Source: Actinomycetota bacterium (lineage in GTDB: Bacteria; Actinomycetota; Acidimicrobiia; Acidimicrobiales; Ilumatobacteraceae). From it: a stretch of DNA of 55,796 nt. Position 1 is the stretch's first letter, and the number at the start of each line of letters is the position of its first letter. The stretch lies in the NCBI GenBank assembly GCA_009702755.1, contig WLHL01000006.1, positions 1 to 55,796 of the forward strand, written 5' to 3'. Under the pieces are notes generated by a model. The model was given only the letters and a program-made list of their open reading frames with translations, did not search any database and was not told where the DNA came from. Positions 1-55,796 of this stretch are shown here, one piece after another. Position numbers and translations under genes: made by a program.

Positions 1-357
1 CACCAACAAGAGTTTGAAGATGCGATGACGGCGCGCGATGCAGATGGCGCTGTGCGCGCGTGCCTTGCATTGGAACAAGCCATTCATGATTGGTCCGCCG
101 ACACCTTGCAAGGCGACATCGCAGACAAAGCACGCGCTGCAGTGCGATCAATGATCAGCGCCCTCGGTGACGCAGCAATTGGTGGTGTACGCAACCCACG
201 CGATGTTGTTGCACCGTATGTTGAGGCCATGCTTGCCATTCGTGCAACTGTTCGCGCCGAGAAGCGCTACGACTTGTCCGATGTCATTCGCGATGCCTTT
301 GTGAACATTGGTATTGAAGTTCGCGACACCGCTACTGGTGTTGAGTGGGACCTGTAA
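1..357 (+). CDS. cysS: Cysteinyl-tRNA synthetase, C-terminal part (5' end outside window)
   Basis: The reading frame is open from base 1 and gives the last 118 residues of a protein that matches the C-terminal helical region of cytosolic cysteinyl-tRNA synthetase. The final stretch (GIEVRDTATGVEWDL) is the characteristic CysRS tail, D-T-x-x-G-x-x-W-x-L. The enzyme charges tRNA-Cys using ATP, and its catalytic domain, which lies outside the window, normally carries a zinc ion. The gene ends 6 bases from the convergent metal-transport permease. MshC, the CysRS-like mycothiol ligase, is a possible confusion, but it normally lacks this C-terminal extension, so CysS is preferred. Confidence 0.85.
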   Translation, partial: HQQEFEDAMTARDADGAVRACLALEQAIHDWSADTLQGDIADKARAAVRSMISALGDAAIGGVRNPRDVVAPYVEAMLAIRATVRAEKRYDLSDVIRDAFVNIGIEVRDTATGVEWDL

Positions 358-363
358 CCACTT

Positions 364-1212
364 CTATACGTGATGAATGTGTGCGATTCGCGAACGACCA
401 CGTAAGCCGGATACCGCATACACCACGATGAACATCAGAGTGCCCACCAAGATGATTGTGGCACTTGCAGACGTATCTAAGTGATACGCGAGGTTCATTC
501 CGACAAATGCAGACGTTGCTCCCACAAGTGGAGAAATCCACAGCATGCGTGAGAACGAGTTAGTCAGCATTCGTGCAACTGATGCAGGAATGACAAGCAA
601 TGCAGAAATCAACAATGTGCCGATGACGCGCATTGTGACCAAGATTGTGAGCGACAACATTCCCATCAAGAGTGCTTCCACCCACGACACTTTGACACCA
701 GAAACTTGCGCAACCTCTGGATCAAATGTTGCAAACAGAAGATGACGGTACAGACCAAAAACCAAAACCGCAGTCAGAATCGCCACTACAGACACTGCGA
801 TGATGTCAACCGTCTCAACGCCCAGCACGCTGCCAAAAAGAACCGCTTCAATGCTCTTCTTCGCTTGGCCATACCTGTTGAGCAACGCAAGACCCAACGC
901 GAATGAAGCTGTCGTCACAACGCCAATCGCAGCATCAGCCCCGATCAATCGGCGACGAGCAATACGGCCAATGATGATTCCTGATGTAACACCCCAGATG
1001 CCTGCACCCACGAAGTAGTTCAACCCCATCACGGCCGATGCGGCTGCACCGCCAAAAACGGAGTGCGAGAGACCATGACCGATGTAGCTCAGTCCTCGCA
1101 GCACAACGAAAACTCCAAGAAGACCGCAGAGTGCTCCCGCAATCGTTGCTACAAGAATTCCGTTTGTAAAGAAGTCGTAGCGATATGGATCAAGAATCCC
1201 GGCAATCATCAT
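364..1212 (-). CDS. Zn/Mn ABC transporter permease (ABC-3 / ZnuB family)
   Basis: This 282-residue very hydrophobic protein has about eight predicted membrane segments and the small-residue-rich pattern of the ABC-3 metal permeases (ZnuB, MntB, TroC). It would form the channel of an importer for zinc, manganese or a related divalent metal. Its ATG overlaps the stop of the upstream ATPase gene by 4 bases (ATGA), so the two are probably translationally coupled. It is the last gene of a three-gene minus-strand operon ordered binding protein, ATPase, permease. The sequence does not decide which metal is carried. Confidence 0.9.
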   Translation of the reverse strand: MMIAGILDPYRYDFFTNGILVATIAGALCGLLGVFVVLRGLSYIGHGLSHSVFGGAAASAVMGLNYFVGAGIWGVTSGIIIGRIARRRLIGADAAIGVVTTASFALGLALLNRYGQAKKSIEAVLFGSVLGVETVDIIAVSVVAILTAVLVFGLYRHLLFATFDPEVAQVSGVKVSWVEALLMGMLSLTILVTMRVIGTLLISALLVIPASVARMLTNSFSRMLWISPLVGATSAFVGMNLAYHLDTSASATIILVGTLMFIVVYAVSGLRGRSRIAHIHHV

Positions 1213-2000
1213 TTTCCTGCCTCACCCATCTCGCCTAAGCGACGAGCCAGATTGTCTCCACCGTTATCAAGAACGATGGGCATGCCACCATGGATCAACA
1301 CTTCCATCGGCGCACCATAAGTTTTTTCCAGAACGTCAGAATTCAGAACATCTATAGGTGCACCATCGGCAATCACCGACGTATTGATGCATACCAACCG
1401 AGGCAAGTGCGCTGCCAAACCGTTGAGATCGTGGGTTGTCAGAACAATCGAAACTCCATCATCGTGAAGATCTGCAAGGAGATGGAGAACCTCATGACGC
1501 GTGCGCACGTCGACACCCGACGTGGGTTCATCAAGCACCAAAAGCTCTGGACGGTGGAACAACGCACGTGCAACAAAGACTCGTTGTTGTTGTCCGCCAG
1601 AGAGTTCACGAATATGACGACCTTCGAGACCACCGAGACCTAAGCGCTCAAGTACCTCGAGTGCCTCGGCACGTTCCGTGGGAGTAATGCGAGGAAAGAA
1701 ACGTCCAGCGGTACGCGTCATGGCCACCACTTCGAGAACAGTCACTGGAAAATTCCAGTCGACAGATTCCACCTGAGGCACGTATCCCATGCGAAGCCCA
1801 GGCTTCTTCGTGACGTGGCCTTCCACTGGCTTTACTGCGCCAAGAACAGCCTTCAGCAAGGTTGTCTTGCCAGAACCAGATGGCCCGACGATTCCGACGA
1901 AATCACCACGATGGATGGTGACATGGGCATCGTGCACAGCCACTGTGGAGTCGTATGCGCATGTGATGTGCGCGCATTCGACCAGTATTTCAGCGGTCAC
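1209..2000 (-). CDS. Zn/Mn ABC transporter ATP-binding protein (ZnuC family)
   Basis: This 263-residue ABC ATPase has Walker A GPSGSGKTT near residue 40, a Q-loop (GYVPQ), the signature LSGGQQQR, Walker B LLVLDEP and the switch histidine in LTTHD. It energises metal uptake from the cytoplasmic face by binding the adjacent permease. The start is GTG at 2000, whose GTGA overlaps the stop of the binding-protein gene. Both overlaps in the operon are 4 bases, which argues for tightly coupled synthesis. The assignment to metals rests on the flanking ABC-3 permease and cluster-9 binding protein. Confidence 0.92.
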   Translation of the reverse strand: MTAEILVECAHITCAYDSTVAVHDAHVTIHRGDFVGIVGPSGSGKTTLLKAVLGAVKPVEGHVTKKPGLRMGYVPQVESVDWNFPVTVLEVVAMTRTAGRFFPRITPTERAEALEVLERLGLGGLEGRHIRELSGGQQQRVFVARALFHRPELLVLDEPTSGVDVRTRHEVLHLLADLHDDGVSIVLTTHDLNGLAAHLPRLVCINTSVIADGAPIDVLNSDVLEKTYGAPMEVLIHGGMPIVLDNGGDNLARRLGEMGEAGK

Positions 2001-3103
2001 TGCGGATAGAACGCCTTATCAACCAAACCGATATCAGACTTGATTGCTTTCAACGCCGCAGCATCGCCGCCCAATGCGGTCACCATTGTGATGTAGTTCG
2101 AGCGCATGAGTGCTGCCCATGAATGTTCAGGGTCTCCAGGCTTACCCAAAAGGTCATCATCACGAAGAGTGTCGACATAACGCACCCCGGCTTCTTTACC
2201 GATTTGCTCGAGAACGGGAGAAGGGAAGACTTCACTGCCAAAGACAGCGACAACGCCTTCTTTTTTCACCTGATCAATTAGGTTCGCAATTTCTTTCGGA
2301 GAGGGCTCTTCGAAAGACTGTGGCTGGATTGCTCCGACGACTTCATACCCGTAACGATCAGCAAAGTATGCGTACGCATCGTGATAGGTCAACAATTTGC
2401 GATTGGCAGGAGCAATCGTTGCCGATGCTGTCTTCACTGCCTCATCAAGGTCCATTGCGATTCTCGACAACTTGATGTAGTTAGCGTCGATGATCTCCAT
2501 GCTGCTTGGATCAAGGGCAGCAGCTGCATCACGAATGATATTCAAGTAACCAAGAACCAAAAATGGGCTTGTCCATACGTGTGGGTTTGGCTTGCCACCA
2601 TCCATCGGGAATGAGAAGTCAAATATCCAGCTGCCCTTCGGCAAGATTGCTGTCCCCAGCTCGCACACGACAGAGTTTTTTGCATTTGCTCTTGCAAGTT
2701 CGAGAGTCGGATCTTCCAACCCAAGTCCATTGACAAAAATGACATCGGCACGTTCGAGGACGGATGCTGCGCTCGGAGGTGGTTCGAACGTGTGAGAGTT
2801 TGTGCCTTCTGGAACAATGCCGTCCACTTCAATTGATGTACCCGACACCATCAAAGCAACCAAGTTGGTGATCGGGGCAACAGTGGTCACGATGCGAGGA
2901 GCACGGCCAGACACTTCCTTTGCTTCCTTGCACGTAGCAGCTGCTGCCTCTTGATCAGGATCAGGCGTTGAAGGATCATTCAGATTCTCCTGGCTCAAAT
3001 CGTCAGTGGGCTGAACGACATTGTCAGCAGAGTTTCCTCCGGAGCACCCAGCAAGAGAGACAGCAAGGACGAGGGCAATGGGGGCAATAAAGCGACGGCG
3101 CAT
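1997..3103 (-). CDS. Metal ABC transporter substrate-binding lipoprotein (ZnuA/TroA-like)
   Basis: This 368-residue exported lipoprotein begins with a twin-basic signal sequence ending in the lipobox LAGC at about residue 20. An acidic, proline-rich linker follows, then a TroA/ZnuA fold. Metal-ligand histidines are visible in NSHTFEPPP, NPHVW and HDAYAYF, with a carboxylate expected near the C-terminus. It lacks the His-rich loop of many zinc-specific ZnuA proteins, so zinc, manganese or iron remain possible. The ATG at 3103 lies six bases after a TAGCCT hexamer, suggesting a leaderless transcript. It is the first gene of the three-gene importer operon. Confidence 0.9.
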   Translation of the reverse strand: MRRRFIAPIALVLAVSLAGCSGGNSADNVVQPTDDLSQENLNDPSTPDPDQEAAAATCKEAKEVSGRAPRIVTTVAPITNLVALMVSGTSIEVDGIVPEGTNSHTFEPPPSAASVLERADVIFVNGLGLEDPTLELARANAKNSVVCELGTAILPKGSWIFDFSFPMDGGKPNPHVWTSPFLVLGYLNIIRDAAAALDPSSMEIIDANYIKLSRIAMDLDEAVKTASATIAPANRKLLTYHDAYAYFADRYGYEVVGAIQPQSFEEPSPKEIANLIDQVKKEGVVAVFGSEVFPSPVLEQIGKEAGVRYVDTLRDDDLLGKPGDPEHSWAALMRSNYITMVTALGGDAAALKAIKSDIGLVDKAFYPQ

Positions 3104-3109
3104 TCGCTC

Positions 3110-3134
3110 AGGCTAATGCAGGAACAGCCTGCAT
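3110..3134 (-). promoter_or_regulatory. Putative promoter and operator of the metal importer operon
   Basis: On the minus strand a TAGCCT hexamer (3110-3115) ends 6 bases before the ATG of the binding-protein gene. Immediately upstream is an inverted repeat, ATGCAGG-(5)-CCTGCAT (3116-3134), which fills the expected -35/-10 spacer, an ideal place for a repressor. No good -35 hexamer is seen. It does not match the mycobacterial Zur box as I remember it. The same hairpin lies just after the P450 stop codon, but there is no T-tract, so a terminator is less likely. Confidence 0.45.
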
Positions 3135-3139
3135 CTTCG

Positions 3140-4333
3140 TCACACAGCCCGAGTTGACACCCTCATCGTGAAGGACTTGACGGCACGAGCAAAAATATTG
3201 GCTTCGACATCGGGCTCCGTTACCACTTCTAAATGCGTTGCTTTTTGGGACAACTCACGAAAGACAGAGGTGAGAACTAGCCGAGCCAGGTTGGCACCAA
3301 CGCACAAATGGGTTCCAAACCCAAATGAAAGATGTGGGTTCGAATGACGACGAATATCAAAAGTGAAGGGATCAGCGAACACCGACTCATCGTGATTTGC
3401 TGACGGATACAACATCACAAATCTGTCACCGGCTTTTACTGGTTGACCGCCTACAACATCATCAGTGAGCGCCATGCGGAACATGTTGTTCAACGGTGAT
3501 ACCCAACGCAGAACTTCTTCAACAGCACCGTCAATCAATGTTGGATCATTCGCCAACATCTCCCATTGCTCTGGCTGGCGACAGAACTCACGCAATCCGT
3601 GCGAGATTGCGGTTCTCGTTGTCTCAGCGCCACCAGCGATGAACAATCCCACCTCGTGCACGATGGACTCAGGCGGCAATCGTTCTCCATCAATTTCACT
3701 ATTCACCCAGATGGACATGAAGTCATTGCGAGGGCACGCCGCGACTTCCCCCATAATGGGCATCATCGCGCCGATGAATTCACGATTTGCTTCGATGAAC
3801 TCGCCCATCACCGCTTCGTCACGCTCACGCATGTCGGTGCGCATCAAACGCTCACTCCATGACTTCAGTTGTGGCCACATCTCTTCGGGGAACCCCAACA
3901 ACCGAGACGTCAATCGAGCAGGCAGTTGACCGGCCAACATCTCTACAACTTCGAACTCGCCTCTATCAACAGCTTCAGAAATCAGTTCTGCGACGAGTGC
4001 TTCAATTTCCTGTGTTCGCTCCGCAACAGCAGAACGAGTGAGTTGTGGCTGCACCAACATGCGTTGCTGGCGATGACGCGGATCATCTTGTGCAATCATG
4101 TTGCTTTCATCCATTGAAATATTCGCCCGATACACGCCCTTTGACGAAAAGACTGAAGAGCGACGTTCAACGTCCATCACGTCGGCATGACGAGTCAGAC
4201 CCCACAAACCATTTTTCTCATCGCGATACACCGGCTCATTCGCACGCATCCATGCCCAGACGTCATGAGGGTTCGATTGATACAGATTCGGATCCAACAA
4301 GTCAACGACAAGTCGTTCAGTTGATGCGCTCAT
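3140..4333 (-). CDS. Cytochrome P450
   Basis: This soluble bacterial P450 has 397 residues, the normal family length. The I-helix oxygen-activation motif GGAETTR, the K-helix ExxR (EEVLR) and the haem loop FGFGTHLCVG with the thiolate ligand Cys344 are all present. It resembles the CYP125/CYP142-type P450s that hydroxylate sterol side chains or other lipids, but the substrate cannot be read from sequence. A ribosome binding site (GGAGGGTGAG) precedes the ATG. It lies 3 bases downstream of an acyl-CoA dehydrogenase gene, so the two are probably co-expressed in a lipid-degradation operon. No ferredoxin partner gene is adjacent. Confidence 0.93.
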   Translation of the reverse strand: MSASTERLVVDLLDPNLYQSNPHDVWAWMRANEPVYRDEKNGLWGLTRHADVMDVERRSSVFSSKGVYRANISMDESNMIAQDDPRHRQQRMLVQPQLTRSAVAERTQEIEALVAELISEAVDRGEFEVVEMLAGQLPARLTSRLLGFPEEMWPQLKSWSERLMRTDMRERDEAVMGEFIEANREFIGAMMPIMGEVAACPRNDFMSIWVNSEIDGERLPPESIVHEVGLFIAGGAETTRTAISHGLREFCRQPEQWEMLANDPTLIDGAVEEVLRWVSPLNNMFRMALTDDVVGGQPVKAGDRFVMLYPSANHDESVFADPFTFDIRRHSNPHLSFGFGTHLCVGANLARLVLTSVFRELSQKATHLEVVTEPDVEANIFARAVKSFTMRVSTRAV

Positions 4334-4336
4334 GAC

Positions 4337-5506
4337 TCACCCTCCCCTTCGAGTGTCAGCCCACGATAAACCTTTTTCAGGGTCGGGCTCCACAGGGAGG
4401 CCAAGGACTCTTTCGCCCAGAATGTTGCGCTGCACTTCGCCTGTGCCACCGCCAATAGTGAGCGCCTTGGAAAACATGTAGCCGCTGTACCAACTCTTCG
4501 AACGAATTGTTTTTCCGGTCTTTGCATCTGGTTCGCCGATGATCATCGCATCGGCACCGATGATGTCGCGGGCAATCTCCATCGCACGCTGACCATGCTC
4601 ATCCGCCATGATTTTTCGAATACTTGCTTCAGGCCCTGGTTGCTCTCCACGCAATCGCGCCGTGAGAGTTCGCATCCGAATGATCTCAATCACCGTGTGC
4701 TCGATGTACAACTTCGCAAGACGTTGACGCATCACAGCACTGTGCGGCCCCAGTTTCTTTGCTTCTTCAATGATGTCGAGGGCGGTCGAACCTGCTCCCC
4801 ACAACACACCGCCAGTAGAGAGCGATACTCGCTCATTCCCCAATGTCACTTTTGCGAGTCGCCATCCATCGTTCACATCACCCACAACATTCTCATGAGG
4901 AATGCGCACATCAGTGAAGAACACTTCATTGAAACTCTCTGCACCAGCGATGTTCTTAATGGTGCGGATCTCAATTCCTGGAGAATCCATGGGGCAAATG
5001 AAATACGTAATTCCTTTGTGCTTTGGTGCATCAGGATCAGTGCGAGCAATCAAAATTCCAAACTTTGAATAGTGCGCCCCGGTCGTCCATACCTTCTGCC
5101 CATTCACCACCCACTCATCGCCATCACGCACCGCACGAGTCGACAAACCCGCAAGGTCGCTGCCTGCGCCGGGCTCGGAAAACAATTGACACCACACTTC
5201 TTCGGCAGCCAATGCTGGCAGCACGTACCGTTCTTTTTGCTCTTGTGTGCCCGCGAAAATAATGGTGGGTGCAGCCCAACCAATTCCGATTTGATTCGAA
5301 GGCCTCTTCACCCCAGCACGAGCAAACTCGTCATCAATGATGATTTGCTGAACAGGGTCAGCACCGAGGCCATACGGCGGCGGCCAATGTGGTGCGACAT
5401 ACCCGGATTCCGCACAATCACGAGGAGAAGGGTTCGGATGATTCGCAATCCACTCCCTCACCGCCAAACGACGAGGATCGTCATCTGGTGGGAGAAGTTC
5501 GTCCAT
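4337..5506 (-). CDS. Acyl-CoA dehydrogenase family protein
   Basis: From ATG 5506 the protein has 389 residues, the normal ACAD length. FAD-binding motifs are FSEPGAGSDLAGL and the C-terminal GGGTGEVQRNILGERVLGLP. The usual YEGT glutamate that serves as catalytic base in medium-chain enzymes is glycine here (IGGGTGEVQ), so the base must sit elsewhere or on a partner subunit, as in some steroid-degrading FadE pairs. The frame stays open upstream through the divergent SDR gene, but that part is not ACAD-like. ATG 5545 is an alternative start; its CATG would overlap the start codon of the SDR gene. It is probably co-transcribed with the P450. Confidence 0.9.
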   Translation of the reverse strand: MDELLPPDDDPRRLAVREWIANHPNPSPRDCAESGYVAPHWPPPYGLGADPVQQIIIDDEFARAGVKRPSNQIGIGWAAPTIIFAGTQEQKERYVLPALAAEEVWCQLFSEPGAGSDLAGLSTRAVRDGDEWVVNGQKVWTTGAHYSKFGILIARTDPDAPKHKGITYFICPMDSPGIEIRTIKNIAGAESFNEVFFTDVRIPHENVVGDVNDGWRLAKVTLGNERVSLSTGGVLWGAGSTALDIIEEAKKLGPHSAVMRQRLAKLYIEHTVIEIIRMRTLTARLRGEQPGPEASIRKIMADEHGQRAMEIARDIIGADAMIIGEPDAKTGKTIRSKSWYSGYMFSKALTIGGGTGEVQRNILGERVLGLPVEPDPEKGLSWADTRRGG

Positions 5507-5530
5507 GTGGTCAGAGTAGGCGCTCGGGGC

Positions 5531-5536
5531 TACGGT
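5531..5536 (+). promoter_or_regulatory. Putative -10 element (TACGGT) of the SDR gene
   Basis: TACGGT lies 7 bases upstream of the ATG at 5544. A weak -35, TGGTCA, lies 17 bases further upstream. The spacing fits a leaderless transcript. Confidence 0.4.
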
Positions 5537-5543
5537 AAAAGCC

Positions 5544-6437
5544 ATGAGTAAGTTGACATATGACGGAAAAGTTGCAGTAATCACAGGTGCAGGTGGCGGT
5601 CTCGGCCGACAGCATGCACTCCTTCTCGCATCACGCGGTGCATTGGTGGTCGTGAACGACCTCGGTGGCGCTGTTGACGGTGCAGGTGCAGACGCAAGTG
5701 CTGCCCAGAAGGTCGTTGATGAAATCCGCGCTGCAGGTGGCGAAGCAGTTGCCAACCACGACAGCGTTTCCACACCAGAAGGTGGCGAGGGAATCATCCA
5801 GACTGCAGTTGACGCATACGGTCGTGTTGACATCGTCATCAACAACGCAGGCATCTTGCGCGACAAGACCTTCCACAACATGACACCTGATCTTGTTGAC
5901 CCAGTGATTGACGTGCACCTCAAGGGTGCATTCAATGTGACACGCCCAGCATGGATTCGCATGCGTGAGCAGGGATACGGACGCATCGTCTCCACATCGT
6001 CCGCTGCAGGCATCTTCGGCAACTTCGGCCAGGCCAACTACGGCGCAGCAAAGATGGGCCTCGTTGGCTTCTCTCGCGTTCTCGCGGCTGAAGGCGCAAA
6101 GTACAACATCAAGGCAAACGTGATTGCACCTCTCGCACTCACACGCATGACCGAGAACCTCATGGGTGCAATTGGCGACAAGCTTGACCCAGCACTTGTG
6201 ACACCAATCGTTGCGTGGCTCTCACATGAAGATTGCGATGTCACCGGCGAGATCTACTCCGTTGGTGGTGGTCGTGTTGCACGAGTGTTCATCGGCGAGA
6301 CACAGGGCTACTACAAGCCAGGCATCTCTCTCGAAGACATCCGCGACAACTGGGAACAGATTCGCAACACAGACGGCTACGTCATTCCGGCCAACCTCCC
6401 AGAGGAAACGGCCATGTTCTTCAACGCACTGAAGTGA
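5544..6437 (+). CDS. SDR-family 3-hydroxyacyl-CoA dehydrogenase-like protein (17beta-HSD4 type)
   Basis: This 297-residue short-chain dehydrogenase has the nucleotide motif TGAGGGLG (14-21), NNAG (100-103) and a catalytic Ser-Tyr-Lys set with Y166 and K170. The NDLGG segment after the second strand, the long C-terminal extension and the overall look match the dehydrogenase part of the peroxisomal multifunctional enzyme type 2 / 17beta-HSD4 family, which oxidises 3-hydroxyacyl-CoA thioesters during beta-oxidation of branched or steroid side chains. It is divergent from the ACAD-P450 pair and followed by an alpha/beta hydrolase. The substrate is inferred from context. Confidence 0.9.
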   Translation: MSKLTYDGKVAVITGAGGGLGRQHALLLASRGALVVVNDLGGAVDGAGADASAAQKVVDEIRAAGGEAVANHDSVSTPEGGEGIIQTAVDAYGRVDIVINNAGILRDKTFHNMTPDLVDPVIDVHLKGAFNVTRPAWIRMREQGYGRIVSTSSAAGIFGNFGQANYGAAKMGLVGFSRVLAAEGAKYNIKANVIAPLALTRMTENLMGAIGDKLDPALVTPIVAWLSHEDCDVTGEIYSVGGGRVARVFIGETQGYYKPGISLEDIRDNWEQIRNTDGYVIPANLPEETAMFFNALK

Positions 6438-6460
6438 CTCTTCACGTTGCATGCAACGAC

Positions 6461-6498
6461 GCAATGATGATTCCGTCTCTGGACGGAATCATCATTGC
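6461..6498. repeat. Perfect 17-bp inverted repeat (4-nt loop) over the hydrolase start
   Basis: The arms GCAATGATGATTCCGTC (6461-6477) and GACGGAATCATCATTGC (6482-6498) are exact reverse complements separated by TCTG. In RNA this is a very stable hairpin that contains the two candidate ATG codons (6464, 6467) of the next gene. A third in-frame ATG (6500) follows immediately. There is no T-tract, so it is not a standard terminator. Confidence 0.9.
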
Positions 6499-7309
6499 AA
6501 TGCATGACTTCGGAGGACAAGGCTCCCCTGTTCTTCTCTCTCATGCCACTGGCTTCCACGCGCATTGTTGGGAACCAATGGCTCAGATTCTTTCTGCTGG
6601 CCATCACGTCATGGGTTTTGACCACCGCGGATACGGCGATGCAGAAACAGTTGACCCCGCCACCATCGAGTGGAAGCAATATGGCAACGATGCTCTCGCG
6701 GCCGCGCGTCATCTCTCTGCACAACATGGCGGGCAACCCATCGTTGGCATCGGCCATTCAATGGGCGGAGCTTCGCTTTTGATGGCGGCGTTGCGAGAAC
6801 CCGCATTGTTCTCTGCACTCTTCGTGTTTGAACCCATTGTCTTCCCTCCGACTCCAGAGGATGAGGATCGGCCATCGAGCCCGCTTGCAGGTGGAGCGCG
6901 AAAGCGCCGTTCCACGTTTCCCACCTTTGAAGCAGCGCTTGAAAACTTCACTGCGAAACCACCTATGGCTTCATTTCACCCTGTCGCCCGCGAGGCGTAT
7001 GTTCGCCATGGCTTTAAGCCAAACGCAAATGGTGAAGTGGAACTGAAGTGTTTACCCGAGCATGAAGCACGCACCTATGAAACCGGTGGCACTCACAGCA
7101 CGTGGGGAGATCTTGCAAACATCTCAACTCGCGTGTGGGTTCTTGCCGGTGCACCTGCACCATTCCAGCCGTCATCTATTGCAATCAAAGTTGCAGAGAA
7201 CATTTCTGGCTCTACCTATGTGCAATTCGATGAGATGGGCCACTTCGGACCACTTGAACATCCCGCACAGATTGCATCCCTCGTCGAAAACACCATCGCT
7301 ACTTTCTGA
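6464..7309 (+). CDS. Alpha/beta hydrolase
   Basis: The 281-residue product from ATG 6464 has the alpha/beta hydrolase fold signature: oxyanion region SHATGF, the DHRGYG loop, nucleophile elbow GHSMGG (Ser99) and catalytic histidine in EMGHFGP near residue 260. It would hydrolyse an ester or a C-C bond; the substrate is unknown. Start choice is uncertain. GTG 6434 overlaps the SDR stop as GTGA and adds ten residues, whereas ATG 6464 lies inside a perfect hairpin. ATG 6500 would remove the first strand. The gene ends with a 1-base TGATG overlap with the PAP2 gene. Confidence 0.88.
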   Translation: MMIPSLDGIIIAMHDFGGQGSPVLLSHATGFHAHCWEPMAQILSAGHHVMGFDHRGYGDAETVDPATIEWKQYGNDALAAARHLSAQHGGQPIVGIGHSMGGASLLMAALREPALFSALFVFEPIVFPPTPEDEDRPSSPLAGGARKRRSTFPTFEAALENFTAKPPMASFHPVAREAYVRHGFKPNANGEVELKCLPEHEARTYETGGTHSTWGDLANISTRVWVLAGAPAPFQPSSIAIKVAENISGSTYVQFDEMGHFGPLEHPAQIASLVENTIATF

Positions 7310-7830
7310 TGTCTGCATTTGATTCTGCGGGCGACCGCATCCTTGAACCATTGCGCAACAACAAAGCGTCTGTCGCCTTGTTCGGGTTCGCCAGCACAAT
7401 TGGTGACTTCAGCATCGTGTGGCACGCCGTCGGATTACTTCGCTCCATCGGATCAATCGAACGGTTGCAGCAAGCACTTGCACTTTCCATCGCACTCGGC
7501 ATTGAGAGCTTGATTGTGAATCAAGGAATCAAGCGGCTCTTCCGTCGCGAGCGTCCCACAACATCAGGTGATGAACGTTTTGAAGTGCGCACTCCGAGTA
7601 CATCCAGTTTTCCCAGTGGGCATGCGTCATCAGCAACCTTTGCTGCAATCATTCTCAGCTCATTCACTGGTTTTCCGCTCGTCATTCTTTGGTGCTCTAT
7701 TGCGCTCATCGTCGCTCTCAGTCGCGTCGTAGTTCGTATTCATCACTTGTCCGACATCGTGGGTGGAATTGTGACGGGCGCAATCCTCGGCGGAATTGCA
7801 GTACCAATCATCAGATCTGTTCTTGGTTAA
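7309..7830 (+). CDS. PAP2-family phosphatase
   Basis: This 173-residue membrane protein carries the full phosphatidic-acid-phosphatase type 2 signature: KX6RP in KRLFRRERP, PSGH, and SRX5HX3D in SRVVVRIHHLSD. Several hydrophobic helices flank the motifs, placing the active site at the outer face of the membrane. The likely role is dephosphorylation of a lipid phosphate or polyprenyl pyrophosphate. Its ATG overlaps the preceding hydrolase stop by one base, so it is translationally coupled. The nearby wax ester/DGAT gene makes a role in phosphatidate to diacylglycerol conversion plausible but unproven. Confidence 0.9.
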   Translation: MSAFDSAGDRILEPLRNNKASVALFGFASTIGDFSIVWHAVGLLRSIGSIERLQQALALSIALGIESLIVNQGIKRLFRRERPTTSGDERFEVRTPSTSSFPSGHASSATFAAIILSSFTGFPLVILWCSIALIVALSRVVVRIHHLSDIVGGIVTGAILGGIAVPIIRSVLG

Positions 7831-7877
7831 CAGAACAATCAGGGAATAGGCATCTCTGGCCGTAGGTTGAGGTTTGT

Positions 7878-8477
7878 ATGACACGTTCGTTTGGTCTCAC
7901 TTTTGATTATCGCTGCCCATTCGCGCGACTCGTCCATGACCACGTAGTGGAAGGCCTTCGTGCCGGGGCAGATTGGAATGTCACATTTCTTCCTTTCTGC
8001 TTGGGGCAAGCACATGTCGAAGAAGGACAGCAAGACATCTGGGAAACTCCCGAACGCGATAGTGGCCTCCTCACGTTGCAATTGGCTATCTCACTGCGCG
8101 ATCAACAGAACTCTGCGTTTCTCGATTACCACCAAGCAATGTTCAACTATCGACACGTGAACGGCGGATCTCTCCTTGACCGTGCTCGCATCACCGAGAT
8201 CATTGAATCTGCAGGTGGCGATGCGCCCAAGGCATTCGCCGATGTTGAGTCCGGACGCACGCTGGACGTCGTTCGCGAGGAACACACCAAGTACGTGAGA
8301 TCCCACCAAGTGTGGGGAACGCCCACTTTTATTGTTGACGACAAGGCCGTTTTCGTTCGCCTCCTCGACCATGCCCACGGCGATACCGCAGCTGCCCGTC
8401 GCACCATTGACCGTATTTTGGACGATATTGACTGGCCCATCTTGAACGAGTTCAAGCACACCAGCGTCCCCATGTAG
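7878..8477 (+). CDS. DsbA-family thioredoxin-fold oxidoreductase/isomerase
   Basis: This 199-residue protein resembles the DsbA-like thioredoxin family (FrnE and 2-hydroxychromene-2-carboxylate isomerase type). The N-terminal strand and active-site loop FDYRCPFAR hold a single cysteine instead of CxxC, and the cis-proline loop is GTPTFIV. With one cysteine and no signal peptide, it probably acts in the cytoplasm as a thiol-dependent isomerase or transferase rather than as a disulphide oxidase. A TAGGTT hexamer lies 9 bases before the ATG, with a GAGG that could serve as ribosome binding site. The substrate is unknown. Confidence 0.8.
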   Translation: MTRSFGLTFDYRCPFARLVHDHVVEGLRAGADWNVTFLPFCLGQAHVEEGQQDIWETPERDSGLLTLQLAISLRDQQNSAFLDYHQAMFNYRHVNGGSLLDRARITEIIESAGGDAPKAFADVESGRTLDVVREEHTKYVRSHQVWGTPTFIVDDKAVFVRLLDHAHGDTAAARRTIDRILDDIDWPILNEFKHTSVPM

Positions 8478-8483
8478 TCCTTG

Positions 8484-8489
8484 TAGGTT
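8484..8489 (+). promoter_or_regulatory. Putative -10 element (TAGGTT) of the WS/DGAT gene
   Basis: TAGGTT lies 6 bases upstream of ATG 8496, a leaderless arrangement. No clear -35 or ribosome binding site is present. Confidence 0.4.
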
Positions 8490-8495
8490 GGTCAG

Positions 8496-9962
8496 ATGGT
8501 CGACCACGAAAAGAGGATGAGCGATACCGAGTCATTGATGTGGCGTCTTGAAAAGGACCCACATCTCGCTTCGACGTTCGCCAACATCACGATCCTGGAT
8601 CGTCCACCCAACATGGACCTCTTGTATGCGCGTATGGAACGCACATCTCTTCTCTTCCCACGTTTGCGTCGTCGCGTTCTTCCTGCGCCAGGAAACTTAG
8701 GCAACCCCACATGGGTTGACGATCCATCGTTTGACATTCGTTATCACGTTCGCCACATTTCTCTTTCCGAGCCAGGCGACATGCGTCAGCTTCTTGACCT
8801 CGTGACATTGCTCGTTGCAGATCCTTTTGATCGCTCACGACCTTTGTGGCATTTCATCATTGTTGATGGCCTGAGCGGGGGACGCAGTGCACTTGTTCAA
8901 AAACTGCATCACACGGTGACCGATGGTCAAGGAGGGGTTGAACTCTCCATGCACTATCTCGACTTACAACGAGAGCCCGGTCCGCTTCCCGCACTTGATC
9001 CAGCAATCGTGAATGCTGCAACAGATATCTCATCTCCCGATGCCACAGAAGCATTGCGCGGAGCCATGACCGACAGTTTGCGTTTGCCACTCTCCGTTTT
9101 ACGACAAGTGCGCGATGTGCTTGCTGATCCATCACTCATCGGAACAATTGGCTCATCAACATCAGCGACTATCAAAGGTCTCATCGCGCAGTTGAACGAA
9201 ACAGATGCAGCACGCTCCCCGCTCTGGACGTCACGGTCACTGCGTCGCCGACTTGAAACAACTCGCATCAGCTATCACGACATGCGCGGCGCAGCAAAAG
9301 CAATGAACGGCACACTGAACACTGCCTTCGTCACCGCCGCTGCTCATGCTGCCGGCAAATACCACCAGCAGTTAGGTGCACCTGTTGAATCACTGCGGGC
9401 ATCGATGGCGATCAGCACGCGTACGGAAGGCAGCGGAACAAATGCCTTCACATTGGCTCGCATGTTGGTTCCTACCTCAGAGATGCCACTGCCCGAGCGT
9501 TTCGCTGCCGTCAATGAGATTCTCACGGCCGCACGCGAAGGCTCTGCGTCAGGATCGCTCGAAGCAATCGCCACAGTGTCAACCGTGATCCCCACATCCG
9601 TGGTTACACGCCTTGCACGAGCGCAATCGGAGACAGTCGACTTCGCTACCTCAAATGTGAGAGGTGCAGGGGTGCCCTTGTATGTGGCCGGATCAAAACT
9701 CTTAGAGAACTACCCCGTTGGCCCACTGGGTGGAGTTGCATTCAACGTCACGCTGATGTCGTATATGGGAAGCCTTGATGTCGGCATCAATATCGACGAG
9801 GCCGCAGTCGAAAGCCCAGCATTGTTGCGTGACTCTCTGGTGGAGTCATTACGAGAGATGAGCTCGTATGCGCCAATGCGCACAGATAATGCTGCATCAC
9901 CCCTACCGGGCGATGCAGCAGCCCAGCCGACTAAACGTCGGTGGTGGCAGCGCTCGCGCTAA
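8496..9962 (+). CDS. Wax ester synthase / diacylglycerol O-acyltransferase (WS/DGAT)
   Basis: This 488-residue protein has the condensing motif HHxxxDG at 138-144 (HHTVTDG), the PLW motif at 116-118 and the C-terminal acyltransferase half with NVTLMSYMG. Members esterify acyl-CoA to fatty alcohols or diacylglycerol and make storage lipid at the membrane. Length and motif order are typical. The 3' end overlaps a small minus-strand ORF by 32 bases. With the PAP2 gene upstream, the region could supply diacylglycerol and then store it as triacylglycerol; this is inference. Confidence 0.93.
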   Translation: MVDHEKRMSDTESLMWRLEKDPHLASTFANITILDRPPNMDLLYARMERTSLLFPRLRRRVLPAPGNLGNPTWVDDPSFDIRYHVRHISLSEPGDMRQLLDLVTLLVADPFDRSRPLWHFIIVDGLSGGRSALVQKLHHTVTDGQGGVELSMHYLDLQREPGPLPALDPAIVNAATDISSPDATEALRGAMTDSLRLPLSVLRQVRDVLADPSLIGTIGSSTSATIKGLIAQLNETDAARSPLWTSRSLRRRLETTRISYHDMRGAAKAMNGTLNTAFVTAAAHAAGKYHQQLGAPVESLRASMAISTRTEGSGTNAFTLARMLVPTSEMPLPERFAAVNEILTAAREGSASGSLEAIATVSTVIPTSVVTRLARAQSETVDFATSNVRGAGVPLYVAGSKLLENYPVGPLGGVAFNVTLMSYMGSLDVGINIDEAAVESPALLRDSLVESLREMSSYAPMRTDNAASPLPGDAAAQPTKRRWWQRSR

Positions 9963-10095
9963 GCAACGAGCGAAGGTCGAGGAGAAGATCTCCTACTTCG
10001 ACTGCAGAGACAAGTTCGCGACGAAGCATTTCTGCCAACGCCTTGTCAATGACGGCGAGCGCTTCGGTAATGACCGGTTCGCGTGTTTCCATCAT
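9931..10095 (-). CDS. Small hypothetical protein (54 aa), antisense overlap with WS/DGAT
   Basis: I do not recognise this protein. The start at 10095 is supported by a strong ribosome binding site (GAGAGGAG, seven bases before an ATGATG). The product is a short mostly helical protein, rich in Ala, Leu and Glu, with alternating charged and hydrophobic positions suggesting an amphipathic helix pair and a Ser/Ala/Thr tail. The last 32 bases are antisense to the end of the WS/DGAT gene. A longer open frame reaches upstream to 10494 but runs antisense to the next SDR gene and looks artefactual. The strong RBS is the best evidence that the gene is real. Confidence 0.6.
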   Translation of the reverse strand: MMETREPVITEALAVIDKALAEMLRRELVSAVEVGDLLLDLRSLLSASAATTDV

Positions 10096-10230
10096 GGTGA
10101 GCTCCTCTCGGTTACGGGTACGGAAGACCAGAGGTACCGGTTCCGCCCGCTTCCGACATCGTACAGATGAGGCGTGCCGATAGGTGGACACTCCGCTTTC
10201 TCGGATGAATGAGCCACGTGACCCTTGCCA

Positions 10231-10236
10231 TAAGGT
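10231..10236 (+). promoter_or_regulatory. Putative -10 element (TAAGGT) of SDR gene 2
   Basis: TAAGGT lies 7 bases before ATG 10244. The same AAGG could also act as a weak ribosome binding site, so leaderless or leadered initiation cannot be separated. Confidence 0.35.
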
Positions 10237-10243
10237 TCCAAAT

Positions 10244-11059
10244 ATGAATTTTGAGGGGAAAACCACAGTCGTCACCGGTGCAGCGGGAGGCATCGGAGAA
10301 GCACTCGCTCGACGCTTCCACGCAGCGGGGGCACGAGTTGTCGTCGCCGACCGAGATGCAGCACGACTTGAATCCGTTGCCACATCGCTGAATGCGCTTC
10401 GTCCTGATTCCGCATTCGCTGTTGTTGCAGACATTGGCACTGAGGCCGGCAACATCGCACTCATCGATGCGGCTCGCAACAAATTTGGTTTCATTCACCT
10501 CTTCTTCGCCAATGCCGGCGTCGCTCAGGGGCAATTCCTCGAGAACACTGATGAAGACACCTGGAACATGGTGATGAATATCAACACTCATTCACATCGA
10601 TGGGCAGCAAAACATCTCATCGGAGATTGGCTCGCTGCCGGCGAAGGCTATTTCTGCAGTACTGCTTCCGCTGCAGGACTTCTTTCACAGATTGGCAGCG
10701 CCACATACAGCGTGAGCAAGCATGCCGCAGTTGCATTCGCAGAGTGGATGTCCATCACCTACGGCGATCGCGGTGTACGTGTTACGTGTTTGTGTCCACA
10801 GGGCGTCAATACCAACATGCTGAACCCTCCTGGGGCTGACGACGGCATCGACAAGCGCGGCGGCGATGTTGTCAAGGCATCCGGCGCAGTGCTCGAGCCA
10901 AGCGATGTTGCCGACGTTGTCTACAACACGATTGTTGAAGAGAAGTTCCTTGTGATGCCTCACGCAGAGGTGCATACATATGAACAGCGCAAAGTTGCCG
11001 ACCGTGATCGTTGGCTTGCTGGCATGCGCAAACTGCAGAGCCGTATTTTCAACGGCTGA
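10244..11059 (+). CDS. SDR-family oxidoreductase
   Basis: From ATG 10244 the protein has 271 residues, a classical short-chain dehydrogenase. It shows TGAAGGIG near residue 12, an acidic residue after the second strand (VADRD) that favours NAD(H), NAG in the fourth strand, and the catalytic Ser, Tyr and Lys in STASAAG and YSVSKHA. It would oxidise or reduce an alcohol/ketone pair; the substrate is unknown. An in-frame start at 10184 would add 20 residues not typical of the family. It lies just before the CrtC/AttH-like gene, so the two may share a pathway. Confidence 0.9.
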   Translation: MNFEGKTTVVTGAAGGIGEALARRFHAAGARVVVADRDAARLESVATSLNALRPDSAFAVVADIGTEAGNIALIDAARNKFGFIHLFFANAGVAQGQFLENTDEDTWNMVMNINTHSHRWAAKHLIGDWLAAGEGYFCSTASAAGLLSQIGSATYSVSKHAAVAFAEWMSITYGDRGVRVTCLCPQGVNTNMLNPPGADDGIDKRGGDVVKASGAVLEPSDVADVVYNTIVEEKFLVMPHAEVHTYEQRKVADRDRWLAGMRKLQSRIFNG

Positions 11060-11096
11060 TTTATAGCCACACATTCAGAATTCCGGGGGGAACAAC

Positions 11097-12122
11097 ATGG
11101 GAGTACGTCTCGATCCACAAGATGAGTACATGCACGAGCTTGGTCCAGAGACCAATTTCAACGAGAGCATGTACATCAACTGTTTTGATCCAGTCACTCA
11201 AGTTGGTGGGTGGTTCCGCATGGGCAACCGCGCCAACGAGGGCTATGCAGAAATGACGGTGTGTCTGTACTTGCCCAATGGCCGAGTCGGATTCATGTTT
11301 AAGCGCCCATCAATTGAGAACAATGACGCACTTGATGCCGGTGGACTCACGTGGACAATCGTGAAGCCATTCGAAGAGTTACGTATTGATTTCGTGGGCA
11401 AAGTTGTCGTTCTCGATAACCCACACGAGATGGCAGATCCCAAGTCTGCATTTGCCAACAATCCGTTCAGCGAATGCGAAGCGCACATCACGTTCACTGG
11501 CAAAGGACGATCCAGCATGTTTGGTGGCGAGCCAGATACGCCACACGAAACACCGGGCGAAGAGTTTGCAAAAGGCCACTACGAACAACTTGTCACTGCG
11601 CACGGATCTTTACGAGTGGGCAACGAAGAATGGCTCATTAACGGTTTCGGTTTGCGCGATCACTCGTGGGGACCGCGCTATTGGCAAGCACCGTGGTACT
11701 ACCGATGGCTCACAGCAAACTTTGGCGAGAATCTCGGATTCATGGCAAGTCGCGTTGCCAAAAAAGATGGCCCTGGCACTCGTGGTGGGTTTGTGTGGGA
11801 CAACGGACAGATTCATTTGTGTGACGACGTACAGATCTCTACTGTCACAACTGGCGACGAGAACTACCACGACGTCGTCACAGGCGTCATCCGGTCCTCG
11901 AAGTCTGGAAAAGAATGGAACTTCAAGGGCGAAGTACAGAACTTGATTCCGCTCCGCAATCGCCGTCAAGACCCCGATGGCAACTGGTTAATGACTCGCA
12001 TTAGCGAAGGCATGACGAAATGGCAGATCACATCGGGCGAACACGAAGGCACTACAGGCTTCGGAATGTCGGAGTATCTCGACCAAATCATCGACGACAC
12101 ACCAGTAGGCCTCGCCGAATAA
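11097..12122 (+). CDS. CrtC/AttH-like lipocalin-type protein (DUF7064/7065-like)
   Basis: This 341-residue protein has a two-barrel layout resembling the AttH/CrtC hydroxyneurosporene-synthase-like group. The most telling segment is GFGLRDHSWGPR near residue 183, a conserved G-x-R-D-H-S-W-G-x-R motif in uncharacterised proteins often found beside lipid and steroid catabolism genes. A clear ribosome binding site (GGGGGGAA) precedes ATG 11097. There is no signal peptide or membrane helix, so it is probably cytoplasmic. Function is not established; possible roles are hydration or isomerisation of a hydrophobic substrate, or lipid binding. Confidence 0.75.
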   Translation: MGVRLDPQDEYMHELGPETNFNESMYINCFDPVTQVGGWFRMGNRANEGYAEMTVCLYLPNGRVGFMFKRPSIENNDALDAGGLTWTIVKPFEELRIDFVGKVVVLDNPHEMADPKSAFANNPFSECEAHITFTGKGRSSMFGGEPDTPHETPGEEFAKGHYEQLVTAHGSLRVGNEEWLINGFGLRDHSWGPRYWQAPWYYRWLTANFGENLGFMASRVAKKDGPGTRGGFVWDNGQIHLCDDVQISTVTTGDENYHDVVTGVIRSSKSGKEWNFKGEVQNLIPLRNRRQDPDGNWLMTRISEGMTKWQITSGEHEGTTGFGMSEYLDQIIDDTPVGLAE

Positions 12123-12137
12123 TTGTTTGTGCTGCGA

Positions 12138-12863
12138 TTAGTCCAGATCGCTACGCATCAAGAAACGTTCAGCAACTGCTGCGTTTCCAAAAACTTCTAC
12201 GACGTCTATCGGGGATCGTCGCCAGAGAACCAACAGCAGGTCTTCTGCAGAACCTCGCAATGCCACAGAACCCTTCGCATGCTCACGCGTTGCAATGAGT
12301 TCTAAGCCATCGCCCGGAGTTAACAGCCATTCACCTTCCACATCGGTGCAGTGAAGGTGCACCGAACCACCGACAATGGGTTGACCTTCTCGGAAATGTG
12401 GAGTCATCACATACACAAACTCATCAATGCCGTCGCTAGCGAGTGCAGGGTCAATGTGTGGGCGCAGCCCAACGGCCCACTGCGCGTCCCATGCGTGAAT
12501 GGCGGTTTCATGAGCCATGCGCCGAATGATCCACGACACTGTTTGAGGACCACTCCATGTCCACACGGGTTGGTCGGGGTCTAAGCGCGACAAAGTGTCC
12601 ACCAGTGCGTCGACACCCGCTTCGTACCACCGAATCATGTCTGTATCGATGGGGCGATTCGCTCGCATCACTGAACTCGGGTCTGTGGATCCGCTCGCTG
12701 CAATGCTCTCCCAAAAGAGATGCACTTCACCAACGTGCCACAACAGGTCGGCCACGCACCATGGCGAACATGCCAACACCGGAGCATCTAAAGAGTGGCG
12801 TGCAGCATCTGCAATCGCGAGCCCTGCGGTGGAGATGTGATGCAGGTATGTCTGATTATCCAT
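12138..12863 (-). CDS. Maleylpyruvate isomerase-family, mycothiol-dependent-type protein
   Basis: The 241-residue product has the DinB-like MDMPI N-terminal domain followed by an MDMPI C-terminal domain. The likely metal-binding histidines are in LLWHVGEVH and in MAHETAIHAWD. Characterised relatives use mycothiol as cofactor for isomerisation or thiol transfer, consistent with the Mca gene nearby. ATG 12863 overlaps the upstream LLM stop by one base (TGATG); the adjacent GTG 12866 would give a 4-base overlap. It is cotranscribed with the F420-type oxidoreductase, so it probably acts on the same substrate. The actual reaction is unknown. Confidence 0.85.
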   Translation of the reverse strand: MDNQTYLHHISTAGLAIADAARHSLDAPVLACSPWCVADLLWHVGEVHLFWESIAASGSTDPSSVMRANRPIDTDMIRWYEAGVDALVDTLSRLDPDQPVWTWSGPQTVSWIIRRMAHETAIHAWDAQWAVGLRPHIDPALASDGIDEFVYVMTPHFREGQPIVGGSVHLHCTDVEGEWLLTPGDGLELIATREHAKGSVALRGSAEDLLLVLWRRSPIDVVEVFGNAAVAERFLMRSDLD

Positions 12864-13753
12864 CACAAACTACGAGTGGCGTCTGCAAGTTCCTGCCACT
12901 CACGCATCGGCAATGAGCCTGGCTTGTCCGTCAACACTTGAATGCACACGTGATCCGCGCCCGCGTCAAGATGACTCTTCACTGCTGCAACAACAGTGTC
13001 CATAGACCCCCACGCCACAATTGCATCAACGAGTCGATCTTCTTGATTCGTGATTTCGTCGTCGGTGAATCCGAAGCGCTTCAAGTTGTTTGCGTAGTTC
13101 GGCAAACGTGTGTAGGTCGTCATGTACTTGCGCGCAATCTCTCGTGCCTTCGTTGCGTCGGTCTCCAACACAACTGCAAGTTCAGGGGCCAGTAACGCAC
13201 TAGCACCCATGGTTTCACGAGCAAAGGCCGTGTGTTCCACAGGAGTGAAATACGGATGTGCGCCAGCTCCGCGTTCTGCCGCCAACTTCAACATCTTCGG
13301 CCCAAGTGCCGCTAACACACGTTGCGGTGCAGTGGTGGGTGCAGCGCCAAAGAAAATTCCGTTGTCCATCGCATCGAGGTATTCCACCATCGTGCTGTAG
13401 GGCTTGTCATATGTTCCCTTATGCACGCCTTGCACCATCGGGGCATGACTGACACCAATACCCAACAGGAAACGATCAGGGAACGCCTCGGTCAATGTCT
13501 TCCAACCCGCTTGCATTGTCTGCGCTGTTCGCGCATGCAAACTTGCGATACCGGTGGCCAACACAATCTTCTTTGTGGCCGACAACAACAGTGCCGTCGA
13601 TGCAAACGGTTCACGAATGACTGCTTCGGGCACCCACACGGCTCCGTAGCCCATCTCTTCCACTTGTGCGATGGCTTCTTGCGACTTTGCCATTGGCTGA
13701 AGATCGAAATCAGCTGCCCATAGTCCAATGCGTCCGAGATTCATGTTGCTCAT
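12863..13753 (-). CDS. LLM-class (F420-type) oxidoreductase
   Basis: This 296-residue protein is a luciferase-like monooxygenase-fold enzyme of the type annotated as F420-dependent in actinobacteria (TIGR03620-like). The N-terminal LGRIGLWAADFD, the segment YGAVWVPEA and the internal FLLGIGVSHAP strand are typical. It would bind F420 or FMN in a TIM barrel and transfer hydride to or from an unknown substrate. The cofactor is inferred from family, not from a diagnostic residue. TAGCGT lies 7 bases before the ATG, suggesting a leaderless mRNA for the LLM-MDMPI operon. Confidence 0.88.
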   Translation of the reverse strand: MSNMNLGRIGLWAADFDLQPMAKSQEAIAQVEEMGYGAVWVPEAVIREPFASTALLLSATKKIVLATGIASLHARTAQTMQAGWKTLTEAFPDRFLLGIGVSHAPMVQGVHKGTYDKPYSTMVEYLDAMDNGIFFGAAPTTAPQRVLAALGPKMLKLAAERGAGAHPYFTPVEHTAFARETMGASALLAPELAVVLETDATKAREIARKYMTTYTRLPNYANNLKRFGFTDDEITNQEDRLVDAIVAWGSMDTVVAAVKSHLDAGADHVCIQVLTDKPGSLPMREWQELADATRSL

Positions 13754-13760
13754 TCTTCAA

Positions 13761-13766
13761 ACGCTA
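13761..13766 (-). promoter_or_regulatory. Putative -10 element (TAGCGT) of the LLM-MDMPI operon
   Basis: On the minus strand TAGCGT ends 7 bases before ATG 13753. It is embedded in a small palindrome (AACGC-3-GCGTT, 13760-13772), which could be an operator or chance. Confidence 0.4.
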
Positions 13767-13788
13767 GGCGTTCAGACGCCTCAGATCG

Positions 13789-14586
13789 CTAGCGCTGATA
13801 CACCCAGTCATCAATAAGTCGGCGCGCAATCGACATTGCAGGGGGAATCATTGGCAACTCATCTCGCTTGTACCAGTTCGCATCCATAATCTCAACGGGA
13901 TCACACACAATGTCCCCCGACACCCACTGCGCTGTAAAGCCCAGCATCAATGAATGTGGGAACGGCCAGGGCTGACTTGCCACATAGCGAACATTCGACA
14001 CGACAACGCCGACTTCTTCTTCCACTTCACGCGCAACGGCCTGTTCCAAGTTTTCGCCTGCTTCGACAAAACCCGCCAGAGTTGAATACATCGGCACAGG
14101 AAAGTTGGCACCACGAGCGAGAAGAGCCTCTTGTGCATCGCCTTCACCGCGAGTCACCAAAGTGATGATTGCGGGAGCAAGACGAGGAAACGCCATCAAC
14201 GTGCAGGCTTGACACACATATGCCCGCTCGGTATCAGCCAACTTCGTTTGCTCTCCGCATCGCCCACAGAAGCGGTGCGTACGACCCCACTCCACCAACT
14301 GCACGGCACGTCCTGCAACGGCCCACTCTGTCTCACTCACCCGACCGAATAGAGCACGCAGATCCATCTCAGCGCCGTACCCCGGATCCTCCCCATCGGG
14401 AACATCGATACCCCAACACGCAACATCGCCATGCATGCCCAAGAAATGCTGATGCCATCTCTCCTCAGCCGGCTGGTTGTCAATAAAGACCTTGCTCCCC
14501 ACGACATGAATGAAGCGATGCTCAAGAGCATGCTCGGCTGGTGTCATCAATGGGCGAAAGGCAGATTCATGCGGGTTCATCTCCAT
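13789..14586 (-). CDS. nudC: NAD(+)/NADH pyrophosphatase, Nudix family (NudC-like)
   Basis: This 265-residue protein has the three-part NudC architecture: an N-terminal domain, a four-cysteine zinc ribbon (CGRC ... CQAC) and a Nudix domain with the box G-x5-E-x7-REVEEEVG (starting GFVEAGENLEQ). The conserved SQPWPFPHSLM segment downstream of the box marks the NADH-pyrophosphatase subgroup. It hydrolyses NADH or NAD to NMN(H) and AMP, and family members can also remove NAD caps from RNA. It is divergent from the thiolase gene, with 37 bases between start codons. Both ATG 14586 and 14580 are possible starts. Confidence 0.92.
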   Translation of the reverse strand: MEMNPHESAFRPLMTPAEHALEHRFIHVVGSKVFIDNQPAEERWHQHFLGMHGDVACWGIDVPDGEDPGYGAEMDLRALFGRVSETEWAVAGRAVQLVEWGRTHRFCGRCGEQTKLADTERAYVCQACTLMAFPRLAPAIITLVTRGEGDAQEALLARGANFPVPMYSTLAGFVEAGENLEQAVAREVEEEVGVVVSNVRYVASQPWPFPHSLMLGFTAQWVSGDIVCDPVEIMDANWYKRDELPMIPPAMSIARRLIDDWVYQR

Positions 14587-14611
14587 TTACGGTAGTAGGC
14601 AGGGCTCTGCG

Positions 14612-14617
14612 TAGGAT
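14612..14617 (+). promoter_or_regulatory. Putative -10 element (TAGGAT) of the thiolase gene
   Basis: TAGGAT lies 6 bases before ATG 14624, with no ribosome binding site between them. It is one of the best matches to the leaderless promoter pattern in this window. Confidence 0.5.
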
Positions 14618-14623
14618 GAGCGA

Positions 14624-15811
14624 ATGGCACGTAATCAGAATCCAGTCGTAATCGTTGATGCAGTACGCACCCCAATCGGTCGTCGCAACGGCGGTCTCTC
14701 CACGCTTCACCCTGCAGAACTTCTTGGTCTTGCACAGAAGGCAATCATTGAGCGCAATGGCATCGACCCCGCAATCGTCGAGCAAGTCGTCGGTGGCTGC
14801 GTCAGCCAAATCGGCGAGCAGTCCTTCAACGTGACTCGTACTGCTTGGCTGGCTGCAGGTCTCCCTCTCACGACAGCTGCCACCACAGTGGACACCCAGT
14901 GCGGATCCTCACAGCAAGCGACCGGTCTTGCTGCATCTCTCATTGGTTCGGGCGTCGTTGACGTTGCAATCGCATGCGGCGTTGAAGTCATGAGCCGTGT
15001 GCCCATCGGCAGCAACAGCAAGAAGGACCTCGGCTTGGGTGTGCCCATCCCGAAGACTTACTTCGAAGAGTACGAAATGACATCACAGTTCGAAGGTGCA
15101 GAGCGCATCGCCGACAAGTGGGGCGTCACACGTGCAGACACCGACAACTGGGGCGTTGAGTCACAGGCACGTGCTGCACGCGCATGGAACGAAGACCGCT
15201 TCTCTGGTCAGTACATCGAAGTCGATGCACCTGAGGTCAATGAGGCCGGCGAAGTTGTCGGCACACGTCGCGTCAGCAAGGACGAAGGACTCCGCGAGAC
15301 CACTCTCGAGAAGCTTTCTTCTTTGAAGCCAGTTGCTCGCCCAGAAGGCGTGCACACCGCAGGCAACTCTTCACAGATTTCTGACGGCGCAGCTGCTGTT
15401 CTCATGATGACCGAAGAGAAGGCAAAGGCATTGGGCCTCAAGGCTCGTGCCCGCATCGTGGACTCCTGCCTCGTTGGTGTTGACCCCGTACTCATGCTCA
15501 CAGGACCGATTGATGCAACAGAGCGTTTGCTCGAGCGCAACAATCTCAAGATTGGTGACATTGACGTTTTCGAAATCAACGAAGCATTCGCATCCGTGGT
15601 TCTCGCATGGGCCAAGGCTGTCGGTGCTGATCTCGAGCGCACCAATCCAAACGGTGGAGCAATTGCTTTGGGTCACCCTCTCGGCGCAACAGGCGCCTTC
15701 CTCGTTACCAAGGCACTGAATGAGCTTGAGCGCACCGGTGGTCGCTACGCAATCATTTCAATGTGCTGCGGTGGTGGTCTCGGTACCGGCACTCTCATCG
15801 AGCGCATCTAA
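14624..15811 (+). CDS. Acetyl-CoA acetyltransferase (thiolase)
   Basis: This 395-residue thiolase has the acyl-accepting Cys93 in DTQCGSSQQA, the catalytic His351 in GGAIALGHPLGATG and the second catalytic cysteine at 381/382 in MCCGGGLGTG. It catalyses thiolytic cleavage of 3-ketoacyl-CoA or its reverse. Length and motifs agree with FadA-type degradative or acetoacetyl-CoA thiolases; sequence alone does not separate them. With the ACAD and the 17beta-HSD4-like SDR, most steps of a beta-oxidation spiral are present in this region, although an enoyl-CoA hydratase is not seen in the window. Confidence 0.94.
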   Translation: MARNQNPVVIVDAVRTPIGRRNGGLSTLHPAELLGLAQKAIIERNGIDPAIVEQVVGGCVSQIGEQSFNVTRTAWLAAGLPLTTAATTVDTQCGSSQQATGLAASLIGSGVVDVAIACGVEVMSRVPIGSNSKKDLGLGVPIPKTYFEEYEMTSQFEGAERIADKWGVTRADTDNWGVESQARAARAWNEDRFSGQYIEVDAPEVNEAGEVVGTRRVSKDEGLRETTLEKLSSLKPVARPEGVHTAGNSSQISDGAAAVLMMTEEKAKALGLKARARIVDSCLVGVDPVLMLTGPIDATERLLERNNLKIGDIDVFEINEAFASVVLAWAKAVGADLERTNPNGGAIALGHPLGATGAFLVTKALNELERTGGRYAIISMCCGGGLGTGTLIERI

Positions 15812-15826
15812 GCAAAGGAGCGCGAA

Positions 15827-16330
15827 ACGTCGCGCAAAATCATTCCGATCATCGTGAGCTCATGTCTCACTCTCGTATCGTGCACTGCCACCCGCATCTC
15901 ATCTGATGCGGGTGGTCGCATTCTCGGCACTGTCACCGCAGTCCACGATGGCGACACGTTGTCCGTGACCATCGCTGGACAAGAAGAAACAATTCGTCTC
16001 ATCGGAGTCGACACACCAGAAACGGTGCACCCAACAAAGCCAGTGCAATGCTGGGGACCCGAGGCATCGTCGTACACAAAAAGTTCCTTCCCGCCAGGAA
16101 CCCGCGTGTCTCTCGTTCGAGATGTTGAGGCCCGTGATCGATACGGACGTTTCCTCGCCTACGTGTACCGAGCATCCGACAATCTGTTCCTCAACATGGA
16201 ACTAGTGGAACAAGGATGGGGTCGCGCCTACCCATACGAACCAAACACATCGCTCTCCACTGACTTTGCCGGTGCAGAACACCTTGCTTCTACGAATCAA
16301 CGTGGGCTGTGGGCGCATTGCCAAAGGTAG
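15827..16330 (+). CDS. Secreted thermonuclease-like (SNase) lipoprotein, non-canonical start likely
   Basis: The mature part is a staphylococcal-nuclease domain: VHDGDTLSV, the RLIGVDTPE loop, DRYGRFLAYV and QGWGRAY carry the usual Asp, Arg and Glu positions. A GTG at 15854 is the first ordinary start, but it truncates the signal peptide. Reading in frame upstream gives SRKIIPIIVSSCLTLVSC, a textbook lipoprotein signal with lipobox LVSC. No ATG, GTG or TTG begins it. An ACG at 15827 lies 6 bases after a GGAG ribosome binding site and is my preferred start (167 aa). The product would be a membrane-anchored extracellular nuclease. Confidence 0.75.
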   Translation, partial: TSRKIIPIIVSSCLTLVSCTATRISSDAGGRILGTVTAVHDGDTLSVTIAGQEETIRLIGVDTPETVHPTKPVQCWGPEASSYTKSSFPPGTRVSLVRDVEARDRYGRFLAYVYRASDNLFLNMELVEQGWGRAYPYEPNTSLSTDFAGAEHLASTNQRGLWAHCQR

Positions 16331-16333
16331 GGT
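16328..16333 (+). promoter_or_regulatory. Putative -10 element (TAGGGT) of the YdjC-like gene
   Basis: TAGGGT overlaps the TAG stop of the nuclease gene and ends 6 bases before ATG 16340, a leaderless arrangement. Confidence 0.4.
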
Positions 16334-16339
16334 TTCCCT

Positions 16340-17182
16340 ATGTCCGATTCCCGCACACTCGCCTCGCGTTTAGGCCATCCAGATGATGCTCGATTAGTCA
16401 TCATCTCATGCGACGATCTCGGCTCATGCCACGGTGCAACAGTGGGCGTGTACCAAGCCATTCGAGAAGGACTCGCAACCTGTGCATCAATCATGATGCC
16501 TGCACCATGGGCTCGCTTTGCAGCAGATGAATACCGCAACGAGGACATCGGCGTGCACCTCACACTGAACGCAGAACACCCGTCGTATCGTTGGGGTCCA
16601 CTCACACATGCACCCACTCTTTTGTCGGGCGAGGGTGGTTTCCCGCGTTCCGTTGATGACTTGTGGGAGCACGCCGATTCGTCTGAAGTCCTCCGCGAAT
16701 GTCGTGCACAGATTGAGCGCGCAATTGCCTGGGGCATTGATGTCACGCACCTCGCACCGCATCTCACATCGATCACGTTGCGACCAGAGTTTTTCGATGT
16801 GTATCTCGAACTTGCATACGAGTTCAAGTTGCCGATTCGCTTACCGTCAACAATCACTGCAGAAGCTGCGGGTTTCCCTTTCCGTCAGCTCGCTGCGGAC
16901 GAAGGCATTGTTTTCCCCGATCACTTTGATCACGACTGGCGCACCGGCAGCCGTGAACGCGTGTTTGCAGCACTTGCCGACCTGCAACCTGGCGTCACCG
17001 AGATTCATGTGCAGCCCGCCATTGACACTCCCGAAGTGCGTGCACTCGGTGGAGTTGCCGAAGGCTGGATTGACGACCTTGCGCTTGTGACAACCAATCA
17101 AGAACTACGCACAGCAGTTTCTGATAGTGGCGCAATCCTCATTGGCTATCGCGAACTACGCGATGCAATGCGCGCTGGCTGA
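16340..17182 (+). CDS. YdjC/ChbG-family carbohydrate deacetylase-like protein
   Basis: This 280-residue protein shows the YdjC family landmarks: the metal-binding aspartates in ISCDDLG, the HLTLN strand and a His-rich turn in VTHLAPHLT. Family members remove acetyl groups from acetylated sugars such as chitooligosaccharides, using a divalent metal. No signal peptide is seen, so the substrate would be cytoplasmic. The neighbour on the opposite strand is the mycothiol amidase Mca, another amide-cleaving deacetylase-type enzyme, but no link is proven. The exact substrate is unknown. Confidence 0.85.
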   Translation: MSDSRTLASRLGHPDDARLVIISCDDLGSCHGATVGVYQAIREGLATCASIMMPAPWARFAADEYRNEDIGVHLTLNAEHPSYRWGPLTHAPTLLSGEGGFPRSVDDLWEHADSSEVLRECRAQIERAIAWGIDVTHLAPHLTSITLRPEFFDVYLELAYEFKLPIRLPSTITAEAAGFPFRQLAADEGIVFPDHFDHDWRTGSRERVFAALADLQPGVTEIHVQPAIDTPEVRALGGVAEGWIDDLALVTTNQELRTAVSDSGAILIGYRELRDAMRAG

Positions 17183-17209
17183 TCGCAACTGAATCGGCTG
17201 CACCGTCAA

Positions 17210-18154
17210 CTACGAGTTGACAGAGACGTGCTCACGCACAGCAAAGAACAAATCAGTTTCCTGCATGCCTTCGGGAAGTGGCGCATAGATGCTCTTTGCA
17301 AGAATCCAGTCTTCCCACGGGTAGACCTTGGCCAATTCGTCATCGTCGAGACCAAACCACCACTTTGACGTTGGATCAATTTGGGTTGCATGAGCAAGCA
17401 GCGACTCAGTACGAGCACGCAAGTACTTGCCAATCTCAAGACGAGTGGTGATGCGATGATCTTGAGACGGACGCGCGAGCCACTTTTCATCAAAGGGAGA
17501 TTCACCGAACTTCAGCAACAATGCTTCATGCACTGCAGTAATTCGTTCTTTGGCCCACAACGTGTAGTACATCTTTGACACTTGCCAAGGTGCGCCGAGT
17601 TCTGGATACCACGTGGGATCACCTGCGCGCTCGAACGCCAAGAGGCTGATGTCGTGCACTCGCAGATGATCGGGGTGTGGGTATCCGGCTTGATCGTCGT
17701 TGTATGTCAGGACGACTTGCGGCTTCTCTGCACGAATCAGCGCAACAAGGCGGCCGGTGGCTTCATCAATGTCGGCCATGTGAAAGCAATCAGGATGCTT
17801 GTTGGGTTCTGACCCTGCCATGCCAGAGTCGCGGTAACCCAGCATGTGCACCGCACTGAATCCAATCGCTTCTGTCGACCGTCTCAGTTCATCAGGACGT
17901 AGGCGCGCAATAATCGCGCGCTCTTCTTCCGGAGTCGCGCCATGGAACGGTTGACCAGGCTCACGCAAAGCGGGATTCTGCAAATCACCCTCTTCGCCAC
18001 CAGTGCAGCACACCAGAACTGTGCGCACACCTTCAGCAAAGTATCGAGCCACTGTTGGTGCACCCTTCGATGCCTCATCATCAGGATGTGCATGAATGGT
18101 CATCAAGCACAATGGTTCTCCAGTTGAAGACAAAGGCTGCGTCGGCATCTTCAT
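17210..18154 (-). CDS. mca: Mycothiol S-conjugate amidase (PIG-L/LmbE fold)
   Basis: This 314-residue protein has the zinc site HAHPDDE near residue 21 and the later YPHPDH histidines, plus the long C-terminal part (KWWFGLDDDE, YPWEDW) typical of Mca rather than the shorter MshB. Mca cleaves mycothiol S-conjugates to a mercapturic acid and GlcN-Ins, exporting electrophilic poisons. Its presence implies the organism makes mycothiol. A TATCCT hexamer lies 7 bases before the second in-frame ATG (18148), so the true start may be 18148, two codons later. Confidence 0.9.
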   Translation of the reverse strand: MKMPTQPLSSTGEPLCLMTIHAHPDDEASKGAPTVARYFAEGVRTVLVCCTGGEEGDLQNPALREPGQPFHGATPEEERAIIARLRPDELRRSTEAIGFSAVHMLGYRDSGMAGSEPNKHPDCFHMADIDEATGRLVALIRAEKPQVVLTYNDDQAGYPHPDHLRVHDISLLAFERAGDPTWYPELGAPWQVSKMYYTLWAKERITAVHEALLLKFGESPFDEKWLARPSQDHRITTRLEIGKYLRARTESLLAHATQIDPTSKWWFGLDDDELAKVYPWEDWILAKSIYAPLPEGMQETDLFFAVREHVSVNS

Positions 18155-18155
18155 C

Positions 18156-18161
18156 AGGATA
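18156..18161 (-). promoter_or_regulatory. Putative -10 element (TATCCT) of mca
   Basis: On the minus strand TATCCT ends 7 bases before ATG 18148. If it is real, translation of mca begins at 18148 on a leaderless mRNA. Confidence 0.4.
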
Positions 18162-18195
18162 GTGAGGCCAACCCACGGACAACCGATGCACTGAA

Positions 18196-18201
18196 TAGAG
18201 T
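18196..18201 (+). promoter_or_regulatory. Putative -10 element (TAGAGT) of the PEBP-like gene
   Basis: TAGAGT lies 7 bases before ATG 18209, with no ribosome binding site in between. Confidence 0.4.
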
Positions 18202-18208
18202 CACACCA

Positions 18209-18814
18209 ATGAGTTCTCTGCGTTCCACCATCGCTATCGCCGTATGCGCTGCCGTTGCCCTCGTTTCGTGTTCAACCGATGGTCGAACAATGCAAGAACC
18301 GACTCCCAACCAAATTGCTGCCATCAGCCCCGGCACCACCATCCCTCCCGAAGGCGATGCTGTCATTGAACAGACTGCCCCCCTGACCTTGACTGCTCCG
18401 TGGGCAAGCGGTACCGCACTCGACCCGCGCTATTCATGCGATGGAGAGGCGTTCTCGCCTTCTCTTGCCTGGTCTTCAGCACCCCCCGAGACAAAGGCAT
18501 TCGGCATCGCGTTGACCGACAGAGATCGACCCGACTACGTCCACTGGGTCATCACCAATATCGATCCCACCGTGACAACCATCTTGGAGAATACGAATCC
18601 AGCTGGCGCCTTCGTGGCCGAGAACAGCGAAAAGAAACGCGGGTACGCAGCGCCATGCCCACCGGCTGGTTCAACACACTCGTACGGCATCACCCTGTAC
18701 GCACTCAGTGCACTCGTTGACACACAGAAGTACTCGACTGCGCCAAGCATCATCGAGCAGATGAACGCTGTGGTCCTCGAAGTCGGCACGAACGACTTCA
18801 CCTACTCTCGGTAG
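18209..18814 (+). CDS. YbhB/YbcL (PEBP/RKIP)-like lipoprotein
   Basis: This 201-residue protein has a signal peptide with lipobox LVSC at about residue 21, a Pro/Thr-rich linker and a phosphatidylethanolamine-binding-protein fold. PEBP motifs are visible as YSCDGEAFSPSLAW, the ligand-pocket DRPDYVHWV and a Gly-rich PPAGSTHSYG. It is therefore an exported, lipid-anchored member of the bacterial YbhB group, whose ligand and role are largely unknown. It lies between mca (divergent) and the GGDEF/EAL gene. Confidence 0.88.
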   Translation: MSSLRSTIAIAVCAAVALVSCSTDGRTMQEPTPNQIAAISPGTTIPPEGDAVIEQTAPLTLTAPWASGTALDPRYSCDGEAFSPSLAWSSAPPETKAFGIALTDRDRPDYVHWVITNIDPTVTTILENTNPAGAFVAENSEKKRGYAAPCPPAGSTHSYGITLYALSALVDTQKYSTAPSIIEQMNAVVLEVGTNDFTYSR

Positions 18815-18909
18815 TTGACAACCACACTGAGGAGTTAGTCCACCGCAGAGGGCGTTTAATCTGTGAGAATACAGATATCGATGCAACGACTGCTGCCCTG
18901 CCGATTGGC

Positions 18910-20952
18910 GTGTTTGAGACCGACACCAATTGTCGACTTCTCACTGCCAATGAAGCATTCCGATCATTAGTTCTGAACGGCGCACCACTCGTTGTCGGAA
19001 CCGCACCGTGGACAAATGCATTGCCGCACGAACGAACAGAGTGCGAACGTCGATGGGTTGACTTTCGAACAAACGGTGGAATATTCGCTGTTGAGTTCCG
19101 TATCGGCCGCGCAACAGGCGAAGCAGTGTGGATTCAAATCTCAACCCAACCAGTCATCATCGACAACATCGTGACTGGGTATGTCGGCACCGCAATTGAC
19201 TGCACGTCTCTCGTCACGCAACGCCAACTCTCTGACCAACTTGTTGGCCTCCTCGATGTGTCTGGCGATGCAGTCATTGTTTTTGATCGCGTCGGAGAAC
19301 TTGCTTTTGCAAACGACACAGCACGCACTCTGATTGGCGTGACTGACCCAGGTGCAGGTCATGGCGACGTTGCTGCTCGCGCATTTATGCAAGCAGTGCG
19401 CGACCAACTTCCACGAGTGCTTCTCGATGCCGCACCTCCAGCAGGATCACCAAACCGATGGGAAGGCGAAATTGGTTTCCGCTCCCCTGACGGAATTGCG
19501 CGCATTCTCGAAGTCGTTGTTCAAGTTGTTCGTGATGCCGATGGCAGTGTGCACCATTGGGCCACCATTACCCGCGACATCACAGAAGAACGCCAGACAC
19601 AATCAGAACTTGCTCGCCAAGCAACTCATGATGCACTCACCGGCTTACCGAACAGGGTGCTTTTTGTTCGCAAGACAACCGAGGCATTAGAGCGCAGTCG
19701 CACAACCCACGCCACCGTTGCTGTTCTTTTCATTGACCTCGACAAACTCAAACACGTCAACGACACAATTGGTCATGCCGTTGGCGACCAGCTCATCGTG
19801 TCCGTCTCACGACGACTTGCTGCAGCTACTCGTCCGAGTGATCTCGTGGCACGAATCAGTGGCGATGAATTCGTCGTGTTGTGCGAAGGACTACTCGACG
19901 AGCAGGTAGCACTTGATGTCGCCGAGCGAATTCGCACCTCCATCACAGGGCCATTGGTTCTACAGGGTGTTGAGATTGAAGCGGGTGCAAGTGTCGGTGT
20001 TGCAATGTCAACGCCAGAACTCCTTGCAACTGAATCCGCTGCTGATGCAGCCGTCACACTGCTTCGATCAGCTGACACTGCGATGTATCGCGCAAAACAA
20101 CGCGGTCGCGGCCGCTCAGAGCTCTACAGCGAAGAAATGCGTACAGCAGCCCGGGAGCGCTTGCAGTTGTCTTCTGAATTAGAACAAGCCCTTGCTGCAA
20201 ATCAGTTCAGCGTTCTGTTCCAGCCCATCGAATCAGCACACACTGGCAGAGTTGTTGCAGCAGAAGCTCTCTTGCGATGGAACCATCCCACACGCGGTCT
20301 CCTCGCCCCTGCAGCATTCCTTGACCTTGCCGATGAATCAGGACTCATCGCCCCGATTGGCGACTGGGTGTTGGAGCAAGGCGCACACACCGTTGCACAA
20401 TGGATTAACGATGGCATCGTCGACCGGTCCATGTCGATTCATGTCAATGCATCACGTCGCCAACTCTCTGACATCACATTTGTTGATCGTGCACTGACAA
20501 TTCTGCGCAACAATGGCCTCGAAGGTTCTCAACTTGTTTTTGAGACATCGGAAGCAAACCTGGTGGAGAACAACCCTTCTGTTCTGCGTACTGTCACAGC
20601 ACTCAAGCGCCAAGGTGTGCGCATTGCTGTCGATGACTTTGGTTCGGGATACTCATCGCTCGCATCGCTGCGCACATTCCCCGCAGACCTTCTCAAACTC
20701 GATGGCACCTTGGTGCGCGATGTCGGACGTACCGACGGCGGCGATGACCCCATGGTGCGTTCACTCATTCAGTTGGCGCACTCTCTTAACTTGTTGGTGT
20801 GTGCCGAATGGGTCACCACGGAAGATCATGTACAGCGCTTGAAGGTCTTGGGTTGCGATCTCTTGCAGGGCAACCGCATTGGCGAGCCCATCAACTCCAC
20901 TGAGTTTTCCGAAAAACTTCGTCGTCGAGTTAGCCAACAGCAGGAGCAGTAG
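18910..20952 (+). CDS. PAS-GGDEF-EAL cyclic-di-GMP signalling protein
   Basis: The 680-residue frame from GTG 18910 has two PAS-like segments (about 1-110 and 110-235), a GGDEF domain with RPSDLVARISGDEF (RxxD inhibitory site plus SGDEF active site, about 315-320) and a C-terminal EAL domain with EALLRW. In the EAL domain DDFGSGYSSL is intact, but the usual EGVE loop is EWVT and QGY is QGN, so phosphodiesterase activity may be altered. The PAS sequence seems to begin before the GTG (ALPIG reads in frame), yet no ATG, GTG or TTG exists upstream before a stop at 18718. The 3' end overlaps the convergent LCP gene by 23 bases. Confidence 0.88.
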   Translation: MFETDTNCRLLTANEAFRSLVLNGAPLVVGTAPWTNALPHERTECERRWVDFRTNGGIFAVEFRIGRATGEAVWIQISTQPVIIDNIVTGYVGTAIDCTSLVTQRQLSDQLVGLLDVSGDAVIVFDRVGELAFANDTARTLIGVTDPGAGHGDVAARAFMQAVRDQLPRVLLDAAPPAGSPNRWEGEIGFRSPDGIARILEVVVQVVRDADGSVHHWATITRDITEERQTQSELARQATHDALTGLPNRVLFVRKTTEALERSRTTHATVAVLFIDLDKLKHVNDTIGHAVGDQLIVSVSRRLAAATRPSDLVARISGDEFVVLCEGLLDEQVALDVAERIRTSITGPLVLQGVEIEAGASVGVAMSTPELLATESAADAAVTLLRSADTAMYRAKQRGRGRSELYSEEMRTAARERLQLSSELEQALAANQFSVLFQPIESAHTGRVVAAEALLRWNHPTRGLLAPAAFLDLADESGLIAPIGDWVLEQGAHTVAQWINDGIVDRSMSIHVNASRRQLSDITFVDRALTILRNNGLEGSQLVFETSEANLVENNPSVLRTVTALKRQGVRIAVDDFGSGYSSLASLRTFPADLLKLDGTLVRDVGRTDGGDDPMVRSLIQLAHSLNLLVCAEWVTTEDHVQRLKVLGCDLLQGNRIGEPINSTEFSEKLRRRVSQQQEQ

Positions 20953-21940
20953 CGAGACCTGCAAAGAACGCGAGCAGCGGTTGCGCATCGTTATTCAAAG
21001 TGAATGTGAAAGACCCTGTCGACATATCACTATCAACAGGCAGTGTGAACGACTGAGATGTGCCATCGCCCATCGGCCGCAACTTGCGACCGAGATCAAT
21101 CAGGTCGAGTCCTTCATTCACCGAAACGGCAGAAGCAAATGCGGTTAGTACTTTGCTTGTCTCCATCGGATTGCGCGCGAGAAACAAAGCCGTGTCTTTG
21201 GCCAGCATTGACATGAATGCACGCTGACGATTTCCGCGACCAACGTCACCGGTTGGTTCAAGCTTCCACCGACCATCAACCTTTTCTTCCAGATGACGGG
21301 CTCGCGCATATCGCAATGCATCGGCACCCGACTGAAGTTTGCATGCCTTACGTCCGATATAGAAACCCGTGTACTTGTCACGTGACGCTCTCGGCACACA
21401 GATGCGGACACCACCAATGGCATCAACTATTTCCTTAAACCCCGAAAAGTTCACCTCAACATAGTGATGAATCGGAATGTTCAAGGCACGTTGCACAGTC
21501 CGCACCAAAACATCTGGGCCTCGTTGATATGCCGAGTTGATTTTCTTGTAGGTGTTGGAGTCACCCATTCGTGCCCACAAGTCGCGCGGGATGGACATCG
21601 TTGCAACGCTGGAATCTTTCGTATTCACATGAACAACGATCAAAGTGTCAGAGCGTTGGCCGGGGCTTGTCGCTTCGCTTCCCACAACGGCAAAGTCTTC
21701 GTCACCCTCTGTGGCGCTTGCACGCGAGTCAGACCCAACAAGCAAATAGTTTTCGAAACCGTCAGATGCCGGAGACAACACAGGAGTGACAACAGAAACT
21801 CGACCGACTTGATCCATCTGTGAATTTGTTGCCCGAACGATTCCTAAAGCGCCCGCAAGGCTGGTGACTAATGCAATGGAAACAACAAGCATCCAACGGG
21901 GTGCACCCGTGACGCGAGAAATTCCTTGGTCTACCAGCAC
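20930..21940 (-). CDS. LytR-CpsA-Psr (LCP) family protein
   Basis: From GTG 21940 the protein has 336 residues: a short cytoplasmic N-terminus, one membrane helix (WMLVVSIALVTSLAGALGIV) and an extracytoplasmic LCP domain with MSIPRDLWARM, the KINSAY segment and the DAIGGVRI strand. LCP enzymes transfer polyprenyl-phosphate-linked glycopolymers to peptidoglycan; in actinobacteria they attach arabinogalactan. That fits the Glf/GlfT genes elsewhere in the window. An ATG at 21985 would overlap birA by 32 bases and give an unlikely N-terminus, so GTG 21940 is preferred. Confidence 0.88.
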   Translation of the reverse strand: MLVDQGISRVTGAPRWMLVVSIALVTSLAGALGIVRATNSQMDQVGRVSVVTPVLSPASDGFENYLLVGSDSRASATEGDEDFAVVGSEATSPGQRSDTLIVVHVNTKDSSVATMSIPRDLWARMGDSNTYKKINSAYQRGPDVLVRTVQRALNIPIHHYVEVNFSGFKEIVDAIGGVRICVPRASRDKYTGFYIGRKACKLQSGADALRYARARHLEEKVDGRWKLEPTGDVGRGNRQRAFMSMLAKDTALFLARNPMETSKVLTAFASAVSVNEGLDLIDLGRKLRPMGDGTSQSFTLPVDSDMSTGSFTFTLNNDAQPLLAFFAGLATAPAVG

Positions 21941-21953
21941 ATCTCTACGGTAC

Positions 21954-22700
21954 TCAGTCCGATGCAGGGCGAAGATGCACCACATCTGCCGTATCGATGC
22001 GATGCGTCACCGCGCAATCATCGAGAACAACAAGTCGTCCATCAAGTTCAACGCTCATTGCTCGACCAACGATGTCTTCACCAGTGGGCATCTCCACCCG
22101 AACACGAGAACCAATCGTCGCAAGTTGTGAAACATACTCCGCATTCATTTCTTCATCAGTCAATGCCAACAGGCGATCAATCTCAGGCAGCATCGCTCTC
22201 AAGAACTCATCGGGTGTGATCTCACGCGACCATCCACTGGAAGCAAGTGACGCAGCGTCGGGTGGTGCCCATCCGAGGTTGCATCCGATACCCACCACCA
22301 CAAACGGGATCTTTCCGTCCGGACCCACGGGTGCGGCCTGAGCCAAAATGCCGGCCAATTTCTGAGTCCCGACCAAGATGTCGTTTGGCCACTTCAGAAC
22401 CGCCTGCACCCCACACCCTCGGGCCACCTGAGTAGCCGCCAGAGCCACGACTTGAGTAAGAACGTGCAATCGGGAGGGAACCTCTCGAAACAGCAGCGAG
22501 ACAAGCAAATTGACCCCTCTGGGGGCTTCCCAGGTCCGATCCAGCCGTCCACGGCCTGCCGACTGGTAATCCGCCCGCAGAACTGTCCTGTCCGGGGCCC
22601 CCGCAGCCCCCTGAGCCAGCAGGTCGGCATTCGTACTGCCCGTCTCTGTAACGGATGTGACATGCCAATGTCCGGATTGGTTCGCATTGAGGTGGTCCAT
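21954..22700 (-). CDS. birA: Biotin--[acetyl-CoA-carboxylase] ligase
   Basis: This 248-residue biotin protein ligase has the adenylate-binding GRGR loop (SAGRGRLDRTW), the catalytic lysine segment KWPNDILV and the C-terminal SH3-like domain. No N-terminal DNA-binding domain precedes the catalytic core, so it is a class I, non-repressor ligase. It activates biotin with ATP and transfers it to a carrier lysine. The divergent neighbour, 19 bases away, encodes a BCCP-containing carboxylase subunit that is very probably its substrate. A leaderless -10 (TAGTTT) precedes the ATG by 6 bases. Confidence 0.95.
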   Translation of the reverse strand: MDHLNANQSGHWHVTSVTETGSTNADLLAQGAAGAPDRTVLRADYQSAGRGRLDRTWEAPRGVNLLVSLLFREVPSRLHVLTQVVALAATQVARGCGVQAVLKWPNDILVGTQKLAGILAQAAPVGPDGKIPFVVVGIGCNLGWAPPDAASLASSGWSREITPDEFLRAMLPEIDRLLALTDEEMNAEYVSQLATIGSRVRVEMPTGEDIVGRAMSVELDGRLVVLDDCAVTHRIDTADVVHLRPASD

Positions 22701-22706
22701 CAGGGC

Positions 22707-22712
22707 AAACTA
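22707..22712 (-). promoter_or_regulatory. Putative -10 element (TAGTTT) of birA
   Basis: On the minus strand TAGTTT ends 6 bases before the birA ATG. It sits in the 19-base gap shared with the divergent carboxylase gene, so the two promoters must overlap. Confidence 0.45.
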
Positions 22713-22719
22713 GTCCCCT

Positions 22720-24483
22720 GTGCTGAAGAAAATCCTTATCGCCAATCGCGGCGAAATCGCTGTCCGTGTTATCCGTGCCGCTCGAGAGATGGGCATCGCC
22801 ACCGTGGCGGTCTATTCAGAGCTCGATCGCAACGCTCTCCATGTGCGTTTGGCTGATGAGGCATATGCACTCGGCGGCCAGACCGCAGCCGAGAGTTATC
22901 TCAATACCGAAGCAATCTTGAAGGCCATCAAGGACAGTGGCGCCGACGGCGTACACCCTGGCTATGGCTTCTTTAGCGAGAACCCCGACTTCGCTCGTGC
23001 AATCACCGCAATGGGTGTTGCCTTCATCGGACCACCACCAGAAGCAATTGACGAGATGGGCGACAAGGTCTCGAGCCGTAAAGCAGCACTTCGTGGCGGC
23101 GCACCTATCGTTCCTGGCACCACCGAGTTCTGTACTTCAGCACAAGAGATCATCGACTTTGGTCGAGAGTTCGGCTGGCCCGTTGCCATCAAGGCTGCCT
23201 TCGGTGGTGGCGGACGCGGCATGAAAGTCGTTCAGTCGGAAGCAGAAGTTCAAGAGGCAATGGATTCCGCACAGCGTGAAGCAAAGAACTTCTTTGGTCG
23301 CGATGAGATTTATGTTGAGCGCTACCTCACGTGGCCGCGCCACATTGAAGTGCAGTTGGTAGGCGACAAGCAGGGAAATGTCGTGTGGATTTCGACTCGC
23401 GACTGCTCCGCACAGCGTCGTCACCAGAAGCTTGTTGAAGAAGCTCCAGCACCAGGCCTGCCTGACGGTGTCGAAGAAGCAATGGGTGCTGCTGCTGTCA
23501 AGGCTGCAAAGGCCGTTGGCTACTACAACGCCGGCACTGTTGAATTCATCTACCAGGACGGCGACTTCTTCTTCCTCGAGATGAACACACGTCTCCAGGT
23601 AGAACACCCCGTTTCTGAAGTCATCACAGGCATCGATCTTGTTGAATGGCAAATTCGTGTTGCATCAGGTGAGTCTTTGCCAATGACGCAAGAAGAAGTT
23701 CGTGCTGCACAACGCGGCGCCGCAATTGAAATTCGCATCAATGCAGAGAACCCTGCTGGAGGAAAGTTCCTTCCCTCCCCTGGTCCGATTACCAAGCTTG
23801 TTGCACCTGATGGTTTCGGTGTTCGTTTCGACGGTGGCTATGAGTCAGGCGACGAGATCAGCCAGTACTACGACAACTTGGTCGGCAAAGTCATCGTGTG
23901 GGGCAAGGATCGCCCAACAGCGATTGCTCGCACCATTCGTGCATTGAAAGAAATGGTCGTTGAAGGCATCGCCACAACAATCCCCGCTGACATCGCAATC
24001 CTTGAGCATCCTGATTTCGCAGCAGTCACACACTCCACGAAGTGGGTGGAAGAGGTGCTTGATCTCTCCGGTATCGATGCAACACCAGTTGCACCCGCTG
24101 CAGATGGCGATGCACCACTCGTGCAGCGTCAGACCACAGTGGAAGTCAATGGACGCCGTTTCGATGTGAAGTTGTGGGTTCCTGAATCAGCAGGCGTGGC
24201 AGCAGCTGGTCCAGCAAAGAAGAAGACTGCTCGTGCAGCATCTGGCTCTGGCGGCGGTGCTGGTGGCGGCAGTGGACAGATTGCAGTACCAATGCAGGGA
24301 ACAATCGTGAAGGTCCTTGTCGAAGTGGGTCAAGCCGTTGAAGCAGGTCAGAGCGTTGTCGTTCTCGAAGCGATGAAGATGGAGAACCAAATCGAAGCCG
24401 ACAAGAGCGGCACCATCAAGGCCATCAACGTCAAGCCAGGAGACACCGTTGGTGCTGGCGACGTCGTTGTTGTCATCGAGTAA
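22720..24483 (+). CDS. Acetyl/propionyl-CoA carboxylase alpha subunit (biotin carboxylase + BCCP)
   Basis: This 587-residue protein fuses a biotin carboxylase (1 to about 450: ANRGEIAVR, GYGFFSEN, the ATP loop GGGGRGMK, DCSAQRRHQKL) to a C-terminal biotinyl domain through a Lys/Ala/Gly-rich linker. The biotin site is EAMKMEN with Lys553, 34 residues from the end, as usual. It matches actinobacterial AccA3-type subunits, which carboxylate acetyl- and propionyl-CoA with separate beta subunits not present here. The start is GTG 22720. The divergent birA encodes the enzyme that would biotinylate it, and an intrinsic terminator follows. Confidence 0.95.
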   Translation: MLKKILIANRGEIAVRVIRAAREMGIATVAVYSELDRNALHVRLADEAYALGGQTAAESYLNTEAILKAIKDSGADGVHPGYGFFSENPDFARAITAMGVAFIGPPPEAIDEMGDKVSSRKAALRGGAPIVPGTTEFCTSAQEIIDFGREFGWPVAIKAAFGGGGRGMKVVQSEAEVQEAMDSAQREAKNFFGRDEIYVERYLTWPRHIEVQLVGDKQGNVVWISTRDCSAQRRHQKLVEEAPAPGLPDGVEEAMGAAAVKAAKAVGYYNAGTVEFIYQDGDFFFLEMNTRLQVEHPVSEVITGIDLVEWQIRVASGESLPMTQEEVRAAQRGAAIEIRINAENPAGGKFLPSPGPITKLVAPDGFGVRFDGGYESGDEISQYYDNLVGKVIVWGKDRPTAIARTIRALKEMVVEGIATTIPADIAILEHPDFAAVTHSTKWVEEVLDLSGIDATPVAPAADGDAPLVQRQTTVEVNGRRFDVKLWVPESAGVAAAGPAKKKTARAASGSGGGAGGGSGQIAVPMQGTIVKVLVEVGQAVEAGQSVVVLEAMKMENQIEADKSGTIKAINVKPGDTVGAGDVVVVIE

Positions 24484-24501
24484 CAATTAGTTCTTAGAAC
24501 G

Positions 24502-24534
24502 AAAAAGCCGGCGGGGAAACTCGCCGGCTTTTTT
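24502..24534. terminator. Bidirectional intrinsic terminator
   Basis: A GC-rich stem, AAAAAGCCGGCG/CGCCGGCTTTTT, with an 8-base loop has an A-run on the left and a T-run on the right. It lies between the convergent carboxylase and LpdA-like genes and can terminate both. Confidence 0.92.
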
Positions 24535-24545
24535 ATTATGTCGAT

Positions 24546-25913
24546 TTACTCTGCTGCTTCGGCAAGAGCCTCTGCAAGTGCGGGATGCACCATCAGACTC
24601 TCTTCGATGTCGGTCACTTTGAGGTTCGCAGTCACAGCAAGTGCAATGACGCTGATGAGTTCTGCGGCATGACGACCGACAATGGACCCACCCAACACTT
24701 CGCCGGTTGCAGGGTCACTAATGATCTTGACGAATCCGCGGGAGTCATTGTTAATGAGAGCTTTTGCAGTTGATGAAAAGGGAACCTTCGTGACGCGAAT
24801 TTTGCGGCCAGATGCAAAAGCTTCTGCTTCCGCAAGCCCCACGTCGGCGATCTCTGGTTCAGTAAAAATTGCAGACGCAGCTTTGTCGTAATCAAGGTGA
24901 CGATGCGGTCCACGTGGACCACCAACAATCTGCTCTGCCACTTTGCGGCCCTGCATCGAGGCAACAGACGACAACGGCAACTTGCCACTGACGTCACCGG
25001 CTGCATAGATGTGCTCAATGTTGCTTTGACAATGACGATTGATGTTGACGTATCCGCCGTCCATCTCCACACCAATTTCTTCTAAACCAAGTCCTTCTGT
25101 ATTCGGAATTGACCCAATGGCAAACACTGCATGCGTAGTTTCCGAAACTCGACCATCATCACAGATCACGCGCACGCCATTCTCTGTGCGTTCGAGACCA
25201 ACCGCACGAGCACCTTTGAACAACCGAACACCACGTGCGAGGAATGTGTCTTCCAGAACTGCAGCAACTTCGGGATCCTTGCCGGGAAGGACTTGCTGAC
25301 GGCTAACGACGAGAGTCACTTTTGCACCAAATGAGGCAAACATGTGAGCGAACTCCACGCCCGTCACGCCTGAACCGATCACGGTGATGCTTTCTGGGAA
25401 AACACGCGGTGGATAACAATCGCGAGTTGTCAGCACTCGTTCACCATCAGGGGTCACAAAATTTGGAACACGTGGACGCGTGCCTGTTGAAATCAAAATG
25501 TCGTCGGCAACGATGACCTGTGTGGAGCCATCCGCAACATCAACATGAACGGTCTTTTTATCAAGCAGGCGCGCCGAACCGTTGATGATGGTGACGCCCT
25601 GGCTCTTGAGCAAGCGACTGACATCACTCGACAACTGGTTCTTGATGTCCTCTACACGCACGGTCAGAGCAGCAACATCGATTTCTGCATCGCGATTCTC
25701 AAGACCCATGCCGCTCAGGCTTTCGGTGAAACTCATGGCGCCGCCAGTGGCGATCATGGTCTTTGATGGCACACAGTCGAGAAGATGGGCCGCACCGCCG
25801 ATGATTTCGCGCTCCACAAGGACAACTTCGACGCCTTTGCGAGCTGCAGAACTCGCTGCTGCATGACCAGCAGGTCCACCGCCAATAATGACCAGTTTCT
25901 TCTTTGTGTTCAC
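24546..25913 (-). CDS. NAD(P)H-quinone-type flavoprotein disulphide-reductase homologue (LpdA-like)
   Basis: This 455-residue protein has a pyridine nucleotide-disulphide oxidoreductase fold: FAD motif IIGGGPAGHAAA at the N-terminus, NAD(P) motif VIGSGVTGVEFA, the second FAD motif IYAAGDVSG and a dimerisation domain. The redox CxxxxC is replaced by AAHLLDCVPS, leaving one cysteine, as in mycobacterial LpdA (Rv3303c), which reduces quinones rather than lipoamide. It is therefore unlikely to be a true lipoamide dehydrogenase. The GTG start overlaps the stop of the upstream M15 peptidase gene (GTGA), indicating coupling. Confidence 0.88.
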   Translation of the reverse strand: MNTKKKLVIIGGGPAGHAAASSAARKGVEVVLVEREIIGGAAHLLDCVPSKTMIATGGAMSFTESLSGMGLENRDAEIDVAALTVRVEDIKNQLSSDVSRLLKSQGVTIINGSARLLDKKTVHVDVADGSTQVIVADDILISTGTRPRVPNFVTPDGERVLTTRDCYPPRVFPESITVIGSGVTGVEFAHMFASFGAKVTLVVSRQQVLPGKDPEVAAVLEDTFLARGVRLFKGARAVGLERTENGVRVICDDGRVSETTHAVFAIGSIPNTEGLGLEEIGVEMDGGYVNINRHCQSNIEHIYAAGDVSGKLPLSSVASMQGRKVAEQIVGGPRGPHRHLDYDKAASAIFTEPEIADVGLAEAEAFASGRKIRVTKVPFSSTAKALINNDSRGFVKIISDPATGEVLGGSIVGRHAAELISVIALAVTANLKVTDIEESLMVHPALAEALAEAAE

Positions 25914-27271
25914 GTTGTAGAGGTTACTGGCAAGGTTGTGGGGGCACTAGACGTTGTAGAACTCGATGAACTAGTTGTAGTTGTCGTTGAATCCGTCGTC
26001 GTTGTGGACGGCGTCGTGGTCGAAGTCGTCGTCGTTACGGCACCAAAAACAGGCAAAGTGGTGCTGGGCACCGCAACCTTGTTGGGGCAATAGCGCGATG
26101 GGTAGCCAATCCGGTCTCGCGGCTCCCCCACATATTCAAAGTGCATTCCGTCAGACGGCCAATAGTTGCCACCCCACGCGAATCCCCACTTCCGAAAGAT
26201 TCGAACAATGCGACAGTCCAATTGAGGAACTGCCCACTGGGCATTGGTCGTGGTGTTGATATCGAGCGCCATCCCATATGCATGGCGAGACGGTGCGCCG
26301 AATGTTCCAGCAAGTCGGTTGTACCGAGCCGTGTAACACCCGCCGTATCGATTGCTATTTCGTAGATCAATTTTGGACGCAAGGCCGGACTTCTTTATCT
26401 CTGTCAGCGCATTCTGAATTGCATCAACGACAACTTTGTGGCAGTTGTTGCGCAAGCCAATAGATGTGAATCGATGGGAAAACAAGATGTTCTGATACAG
26501 CCACGCTGTCTCAATCTGAATTCCAGAACCACCAGTCCGTCGAAAAGCAAATTCACCCAACAACTTCTTGACAGATGATGTCCCCAAAGTTCCATCGGGA
26601 TTCTCACGGTCCCACGACGTGCGCAATCGAAGAGAGTCATTGATAACAAAACCCTTCGCAGCCAAAGCACCCAAGACAGCACTCGGTGATGGAATACCAG
26701 TGATCGTCACTCGCGCAATACTCATCGCCCCGAGAACCGTCGCAGATTCGGCTGATATGAACAGATCGCCATAATCAACAAAGCCATTCGGAACAATGGC
26801 GGCAATCACAAACTCCCGCTTTCGAAACTTATTGTCTCGCAGTGTCAAAACATCCCCCGCCTTGGCTTTGCGAACCGATGCTGACCGTTCCCCCATCAGC
26901 ACTGTGCCAGGGCGAGCCAAATCCGCAAGGACATCTCCCCCAACAGCGCGCAGAAATTCTTCCGGGGCAACCACAGTGGTCATCGGGATCCGCCAACCAT
27001 TTCCCAGACGTGTGATGTCAACCCCATCGCGAACATGAGACGTCAGACCCACTGTTGGAAACTTCACGATGTGGCCGACCGCCCCTGAAGCGGCCACGGC
27101 GGACACAATTCTCCGGGCCTCCGTCGTGGACAACGAACGAGCGCGCGACACAGACATCACTGGCTGCAGATAGGTCTCAGGGATCTCGGTTGATGCATCA
27201 GCCACAGGGGATGCGAACACAAACCACGAGAACAGCATCGCTGTTGCCACAATCAGTTTGTTCCATCGCAC
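25910..27271 (-). CDS. Secreted M15-family (VanY-like) peptidase with Thr/Ser-rich tail
   Basis: This 453-residue exported protein has a signal peptide cut near residue 27, an N-terminal periplasmic region of about 230 residues that I do not recognise, and a D-Ala-D-Ala carboxypeptidase/endopeptidase domain. Zinc ligands are in SRHAYGMALDIN and DGMHFEY. The last 40 residues are almost only Thr and Ser, a likely wall-spanning or glycosylated tail. It would trim or hydrolyse peptidoglycan peptides outside the cell. The start is GTG 27271, six bases after TACGGT. It is translationally coupled to the LpdA-like gene, an unexpected partner. Confidence 0.88.
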   Translation of the reverse strand: MRWNKLIVATAMLFSWFVFASPVADASTEIPETYLQPVMSVSRARSLSTTEARRIVSAVAASGAVGHIVKFPTVGLTSHVRDGVDITRLGNGWRIPMTTVVAPEEFLRAVGGDVLADLARPGTVLMGERSASVRKAKAGDVLTLRDNKFRKREFVIAAIVPNGFVDYGDLFISAESATVLGAMSIARVTITGIPSPSAVLGALAAKGFVINDSLRLRTSWDRENPDGTLGTSSVKKLLGEFAFRRTGGSGIQIETAWLYQNILFSHRFTSIGLRNNCHKVVVDAIQNALTEIKKSGLASKIDLRNSNRYGGCYTARYNRLAGTFGAPSRHAYGMALDINTTTNAQWAVPQLDCRIVRIFRKWGFAWGGNYWPSDGMHFEYVGEPRDRIGYPSRYCPNKVAVPSTTLPVFGAVTTTTSTTTPSTTTTDSTTTTTSSSSSTTSSAPTTLPVTSTT

Positions 27272-27277
27272 TATTCG

Positions 27278-27283
27278 ACCGTA
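27278..27283 (-). promoter_or_regulatory. Putative -10 element (TACGGT) of the M15 peptidase gene
   Basis: On the minus strand TACGGT ends 6 bases before GTG 27271, a leaderless arrangement. Confidence 0.45.
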
Positions 27284-27336
27284 GTTGACGAATGGCTTCC
27301 TCCGTGGACGCCTTTAGCAACTACCGTAGGAGTCCT

Positions 27337-28842
27337 GTGACTGACGAAAATCTTGATCAAAATGCCGGTGGATTAGAGCAAGAAAAGGCTCGTCGCCTCA
27401 GCGCCATCGATGCCCTTCGCTCATCGGGTACAAACCCTTACCCCTACCGCTTTGATCGCAGCCACACCTTGGGCGAGATCCGCTCTGCCCATGGCACCAT
27501 CGAGCCAGGCACTGAGACTGAAGTCAATGTCGCCGTTGCCGGCCGCATCATGTTGAAGCGAGATCAAGGAAAGCTCATCTTCGCGACACTGCAGGATCGT
27601 TCGGACAATATTCAACTCTTCGTTTCAAAAGCAGTTGTGGGCGACGAAGCATTTGATGCAATCAATGACCTCGACCTTGGTGACTGGGTGGGTGCTTCTG
27701 GAACCATCATGGCAACTCGCAAAGGCGAACTCTCCATCAAGGTTTCGTCCTTGCAACTTCTTTCAAAGGCAGTTCGTCCATTACCCGACAAGTGGCACGG
27801 CCTCACTGATACTGACACTCGCTATCGCCAGCGCTATGCAGACCTCATTGGTAACGAAGAATCTCGTCGCATGTTTGCAATTCGCCATGCAGTCATCGCA
27901 AGCTTTCGCCGCACATTGCACGAACGCGGTTTCATTGAAGTAGAGACTCCGGTGCTGCATATGGAAGCAGGCGGCGCTCATGCACGACCTTTCCTCACGC
28001 ATCACAATGCGCTGGACATGCAGCTGTACTTACGCATCGCACTTGAGTTACACCTGAAGCGCCTCATCGTTGGTGGCATGGAGCGTGTGTTTGAGATTGG
28101 TCGCGTCTTTCGTAATGAGGGAATCTCCACGCGTCACAACCCTGAATTCACGATGATGGAGTTGTACCAAGCATTCGCGGACTACACCGACATCATGGAT
28201 CTCACCGAGTTGTTGTTCGTCAATGCCGCAGTTGATGCCACGGGCACCTCGGTTGTCACCATTGATGATGTGCAGGTTGACCTTGCAAAGCCATGGCGCC
28301 GTGTACGCATGGTTGATCTCGTCACTGAAGCAACTGGTGTCACGGTGCACCCCTCGCAGCCACGTGAAGACCTTGTTGCACTCGCAGAAAAGCACGGTGT
28401 CAAAGTCGAAAAGCACCATGGCCCTGGCAAGATCATCGAAGAACTGTTTGAACACCTCTGTGAGTCATCACTTCGTGAGCCAACATTTGTCACGGGTCAT
28501 CCTGTCGAAATCAGCCCACTCGCTCGCGAGGACCGCAACGATCCACACCTCACAGAACGCTTTGAGTTGTTCGTTGGTGGCCGAGAACTTGCCAATGCGT
28601 ACTCCGAACTCAACGACCCCATTGTTCAGCGTGCGCGTTTTGAAGATGAGCAAAAGCAGAAGGAAGCTGGCAACGCGGAAGCCGGCACTGTCGACGAAGA
28701 CTTCCTTCGCGCACTTGAATTTGGCATGCCACCAACTGGCGGCCTCGGCATCGGAATGGATCGCCTCGTCATGCTCATTGGCGGTGCCGCATCAATTCGC
28801 GATGTCATTCTGTTCCCAACACTTCGACCGGAGGTCTTCTAA
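27337..28842 (+). CDS. lysS: Lysyl-tRNA synthetase, class II
   Basis: From GTG 27337 the protein has 501 residues. It has the N-terminal OB-fold anticodon domain and the class II core with motif 2 ([14 protein letters not shown]) and motif 3 ([13 protein letters not shown]). It charges tRNA-Lys. An AGGAG sits four bases before this GTG, whereas ATG 27292, which would add 15 residues, has no ribosome binding site. Its stop overlaps the dapD start by one base (TAATG), linking lysine charging to lysine and diaminopimelate synthesis. Confidence 0.95.
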
Positions 28843-29759
28843 TGACAACACAAGCATGGGGCGTTGGAGTCGCCACTCTTGATGCGCAGGGCGCAACACT
28901 TGATGTTCGCTTTCGTGCAGTAGGTCTTGGAGATCTGCCAAAGGACACTCCAAGCACCGAGATGTCTGTTGACACAGACCGTGATCGTGGAGTCGCATTT
29001 CGTCCCGTCACAATCACAGTTGACACGTCATCGGGTCCTGCTGATTCTGCCGACGCTTATCTGCGTCTGAATCTGCTGTCGCATCGTCTTGCACTTCCTC
29101 GCAGCCTCAACCTTGATGGCATATTTGGGCATCTTCAGAATGTCGCATGGACATCACGGGGCCCCGTTGCTGTTGACGCCATCGAGTCAGTGATCTGGAA
29201 CTTTGCACGCAAGGGCGAACAACTCACCGTTCATGGTGTTGACAAGTTCCCACGCATGACTGACTACGTCGTGCCATCTGGTGTGCGCATTGCAGATGCA
29301 AGTCGCGTTCGTCTCGGTGCGCATCTTGCGTCTGGTACCACTGTGATGCACGAAGGTTTCTGCAACTTCAATGCAGGCACACTCGGTGCTTCCATGGTCG
29401 AGGGTCGTATCTCGCAAGGTGTCATCGTGGGCGATGGTTCCGACATTGGCGGCGGTGCATCCATCATGGGAACACTGTCTGGCGGCGGCAAAGAGATGGT
29501 CACTATTGGTGAGCGTTGCCTCCTCGGCGCGAACGCCGGCATTGGCATCAGCCTTGGTGATGATTGCATTGTGGAAGCTGGCCTCTACGTCACTGCTGGA
29601 ACAGTTGTGATCGACCCATCAGGTTCTCCCACCAAGGCTCGTCTCCTCTCTGGCCAATCAGGATTGCTCTACCGTCGCAACTCACTGACTGGCGCTGTGG
29701 AAGTACTCGCACGCTCCGGTTCATGGGGCGGCCTCAACGCCGACCTGCACAAGAACTAG
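28842..29759 (+). CDS. dapD: 2,3,4,5-tetrahydropyridine-2,6-dicarboxylate N-succinyltransferase
   Basis: This 305-residue protein is an actinobacterial-type DapD. The C-terminal half is a left-handed beta helix of hexapeptide repeats (for example [38 protein letters not shown]), preceded by a conserved N-terminal domain. It succinylates tetrahydrodipicolinate from succinyl-CoA in the diaminopimelate/lysine pathway in the cytoplasm. It overlaps lysS by one base and is followed by a nitroreductase gene after 4 bases, so the three form an operon. Confidence 0.95.
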
Positions 29760-29763
29760 ATCC

Positions 29764-30318
29764 ATGAAACCCGACGACCTCGCAGCCCTTATTGCGGCTC
29801 GTCGCAGCAACATCTTCATTGATGCAGAGTCTGTTGTTTCTGATGCCCAGATTGATCAGATGGCGACAGCCGCTCAATGGGCTCCGAACCATAAGCGCAC
29901 ATGGCCTTTACGTGTCGCAGTTGTACGCGGAGAATCACGTCGAGGCCTTGGTGAAGTCATCGCTGATGCAATGGCAGCCCGCGGAGATGATGAAGCAAAG
30001 GTGACAAAGGCGCGCACAAAGTACTTACGTGCTCCGGTGATTTTTGTTGTTGCATCTGCCGCCGGCGAGACAGCAAATGAAACCGAAGAGAACAAGTACG
30101 CCGTTGCAGCGGGGATTCAGAATCTGTTGTTAACGGCAGAGGCGATGAGCCTCGCAGCATTGTGGAGTTCGCCAGCGAAAGGCGCAAACGATGTCATCAC
30201 ATCTTTTTGCAGCATGGACAACACCGACCAAGTTCTCGGAATTGTCTATGTCGGCACGGCAAAAAAGGAAGCAACTCCTGCTTCCCGCCCGCCGACGAAT
30301 GTCAGGTTTCTCAACTAG
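29764..30318 (+). CDS. Nitroreductase-family protein
   Basis: This 184-residue protein resembles the compact YdjA-type nitroreductases. It starts with the FMN-phosphate-binding segment AARRSNIF, continues with AAQWAPNHKRTWP and contains the EENKYAVAAGIQNLLLTAEAMSLAALWSS core in pieces typical of the family. It should bind FMN as a dimer and reduce an unknown acceptor with NAD(P)H. It is the third gene of the lysS-dapD operon. Whether it contributes to lysine metabolism is unknown. Confidence 0.88.
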   Translation: MKPDDLAALIAARRSNIFIDAESVVSDAQIDQMATAAQWAPNHKRTWPLRVAVVRGESRRGLGEVIADAMAARGDDEAKVTKARTKYLRAPVIFVVASAAGETANETEENKYAVAAGIQNLLLTAEAMSLAALWSSPAKGANDVITSFCSMDNTDQVLGIVYVGTAKKEATPASRPPTNVRFLN

Positions 30319-30325
30319 CTAGTTG

Positions 30326-31909
30326 TTAGCGGCCTGGCTGGTATTGGCCGAACACGTCGCGCAATGCGTCACTGACTTCGCCCAATGTTGCATGCGCGCG
30401 AAGCGCTTCCTTCATGGGGAACAATAAATTGCCCGTGCCACGTGCAGTCTCACGAATTGCTTCAAGAAGTTCTGCAACCTTGGCTTGATCTCGGTTTTCC
30501 TTGAAAGCCTTCAGTCGAGACAACTGACCGACCGCAAGGGTGGGGTCAATCGGGAACACGTTTGGCTCTGCTTCGGTATCGACAACGAACTTGTTCACTC
30601 CGACAATGACACGCTCATCATCATCGATTGACTTTGTGTACTCATAAGCACTCTGCTCAATTTCGTCCATCTGGAAGCCGGCCTCAATGGCGTCGACTGC
30701 GCCGCCCATCTCGTCGATGCGCTCGATGTATTCCCATGCAAGACGCTCAACCTCATCAGTCAACGCCTCAACGAAGTACGAACCAGCAAGTGGGTCTGGT
30801 GTATCGACAACACCGCTTTCGTATCCGATGATTTGCTGTGTACGCAACGCAATACGTGCAGCATCTTCGGTGGGAAGACCAAGTGCTTCGTCATATCCGT
30901 TGGTGTGGAGACTCTGTGTTCCACCCATCACTGCAGCAAGCGATTGCACAGCAACACGCACCACGTTGTTCAACGGCTGTTGTGCAGTGAGTGTGCTTCC
31001 ACCAGTTTGTGTATGGAAACGCAACAACTTGCTACTTTCCTTCTTCGCACCAAAACGCTCGGTCATGATCTTGTGCCACATACGGCGGCTTGCGCGGAAC
31101 TTTGCTACTTCTTCGAAGAAGTTGTTGTGACCATTCCAGAAGAATGACAAACGAGGAGCAAAGTCGTCAACGTCAAGACCTGCATCAACGGCTGCTTGCA
31201 CGTACGCAATTGCATTCGCCAAGGTAAATGCAATTTCCTGCACCGCAGTACTACCCGCTTCACGAATGTGATAACCGGAGATGGAGATGGTGTTCCACTT
31301 CGGCACATTCTGTGAGCAGTACGCAAAGATGTCGGTAATGAGACGCATCGACGGACGCGGTGGGTAGATGTAAGTCCCACGTGCGATGTATTCCTTCAAG
31401 AGGTCGTTCTGGATGGTGCCGCTGATTGCACTTGCAGGAACACCTTGTTCCTCTGCAACCAATTCGTACATCAACAACAGGATTGCTCCGGTGGAGTTAA
31501 TGGTCATCGATGTTGACACCTTGTCGAGAGGCAAATCCTTCAACAACAAACGCATGTCTTCGAGCGAGTCGATTGCCACGCCCACTTTGCCAATCTCTCC
31601 CTCGCTGCGAGGGTGATCCGAGTCGTACCCCATCTGTGTGGGGAGGTCGAATGCACACGACAAGCCGGTCTGGCCCGCATCAAGAAGAAACTTGAAGCGC
31701 TGGTTCGTTGTTTCCGCAGAACCGAAGCCTGCGTATTGGCGCATCGTCCACAACTTGCCGCGGTACATCGTGGGATACACACCGCGGGTGTAGGGGGCGC
31801 CGCCTGGCACTCCCAGTTTTTCCTCGGCACTCCAGCCGGCAAGGTCGGCCTCTGAATAGAGGGGGGCAATTTCAATCCCCGAGTCAGTGCGCTTTACGTC
31901 TTCAGCCAT
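30326..31909 (-). CDS. Methylmalonyl-CoA mutase-type large subunit (no B12 domain)
   Basis: From ATG 31909 the 527-residue protein is the TIM-barrel substrate domain of the B12-dependent acyl-CoA mutases ([51 protein letters not shown]). The B12-binding domain is absent and must be a separate protein, not encoded here. Specificity positions known from methylmalonyl- versus isobutyryl-CoA mutase are Tyr (RQYAGF) and Arg (EYIARG), favouring methylmalonyl-CoA; related mutases such as ethylmalonyl-CoA mutase cannot be excluded. TTG 31918 is a weaker alternative start. Confidence 0.9.
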
Positions 31910-31978
31910 AGCCCTCAATGGTACGAGGGCGCGGCTAGCACCCCCTAATGGAAGGAGCTTCTGTGCCCCCTGACATCC

Positions 31979-32386
31979 CTATCTGGCGGCAATGAGGCTG
32001 ATTTCGACCAGCCATTCAGCCCGTGCCAATGCTGGCACGGTGACCAAGGTGCTAGCGGCACGATGGTCTCCGAGTACCTCATCTCGCACGCCCATGACCG
32101 CGTCAAGGCGCTCACGTAACTGATCGCCCGCAACCACATATGTCGTCATACTGGCGATGTGCGAGACCCCCATGTCGGAGGCCTTTAGGAGTTCAAGGAG
32201 ATTTGCCCAGACCACTCGGGCTTGGCCCTCAATGGACGGCGGAACCGTGCCGTCCGACATGGTCGGCACCACGCCAGAAGAGAAAAGGAAGGTGTCGGCC
32301 TTATCCACCTTCACTGCATGTGCATATTTGGCTGCCGGTGGCGCCATGTGCTCGGGGCGAACTTCACTGATTCCCATGAATCCCAT
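31979..32386 (-). CDS. RidA/YjgF-family protein
   Basis: This 135-residue protein has the RidA fold: an N-terminal ATA-rich strand replaced here by KYAHAVKVDKADTFLFSSG, a central GQARVVWANLLELL helix, MTTYVV and a C-terminal strand with ARAEWLVEISLIAA. RidA proteins hydrolyse reactive enamine/imine intermediates made by PLP enzymes. The usual catalytic arginine near the end may correspond to the Arg in ALARAEW. Divergent from a class II aldolase gene with only 19 bases between starts. ATG 32377 is an alternative start. Confidence 0.85.
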   Translation of the reverse strand: MGFMGISEVRPEHMAPPAAKYAHAVKVDKADTFLFSSGVVPTMSDGTVPPSIEGQARVVWANLLELLKASDMGVSHIASMTTYVVAGDQLRERLDAVMGVRDEVLGDHRAASTLVTVPALARAEWLVEISLIAAR

Positions 32387-32393
32387 TCTGCCC

Positions 32394-32399
32394 TAAGGT
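32394..32399 (+). promoter_or_regulatory. Putative -10 element (TAAGGT) of the class II aldolase gene
   Basis: TAAGGT lies 6 bases before ATG 32406. The overlapping AAGGTGAGG could equally be a ribosome binding site. Confidence 0.3.
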
Positions 32400-32405
32400 G
32401 AGGAC

Positions 32406-33242
32406 ATGACCATCACGCCAGATGCACCACAAACCGACGTTCGCATGATCGACGGTATCCCGTTGACACCAAAAGAAGTCACCACAATCGGTTTCGAAGA
32501 CTTGGTACCAAAGGCCACGATTGAAGAAGAGCGTCTTCACCGCAAGCAGCGCCTCGCTGGTGCACTTCGCATCTTTGGTCGATTTGGTTTTGGTGAAGGC
32601 GTCGCTGGGCACATCACCGTTCGTGACCCTGAGTTCCCCGATTACTTCTGGGTCAACCCACTCGGTCTTTCATTCCGACATATGAGCGTGAGCGATCTCA
32701 TCTTGGTCAACCACCACGGTGAAGTTGTTTATGGCAAGCACAGCGTGAATCGCGCTGCATATGTTTTGCACGCAGCGGTTCACACCGCTCGTCCTGATGT
32801 CATCGCAGCAGCTCATGCACACTCCGTGTACGGCAAAGCATTCAGCTCACTCGGTATTCAACTTGATCCGCTCACACAAGACTCATGTGCGTTCTATGAG
32901 AACAATGTTGTGATCGCTGATCATGGCGGTGCTGTTGTCTTCGAAGAATCAGCTGGTCGTGATTTTGCAGAAGCATTTGGTCAGAATCGTGCAGCGATTC
33001 ACCAGAACCATGGCCACTTCACTGTTGGCGCAACAGTTGATGAAGCAGTGTTCTGGTTTGTGTGCTTCGAGCGCTGTGCACAGGCACAACTTGCAGCAAT
33101 GGCAGCTGGAACACCAAAGCACATTCCACACGAGTCCGCTGTGTACACCCGTGAAAACGCTGGAAACGCAATGACCGGATGGATGCACTTCCAGCCGTTG
33201 TGGCAAGAAATCTGTCGAACAGACCCAGACCTTTTCGACTAG
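32406..33242 (+). CDS. Class II aldolase/adducin-family protein
   Basis: This 278-residue protein has the class II aldolase/adducin domain: GEGVAGHITVRDPE, the zinc histidines in AAHAHSVYG and QNHGHFTVG, and a catalytic-type Glu/Asp region around residue 75. Relatives cleave or epimerise sugar phosphates, but this subgroup (long N-terminus with PLTPKE, no phosphate-binding pattern obvious) is mostly uncharacterised and may act on small hydroxy acids. It is followed after 16 bases by an EamA exporter gene. Confidence 0.85.
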   Translation: MTITPDAPQTDVRMIDGIPLTPKEVTTIGFEDLVPKATIEEERLHRKQRLAGALRIFGRFGFGEGVAGHITVRDPEFPDYFWVNPLGLSFRHMSVSDLILVNHHGEVVYGKHSVNRAAYVLHAAVHTARPDVIAAAHAHSVYGKAFSSLGIQLDPLTQDSCAFYENNVVIADHGGAVVFEESAGRDFAEAFGQNRAAIHQNHGHFTVGATVDEAVFWFVCFERCAQAQLAAMAAGTPKHIPHESAVYTRENAGNAMTGWMHFQPLWQEICRTDPDLFD

Positions 33243-33258
33243 TTCGTCGGCTCAGTCA

Positions 33259-34155
33259 GTGACCTCACGGCAGGGGTCGCGTTCAGAACGCCTGGTTCAG
33301 TACGCGCCACCTGAACTCTTCTTCGTCATTTCAGCGATTGCGCAATATCTCGGCGCAGTCATCGCCATCGAACTTTTTGTTGATCTCGCACCAGCAACTG
33401 TTGCTTGGCTGCGCGTCCTCTTCGCTGGCATCATCATTATGGCTTTCCAATGGAAGCATCTTCGCCCTCGCTGGACCCGCTCAGAGATTCAAGTAGCAGC
33501 ACTCTTTGGAATCACGACCGCTTTGATGAACATGTTTTTCTATATGGCTATTGACAGATTGCCGTTAGGAAAAGGCGTCACGATTGAGTTCATTGGCCCC
33601 ATTGCGGTGGCAGCGATTCAAACTCGAACTGCTCGCAACACAGTTGCGCTGATGCTTGCGGCAATCGGCGTCATTGTTCTAGGAGGGGTAGAAATCGGAA
33701 ACGAGCCTCTCGGTCTTCTCTTTATTCTGCTGGCATCACTTTTTTGGGCTGGTTACATCGTCATCGGTTCTCGCGTCGCTCTCGCACATCGAGGCATCGC
33801 TGGTCTCGGCATCGGATTACTCATTGGTGGCCTCGTGATCACACCATTCGCTTCAGGCAGTGCATCGACGGCGTTCACCACCCCACATCTTCTCCTGGGT
33901 TGTGCATTGGTAGGACTTCTTGCCAATGCCATCGGATATGGAATCGATCAAGTAACAATGCGCCGAATTCCCATTCGTCGTTTTTCGCTCATGGCCGCTC
34001 TACTCCCCGTCGTTGCGGGACTTGTTGGATTCATCTTTCTTGACCAAACCCCCACCCTCATTGATCTTCTTGGAATGAGCCTTGTGCTTATTGGGGTTGC
34101 GTCACAAGAGCGGGAACGTATTGAACGCCACCAACCGGAGGCTCAAACCACCTAG
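33259..34155 (+). CDS. EamA-family (RhtA-like) metabolite exporter
   Basis: This 298-residue protein has ten predicted transmembrane helices in two EamA repeats, with RLPLGKGVTIEFIGPI and RRIPIRRFSLMAALLPVVAGLVG as the repeated loop motifs typical of RhtA-like threonine/homoserine exporters. The start is GTG 33259. The substrate is unknown; an amino acid or small metabolite is likely. It lies between the aldolase gene and the SpoIID fusion gene. Confidence 0.88.
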   Translation: MTSRQGSRSERLVQYAPPELFFVISAIAQYLGAVIAIELFVDLAPATVAWLRVLFAGIIIMAFQWKHLRPRWTRSEIQVAALFGITTALMNMFFYMAIDRLPLGKGVTIEFIGPIAVAAIQTRTARNTVALMLAAIGVIVLGGVEIGNEPLGLLFILLASLFWAGYIVIGSRVALAHRGIAGLGIGLLIGGLVITPFASGSASTAFTTPHLLLGCALVGLLANAIGYGIDQVTMRRIPIRRFSLMAALLPVVAGLVGFIFLDQTPTLIDLLGMSLVLIGVASQERERIERHQPEAQTT

Positions 34156-34166
34156 CGTGTTCCCCT

Positions 34167-36560
34167 ATGAGAAAACCGCATCGCCGCCGCATTGCTCTTG
34201 CGCTTTTGGTTGTCTCGGCAGTGATCATGCCTCTCACGCAGACCGCCCCACCGAAAGCATCGGCGAACAATCTGCCACCTCTCGGGGTCATCATTCGTGG
34301 ACACGGGAATGGCCACGGTCGTGGGCTCAGTCAATTCGGCGCATTGGCGTGGGCCACCCGTTTGGGTGCCACGTGGCAAAGCATCATTGACTTCTATTAC
34401 GGAGGCGGTGGACGCACTCTCACGACCCTCACTGCAGCCGATGCAGGTGTAACACCCGGCGGTGTCATGAGTGTTCGCCTAGAAGTTCATGATGGCAAGC
34501 AAACGGCCGTCGTCTCCGATACCAAAACACTCTCGTGGACAGGACAAGCCGGAACCTACGGCGCAATGATTGCTCGACCTGTGGCGACCAATACGTTCGA
34601 CATTTTCGCCTCACCAGATATCACATGCGGTGCAAGTACGGGTACACCTGCTGGCTTCACATTGATTGGTGACAATGTTCGAGGCCCTATTGACTTTGTG
34701 ACAACCAATGGTTCTAATCCAGCAGCCGTCGCACCCACCGATCTCATCGGACTGTGTGAACCTGCAACGTCTGCGAATCGAGCTCGTATCCGCTACTACA
34801 GAGGTGGCATTCGCGCAACGGTGGACGGAGTCAACAACCACAGAGTGGTCAACCTTGTCACGATCGAGTCCTATCTTCGCGGTGTTGTCCCCCGCGAGTC
34901 TCCCGCTAGTTGGGGAGACTTTGAAGGTGGTCTTGGCATGCATGCATTGCGAGCACAAGCGGTCGCAGCGCGCAGCTACTCACTCTCTGAAGCTCGATAT
35001 TCCTACGCCAAGACCTGTGACACTCAAAATTGTCAGGTCTACGGAGGTTCTGCGCTTCGTACGGTGGGCTCAACATCAGCCACCGTTATTGAAGATGCCC
35101 GCACAGACCGCGCAATCGCAGAAACAGCCGGTTATGTCGTGAAGGATTCACGAAACACCATCACGCGTACAGAGTTCACATCCTCAAATGGTGGACGCAC
35201 TGCAGGTGGAACATTCCCAGCAAAGATCGACAATGGCGACATCACTGCTGATGCAGCTCTGCAGAGCTGGACTCGCTTCATCAGTGCCGCACAGTTGCAG
35301 GCGATGTACCCAACAATCGGTGTCTTCTTGAATTTGACCACCACACATGACGGACTTGGTGGTGACTTCAACGGCTACACCACATCAGTCACCATTACCG
35401 GCACGGCAGGCTCTGTGACCCGATCTGGTTGGAACTTCCGCGGAGACTTTGATTTGTTTGCACCTTGGTATGCAGCGACTCCCGTTGCACCGGCAGACCC
35501 AGCAGCAGCACCTGTTGGTTCGATCCTTTTCATTGGTGATTCCGTGAGCGAGAGCATTGCTTCGGAATTCAATGACATCGTGACGCCCGCATACCCATCC
35601 ATGACATACCAAGCATGTTCGGGGCGCGGCATGGCAGGCGCGGATTGTCTCTTCACAGTTGCTGCGCCACAGATTGATCTTGACGGTGTGGGTGTTGCCA
35701 ATGCACTTCCCGCTCCAGCTATCGCCATCGTGGCTCTCGGCTACAACGATGATCCAAATACATTTGAGGCTGAAGTACAACAGATGTTGTCGGCATTGTC
35801 ATCGAAGGCCGTACAGCGCATCATCTTTGTCAACATGTCAACTCGTGCAACGTCGCGAAACTATGCCCGTTCCAATCAGGTCCTTGCCAATATTGCTGCC
35901 ACAAACCCCACAGTGACTGTTCTCGACTGGAATGCGGCAAGTTCCGCGCAACCACAATGGCGTTGGTTTGACAACTCCTCACTGTGCTGTTGGGTTCATC
36001 TCTCTAATAGCGGACAAGCTGAATTCACATTGTTCTTACGTACTCAACTTGACGCACTACGCGCACAAGGTTTACTGCCCACTTCAGCACCCACTGCTGC
36101 ATTGATTCCTGGGCTTCCCCTTGCAGAAAGACATCGCGGCGCAATGGTCGTGTCCGTTCAAAAGAAGCTCAATGCAGTGATGAATCTCAAAGGCTCAAAG
36201 CGTCTTGCCACTGATGGTGACTTTGGCAAAGGAACCGTGAGAACAGTGAAAGCTTTCCAAGCATCGGTGAGCCTCCCGCAGACCGGCACCGTAGACAGAA
36301 CAACATGGGATGCAATGGGACTTGCAACGCGATCCGATCTCGCGGTTCTCAAGGTAGGTAGCCGACACCCCGCCGTCAGTTCTGTGCAACGTGCTCTTGC
36401 CAAGGTTCTCCGAAAGAAGATTCCGACGACCGGACTGTTTAGCTCATCACTTGCCCGAGACGTCAAGCTGTACCAAAAGCGTGCCGGTTTCAAACAGAGC
36501 GGTCGCGTTGGCCCTCAAACATGGGCTTCATTGATGCTTGCTGCAGCATCATTGAAGTAA
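34167..36560 (+). CDS. Secreted SpoIID/LytB - SGNH hydrolase - peptidoglycan-binding fusion
   Basis: This 797-residue exported protein has a basic signal peptide (1 to about 34) and the SpoIID motif GHGNGHGRGLSQFGA at about 45-60. The SpoIID core follows (about 200-340: TIESYLRGVVPRESP, ALRAQAVAARSY, SSNGGRTAGG). An SGNH-type hydrolase domain starts at about 450 (LFIGDSVSES, GYNDD, WVHLSNSGQ), and two peptidoglycan-binding repeats lie at about 650-728 and 730-795. SpoIID enzymes cleave denuded glycan strands. The SGNH part would deacylate a wall polymer or lipid, but its late histidine block is WVHLS rather than DxxH. TAGCGT lies 8 bases before the ATG and overlaps the previous stop. Confidence 0.88.
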   Translation: MRKPHRRRIALALLVVSAVIMPLTQTAPPKASANNLPPLGVIIRGHGNGHGRGLSQFGALAWATRLGATWQSIIDFYYGGGGRTLTTLTAADAGVTPGGVMSVRLEVHDGKQTAVVSDTKTLSWTGQAGTYGAMIARPVATNTFDIFASPDITCGASTGTPAGFTLIGDNVRGPIDFVTTNGSNPAAVAPTDLIGLCEPATSANRARIRYYRGGIRATVDGVNNHRVVNLVTIESYLRGVVPRESPASWGDFEGGLGMHALRAQAVAARSYSLSEARYSYAKTCDTQNCQVYGGSALRTVGSTSATVIEDARTDRAIAETAGYVVKDSRNTITRTEFTSSNGGRTAGGTFPAKIDNGDITADAALQSWTRFISAAQLQAMYPTIGVFLNLTTTHDGLGGDFNGYTTSVTITGTAGSVTRSGWNFRGDFDLFAPWYAATPVAPADPAAAPVGSILFIGDSVSESIASEFNDIVTPAYPSMTYQACSGRGMAGADCLFTVAAPQIDLDGVGVANALPAPAIAIVALGYNDDPNTFEAEVQQMLSALSSKAVQRIIFVNMSTRATSRNYARSNQVLANIAATNPTVTVLDWNAASSAQPQWRWFDNSSLCCWVHLSNSGQAEFTLFLRTQLDALRAQGLLPTSAPTAALIPGLPLAERHRGAMVVSVQKKLNAVMNLKGSKRLATDGDFGKGTVRTVKAFQASVSLPQTGTVDRTTWDAMGLATRSDLAVLKVGSRHPAVSSVQRALAKVLRKKIPTTGLFSSSLARDVKLYQKRAGFKQSGRVGPQTWASLMLAAASLK

Positions 36561-36584
36561 CTGGTTGAAGTAACTGTCAGTTAC
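36552..36584. repeat. Tandem 13-bp duplication and palindrome between convergent genes
   Basis: TTGAAGTAACTG occurs twice in tandem (36553-36564 and 36566-36577, approximate edges). The second copy runs into the palindrome GTAACTG-T-CAGTTAC (36570-36584). The first copy holds the TAA stop of the SpoIID gene. The palindrome overlaps the stop of the convergent GlfT-like gene. It could be a weak bidirectional termination signal, but there is no T-run. Confidence 0.6.
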
Positions 36585-38322
36585 TAATGCCGCAGCGGGT
36601 CTTCCAGGACTCGGTGCTCACCAAGTCTGGATACTGTGCGCGGTACGCCTTCTTCAACTTCTTGTAGGTGCGCAGCAACTGCCATGTTGTTGCAAACACG
36701 TCATGTTGTACGGCGCGGAAACGCTTTGAGTCACGTTCGCACACAAAGCCCTCTTCAAAACGAGGATGTCGATACAGAATCTTGTCGTGACGAATTGCGA
36801 GACCCACTGCACGGACATCAATCTGAGCCACACCAACGTTGCCAGAACGCAATGATTTCGGAATCCAGCGTCCTCCGCCAAGCAGTGGGGACAAAAGAAA
36901 GCCACCGAGGCGCACAGGCTTCGACTTAGGAGGAGTGAACCCGAGACTCTTCAGGTCTTCCGACAATGGCCCCGCTTTTTCTTCCGATACGTGGCGAATC
37001 TCATCATGCTTTGCTGAATGGTCAATCTTCATCCACTCGTCAGGACCAGCGAGGAAATCTTTCATTCCCCAAATCATGTACTCAGCACTCGCATAGCGAT
37101 GTGAGTAGGCGTTACGGAATCCGAAACCCAAGTAGCGCCATGCCAGGTGCCAGCGTTTGTGATCATCAAAGACCAAGGTGTCGATTAACGCGAAGTTACG
37201 CACCTCGTAATACAACGATGATGGGTTGTTCTTCAGTGCAAAGTCCGCGTGCCACACCGAGATGCCATTCAGCGTGACCGTGTGCTGGCCCGTGTGCATC
37301 AGTCCGAATGCAACATCATCACCGCGAACAAAAACCGGCAGTGGGTTATCAACACCGATGTGCATGGGGAACACGGTGAACCACCATGCGGAGTAATCAA
37401 GATCGACTTCAAGATGGTCGTGAACTACTTCAGAGCGCTGACGAAGATCGATCCCTCGGCCATGTGCCCGCAACGGATACACAGAACGGAATTCGTATGC
37501 CGATCCAGCCTCGAACTGCATCCACGGCTGCTCTTCGCTGATCATCGCACCGTGAATACACAGGTCCGGAGAGTCGGCATACGAGAGAAGCGAGATTGTT
37601 CGAACAATTGATTCGGGCTCTAGGGAGATGTCATCGTCCATGAAGACGACGTGAGTACTCCATCCCCCTTCGCGAAACTCAATGAGTCCACGTGCAAAAC
37701 CACCTGCACCACCCAAGTTGGGATTCGGCAAGACACGCACCGGAGCAGAAGCAGGAATAGTCGGCTGCAAGTTCCGTGCATTGTCAACAACAATCACTTG
37801 TAGGTGACCATGCACGGAGGGCACGTCAGCCTCGAGCGCGACAAGTTTGTCAATCGTGGCCAGCACATAGTCCTGGCGATTGAATGTGGTAATCGCTACA
37901 CCCAAATGCACATTGCGAGTCGGAGGTGTGTTTGTCCCCCATTCACCACCGCGGACAATCACACCATCTTCAAGAGCGGTGACAGCGACGTAGAACGACT
38001 CGGCGCTGACAGCACGAATGTCATCACACGAAAGAGTGCCACCTTCGTCAGATGAAGCAATCACAGTGTCGACACCGCCGGCATATGCGATGAGCTCGAC
38101 CAGAGCTCGACCAGAAATGTGCATCGTGGCGACGAGATCAGTAATCGACGTCAGTCGGCTCCAACGGCCTGCCGCGAAAACGCCAAAGGCAGTGTCGAAC
38201 GTGGCTCGGCCATCTTTTGATAGGTGAAGCCCAGATGAATCGATGGTGCCCGAGGAGCGAACGTAGAGCGTGGGCTCAGAAAATTGGGGAGCCGGAATCT
38301 GTATCCGGGCAAGGGGGAACAC
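36577..38322 (-). CDS. Galactofuranosyltransferase GlfT2-like glycosyltransferase
   Basis: From GTG 38322 the protein has 581 residues. It has an N-terminal beta-rich domain, then a GT-A domain (GVAITTFNRQDYV) with the metal-binding DDD at 229-231 (FMDDDISLEP), WW at 313-314, DD at 335-336 and the late His358 in VWHADF. This layout matches mycobacterial GlfT2, which polymerises galactofuranose from UDP-Galf on a lipid carrier at the inner membrane face. A GGGGGG stretch six or so bases upstream may be the ribosome binding site. Sixteen bases upstream is glf, encoding the donor-forming mutase. Confidence 0.9.
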   Translation of the reverse strand: MFPLARIQIPAPQFSEPTLYVRSSGTIDSSGLHLSKDGRATFDTAFGVFAAGRWSRLTSITDLVATMHISGRALVELIAYAGGVDTVIASSDEGGTLSCDDIRAVSAESFYVAVTALEDGVIVRGGEWGTNTPPTRNVHLGVAITTFNRQDYVLATIDKLVALEADVPSVHGHLQVIVVDNARNLQPTIPASAPVRVLPNPNLGGAGGFARGLIEFREGGWSTHVVFMDDDISLEPESIVRTISLLSYADSPDLCIHGAMISEEQPWMQFEAGSAYEFRSVYPLRAHGRGIDLRQRSEVVHDHLEVDLDYSAWWFTVFPMHIGVDNPLPVFVRGDDVAFGLMHTGQHTVTLNGISVWHADFALKNNPSSLYYEVRNFALIDTLVFDDHKRWHLAWRYLGFGFRNAYSHRYASAEYMIWGMKDFLAGPDEWMKIDHSAKHDEIRHVSEEKAGPLSEDLKSLGFTPPKSKPVRLGGFLLSPLLGGGRWIPKSLRSGNVGVAQIDVRAVGLAIRHDKILYRHPRFEEGFVCERDSKRFRAVQHDVFATTWQLLRTYKKLKKAYRAQYPDLVSTESWKTRCGISN

Positions 38323-38338
38323 GCTCACCCCCCTAGTT

Positions 38339-39487
38339 TCACAGGGCGTCGACCACCAACGGTGGCATTGGACGATTGTCACGACGACAATTCAGGAACA
38401 TCTCAGCCACTTCGAGGGCCTCTTTGATGGTCACATCCATGTCAAGGTAGCGATACGTGCCTAAACGACCCATAAACGTGACCCCAGAGGCCTCTTGAGC
38501 CGCCTGGACGTACTGGAGCAGCTGCTCCTTCTCTTTGACCTGACGGATGGGGTAATACGCAATATCCCCAGGCTCAGCTAGGCGGCTGTACTCGGTGTAC
38601 AAGGTGGTGCCTTCGTGTGATTCCCACGGAGCGAAATGCTTGTGTTCTGTGATGCGCGTGTAAGGAACATCCACGTCGCAGTAGTTCATCACCGGACACC
38701 CTTGGAAGTCCCCGGTGTCTTCGCTCTCGACAAAATCAAGAGTGCGATACCCGAGATTGCCGAACTTGCCCTTGAAGTACTCGTCAATGGGACCCGACCA
38801 GAACACATGTTCTGCATCGGCAAGTTCTTCTGGCGTGACTGTCTTGTTCAAGGTCACTTCAATCAGTGGGTGATCCAGCATTGCTTCAACAATCGGTGTG
38901 TACCCATCACGCGGAATGGCTTGATACGGGTGATTGAAATAACTGTCTTCATATGAAAAGCGCACCGGCAACCGCGCGAGAATCGAAGCAGGCAAATCTG
39001 TGGGAGACACTCCCCACTGCTTCTGCGTGTACCCCTTGAAGAAAGCTTCGTAGAGTTCGCGACCAACAAACTTCAAAGCTTGATCTTCAAAACTGACGGG
39101 AGTGTCAATACTGCTATCTGCATTTTCAGCAATGAACTGTTGAGCTTCTGCCGGCGACAACGTCTTACCGAAGAATTGGTTAATCGTGTGAAGATTGACA
39201 GGCAACGAATACACAGCCCCACCTGAGGTGGCTTTCACGCGATGGTTGTACGGAACCATGTCACCAAACTTGTTGATGTACTTCCACACATTCTCAAATG
39301 CTGTGTGAAAAATGTGAGGTCCGTAGACATGCACCATGACACCGTTGGAGCGACGTTCTGTATGAGCATTACCCGCGACATGTGAACGGCCGTCAACGAC
39401 CCATGATGCGATTCCGGCTTCAGCGAGTTCACGTGCAACAACTGCACCCGAGAACCCTGCTCCGACAATGACGATTGGTGCTGGCAC
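38339..39487 (-). CDS. glf: UDP-galactopyranose mutase
   Basis: This 382-residue flavoprotein has the N-terminal FAD motif IVIVGAGFSGAV, GPHIFHT, the QKQWG segment and the conserved arginines and tyrosines of UGM (FSYEDSYFNHPYQAIPRDGYT in pieces, TEYSR). It isomerises UDP-galactopyranose to UDP-galactofuranose using reduced FAD. GTG 39487 is the start. Adjacent to the GlfT2-like gene, it points to a galactofuranose-containing wall polymer, as in mycobacterial arabinogalactan. The gene is probably in one transcript with the upstream rhodanese-ThiF gene, 10 bases away. Confidence 0.95.
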   Translation of the reverse strand: MPAPIVIVGAGFSGAVVARELAEAGIASWVVDGRSHVAGNAHTERRSNGVMVHVYGPHIFHTAFENVWKYINKFGDMVPYNHRVKATSGGAVYSLPVNLHTINQFFGKTLSPAEAQQFIAENADSSIDTPVSFEDQALKFVGRELYEAFFKGYTQKQWGVSPTDLPASILARLPVRFSYEDSYFNHPYQAIPRDGYTPIVEAMLDHPLIEVTLNKTVTPEELADAEHVFWSGPIDEYFKGKFGNLGYRTLDFVESEDTGDFQGCPVMNYCDVDVPYTRITEHKHFAPWESHEGTTLYTEYSRLAEPGDIAYYPIRQVKEKEQLLQYVQAAQEASGVTFMGRLGTYRYLDMDVTIKEALEVAEMFLNCRRDNRPMPPLVVDAL

Positions 39488-39497
39488 CTAAGAAACG

Positions 39498-40664
39498 CTA
39501 GTGCGTGAGCCAAGGAGCACAGAGACCATCGAGGTCACGCACTTCAATTCGGTCACGGTTTTCGTAGGTCACAACATTATTTGGGTCAGCACGAAGCTTG
39601 AAAACACGGAATGACATCTCGGTGGTGTCCACGCTGAGGATGCGACCGATGAGTGGGTCCCCGAGTTCAAGAATGATCTTGATGGTCTCAAGGGCTTGAA
39701 TCGAGCCGATGATTCCTGGCAATACGCCAAGGACTCCTGCTTCTGCACATGATGGAGCAAGTTCTGCTGGCGGCGGCTCAGGCACCATGTCGCGGTATGT
39801 CGGACCTTGCTTCGGATGAAACACGGACACCATTCCTTCAAAACGGAAAATGCTGCCGTGCACAACGGGGATGCCGAGCTTCACACTTGCATCGTTCAAC
39901 AGGTAACGGCTCGGGAAGTTGTCAGCACCGTCAACAACGACGTCATAGCCCGTCATGATTTCCATGATGTTGCTTGCATCAAGACGGGTGTCGTACATCT
40001 TGACCTTGACATCTGGATTCAATTTCTCGATCGTCATACGCGCAGATTCAACTTTGCGCTCTCCGATGCGATCCATGTTGTGAAGAATCTGGCGCTGCAG
40101 GTTTGATGCATCAACATCATCCATGTCAACAATGCCAATTGTTCCGACACCAGCGGCTGCGAGGTACAAAGCCGCAGGAGAACCAAGTCCACCTGCACCC
40201 AACATCAGCACTTTCGCACCGAGCAATTTGGCTTGACCTTCAACGCCTACTTCAGGAAGAAGGAGATGACGCTGATAACGATTGCGCTGATCTGGAGTCA
40301 GTGTGACAGGAAGTCGCCACTCGCGGCCTTCGTCTTTCCACTTGCCGAATCCGCCGGCCATCGACAACACATTGGTGTAGCCCAGTTCTTTTAGTGTCTT
40401 TGCTGCAAAGGCGCTACGAACACCACCTGCGCAATAGACAACAATTTCTTGGTCACGGTCAGTTGCACGACCTTCGATCTGTGCCTCTAAGTGTCCACGA
40501 GGAATGTGCAACACGCCGGGAAGAGCACCTTGTTCAAATTCATCGGGTTCACGAACGTCGAGAACGAGCACACCGCCAGCCTGAATGCGATGCTGAGCGT
40601 CGGCTGTATCAATCTCGGTGATTTCGGACTTTGCTTGGGAGAGAAGGTCACGGAACGATGCCAT
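39498..40664 (-). CDS. Rhodanese - ThiF/MoeB adenylyltransferase fusion (MoeZ-like, reversed order)
   Basis: This 388-residue protein has an N-terminal rhodanese domain (1 to about 115; DVREPDEF, active-site Cys78 in VVYCAGGVRS) followed by a ThiF/MoeB adenylyltransferase (GAGGLGSPAALYLAAAGVG, DGADNFPSRYLLN, PSCAEAGVLG). MoeB zinc CxxC pairs are absent, as in MoeZ. In MoeZ the rhodanese is C-terminal; here the order is inverted. It probably adenylates and sulphurates ubiquitin-like sulphur carriers such as MoaD, CysO or ThiS. A leaderless -10 (TAGGGT) lies six bases before the ATG. Confidence 0.92.
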   Translation of the reverse strand: MASFRDLLSQAKSEITEIDTADAQHRIQAGGVLVLDVREPDEFEQGALPGVLHIPRGHLEAQIEGRATDRDQEIVVYCAGGVRSAFAAKTLKELGYTNVLSMAGGFGKWKDEGREWRLPVTLTPDQRNRYQRHLLLPEVGVEGQAKLLGAKVLMLGAGGLGSPAALYLAAAGVGTIGIVDMDDVDASNLQRQILHNMDRIGERKVESARMTIEKLNPDVKVKMYDTRLDASNIMEIMTGYDVVVDGADNFPSRYLLNDASVKLGIPVVHGSIFRFEGMVSVFHPKQGPTYRDMVPEPPPAELAPSCAEAGVLGVLPGIIGSIQALETIKIILELGDPLIGRILSVDTTEMSFRVFKLRADPNNVVTYENRDRIEVRDLDGLCAPWLTH

Positions 40665-40670
40665 GCCAAA

Positions 40671-40676
40671 ACCCTA
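40671..40676 (-). promoter_or_regulatory. Putative -10 element (TAGGGT) of the rhodanese-ThiF gene
   Basis: On the minus strand TAGGGT ends 6 bases before ATG 40664. Just upstream is the short hairpin CCGAC-3-GTCGG (40677-40689), which contains the stop of the sir2 gene. Confidence 0.45.
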
Positions 40677-40680
40677 CCGA

Positions 40681-41475
40681 CTAAGTCGGGAATTCAGCAC
40701 GCCCAACAACGGCTGCGAGAAGTGGCGTGATGGAACCCAACAAAATTCGGTCAGCCCAGTGGTCCATCTGGGTGGGTTCGCCATTGATGATCACTACTTT
40801 GGCCCCACTGTTGCGAGCACGCGGAACCACACCGTTAGCCGGAGAGACCGAAAGAGAGCTCCCGACAGCAATGAGAACATCACATTTCTCAGCTTCTGTG
40901 AACGCACGGTCAATCACTTCAGGCACGAGCGACTGTTCAAACAAAATCGCATCGCTCTTCACAACACCACCACAGAGTTCGCAGTGCGGATCAGGGTCTC
41001 CAGCGATCACTCGCTCGATGAACTCCCCCATCGGACGGCGATCGTTGCATCCCCAGCACCGACCGAAACGAATCGTGCCGTGTACTTCAACAACATTGTG
41101 TTCGACAATCCCTGATGCCTGATGTAGACCGTCAACATTCTGCGTCACGACTGCTGCAAGTTTTCCTGCGTTTTGAATTGCACAAATTGCTCGATGGCCA
41201 TCATTGGGTTGCGCAGTGCCGTTAAAGGTGCGCACACGACCAGCCCACGCAACCTTTCTCACCTCAGGGTCATTCAGGTAGTAACTCAGTGTCGATGTCT
41301 TTTCCGCCAATGGATTCTGTGTCCACAGTCCTTGGGGTCCGCGAAAGTCTGGAATCCCTGAGTCTGTCGAAATGCCTGCACCAGTGAACACAACGATGCG
41401 GCGTGCATCACGGAGCCATGAACCAACTTCATCAACAAGTTCTTCTGGCACTTCTTCGCTGTACATCGCCCCCAT
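40681..41475 (-). CDS. Sir2-family NAD-dependent protein deacylase
   Basis: From ATG 41475 the protein has 264 residues. The sirtuin motifs are GAGISTDSGIPDFRGPQGLW, TQNVDGLH, the catalytic histidine in EVHGT, and zinc cysteines CWGC and CELC; the NAD pocket includes GSSLSVSP. It removes acetyl or other acyl groups from lysine using NAD, often on acyl-CoA synthetases. Alternative start ATG 41466 cannot be excluded; the frame extends further upstream to 41559 without family resemblance. The gene is convergent with nothing but lies 16 bases before the rhodanese-ThiF gene. Confidence 0.92.
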   Translation of the reverse strand: MGAMYSEEVPEELVDEVGSWLRDARRIVVFTGAGISTDSGIPDFRGPQGLWTQNPLAEKTSTLSYYLNDPEVRKVAWAGRVRTFNGTAQPNDGHRAICAIQNAGKLAAVVTQNVDGLHQASGIVEHNVVEVHGTIRFGRCWGCNDRRPMGEFIERVIAGDPDPHCELCGGVVKSDAILFEQSLVPEVIDRAFTEAEKCDVLIAVGSSLSVSPANGVVPRARNSGAKVVIINGEPTQMDHWADRILLGSITPLLAAVVGRAEFPT

Positions 41476-41524
41476 TCTTACGCAGCCGTACACATCTCCC
41501 ACACACCGACAAGAGGAGACAACC

Positions 41525-42001
41525 ATGCATCCCAGCCACACCACCGAAGAAGCGATCATCCATATCGTTCCCTGGAAAGACGCGCTCGTGGAAGACCACG
41601 GTTATGCAATTGATGACCCGTACATCGAGATGTTCTGGCTCCCAATTCTCGGGCCAACAGCCACATGGCTTGTCCGTCGCCTCGCCGGCGGTCTTCAGCA
41701 CCAACCAGAGGGCTACACCGTCGACATGGCAGACCTGGCGCGCGGCATCGGAGTCAACTACACCCCTGGACGCCACAACCCTTTTGCGAGAGCGCTCAGC
41801 CGTTGCACCATGTTCGGCGCAGCCCAACAGATTGCAGTCCAACCACATCGCACCATTGCGGTTCGTAGCGTTCTTCCTCAATTGCCAGCTCGGCACCTCT
41901 CTCGTCTTCCGCACCCTCTACGCATCGCTCACCACGACTGGATCCACATGGGCAATTCACCTATTTCTGAAAGTGAAACTTCCGCTGTCAGTAACGCATA
42001 G
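41525..42001 (+). CDS. Conserved hypothetical protein (158 aa)
   Basis: I do not recognise a domain. A strong ribosome binding site (AGAGGAG) sits 6-7 bases before ATG 41525. The protein reads as a compact helical unit with IVPWKDALVEDHGYAID at the front, WLPILGPTATWLVRRL, a MADLARGIGV segment resembling a helix-turn-helix, and RHLSRLPHPLRIAHHDW near the end. I have a memory of similar uncharacterised actinobacterial proteins with the pattern VPW...Y.E.FWL..LGP...W, but cannot verify it. It lies between sir2 (divergent) and an SGNH protein gene. A transcription-factor-like role is only a guess. Confidence 0.8.
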   Translation: MHPSHTTEEAIIHIVPWKDALVEDHGYAIDDPYIEMFWLPILGPTATWLVRRLAGGLQHQPEGYTVDMADLARGIGVNYTPGRHNPFARALSRCTMFGAAQQIAVQPHRTIAVRSVLPQLPARHLSRLPHPLRIAHHDWIHMGNSPISESETSAVSNA

Positions 42002-42004
42002 CCT
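41999..42004 (+). promoter_or_regulatory. Putative -10 element (TAGCCT) of the SGNH gene
   Basis: TAGCCT overlaps the TAG stop of the preceding gene and ends 6 bases before ATG 42011. Confidence 0.4.
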
Positions 42005-42010
42005 CAGGTC

Positions 42011-42712
42011 ATGTCCTTTCGTGGCCGTCGACTCGCGATCATCGTTGCTGCGATGTGCTGTGCCGCCACATCACTAGCCGTTCCCCGCGCGAGCGCAGAT
42101 CGCATCAATGTTCTCATCGTCGGTGATTCCGTTGCTTCTGTTTTACGCTGGGCACCCGAGAGCATGAAACCCATGTGGGGAACTACCTACAACACCACGT
42201 TGGAAGTATGGGGCTGCCAAAAACTTCTTGATCCGGGGTGTATTGATTCAGCCCGCAAGAGTGCACTTGATCAGATTGTCAAACACAGATCAAGCGACAT
42301 TGACATAGTGGTGATTGCAACTGGATACAACGACACCGGTGCCGAGTACGTTCGTCGTGCCATCCGCAGAATCAATACTGAAGTGAAGTCGCAAGGTGCA
42401 TCACTCATGTGGCTCACGTATCGAGAAAACGGCAATGTCAAGATTAAGAATCGCGCTTTCAATGCAGTTCTACAAGAGGAAGCGAAGCGACTTCGCATCA
42501 CCCTTCTTGACTGGGAATTCATCGCCCGTAAGAACAAACACTGGTTCAGTGGTGATCGTGTCCATATGAATAAATTCGGTGGACTACAGCTTGCACGCCA
42601 CATCAAGAAGGCACTCGACCTCAAGATGGGTTTCACAAAAGCAACAACCACCACGACCTCAACCACTTCTACGACGACTACGACAGTCGTTGCGACCACT
42701 ATTCCCAGTTAA
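42011..42712 (+). CDS. Secreted SGNH/GDSL-type hydrolase-like protein with Thr-rich tail
   Basis: This 233-residue protein has a signal peptide (cleavage near residue 30) and an SGNH-like core: block I VLIVGDSVAS with the candidate nucleophile serine, block III GYND, and a late HMNKFGG that may supply the catalytic histidine (DRVHMN). The last 25 residues are mainly Thr (ATTTTT... VVATTIPS), echoing the M15 peptidase tail. It is related in organisation to the SGNH domain of the SpoIID fusion. The likely role is deacylation of an envelope polymer; the substrate is unknown. Confidence 0.82.
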   Translation: MSFRGRRLAIIVAAMCCAATSLAVPRASADRINVLIVGDSVASVLRWAPESMKPMWGTTYNTTLEVWGCQKLLDPGCIDSARKSALDQIVKHRSSDIDIVVIATGYNDTGAEYVRRAIRRINTEVKSQGASLMWLTYRENGNVKIKNRAFNAVLQEEAKRLRITLLDWEFIARKNKHWFSGDRVHMNKFGGLQLARHIKKALDLKMGFTKATTTTTSTTSTTTTTVVATTIPS

Positions 42713-42715
42713 GTT

Positions 42716-43651
42716 GTGCGCGTGGACCTACGCGTATTTACAGAACCCCAACAAGGCGCCAGCTATGGCCAACTTCTCGCAGTGGCGCAGTGTGCCGAAC
42801 GTGCTGGCTTCAATGCATTCTTCCGCAGTGATCACTACCAAGTCATGGGGACTCATTTCAATGGACTGCCAGGCCCGAGTGATGCATGGATCACACTTGC
42901 TGGCATCGCGCGCGAGACGAGCACGATTCGTCTCGGCACATTGGTGAACTCGGCAACATTTCGTAACCCCGGAGTTCTTGCCATCAGCGTGGCCAATGTT
43001 GACGACATGTCGAATGGTCGCGTTGAGCTTGGCCTCGGCGCCGGATGGTATGGGGTAGAGCACACGTCATACGGAATTCCTTTCCCTGCCCTCGGTGAAC
43101 GATTTGACATTCTCACTGAGCAACTCGAAGTCATCACAGGACTTTGGAATACACCTCTCGGTGAATCCTTCTCGTTCACAGGCAAGCACTACTCGGTGAC
43201 TGATTCCCCTGCTCTCCCCAAGCCGATTCAATCTCCTCCTCCCATCATCGTGGGCGGTGGCGGACCAAAGCGCACACCGATGCTGGCAGCACGATTCGCT
43301 GCAGAATTCAACATGCCCTTTCAAAGTCCAGAGCGCTTCGCTGAACAACGCGACAGAGTGCGTGCGGCGTGCGCGACTATTGGCCGCGACCCAGAAAGCC
43401 TTGTGTACTCAACAGCACAAGTTGTCTGCATTGGTCGCACAGATGCAGAGATTGCACGACGTGCTGCAGCCATTGGCCGCGACGTTGACGAGTTGAAGCA
43501 GAACGGCCTATGCGGCACTCCCGACGAAGCTCTGCAGAAGATTGCTGATTGGGGAAGCCTCGGAGTCTCTCGTTTGTATCTGCAGTTTCTCGACCTCAGC
43601 GACCTCGAGCAGATTGAGCTCATCGGCTCAGAGATCATCCCTCACCTGTAA
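42716..43651 (+). CDS. LLM-class F420-type oxidoreductase
   Basis: This 311-residue TIM-barrel protein belongs to the luciferase-like monooxygenase superfamily, of the subgroup usually annotated as TIGR03560-like F420-dependent enzymes. It shows FFRSDHYQVMG, LGTLVNSATFRNPG, GRVELGLGAGWYGVEH and PIIVGGGGPKRT. It would use F420 or FMN to oxidise or reduce an unknown substrate. The start is GTG 42716, four bases after the SGNH stop. It abuts the convergent uppP gene with no spacing (stops at 43651 and 43652). Confidence 0.9.
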   Translation: MRVDLRVFTEPQQGASYGQLLAVAQCAERAGFNAFFRSDHYQVMGTHFNGLPGPSDAWITLAGIARETSTIRLGTLVNSATFRNPGVLAISVANVDDMSNGRVELGLGAGWYGVEHTSYGIPFPALGERFDILTEQLEVITGLWNTPLGESFSFTGKHYSVTDSPALPKPIQSPPPIIVGGGGPKRTPMLAARFAAEFNMPFQSPERFAEQRDRVRAACATIGRDPESLVYSTAQVVCIGRTDAEIARRAAAIGRDVDELKQNGLCGTPDEALQKIADWGSLGVSRLYLQFLDLSDLEQIELIGSEIIPHL

Positions 43652-44476
43652 CTACAGAACATTGGTGAGCAACAGCACGCCACACACTGCAGCGGCACCA
43701 AGTCGATACCAGCCAAAGATGGCAAGTGACTTGCTGTTGAGATAACCCACCATCCAGCGCACTGCAATGAGCGCTGTGATGAGTGCACAGACGAGACCGA
43801 TCATTGGAGTCATCACACCAAATTTGTCGATCAACTCATCTCCATGTTTCGCAAGATCAAACGCTGTTGCCGCACTTAATGTGACGAGACCAAGAAGAAA
43901 ACTGAACTCAATTGCAGCCGAAAGTGTCAGGCCTACGGCAAGCCCTGCAATCAAGGTGACAAGACTTCGGCTAACTCCCGGCCACAAAGCAATCCCCTGT
44001 GCAATGCCTATCAAGAACGCCATGCGAACTGTGAGTTCATGTAATTCGCTCGTACCACCTCTCGGTACCCAACGAAGCAACACAACGCCACCGACTGCCC
44101 AGGCAATCATCACTGGCACCGGCCCGAACAATGCATCCTTGATTGCGTCACCTGCGAGCACACCCAGAACTGCTGCTGGCATAAACGCAGTAACGAGCGC
44201 AATGAGAGATGACCGCCCATGTGCATCTGACCCCGCAAGACCACGCACCATCGAGAACAGCTGAGTTCGATACAAAAATGCGACCGCAAGAATTGCGCCA
44301 AATTGAATCGCTACCGCATAGGTATCCCCTGCAGTTTTTGAATCACCTGCACCGAAATCAATGAGGTGACCAACAACGAGCAAATGCCCCGTCGAAGACA
44401 CCGGCAAGAACTCAGTGATGCCTTCAACAATTCCCAGAAGGATTGCTTGAGGAATTGACAGCAAGCTAGCGAACAT
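43652..44476 (-). CDS. uppP: Undecaprenyl-diphosphatase (BacA/UppP)
   Basis: This 274-residue multi-pass membrane protein carries the two UppP signatures: EGITEFLPVSSTGH near residue 18 and the PGVSRS motif near residue 170. It dephosphorylates undecaprenyl pyrophosphate (decaprenyl in some actinobacteria) on the outer face of the membrane, recycling the lipid carrier for peptidoglycan and other wall polymers. Its location near Glf, GlfT and LCP genes agrees with active wall-polymer synthesis. It is divergent from the hydroxylase gene. Confidence 0.95.
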   Translation of the reverse strand: MFASLLSIPQAILLGIVEGITEFLPVSSTGHLLVVGHLIDFGAGDSKTAGDTYAVAIQFGAILAVAFLYRTQLFSMVRGLAGSDAHGRSSLIALVTAFMPAAVLGVLAGDAIKDALFGPVPVMIAWAVGGVVLLRWVPRGGTSELHELTVRMAFLIGIAQGIALWPGVSRSLVTLIAGLAVGLTLSAAIEFSFLLGLVTLSAATAFDLAKHGDELIDKFGVMTPMIGLVCALITALIAVRWMVGYLNSKSLAIFGWYRLGAAAVCGVLLLTNVL

Positions 44477-44523
44477 ACGTCCTTAGTCTTTCACTAACTC
44501 GAGGAACAGTATGTTCATCCATC

Positions 44524-44551
44524 GTGACGCCCTACCGGTATTGCATATCTT
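44524..44551 (+). promoter_or_regulatory. Promoter of the hydroxylase gene (GTGACG-N16-TATCTT)
   Basis: A -35-like GTGACG (44524-44529) and a TATCTT -10 (44546-44551) are 16 bases apart. ATG 44558 follows after 6 bases, consistent with a leaderless transcript. Confidence 0.5.
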
Positions 44552-44557
44552 GCAGTT

Positions 44558-45394
44558 ATGAGCGATGCACATATTCAAGAAGTACTACATGAGCATGAAA
44601 GACAGCACCACAATGGAAGGGCCCAGCCGCTACGAGTGACGCAAGTGCACCGAGTTCGCCTCGTCTTCTGGACCGTTGTCATTGTTCTCATTTCTGTTGC
44701 AGCAATGGCATGGGTCTCGACGATGAAGGGTGAATCCTTCCCAAAAGACTTAGGTGCCTTCGCCCTCGGCGTGGCCATCATTCCTTTTCTCGCTTCACCC
44801 ATTGAGTGGTTTGTCCATCGCTTCGTGTATCACCAACCGGTGATCCAAGCTCTCTCTCGTATCTATTCAGTGCACACCGCACATCACTTCGCCTACTTCC
44901 CTACCTGGCGTTACGTCACGGGTGGCTCTGCTCGTCGGCTCACACTGCAATCAGATAGTCGAACCAGCACAGAAACCTTTTGGGGTAACGCTGCAATTCG
45001 AATTGCACACTTCACCTGGTACATGGCATTCGGCGCACTCTTCATGTGGCTACCGGGTTGGATCATCACAAGAGACACTGTTTTTCTCAGTGGTCTCATT
45101 GCTGGGTCCATCGTGGTCTCCAACTTGTTCATCGTTGTTCATGACACGATTCATCGACCAGGAAGTCACTACATTGTCGAGACACAGCCGTGGTTCAACT
45201 TTCTCGACAACCACCACTACATCCATCACGTGTCGCTCGGAGAGAATCTGAACTTCCTCCTGCCGCTGGCAGACCTTCTCTTTGGAACACTGCGTACTCA
45301 ACTCACAGCAGAAGAACTACGCACGCATGGCTCTTTGAAGAGAGCAAAAATGCTTCGATCTGGTGAGGGCGAGCCAGCTCACGTAGCGGCATAG
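44558..45394 (+). CDS. Fatty acid / sterol hydroxylase-family membrane protein
   Basis: This 278-residue protein has several membrane segments and the eight-histidine pattern of the fatty-acid-hydroxylase/sterol-desaturase superfamily: EWFVHRFVYH, HTAHHF, HDTIHRPGSH and NHHYIHH, which bind a di-iron centre. It should hydroxylate or desaturate a lipid at the membrane using O2. Substrate could be a fatty acid, hopanoid or carotenoid. It is a stand-alone gene, with a good leaderless-type promoter. The next downstream gene is a tRNA on the opposite strand. Confidence 0.88.
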   Translation: MSDAHIQEVLHEHERQHHNGRAQPLRVTQVHRVRLVFWTVVIVLISVAAMAWVSTMKGESFPKDLGAFALGVAIIPFLASPIEWFVHRFVYHQPVIQALSRIYSVHTAHHFAYFPTWRYVTGGSARRLTLQSDSRTSTETFWGNAAIRIAHFTWYMAFGALFMWLPGWIITRDTVFLSGLIAGSIVVSNLFIVVHDTIHRPGSHYIVETQPWFNFLDNHHYIHHVSLGENLNFLLPLADLLFGTLRTQLTAEELRTHGSLKRAKMLRSGEGEPAHVAA

Positions 45395-45399
45395 TCAAA

Positions 45400-45475
45400 T
45401 GGCACTCCCAACGGGATTCGAACCCGTGCCGCCACCTTGAGAGGGTGGTGTCCTAGGCCACTAGACGATGGGAGC
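45400..45475 (-). tRNA. tRNA-Glu (anticodon CUC)
   Basis: The minus strand folds into a cloverleaf: acceptor GCTCCCA/TGGGAGT (first pair G-U), the D arm with CTAGTGGCCTAGG, anticodon stem CCACC/GGTGG with loop CTCTCAA (CUC), and T-arm GGGTTCGAATCCC. The 3' CCA is encoded (45400-45402). The sequence TAGATT about 14 bases upstream may be the -10 of its own promoter. Confidence 0.96.
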
Positions 45476-45522
45476 CTGTAGCGCACTCAAATCTACCTGC
45501 GGTCTGCGCAGAGACACTCGGG

Positions 45523-45555
45523 GAAAGAAAAAGACCCCCACACTGCGGAGGTCTT
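45523..45555 (-). terminator. Intrinsic terminator between tRNA-Gln and tRNA-Glu
   Basis: On the minus strand the stem AAGACC/GGTCTT (plus two inner G-C pairs around a mismatch) is followed by TTTTCTTTC. It lies downstream of tRNA-Gln and upstream of tRNA-Glu, so it should end the gltX-ydcF-tRNA-Gln transcript. Confidence 0.7.
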
Positions 45556-45579
45556 CACACACATTTGTGCTTGATTTTG

Positions 45580-45651
45580 TTGGGGAACAAGGACTCGAAC
45601 CCTGAATAACAGTACCAGAAACTGCTGTGTTGCCAATTACACCATTCCCCA
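45580..45651 (-). tRNA. tRNA-Gln (anticodon CUG)
   Basis: The minus strand gives acceptor TGGGGAA/TTCCCCA, D arm GTGTAATTGGCAAC, anticodon loop TTCTGGT (CUG), and T-arm AGGGTTCGAGTCCTT, with discriminator A. The 3' CCA is not encoded. The U1-A72 pair is typical of tRNA-Gln. It lies downstream of gltX and ydcF on the same strand. Confidence 0.95.
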
Positions 45652-45703
45652 GTGCGTTGCCCATGCTAGCGAGCAGATATCGGGCTCACCACAGATGAAT
45701 TCG

Positions 45704-46321
45704 TCAACCGGTGATGGACAACAGTCGGTCGAAGCCGATGATCCGCCCGAGGCCCACCCCGATGGTCTCCTTGGCATATTTGCCCCACGCACGCTGCGCA
45801 CCCTGCAGTGGGCTCGTGGCGGTCGCAGATGCTCGCGATTGGACTCCGAGCTCGCGTAGCGAGAGCAAGCACCTCTGCATGTGCCAACGATCAGTGGAGA
45901 CAAGTACCGATGAGATGTTGTTCTGACGAAGAACTGGGGCAAGAGAACTCAAAGACTCCCATGTTGAACGTCCGACATCTTCACGAATGATTACCGATTG
46001 TGGCACTCCTCGATCCGTCAGCCATCGACGCGATGCAGCCGCTTCTGTGAATCGATCACCGGGAATCTTTCCCCCTGTGACCGCAATGACTTTGACACGA
46101 CCTTGCTTGTACAAATCAAGAGCGTGCTGTAAGCGCGATTCCAGCACGGGCGACGGAGTTCCGTCATATTGCGCTGCGCCCATCACCACAACAGCATCTG
46201 CGGTTTCGCCATTGTCTGTATTCCCGACAGACACTATTGAGACAAATGTGATCAATGCGTAAAGACACATTGCAACGACAACTGCACTTGCAACGCGAAA
46301 AGACGACCTGATGAATGTCAT
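45704..46321 (-). CDS. YdcF-like (DUF218) membrane protein
   Basis: This 205-residue protein has one N-terminal membrane helix followed by a DUF218 domain: ADAVVVMGAAQYDGTPSPVLESRLQHAL, VIAVTGGK and STDRWHMQRC. Family members include YdcF, SanA and ElyC, which act in envelope maintenance; the biochemical reaction is not known. It follows gltX after 3 bases on the same strand and precedes tRNA-Gln, so it is probably part of that transcript. Confidence 0.9.
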   Translation of the reverse strand: MTFIRSSFRVASAVVVAMCLYALITFVSIVSVGNTDNGETADAVVVMGAAQYDGTPSPVLESRLQHALDLYKQGRVKVIAVTGGKIPGDRFTEAAASRRWLTDRGVPQSVIIREDVGRSTWESLSSLAPVLRQNNISSVLVSTDRWHMQRCLLSLRELGVQSRASATATSPLQGAQRAWGKYAKETIGVGLGRIIGFDRLLSITG

Positions 46322-46324
46322 GAA

Positions 46325-47728
46325 CTAGCCGATGCGAGTGATTGCCGCTTGCAAACGACGAAGGGTCTCTTCACGACCGAGAACTTCAATGCTCTCAAAC
46401 AACGGAGGACCCACGGTTCGTCCGGTGATCGCAACTCGGATGGGCGCTTGTGTTTTGCCCAGTTTTAAACCGTTCGCCTCTGTCCAAGATTCCAATGCTG
46501 ACTTCAGTGCATCGTGGTTCCACTCACACGATGTGATGGCACCGGCGTAATCACGCAACACATTGATTGCGAAATCTGAGCCCATCGTCTTGGTCCATGC
46601 GTCCTCGTCAATGACGGGATTCTCTAAGAATACGAAGTCCACCATTGCTGGAACTTCTGACAGAGTCACAACACGTGTCTGCACCAACAATGCAAGTTGT
46701 GCGAATACCTCAGGATTGAATCTTTCGGCTGGCCACGGCGCATTCTCTAAATGCGGAGCACATCCAGCGATGAATTCATCAAGGCTCATTGCGCGAACAT
46801 AGTCACCGTTAAAGCTGTTCAGTTTCTTGATGTCAAAGAACGCCGGTGAATGGTTGACGTCTTCCAAACGGAACTCATCAACAATGTGCTGCCACGGAAC
46901 TATCTCTGTGTCCCCTGCTGGAGCCCACCCGAGCGTCATCAAGTAGTTCACCATCGCATCAGGCAGGATTCCCTCTTCGCGATACTGCTCAAGGGCAACC
47001 TTGTCGCGACGCTTTGACAATTTCTTGCGCTGCTCATTCACCAAAACCGGTACATGAGCCCAGATAGGTGGAGTGTGTCCCAGCGCATCCCAAATCATCT
47101 GTTGCTTCGGCGTGTTCGGAAGATGCTCTTCTGCACGAACAACGTTCGACACTTTCATTTCGATGTCATCGACAACATTTGCAAGCAAGAACATGGGGCT
47201 TCCATTGCTCCGCAACAACACAAAGTCTTCGATGGTGTCATTGGAGAATTCCACTTGACCGCGCACGAGGTCTTGCACGATTGTCTGGCCTGCAGGCACA
47301 CGGAAGCGAAGAACCTGCCCGGGGCCACCTGTCAGTCCACGATCACGTGAGTAGCCGTCGTAACCCTGCTTGCCCGTTTCTTTGGAACGCGCCTGAATCT
47401 GGTCTGCAGTGAGGTCACACCAATAGGCATTGCCTTGTTCAAAAAGCTTGTGAGCCGCTGCCACGTGAAGCGCAGCATTCTGGCTTTGGAAGTACGGACC
47501 CTCGAACTGCGGATGCGTTGAATCAATCCCCAGCCACGCCAAAGCATCGATGATGCCTTGTGTCCACTCAGGGCTATTGCGGGACTCATCGGTGTCCTCA
47601 ATACGAAGAACAAAAGTGCCACCAGTGCGAAGAGTGAGCGCCCAGTTGTACAAAGCAGTGCGAGCACCACCCACGTGGAAGAAGCCAGTGGGCGAAGGGG
47701 CGAAACGGTAGCGAGGGGCGTCAGACAT
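46325..47728 (-). CDS. gltX: Glutamyl-tRNA synthetase
   Basis: This 467-residue class I synthetase has the HIGH-like motif as [10 protein letters not shown], the RIEDTD segment and the KMSKS-like KLSKRRD, with a C-terminal helical anticodon-binding region. It charges tRNA-Glu. In bacteria without GlnRS it also mischarges tRNA-Gln for later amidation by GatCAB. Both cognate tRNA genes lie just downstream on the same strand. A TAGCCT hexamer is 8 bases before the ATG, and GAAGG could be a ribosome binding site. Confidence 0.95.
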
Positions 47729-47772
47729 GTGCCTTCAGGCTACTTGTGCCCTCGCTGGTCAAGCGTGACAGA

Positions 47773-47778
47773 TAGCGT
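47773..47778 (+). promoter_or_regulatory. Putative -10 element (TAGCGT) of the DUF2237 gene
   Basis: TAGCGT lies 7 bases before ATG 47786 and no ribosome binding site is visible, which fits leaderless transcription and supports this start over GTG 47777. Confidence 0.45.
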
Positions 47779-47785
47779 GAACCAC

Positions 47786-48169
47786 ATGGACGGATTCACG
47801 CAAACAGACCAAGTCAACGTTTTGGGTGAGCCTTTACAGACATGTTGCACATCTCCGATGACAGGCTTCTATCGCACAGGCTGTTGTGAAGTGGGTGGCG
47901 ATGACACAGGCGTACATGCAGTCTGCGCGATTATGACCGATGCATTTCTCGAGTTCTCTAAGAACGCCGGTAACGACCTGTCAACCCCGATGCCCCAGTT
48001 CGGATTCGCTGGCCTCAAGGCTGGGGACCAATGGTGTTTGTGCGCGCCACGCTGGCAAGAGGCATACGAAGCAGGCAAAGCACCACAGGTGAAACTGCGC
48101 AGCACGCATATTGCGGCTAGTGAGTTTTGCGACATGGACGCATTGCGAGCCCATGCCATTGATCTCTAA
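47786..48169 (+). CDS. DUF2237-family protein
   Basis: From ATG 47786 the protein has 127 residues and the conserved DUF2237 layout: NVLGEPLQTCC near the N-terminus, SPMTGFYRTGCC, GVHAVCAIMTDAFLEFSK, and GDQWCLCAPRW. Six or seven conserved cysteines suggest metal or cofactor binding, but the family has no established function. A longer frame runs upstream to 47558 but is antisense to gltX. The stop abuts the convergent acyl-CoA dehydrogenase stop at 48170. Confidence 0.9.
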   Translation: MDGFTQTDQVNVLGEPLQTCCTSPMTGFYRTGCCEVGGDDTGVHAVCAIMTDAFLEFSKNAGNDLSTPMPQFGFAGLKAGDQWCLCAPRWQEAYEAGKAPQVKLRSTHIAASEFCDMDALRAHAIDL

Positions 48170-49954
48170 TTAGAACGAGAGTGCTTCTTCAGTAAACGAC
48201 ATCAGCAATGCGTCGTCACCCATGACTGCGCCACTGAGACCGTGCACAGCAGGAAGCAATTGTTCGCAGAAGAAGCGAGCGGTGTTGATCTTTGCGCTCT
48301 TTTCATCTTCAGACAAATCTGAATGAAGAGCGATGTGCGCAGACTTTGCCATCACGTAGCCGCCAACAAGCGTTGACAATTGACGAAGGTATGGAGTTGC
48401 ACCTGAGAGCACTGCAACTTGGTTCGTGGCATTTTCAAAGAACCAGTTCGTTGTTCCACGCACTGCTGTCACTGCTGACTTCAGCTCGGCAGCTGATGCA
48501 AGGAGTTCAGGATGCTTCAGCAACTTGTCGTGCATGGCATCCATCTCGTCGAACAAGCCAAGGACGACTGCGCCGCCCTTCATTCCTAACTTGCGGCCCA
48601 CAAGGTCCATCGCTTGGATGCCATTGGTTCCCTCATAGATAGTCGTGATTCGAGCATCGCGATAATGCTGCGCAACACCGGTCTCCTCAATGAATCCCAT
48701 ACCGCCGTGAATCTGCACTGCCATTCCAGTGAGTTCAACGCTCATGTCGGTTCCCCACCCCTTCGAAATGGGTGTCAACAGCGCAGCAATGTCAGAAGCT
48801 TTTTCACGTTCCGCAGCATCAGTGTGATGTGCTGCGATATCGAGACATGCAGCGTTCCAGTAGATGATGCGACGAAGTGCTTCAATCGTGCTCTTCATCG
48901 TCACCAACATGCGCTTCACATCGGGGTGAAGAATGATAGAAGAACTCTCTCCCGCAGGAGCCCCTGGCGCACGGCCTTGCTTGCGCAGCACGGCATATTC
49001 CACTGATTGCTGATACGCGCGCTCGATGAGAGCCATACCTTCAAGGCCAACGCCAAGACGTGCTTGATTCATCATGGTGAACATGTAGGACATGCCGTGA
49101 TTCTCTTCACCGATGAGATAGCCCACCGCGCCACCTTCGTCACCAAACGACAACACACACGTGGGGCTTGCCTTGATGCCGGTCTTGTGCTCGATGCTCA
49201 CACACTTCACGTCATTGCGCGCACCAAGAGAGCCGTCAGTATTCAAGACGTACTTTGGAACAATGAAACATGAGATTCCTTTTGTTCCCGCAGGTGCATC
49301 GGGCGTGCGAGCCAACACCAAGTGAATGATGTTGTCGGCCATGTCATGCTCGCCAAAGGTGATGTAGATCTTTGTTCCTGAAATGAGATACGTGCCGTCT
49401 GATTGCTTCGTTGCTTTCGTACGCACTGCTCCCACATCTGAGCCAGCATCTGGCTCTGTGAGGTTCATCGTTCCTGTCCATTCGCCAGAAATCATCTTTG
49501 GCAGGTATGTCATCTTCTGAATCTCATCGCCGTGATGCATGATCGCATCAATCGCACCTTGGGTTAACAGTGGCGCCATCGTGAGCGCCATATTCGAAGA
49601 GTTCATGATCTCTTGAATCGCGATATTGACAAGCCAAGGGAATCCACCGCCGCCAAAACCCTGATCAAAGCCCACAGCACCCCAGCCAGCGTCTACGTAT
49701 GCCTGATAGGCCTCTTTGAAACCGTCAGGTGTTGTCACTGTTCCATCTGCATTGCGATGCGAACCAACAGTGTCACCCAACTTATTCAGTGGAGAGAACC
49801 GCTCTTCAAAGAAACGTGCTGCTTCAGAGAGAAGATCGCCGACCATTGATGCGTCAACATCAGCAAACTTTGGAAGCGATGTGATATCGCTCAAGCCGCA
49901 AAAGCGATTCAGAACGAAATCGATATCACCAAGCGGTGCATTGTAAATAGTCAT
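48170..49954 (-). CDS. Acyl-CoA dehydrogenase, large type (about 600 aa)
   Basis: From ATG 49954 the protein has 594 residues. It shows the long-type ACAD layout: an N-terminal extension (about 1-75), the core with NLTEPDAGSDVGAV and FAD-contacting GGMGF, the catalytic Glu in TTIYEGTNGIQA, and a C-terminal extra domain of about 130 residues. Long ACADs of this group resemble FadE5/AcdA-type broad-range enzymes and act on fatty acyl-CoAs. The ATG overlaps the stop of the preceding hypothetical gene (ATGA). It is the last gene of the putative cimA transcript. Confidence 0.93.
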   Translation of the reverse strand: MTIYNAPLGDIDFVLNRFCGLSDITSLPKFADVDASMVGDLLSEAARFFEERFSPLNKLGDTVGSHRNADGTVTTPDGFKEAYQAYVDAGWGAVGFDQGFGGGGFPWLVNIAIQEIMNSSNMALTMAPLLTQGAIDAIMHHGDEIQKMTYLPKMISGEWTGTMNLTEPDAGSDVGAVRTKATKQSDGTYLISGTKIYITFGEHDMADNIIHLVLARTPDAPAGTKGISCFIVPKYVLNTDGSLGARNDVKCVSIEHKTGIKASPTCVLSFGDEGGAVGYLIGEENHGMSYMFTMMNQARLGVGLEGMALIERAYQQSVEYAVLRKQGRAPGAPAGESSSIILHPDVKRMLVTMKSTIEALRRIIYWNAACLDIAAHHTDAAEREKASDIAALLTPISKGWGTDMSVELTGMAVQIHGGMGFIEETGVAQHYRDARITTIYEGTNGIQAMDLVGRKLGMKGGAVVLGLFDEMDAMHDKLLKHPELLASAAELKSAVTAVRGTTNWFFENATNQVAVLSGATPYLRQLSTLVGGYVMAKSAHIALHSDLSEDEKSAKINTARFFCEQLLPAVHGLSGAVMGDDALLMSFTEEALSF

Positions 49955-50478
49955 TGTGCATACCCCGTGAGTGCGCGCCACTGTGTGGCGAACTGTGCTG
50001 CGACTTCGTCAGGCGACAGACGTAACGTTGATTCTGGAATCATGTCGGCAATTGCTCGACCCTCTTTGTAATGGTGGACATGTCCAACACCGATAAAGAG
50101 TTCTTTTCGTACTGCGACTAAATCTGCAGGTGGCGCATCGGAGAGAAATCCCCAGAGCGCAAGTGCGAGGTTGAGGTCATAGACAGACGGTGCCCGACCG
50201 AACATCGATGCGCGACGCAGGGCAATCAGCGAACAGCCACGAAGAGCATCATCAATGCTTTCTCCTGCCGACACACGAACACGTCCTTCAGCACGACGCG
50301 CCAACGTGATGATGTAGCCCTGATCTGGACCCTGATATCCGAGTCGATCACCTGCAGGTTGACGGCCTTCGATCTCACCAGGACGGCCAGGCTGCCAACC
50401 GTCGGGTACGACATCGGGTGACTCGTAATAACGAACTGGTTCTACCGGTGGAACAGGGGCGAATCGGGGTGCTGCCAT
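49951..50478 (-). CDS. Conserved hypothetical protein (175 aa)
   Basis: I cannot name a family. The N-terminus is proline-rich (RFAPVPPVEPVRYYESP) with PGEIEGRQPAGDRLGYQGPDQG, then a helical region with DALRGCSLIALRRASMFGRAPSVYDLNLAL and GHVHHYKEGRAIAD, perhaps a metal-binding HVHH. I recall related actinobacterial proteins of unknown function with the same LGxQGPDQG pattern, but cannot check. It is 46 bases downstream of cimA and coupled by ATGA to the acyl-CoA dehydrogenase, suggesting co-regulation. TAGAGT is 8 bases upstream of the ATG, so a separate promoter is possible. Confidence 0.85.
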   Translation of the reverse strand: MAAPRFAPVPPVEPVRYYESPDVVPDGWQPGRPGEIEGRQPAGDRLGYQGPDQGYIITLARRAEGRVRVSAGESIDDALRGCSLIALRRASMFGRAPSVYDLNLALALWGFLSDAPPADLVAVRKELFIGVGHVHHYKEGRAIADMIPESTLRLSPDEVAAQFATQWRALTGYAQ

Positions 50479-50524
50479 AAGAAGAAACTCTACGCCGACT
50501 AGCCCTCTTCAGAGGAAGAACTCG

Positions 50525-52108
50525 TTAGTTGGAGTGAAGAAGCCCGTAGACCAGAGATTCCTCGAGCGCCTGCCATGAGGCTTCGATGATGTTCGTGGAC
50601 ACGCCAATCGTGGTCCAGCTTCTGTCGCCGTTGGTGGCGTCAATGAGTACTCGAGTGATAGCGCCCGTCGCACTGCCGCCATCCAAGATGCGCACCTTGT
50701 AGTCCACGAGGTGAATCTTGTCGATCTGAGGGAAACTGGAACGCAGGCTGGCGCGGAGAGCCGCGTCAATTGCGTTCACCGGACCATTGCCAGCAGAGAC
50801 ATTCTCAAAGAGCTGATCCCCGACCCACACTTTGACAACAGCTTCCGTGGTGAAACGACCATCGGATGCTTCATCAGTCACAACGCGCATTGTCTCGACG
50901 CGGAACTGGTCCTGTGTCCATCCCGTCGCACGACGCATCAACATCTCGAGAGATGCATCCGCGGCCTCAAAGTGATACCCCTCGTGTTCAAGACGCTTGA
51001 GATCTTCAATCACGGTGTTCACAGCAGCGCCATCGAGGGTGAGACCCAGTTCATCAGCTTTTACTTCGATGGTTGCGCGACCGGCCATCTCGCTCACAAC
51101 AAAACGAGTTCCATTTCCAACGATTTCCGGATCAACGTGTTCATACGCATCACGAGCACGCTTGATTGCGGACACGTGCAGGCCTGCCTTGTGAGCAAAT
51201 GCCGACGCACCCACGTACGGAGCCTGCGGATTCAACGGACGGTTAAGCACTTCGGCAACGTGATTACTCACCGCGGTAATGCGCGACAAATGACCTTCTG
51301 GCAAACAGCTAAAGCCCATCTTCAATTCAAGGTTTGGAATCACTGTGGTGAGGTTGGTGTTACCCGTACGCTCACCCAAACCATTCAACGTGCCCTGCAC
51401 GTGACGTACTCCGGCCAATACTGCTGCCATTGAGTTTGCAACGGCACAGCCAGTGTCGTCATGACAATGGATGCCAAGCGTTGCGTCGTTGCCGACGAAT
51501 GCCTTTACTTTGCCGACGATCTCAGCGACTTCATGAGGGAGTGATCCACCATTGGTATCGCACATCACCAAGTGCGTGGCACCCTTCATGACTGCGGCTT
51601 CCACCACGCGCATCGCGAACTCTGGATTGTTCTTATAGCCATCGAAGAAATGCTCAAGATCAACCAGCACTTGACGACCATGACCATTCAAGAAATCAAC
51701 GGAATCCGCAACCATCAACACGCCTTCGTCAAGCGTTGTTTGCAGAGCATCAGTGACGTGATAATCCCAGGACTTTGCAACGATGCACACGGCCGATGTA
51801 TTCGCATCAAGCAAGTTGCGCAGAGTGGCATCATCGTCAACTTTTCCTTTAGGGCGACGGGTGGAGCCGAAAGCCACAAGAGTTGAGTTACGGAAATTGA
51901 GTTCCTTTGCCGCGCGAGCGAAGAACTCGATGTCTTTCGGATTCGCACCTGGCCAGCCGCCTTCAATGAAGTGGACGCCGAGATACTCCAGCTGTTCTGC
52001 AATTCGCAGCTTGTCTTCGACTGTTGCCGATACGCCTTCCACCTGCATGCCATCGCGCAGTGTGGTGTCGAACGCTTCGACCATTTCAATTGAGGTGGTG
52101 GTGTTCAT
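50525..52108 (-). CDS. cimA: Citramalate synthase
   Basis: This 527-residue protein belongs to the DRE-TIM metallolyase family. Residues 12-20 hold the FDTTLRDGMQ motif, HCHDDTG is in the barrel, and a C-terminal LeuA-type allosteric domain (from about 390) follows. Length and N-terminal GMQVEGVS mark the CimA group rather than 2-isopropylmalate synthase. It condenses pyruvate and acetyl-CoA to (R)-citramalate, a threonine-independent route to isoleucine. A GGAG lies 8 bases before the ATG. An attenuator-type leader precedes it. With leuB and ilvE upstream, the isoleucine pathway is partly reconstructed here. Confidence 0.93.
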   Translation of the reverse strand: MNTTTSIEMVEAFDTTLRDGMQVEGVSATVEDKLRIAEQLEYLGVHFIEGGWPGANPKDIEFFARAAKELNFRNSTLVAFGSTRRPKGKVDDDATLRNLLDANTSAVCIVAKSWDYHVTDALQTTLDEGVLMVADSVDFLNGHGRQVLVDLEHFFDGYKNNPEFAMRVVEAAVMKGATHLVMCDTNGGSLPHEVAEIVGKVKAFVGNDATLGIHCHDDTGCAVANSMAAVLAGVRHVQGTLNGLGERTGNTNLTTVIPNLELKMGFSCLPEGHLSRITAVSNHVAEVLNRPLNPQAPYVGASAFAHKAGLHVSAIKRARDAYEHVDPEIVGNGTRFVVSEMAGRATIEVKADELGLTLDGAAVNTVIEDLKRLEHEGYHFEAADASLEMLMRRATGWTQDQFRVETMRVVTDEASDGRFTTEAVVKVWVGDQLFENVSAGNGPVNAIDAALRASLRSSFPQIDKIHLVDYKVRILDGGSATGAITRVLIDATNGDRSWTTIGVSTNIIEASWQALEESLVYGLLHSN

Positions 52109-52157
52109 CTCAGTGTCTCCGTTGTAAATCTTGTCTGGTGGGGTGAATCAGGGAATG

Positions 52158-52178
52158 AAAAAACCGCCCTAAGGCGGT
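52158..52178 (-). terminator. Attenuator terminator upstream of cimA
   Basis: On the minus strand ACCGCC-TTAG-GGCGGT is followed by six U residues (plus strand AAAAAA at 52158-52163). It stands between the leader ORF and the cimA ribosome binding site, 50 bases before the cimA ATG, so it should stop transcription before the gene unless it is prevented from folding. Confidence 0.85.
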
Positions 52179-52184
52179 CGGTGC

Positions 52185-52209
52185 GCGCACGTCGGAGGCC
52201 GGCGTGCGC
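52185..52209 (-). promoter_or_regulatory. Leader hairpin after the cimA leader ORF
   Basis: The arms GCGCACG and CGTGCGC on the minus strand form a 7-bp stem with an 11-base loop. It begins at the last base of the leader stop codon. It could be the pause or anti-terminator hairpin of the attenuator; exclusive pairing with the terminator stem is not evident. Confidence 0.6.
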
Positions 52210-52274
52210 TAGAGAATAATGATGATTGACGCAGCAGAGCCGAGAAGGCGGCGGGAGATGCTTGCGGTCAACAT
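52209..52274 (-). CDS. Leader peptide of cimA (21 aa, isoleucine-rich)
   Basis: This is a 21-codon ORF from ATG 52274 to TAG 52209. The product starts MLTASISRRLLGS and ends in SIIIIL. Ile codons ATC, ATC, ATT and ATT are followed by CTC and then the stop, so 9 of 21 residues are Ile or Leu. No ribosome binding site precedes the ATG; instead a GATACT -10 element ends 7 bases upstream, which suggests a leaderless message. It has the form of an attenuation control peptide: ribosomes starved of charged tRNA-Ile would stall at the run. The ORF is too short to have another likely role. Confidence 0.85.
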   Translation of the reverse strand: MLTASISRRLLGSAASIIIIL

Positions 52275-52281
52275 GAGAGAA

Positions 52282-52310
52282 AGTATCGCCGTATTTCAGG
52301 CAATCGTCAA
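52282..52310 (-). promoter_or_regulatory. Promoter of the cimA leader transcript
   Basis: TTGACG (52305-52310) and GATACT (52282-52287) on the minus strand are 17 bases apart, a near-consensus vegetative sigma-70/sigA promoter. The predicted start falls at 52274-52275, on or next to the leader ATG. Confidence 0.8.
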
Positions 52311-52338
52311 CTCCCCTGTGGGCAAAGTTGCTCTAGCT

Positions 52339-52402
52339 GTGGGGAAACCTGTGGAAAACCCATCTCCCTATAGCCGATAAGGGTTTCCCATGTTGAAAAC
52401 CC
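52339..52402. repeat. Short AAACCC/GGGTTT inverted repeats upstream of the cimA promoter
   Basis: GGAAAACCC (52353-52361), GGGTTTCCC (52381-52389) and GAAAACCC (52395-52402) form overlapping partial inverted repeats between ilvE and the cimA promoter. They could be a regulator binding site or a weak ilvE terminator. TGTGGAAAA (52350-52358) is one mismatch from a DnaA box but stands alone. Apart from this and the leader region I see nothing else in the 320-base gap 52109-52428. Confidence 0.4.
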
Positions 52403-52428
52403 GTGAGAATTATTCAGTTCTGTGGGCT

Positions 52429-53346
52429 CTAAGCGAGCTCGAGCCAGTCCTTGTACTGCGGCAGTTGGCCACGAACGGCCTTGCCGTAAATGTCGGCCAC
52501 CTGCTTGGTGATCGGGCCGGGGCAAGGAACGCTGCGGTCATCCACCGAGTTAATGGCGCTGACTTCAGCGGCGGTACCCACACAGAAGATTTCTTCAGCG
52601 ATGTAGAGGTCGGAGCGAGCGATATTGCCCGTCTCGACTTCGTAGCCAAGGTCTTGAAGAATCTTGATGACGCTCCACTGGGTAATGCCTTCCAGTGCTC
52701 CAGCCGAGAGTGGCGGTGTGATGACCTTGCCATTGCGAACAACGAAGAGGTTTTCGCCGGTGCACTCGCTGACAAGACCTTCCATATTGAGAAGGATTGC
52801 TTCGTCGTATCCAGCGCGCAACGCCTCAACCTTTGCGAGTGAGGAGTTTGCATAGTTTGCAACTGTCTTTGCTGCCGGAGGAAGCATGTTGTGGTCGAGA
52901 CGTTTCCATGAAGAGATCTTCATGCGCACACCCTTGGTCATGGCATCCTCGCCCAAATAAGCGCCCCATGGCCAGCAAGCAATCGCAACGTCAACACTGC
53001 ACGGCAATGTATTCAGCCCCATCTCGCCATATCCGTAATACGCAATCGGGCGGATGTAACAACCCGGCAATCCGGTGGAACGAACTGTCTCACGAGTTGC
53101 ATCAACAATTTCTTGCACCGTGTACGGAATCTCCATACCGAGAATTTTTGCGCTGCGAAAGAGTCGTTCGATGTGCTCGGTCAAACGGAAGACTGCGGGG
53201 CCATCAGCTGTTTCGTATGCACGAATTCCTTCGAAGACACCTGTTCCGTAGTGAAGCGTGTGCGTGAGAACATGCACCTGAGCTTTGTCCCAGTCGACAA
53301 GAGTGCCGTTCATCCAAATTTTCGGTGTTGGGACAAGAGTGGGCAT
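52429..53346 (-). CDS. ilvE: Branched-chain amino acid aminotransferase
   Basis: This 305-residue class IV PLP aminotransferase has the N-terminal IWMNGTLVDWD, HYGTGVFEGIRAY, the PLP lysine in the region AKTVANYANSSLAK, EAILLNMEGLVSECTGENLF and the GTAAEVSAINSVDDR stretch. It transfers the amino group to branched-chain keto acids in the last step of Ile, Leu and Val synthesis. A ribosome binding site (AGGAG, 5 bases) precedes the ATG. It follows leuB after 30 bases on the same strand and probably shares its transcript. Confidence 0.95.
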   Translation of the reverse strand: MPTLVPTPKIWMNGTLVDWDKAQVHVLTHTLHYGTGVFEGIRAYETADGPAVFRLTEHIERLFRSAKILGMEIPYTVQEIVDATRETVRSTGLPGCYIRPIAYYGYGEMGLNTLPCSVDVAIACWPWGAYLGEDAMTKGVRMKISSWKRLDHNMLPPAAKTVANYANSSLAKVEALRAGYDEAILLNMEGLVSECTGENLFVVRNGKVITPPLSAGALEGITQWSVIKILQDLGYEVETGNIARSDLYIAEEIFCVGTAAEVSAINSVDDRSVPCPGPITKQVADIYGKAVRGQLPQYKDWLELA

Positions 53347-53376
53347 GGGTGCTCCTAGCAGTGTGTTGGTTGAAGA

Positions 53377-54372
53377 TTACTTGCCAGCAACGAGTGCGGC
53401 GATTGAGTTTCCGATTTCGACAGTGTTGCCCGTGGGGGCGGTGTCGCAAGCGGTACGAATACGGGCTGCGGCATCGTTTTCGCCCAGGAATTCCAGCATC
53501 AAAGCAGCAGACAAGATTGCTGCGGTGGGGTTGGCCTTGCCTGTACCCACAATGTCAGGTGCTGAACCATGGGATGGCTCAAACATGGACGGACCAGTGC
53601 GAGAAGGGTTGAGGTTGGCCGACGATGCCAAACCGATGCCGCCACTGACGGCACCACCGAGGTCGGTGAGGATGTCACCAAACAAGTTGTCGGTCACGAT
53701 GACGTCATAGCGGTGTGGATCTTCCACGAAGTAGATGCAGGCGGCGTCAACATGGTTGTACGCGGTCCCTACTTGTGGGAACTCTTTTGCAACATCGTTG
53801 AAGGCACGCTGCCAGAGGTCACCCGCGAAGGTGAGCACGTTTGTCTTGTGCACCAGTGTCACGTGCTTGCGCTCGCGCTTCGCTGCAAGTTCGAACGCGT
53901 AACGAATACAACGCTCGACGCCATGGCGCGTGTTGACACTGCCCTGCGTTGCAATCTCATGTGCGGTACCCCGACGAAGAACGCCACCTTCACCTACGTA
54001 CGGGCCTTCGGTGTTTTCACGAATGACAACAAAGTCATGTGGAGTGGTGTGACCAGGTGCAGTGCCTGCGAAAGGTCGCTGATTCACATAGAGGTCGAGA
54101 TCAAAGCGCATCTTCAAGAGAAGACCACGCTCAATGATCCCAGGAGGAACATCAGGGGTGCCCACTGCGCCCAACAAGATGGCATCAAAGTTGCGTAATT
54201 GATTCAGCACATCGTCGGACAAGATCTCACCGTCGCGCAGATACCGCATGCCGCCGAGGTCAAAATCAGTGGTCTCGATGGCGACTCCGGTCGCACGTAC
54301 GACCTTGACGGCTTCCGCCGTGACTTCTGGTCCGATTCCGTCTCCACCAATGAGTGCAATGCGATGTGCCAT
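53377..54372 (-). CDS. leuB: 3-isopropylmalate dehydrogenase
   Basis: From ATG 54372 the protein has 331 residues, an NAD-dependent beta-decarboxylating dehydrogenase (IALIGGDGIGPEVT, IRENTEGPY, the metal/substrate YDVIVTDNLFGDILTDLGGAV segment, FEPSHGSAPDI). It oxidises and decarboxylates 3-isopropylmalate in leucine synthesis and, in the citramalate route, 3-methylmalate toward 2-ketobutyrate for isoleucine. A GGAG five bases upstream supports this start; a longer frame to 54423 overlaps greA. The gene is divergent from greA. Confidence 0.94.
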   Translation of the reverse strand: MAHRIALIGGDGIGPEVTAEAVKVVRATGVAIETTDFDLGGMRYLRDGEILSDDVLNQLRNFDAILLGAVGTPDVPPGIIERGLLLKMRFDLDLYVNQRPFAGTAPGHTTPHDFVVIRENTEGPYVGEGGVLRRGTAHEIATQGSVNTRHGVERCIRYAFELAAKRERKHVTLVHKTNVLTFAGDLWQRAFNDVAKEFPQVGTAYNHVDAACIYFVEDPHRYDVIVTDNLFGDILTDLGGAVSGGIGLASSANLNPSRTGPSMFEPSHGSAPDIVGTGKANPTAAILSAALMLEFLGENDAAARIRTACDTAPTGNTVEIGNSIAALVAGK

Positions 54373-54398
54373 AGGGGCTCCATCGTAGAAGGCGCAGA

Positions 54399-54404
54399 TA
54401 GCCT
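54399..54404 (+). promoter_or_regulatory. Putative -10 element (TAGCCT) of greA
   Basis: TAGCCT lies 7 bases before ATG 54412 and no ribosome binding site is seen, so greA may be leaderless. It shares the 39-base gap with the divergent leuB promoter. Confidence 0.45.
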
Positions 54405-54411
54405 TCCTCGC

Positions 54412-54891
54412 ATGGCAAAGCACCTTCTGTCAGCAGAGACCTACAAAAGGCTCGAGGCCGAGATCACCCACCTGGAGCACAACGAGCTTCCACGCGTTGC
54501 AGACCTCATTGGCATTGCCCGCGAAATGGGCGACCTCAAGGAAAACGGCGATTATCACGCCGCCAAAGACGAGTACGGCCAGTTGAATGACCGCAAGAAT
54601 CTGCTGCTTTCCATCTTGGAAAGCTCAGAGATTGCCACTGCTCCACCAGCAGGCGAAGTGGGCGTGCTGTCTCGCGTCACGATTTTGTTCGATGGTGATG
54701 ATGCCGACGACGCCGAGTTGTATCTCATCGGACACATCGAAGAAAAGCGCACTGGCGAAGGTGTGGAAGTGATGAGTCCTGTCTCTCCTATCGGATCCGC
54801 ACTGCTCGGTAAGCACGAAGGTGAAAAGGTGCAGATCACTCTCGAGAATGGCGCGAAAGTTTCAGTGACAGTCGTAAAGGTTGAGAACTGA
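54412..54891 (+). CDS. greA: Transcription elongation factor GreA
   Basis: From ATG 54412 the protein has 159 residues, the normal GreA length. The N-terminal coiled-coil carries the acidic tip (IAREMGDLKENGDYHAAKDE, in pieces, with the two Asp/Glu that reach the RNA polymerase active site) and the C-terminal globular domain ends SPIGSALLGKHEGEKVQI. It stimulates cleavage of RNA in backtracked complexes. ATG 54412 gives the canonical start AKHLLSAETY. The stop overlaps the start of the next gene. Confidence 0.96.
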   Translation: MAKHLLSAETYKRLEAEITHLEHNELPRVADLIGIAREMGDLKENGDYHAAKDEYGQLNDRKNLLLSILESSEIATAPPAGEVGVLSRVTILFDGDDADDAELYLIGHIEEKRTGEGVEVMSPVSPIGSALLGKHEGEKVQITLENGAKVSVTVVKVEN

Positions 54892-55766
54892 GCGATCACC
54901 CCACTCCGAATCTGCCCCCTGGTCGTTTCATCTCTCTTCCCGGACGTGGCACCACGTACTTTCGAGAAGTTGAAGGCCCCACTGGCGCACCAACGTTGAT
55001 GTTGCTGCATGGCTGGACTGCAACAGCCGACCTCAACTGGTTCATGTGTTACGAACAACTGGGTAAACACTTTCGTGTGATCGCACTTGACCATCGCGGA
55101 CATGGACGTGGCATTCGCACCAAGCGCCAATTCAAGCTGTCGGATTGTGCTGACGATGCGGCAGCACTCGCCGATCAATTAGGAATCGAGAAATTCATCC
55201 CAGTGGGATACTCCATGGGTGGCACCGTCGCGCAACTTGTATGGAAGCGCCACGCGCATCGTGTGAGCGGCTTAGTTCTTGCAGCAACGTCCGGGCATTT
55301 TGTGGAAGAGCGCAAAGAGCGAATCGGTTTCACCGCACTCGCAGGCATTGGTGCTCTGTCTCGACTCGTTCCTGCATCACTTCGAGAATCGATTTCTCAT
55401 CGTTTGTATGTGTCACGCAAAACAATGACATGGGAACCGTGGGCAGCCAAGGAAGCATCGGACCATGAGTGGCGCCTCATCCTTGAAGCCGGTGCAGCAC
55501 TTGGTCTGTATGACTCTCGTAAATGGCTTCCTGAAGTCAATGCACCGACGGCAATGATCATCACGACCCAAGATCGGGTTGTCGCCACTGATCGGCAACA
55601 TGAACTTGCTCAGTTGATACCGAATGTCTTTACACAGACAATTGATGCCGACCACGATGCGGTGTTTGCGCATGCAGATCGCTTTGTTCCCATGCTCGTG
55701 AATGCATGTCTCAATGTGCATCATCGTTCGACAACTGATCTCCCATCTCGCGATTCAGTGTCATGA
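54888..55766 (+). CDS. Alpha/beta hydrolase, probable CTG start
   Basis: The protein has a complete alpha/beta hydrolase core: LLHGWTATADLNW, DHRGHGRG, the nucleophile elbow GYSMGGT and an Asp/His pair near the end (QDRVVAT, DADHDAVF). From ATG 54996 the first strand is missing. In frame upstream the sequence LPPGRFISLPGRGTTYFREVEGP is typical of the family N-terminus, but no ATG, GTG or TTG begins it before the stop at 54882. A CTG at 54888 overlaps the greA stop as CTGA and lies 7 bases after AAAGG, so it is the likely coupled start (292 aa). The substrate is unknown. Confidence 0.82.
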   Translation: MSDHPTPNLPPGRFISLPGRGTTYFREVEGPTGAPTLMLLHGWTATADLNWFMCYEQLGKHFRVIALDHRGHGRGIRTKRQFKLSDCADDAAALADQLGIEKFIPVGYSMGGTVAQLVWKRHAHRVSGLVLAATSGHFVEERKERIGFTALAGIGALSRLVPASLRESISHRLYVSRKTMTWEPWAAKEASDHEWRLILEAGAALGLYDSRKWLPEVNAPTAMIITTQDRVVATDRQHELAQLIPNVFTQTIDADHDAVFAHADRFVPMLVNACLNVHHRSTTDLPSRDSVS

Positions 55767-55796
55767 AATCTGCAATCAATCTTCGGTCACGGTGGC
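55763..55796 (+). CDS. Start of a further gene (truncated by window end)
   Basis: ATG 55763 overlaps the hydrolase stop by four bases (ATGA) and opens a frame to the end of the window (MKSAINLRSRW). Only 11 codons are visible, so the product cannot be named. The overlap supports it as the next gene of the greA-hydrolase transcript. Confidence 0.45.
   Translation, partial: MKSAINLRSRW

Follow-up and report, generated by a model that had tools for sequence, protein, structure and literature searches.

A probable leader-peptide attenuator with a stop-codon hairpin upstream of the citramalate synthase gene cimA in Ilumatobacteraceae

The window, by which we mean the whole 55,796-nt stretch of DNA analyzed here (contig WLHL01000006.1, Ilumatobacteraceae), carries on its minus strand leuB, encoding 3-isopropylmalate dehydrogenase (53377..54372), followed by ilvE, encoding a branched-chain aminotransferase (52429..53346), and cimA, encoding citramalate synthase (50525..52108), with the putative attenuator between the last two genes. 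The 527-aa cimA ORF begins at an ATG at 52108 preceded by GGAG (52120-52117), as an earlier note on this DNA had read it, and it matches TIGR00977 at 682.8 bits, where the cut-off is 450. Upstream lies a sigma-70-like promoter, TTGACG-17-GATACT (52282..52310), in which the -35 element TTGACG (52310-52305), conserved in the genus, is separated by 17 nt from the -10 element GATACT (52287-52282). The -10 element ends 7 nt before the ATG (52274) of a 21-codon leader ORF, MLTASISRRLLGSAASIIIIL-stop (52209..52274), which probably lacks a 5′ untranslated region and ends in TAG at 52211-52209. Counting back from the stop codon, codons -5 to -2 are ATC ATC ATT ATT (52215..52226), four isoleucine codons that are followed by CTC and the stop, so that the peptide ends Ile-Ile-Ile-Ile-Leu-stop. 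Direct reading of the minus strand thus bears out both the promoter and the leader, with its four Ile codons, single Leu, and TAG, that the earlier note had described.

Two hairpins follow the leader. The first, hp1 (52185..52209), begins within the stop codon, its first paired base being the G of UAG, and the second is an intrinsic terminator, GACCGCC-TTAG-GGCGGTT (52158..52179; stem 52179-52162), with a U-tract running to 52158. Both had been recognized before, although in slightly different form: hp1 does start at the stop codon but comprises 7+3 pairs around one mismatch rather than 7 bp, and the terminator with its U-tract is present but has a stem of 7 pairs rather than 6. Folding of the 128-nt leader yields -45.6 kcal/mol (z -3.57), an energy reached by none of 200 shuffles. 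A simple consensus scan found 1 promoter where 1.8 were expected and 3 terminators where 3.9 were expected, neither above chance; the observation rises above chance because the arrangement is conserved at all 27 cimA loci of the genus described below, which were found by protein and not by an RNA model. Searching the window with Rfam covariance models, we found that two tRNAs alone reach gathering scores, with no T-box or other leader element among the hits; these are the genes for tRNA-Glu (CTC; 45400-45475) and tRNA-Gln (CTG; 45579-45651), both on the minus strand. In seven leader-bearing loci searched with Rfam up to an E value of 1, Hrs13 (E 0.069) and P9 (E 0.38) both scored under their family cut-offs.

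A search for the cimA protein family in 32 genomes of the genus yielded 29 loci (L002-L030), from which we excluded L028, which lacks the cimA 5′ end, and L012, whose contig starts inside hp1 and matches in the rest; L031, represented by its 3′ part only, was also left out. The leader, its UAG, hp1, and the terminator are present in 27 of the 27 loci with complete upstream DNA, the window's own included, and all 27 have TTGACG upstream of the leader stop and fold two adjacent hairpins. Comparison of the isoleucine run among close relatives, which the earlier note had called for, shows Ile at codon -2 in 27/27 of these leaders, at -3 in 26/27, at -4 in 27/27, and at -5 in 21/27, the exception at -3 being a single Glu (L007); at codons -1 and -6, Ile occurs in none. 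Covariation is weak on the genus MAFFT alignment, which was not fitted to structure (21 distinct rows): two pairs are changed on both sides, a count reached by 24 of 500 shuffles, and the covariation score of 0.106, reached by 1 of 500 shuffles, compares with 0.099 when the partners are slid by two columns.

The same layout precedes ilvB. Examining 27 genus ilvB loci found by protein (L103-L129; L130-L132 of the 30 were left out), we observed a branched-chain run, UAG, hairpin, and terminator before the gene in 22, and Val stands at codons -3 and -4 in 22/22 of these leaders, which were scored as matches by having the run itself. No Val-run leader was found upstream of ilvB at four of the 27 loci (L122, L116, L123, and L124); L125 was counted with neither group. 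L122 comes from the window's own genome and the other three from near kin; all four genomes keep the cimA attenuator, and the ilvB one was not found in them.

To follow the element beyond the genus, we built RNA covariance models. Model R1 (27 genus sequences) has a match in 174 of 221 family genomes, representing 24 of 27 genera, and model R2 (52 sequences) in 248 of 397 order genomes, representing 146 of 203 genera. Among 40 R1 match regions that we fetched, 35 lie before cimA, 4 before ilvB, and 1 (L078) runs off a contig end, whereas 60 regions from the order are distributed as 34 before leuB, 23 before ilvB, 2 before cimA, and 1 (L179) off a contig end. Three of 66 sources (L111, L118, and L119) were unmatched at E 1e-5. 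When leuB-type loci were read further, leuB-ilvE-cimA followed in 6 of 6 cases, five from the order and one from the class, and the attenuator therefore heads the operon there but sits inside it in the window.

At E 0.001, R2 matches 42 of 396 phylum genomes, 21 of them inside the order. From the 21 genomes outside it we fetched 15 regions, 10 of which precede an ilvB frame and one (L204) leuB. Two others (L206 and L212) have a leader and hairpins but no ilvB-, leuB-, or cimA-type gene in reach; the L212 leader ends V-L-L-I-T-stop before its hairpin and terminator, and the frame downstream is presumably prephenate dehydratase-like. L208 and L209 look like chance matches. Also outside the order, records titled Nanopelagicaceae (L342) and Bifidobacterium breve (L344) have ilvB leaders with a stop-codon hairpin, hp1 and terminator appearing by eye to share one base in L342; ilvB leaders of this kind thus occur in the genus, in the order, and in other actinobacterial families. 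In two Streptomyces ilvB leaders the run, in the form RILVLGKRVG or RILVIGQRVG, lies at a distance from the stop and so represents a different layout, and in one of them, L341, a hairpin visible by eye lies just after the leader stop. At 11 of 11 loci from genera g2, g9, and g12, the 330 nt preceding the cimA motif showed no leader like the window's. In g2 and g9 the cimA gene comes almost immediately after ilvE and lacks an intervening attenuator, and in g12 the upstream DNA before cimA lacks one in the 330 nt read. Two of three model matches read in g2 are ilvB leaders. Among six further loci scanned by script, L360 and L362 were the only ones to show an ilvB leader; L365 has a leuB frame.

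For the comparison of leaders we assembled a set of 123, comprising 52 from cimA, 34 from leuB, 34 from ilvB, and 3 without a gene call (L078 and L179, which run off their contigs, and L155, which is ilvB). Most of these loci, those of the family and order, came from searches with models of which the codon run is a part, so the position frequencies are inflated, and the regions fetched were mainly strong matches; read with that in mind, branched-chain codons fill positions -5 to -2 across the 123 leaders and drop at -1, and in the cimA and leuB classes they drop at -6 as well, whereas ilvB leaders still have them at -6 in 59% and at -1 in 32%. In cimA leaders Ile occupies codon -2 in 52/52, -3 in 47/52, -4 in 51/52, and -5 in 39/52, and is found in 0/52 at both -1 and -6; the bounds of the run are the same in the genus cimA loci found by protein only. 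Ile stands at -2 in 33 of 34 leuB leaders, and the ilvB leaders have a branched-chain codon at -2 in 33/34 and at -4 in 34/34. Codon specificity tracks the gene: Ile for cimA, Ile/Val for leuB, and Val-rich (Val/Leu/Ile) for ilvB. Natural variants of the isoleucine run keep Ile at -2, as in I-E-I (L007), I-I-D-I (L085), I-M-L-I (L096), and V-I-L-I (L099). A conserved leader without a regulatory role, acting as a constitutive partial terminator, would leave unexplained why gene-matched control codons stand at fixed positions in three gene contexts, and we consider such a reading very improbable.

Synonymous choice within the run is nearly fixed. Codon -2 is ATT in 52 of 52 cimA leaders, against 23% of the Ile codons in the downstream genes, a comparison that ignores kinship, and the Val of the ilvB run is GTA in 22 of 24 cases at -3 and 28 of 29 at -4, against 6% in the downstream genes; ATT and GTA are thus both minority codons there. 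The leader stop is UAG in 122 of 123 leaders, and in the remaining one (L197) UAA is followed by G; it is the G of the stop codon that lies inside hp1. With two redundant rows removed, 121 leaders remain, of which 116 have an ATG or GTG start by a simple rule and are 7-25 codons long; the other 5 were left out of the start analysis. A -10-like hexamer could be placed in 98 leaders and ends 6-9 nt before the start in 83 of them, and Shine-Dalgarno-like strings occur in 19 of the 116. Judged by sequence, the leaders look leaderless, which agrees with the leaderless initiation of the control peptide suggested in the earlier note.

The relatives carry the same layout before related genes, and for this reason we consider it very likely, on comparative sequence grounds, that a real branched-chain amino acid attenuator precedes cimA. 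Both the leader-peptide layout and isoleucine as the likely sensed residue, two proposals of the earlier note, are supported by the sequence and by the comparison among relatives; its interpretation as a whole is partly supported, the exception being the mechanism of antitermination.

The trp, his, and ilv attenuators of enterobacteria combine a leader ORF, control codons for the end product, and an intrinsic terminator. All three features are common to the cimA leader, in which a short ORF with codons for the pathway end product is separated from the first structural gene by an intrinsic terminator evident from sequence and covariation. The cimA leader differs from those systems in its probably leaderless start, in the hairpin that begins in the stop codon, and in showing no clear antiterminator that would exclude the terminator. 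In attenuation of the classical trp/his type, which is the usual mechanism of leader-peptide attenuators, a stalled ribosome would free a leader or hp1 segment to pair with a terminator arm, and the earlier note had nominated CCGCCGCC in codons 7-9 as the partner of the terminator 3′ arm. The energies in the window are compatible with this type of pairing: as duplexes, the leader with the 3′ arm and U-tract reaches -12.6 kcal/mol, against -12.9 for the terminator stem.

Across the set, however, such pairing is hard to discern. In a duplex-energy test for which positive controls gave -3.64 and -3.17 relative to shuffles, the 45-nt leader scored -0.14 +/- 0.10 with the terminator 3′ arm and -0.01 +/- 0.11 with the 5′ arm, and complementarity to hp1 was depleted, at +0.78 +/- 0.06 for the hp1 loop and 3′ arm with the terminator 5′ arm and +0.80 +/- 0.06 for the hp1 5′ arm with the terminator 3′ arm (121 leaders throughout). 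Against mononucleotide shuffles, the leader ORF and the 3′ arm gave a mean Z of -0.50 +/- 0.11 (n=116), with -0.78 +/- 0.18 for cimA, and on cimA 3′ arms the cimA leaders paired more strongly than those from leuB and ilvB did (mean Z -0.75, n=47). These signals, which favor the earlier proposal, shrink under stricter controls, to -0.19 +/- 0.11 against codon shuffles (n=105; cimA -0.30 +/- 0.16, leuB -0.20 +/- 0.22, ilvB -0.08 +/- 0.24) and to -0.33 +/- 0.16 for cimA and +0.24 +/- 0.18 for ilvB against synonymous draws, and within cimA there was no specificity of leaders for their own 3′ arm (+0.15 +/- 0.14, n=47). Moreover, leaders can be as short as 7 codons and then have no CCGCCGCC-like segment outside the stalled ribosome. 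The pairing with CCGCCGCC is therefore poorly supported, with a weak cimA signal at best and none in ilvB, and classical attenuation in any of these versions strikes us as improbable.

Other candidate antiterminators fared no better. Pairing of the leader with the terminator, of hp1 with the terminator, and of downstream RNA yielded none that is specific across the set, with only the weak cimA residue of leader and 3′ arm remaining. A loop-terminator pseudoknot was rejected as a general element because some hp1 loops, inspected by eye, have no G. We also rejected a scheme in which an antiterminator strand is released because a ribosome stalled on the run covers hp1: the complementarity of hp1 to the terminator was not found, and the control codons end at -2 and do not reach the stop. 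The mutually exclusive antiterminator, a hallmark of amino acid attenuators, was thus not found in this leader set, which lowers the claim about the kind of attenuator and not the claim about its function.

The two hairpins themselves are well defined. In the structure-fitted alignments of 52 sequences (A4) and 60 sequences (A6), 98.7% of the cells are paired, and each alignment has 10 pairs in which both partners change, a count that 0 of 500 shuffles reached in either case. All 121 non-redundant leaders fold two adjacent hairpins, hp1 starting within the stop codon in every one. The distance from stop to terminator is 23-33 nt (median 27; 29 in the window), only 23-26 nt in 48 of the 121, and hp1 and the terminator are 0-6 nt apart. 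Folding the window's leader with a ribosome in place, as the earlier note had suggested, showed that hp1 is switched by ribosome position, with a probability of 0.999 when codon -5 is in the A site and 0 when the stop is, whereas the terminator does not respond and, by base pairing alone, keeps a probability of at least 0.938 at every position tried.

Two further explanations draw on this spacing. The hairpin might make RNA polymerase pause and so hold it in pace with the ribosome, while a separate, unseen element antiterminates; the 3′ end of hp1 lies about 8-14 nt upstream of the point where the terminator 5′ arm ends, which resembles the spacing of known pause hairpins. A pausing role leaves unexplained both why the control codons break off so sharply at -2 and why stop codon and hairpin keep a fixed register, and we regard it as unlikely. 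Alternatively, hp1 alone, folded 0-6 nt upstream, could keep the terminator from closing within the RNA exit channel, and the ribosome would serve just to melt hp1 at the stop. The tight spacing favors this idea, yet the operon would then stay on whenever the leader is untranslated, and we know of no direct precedent, nor was one among the matches listed by a literature search for related work. The ribosome logic would resemble the Mycobacterium tuberculosis ilvB1 model, in which a ribosome at the stop is proposed to mask the antiterminator (PMC13236596). On balance we doubt that hp1 acts alone.

The explanation that we favor overall, and judge probable, is a translation-dependent transcription attenuator that reads charged tRNA-Ile, with antitermination through the proximity of hp1 and ribosome. 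RNA polymerase would start at or beside the leader AUG, and a ribosome would initiate on the 5′ end and advance as far as the control codons at -5 to -2. If the first base of the P site is counted as +1, the G of UAG that forms the first pair of hp1 lies at +12 once codon -2 occupies the A site, a position that would put it at the mRNA entry. When Ile-tRNA is ample, the ribosome would pass, melt hp1, and halt at UAG, and a terminator starting about 27 nt further on (29 in the window) would be far enough away to fold and end transcription. When Ile-tRNA is scarce, the ribosome would wait and hp1 would remain folded, bringing ribosome and terminator within a few nucleotides of each other so that the last terminator pairs could not close; RNA polymerase would then read on into cimA. 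The joining step, in which the waiting ribosome and the folded hp1 repress the terminator by proximity, is one we advance tentatively and at somewhat less than even confidence.

Both parts of the proposed mechanism have precedents in Escherichia coli. A stem-loop that begins at +12 keeps its fold at the mRNA entry and impedes both translocation and the binding of tRNA in the A site (PMC7282821, PMC8861025), although the hairpins studied were two frameshift elements, and the effect on tRNA binding was absent with a longer stem (PMC8861025). A ribosome represses a terminator near its stop codon, with maximal termination beyond 27 nt, and the effect of distance below 30 bp is sequence-dependent (PMC4824070). 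By analogy, we infer that hairpin slowing at +12 and ribosome-proximity repression are combined here, and we infer the direction of the response in the same way. The modeled geometry of gating at +12 is not clean: for a ribosome footprint to +11, hp1 of the window forms with a probability of 0.999 when the A site holds codon -2 and 0.878 when it holds codon -1, whereas for a footprint to +15 these values are 0.45 and 0.

These elements may together amount to a folding ruler, in which the stop-anchored hairpin gates the last control codon and shortens the path from ribosome to terminator. Such a ruler would need no alternative RNA structure and could be a portable layout, re-coded across the order as Ile for cimA, Ile/Val for leuB-ilvE-cimA, and Val/Leu/Ile for ilvB; we offer it as a possibility that we judge less likely than not. 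Under this model, transcription should terminate when the leader is untranslated or when a ribosome has reached the stop, and should continue when a ribosome is held at codons -5 to -2.

In an open-access literature search, no cimA attenuator, nor any attenuator in the Acidimicrobiales, appeared among the matches listed. Mycobacteria reportedly have leaderless poly-cysteine attenuators (Canestrari, 2020), which share with the cimA leader a short leaderless ORF, control codons, and an actinobacterial host. Their control codons are for cysteine, and they are described as translation attenuation (PMC13236596). Leader-peptide attenuators of actinobacterial ilvB are known (Seliverstov 2005, PMC1262725; PMC10272879; PMC13236596), and changing LVVI to AAAA in the one of M. 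tuberculosis ilvB1 abolishes induction (PMC13236596). These leaders, including that of Corynebacterium ilvB-II (PMC10272879), share with the cimA leader both branched-chain codons and a terminator (PMC1262725, PMC13236596), and the branched-chain run near the stop followed by a terminator places the cimA leader with the ilvB type; the regulated gene, however, is cimA and not ilvB. Compared with the published ilvB leaders, as far as the available sections of these sources describe them, the element here precedes cimA or leuB-ilvE-cimA, its codons are dominated by Ile, its hairpin begins in the stop codon, and we found no clear base-paired antiterminator. The available sections of PMC1262725, PMC10272879, and PMC13236596 mention an attenuator for neither cimA nor leuB. 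As in E. coli pyrBI, a close ribosome is proposed to repress the terminator, but pyrBI senses UTP through polymerase pausing, whereas the cimA leader would sense charged tRNA (PMC4824070). The dnaX and HIV frameshift stem-loops likewise start at +12 from the P site (PMC7282821, PMC8861025); unlike them, hp1 is not proposed to cause a frameshift.

If the proposed mechanism is true, it yields sharp and cheap predictions on codon register and spacer length. It may also account for the working of attenuators in which no base-paired antiterminator is clearly present, a question that was left open for the actinobacterial ilvB leaders in 2005 (PMC1262725). One attenuator layout has been naturally re-coded for different end products, and the threonine-independent isoleucine route of freshwater actinobacteria and their order would gain a dedicated sensor of charged tRNA.
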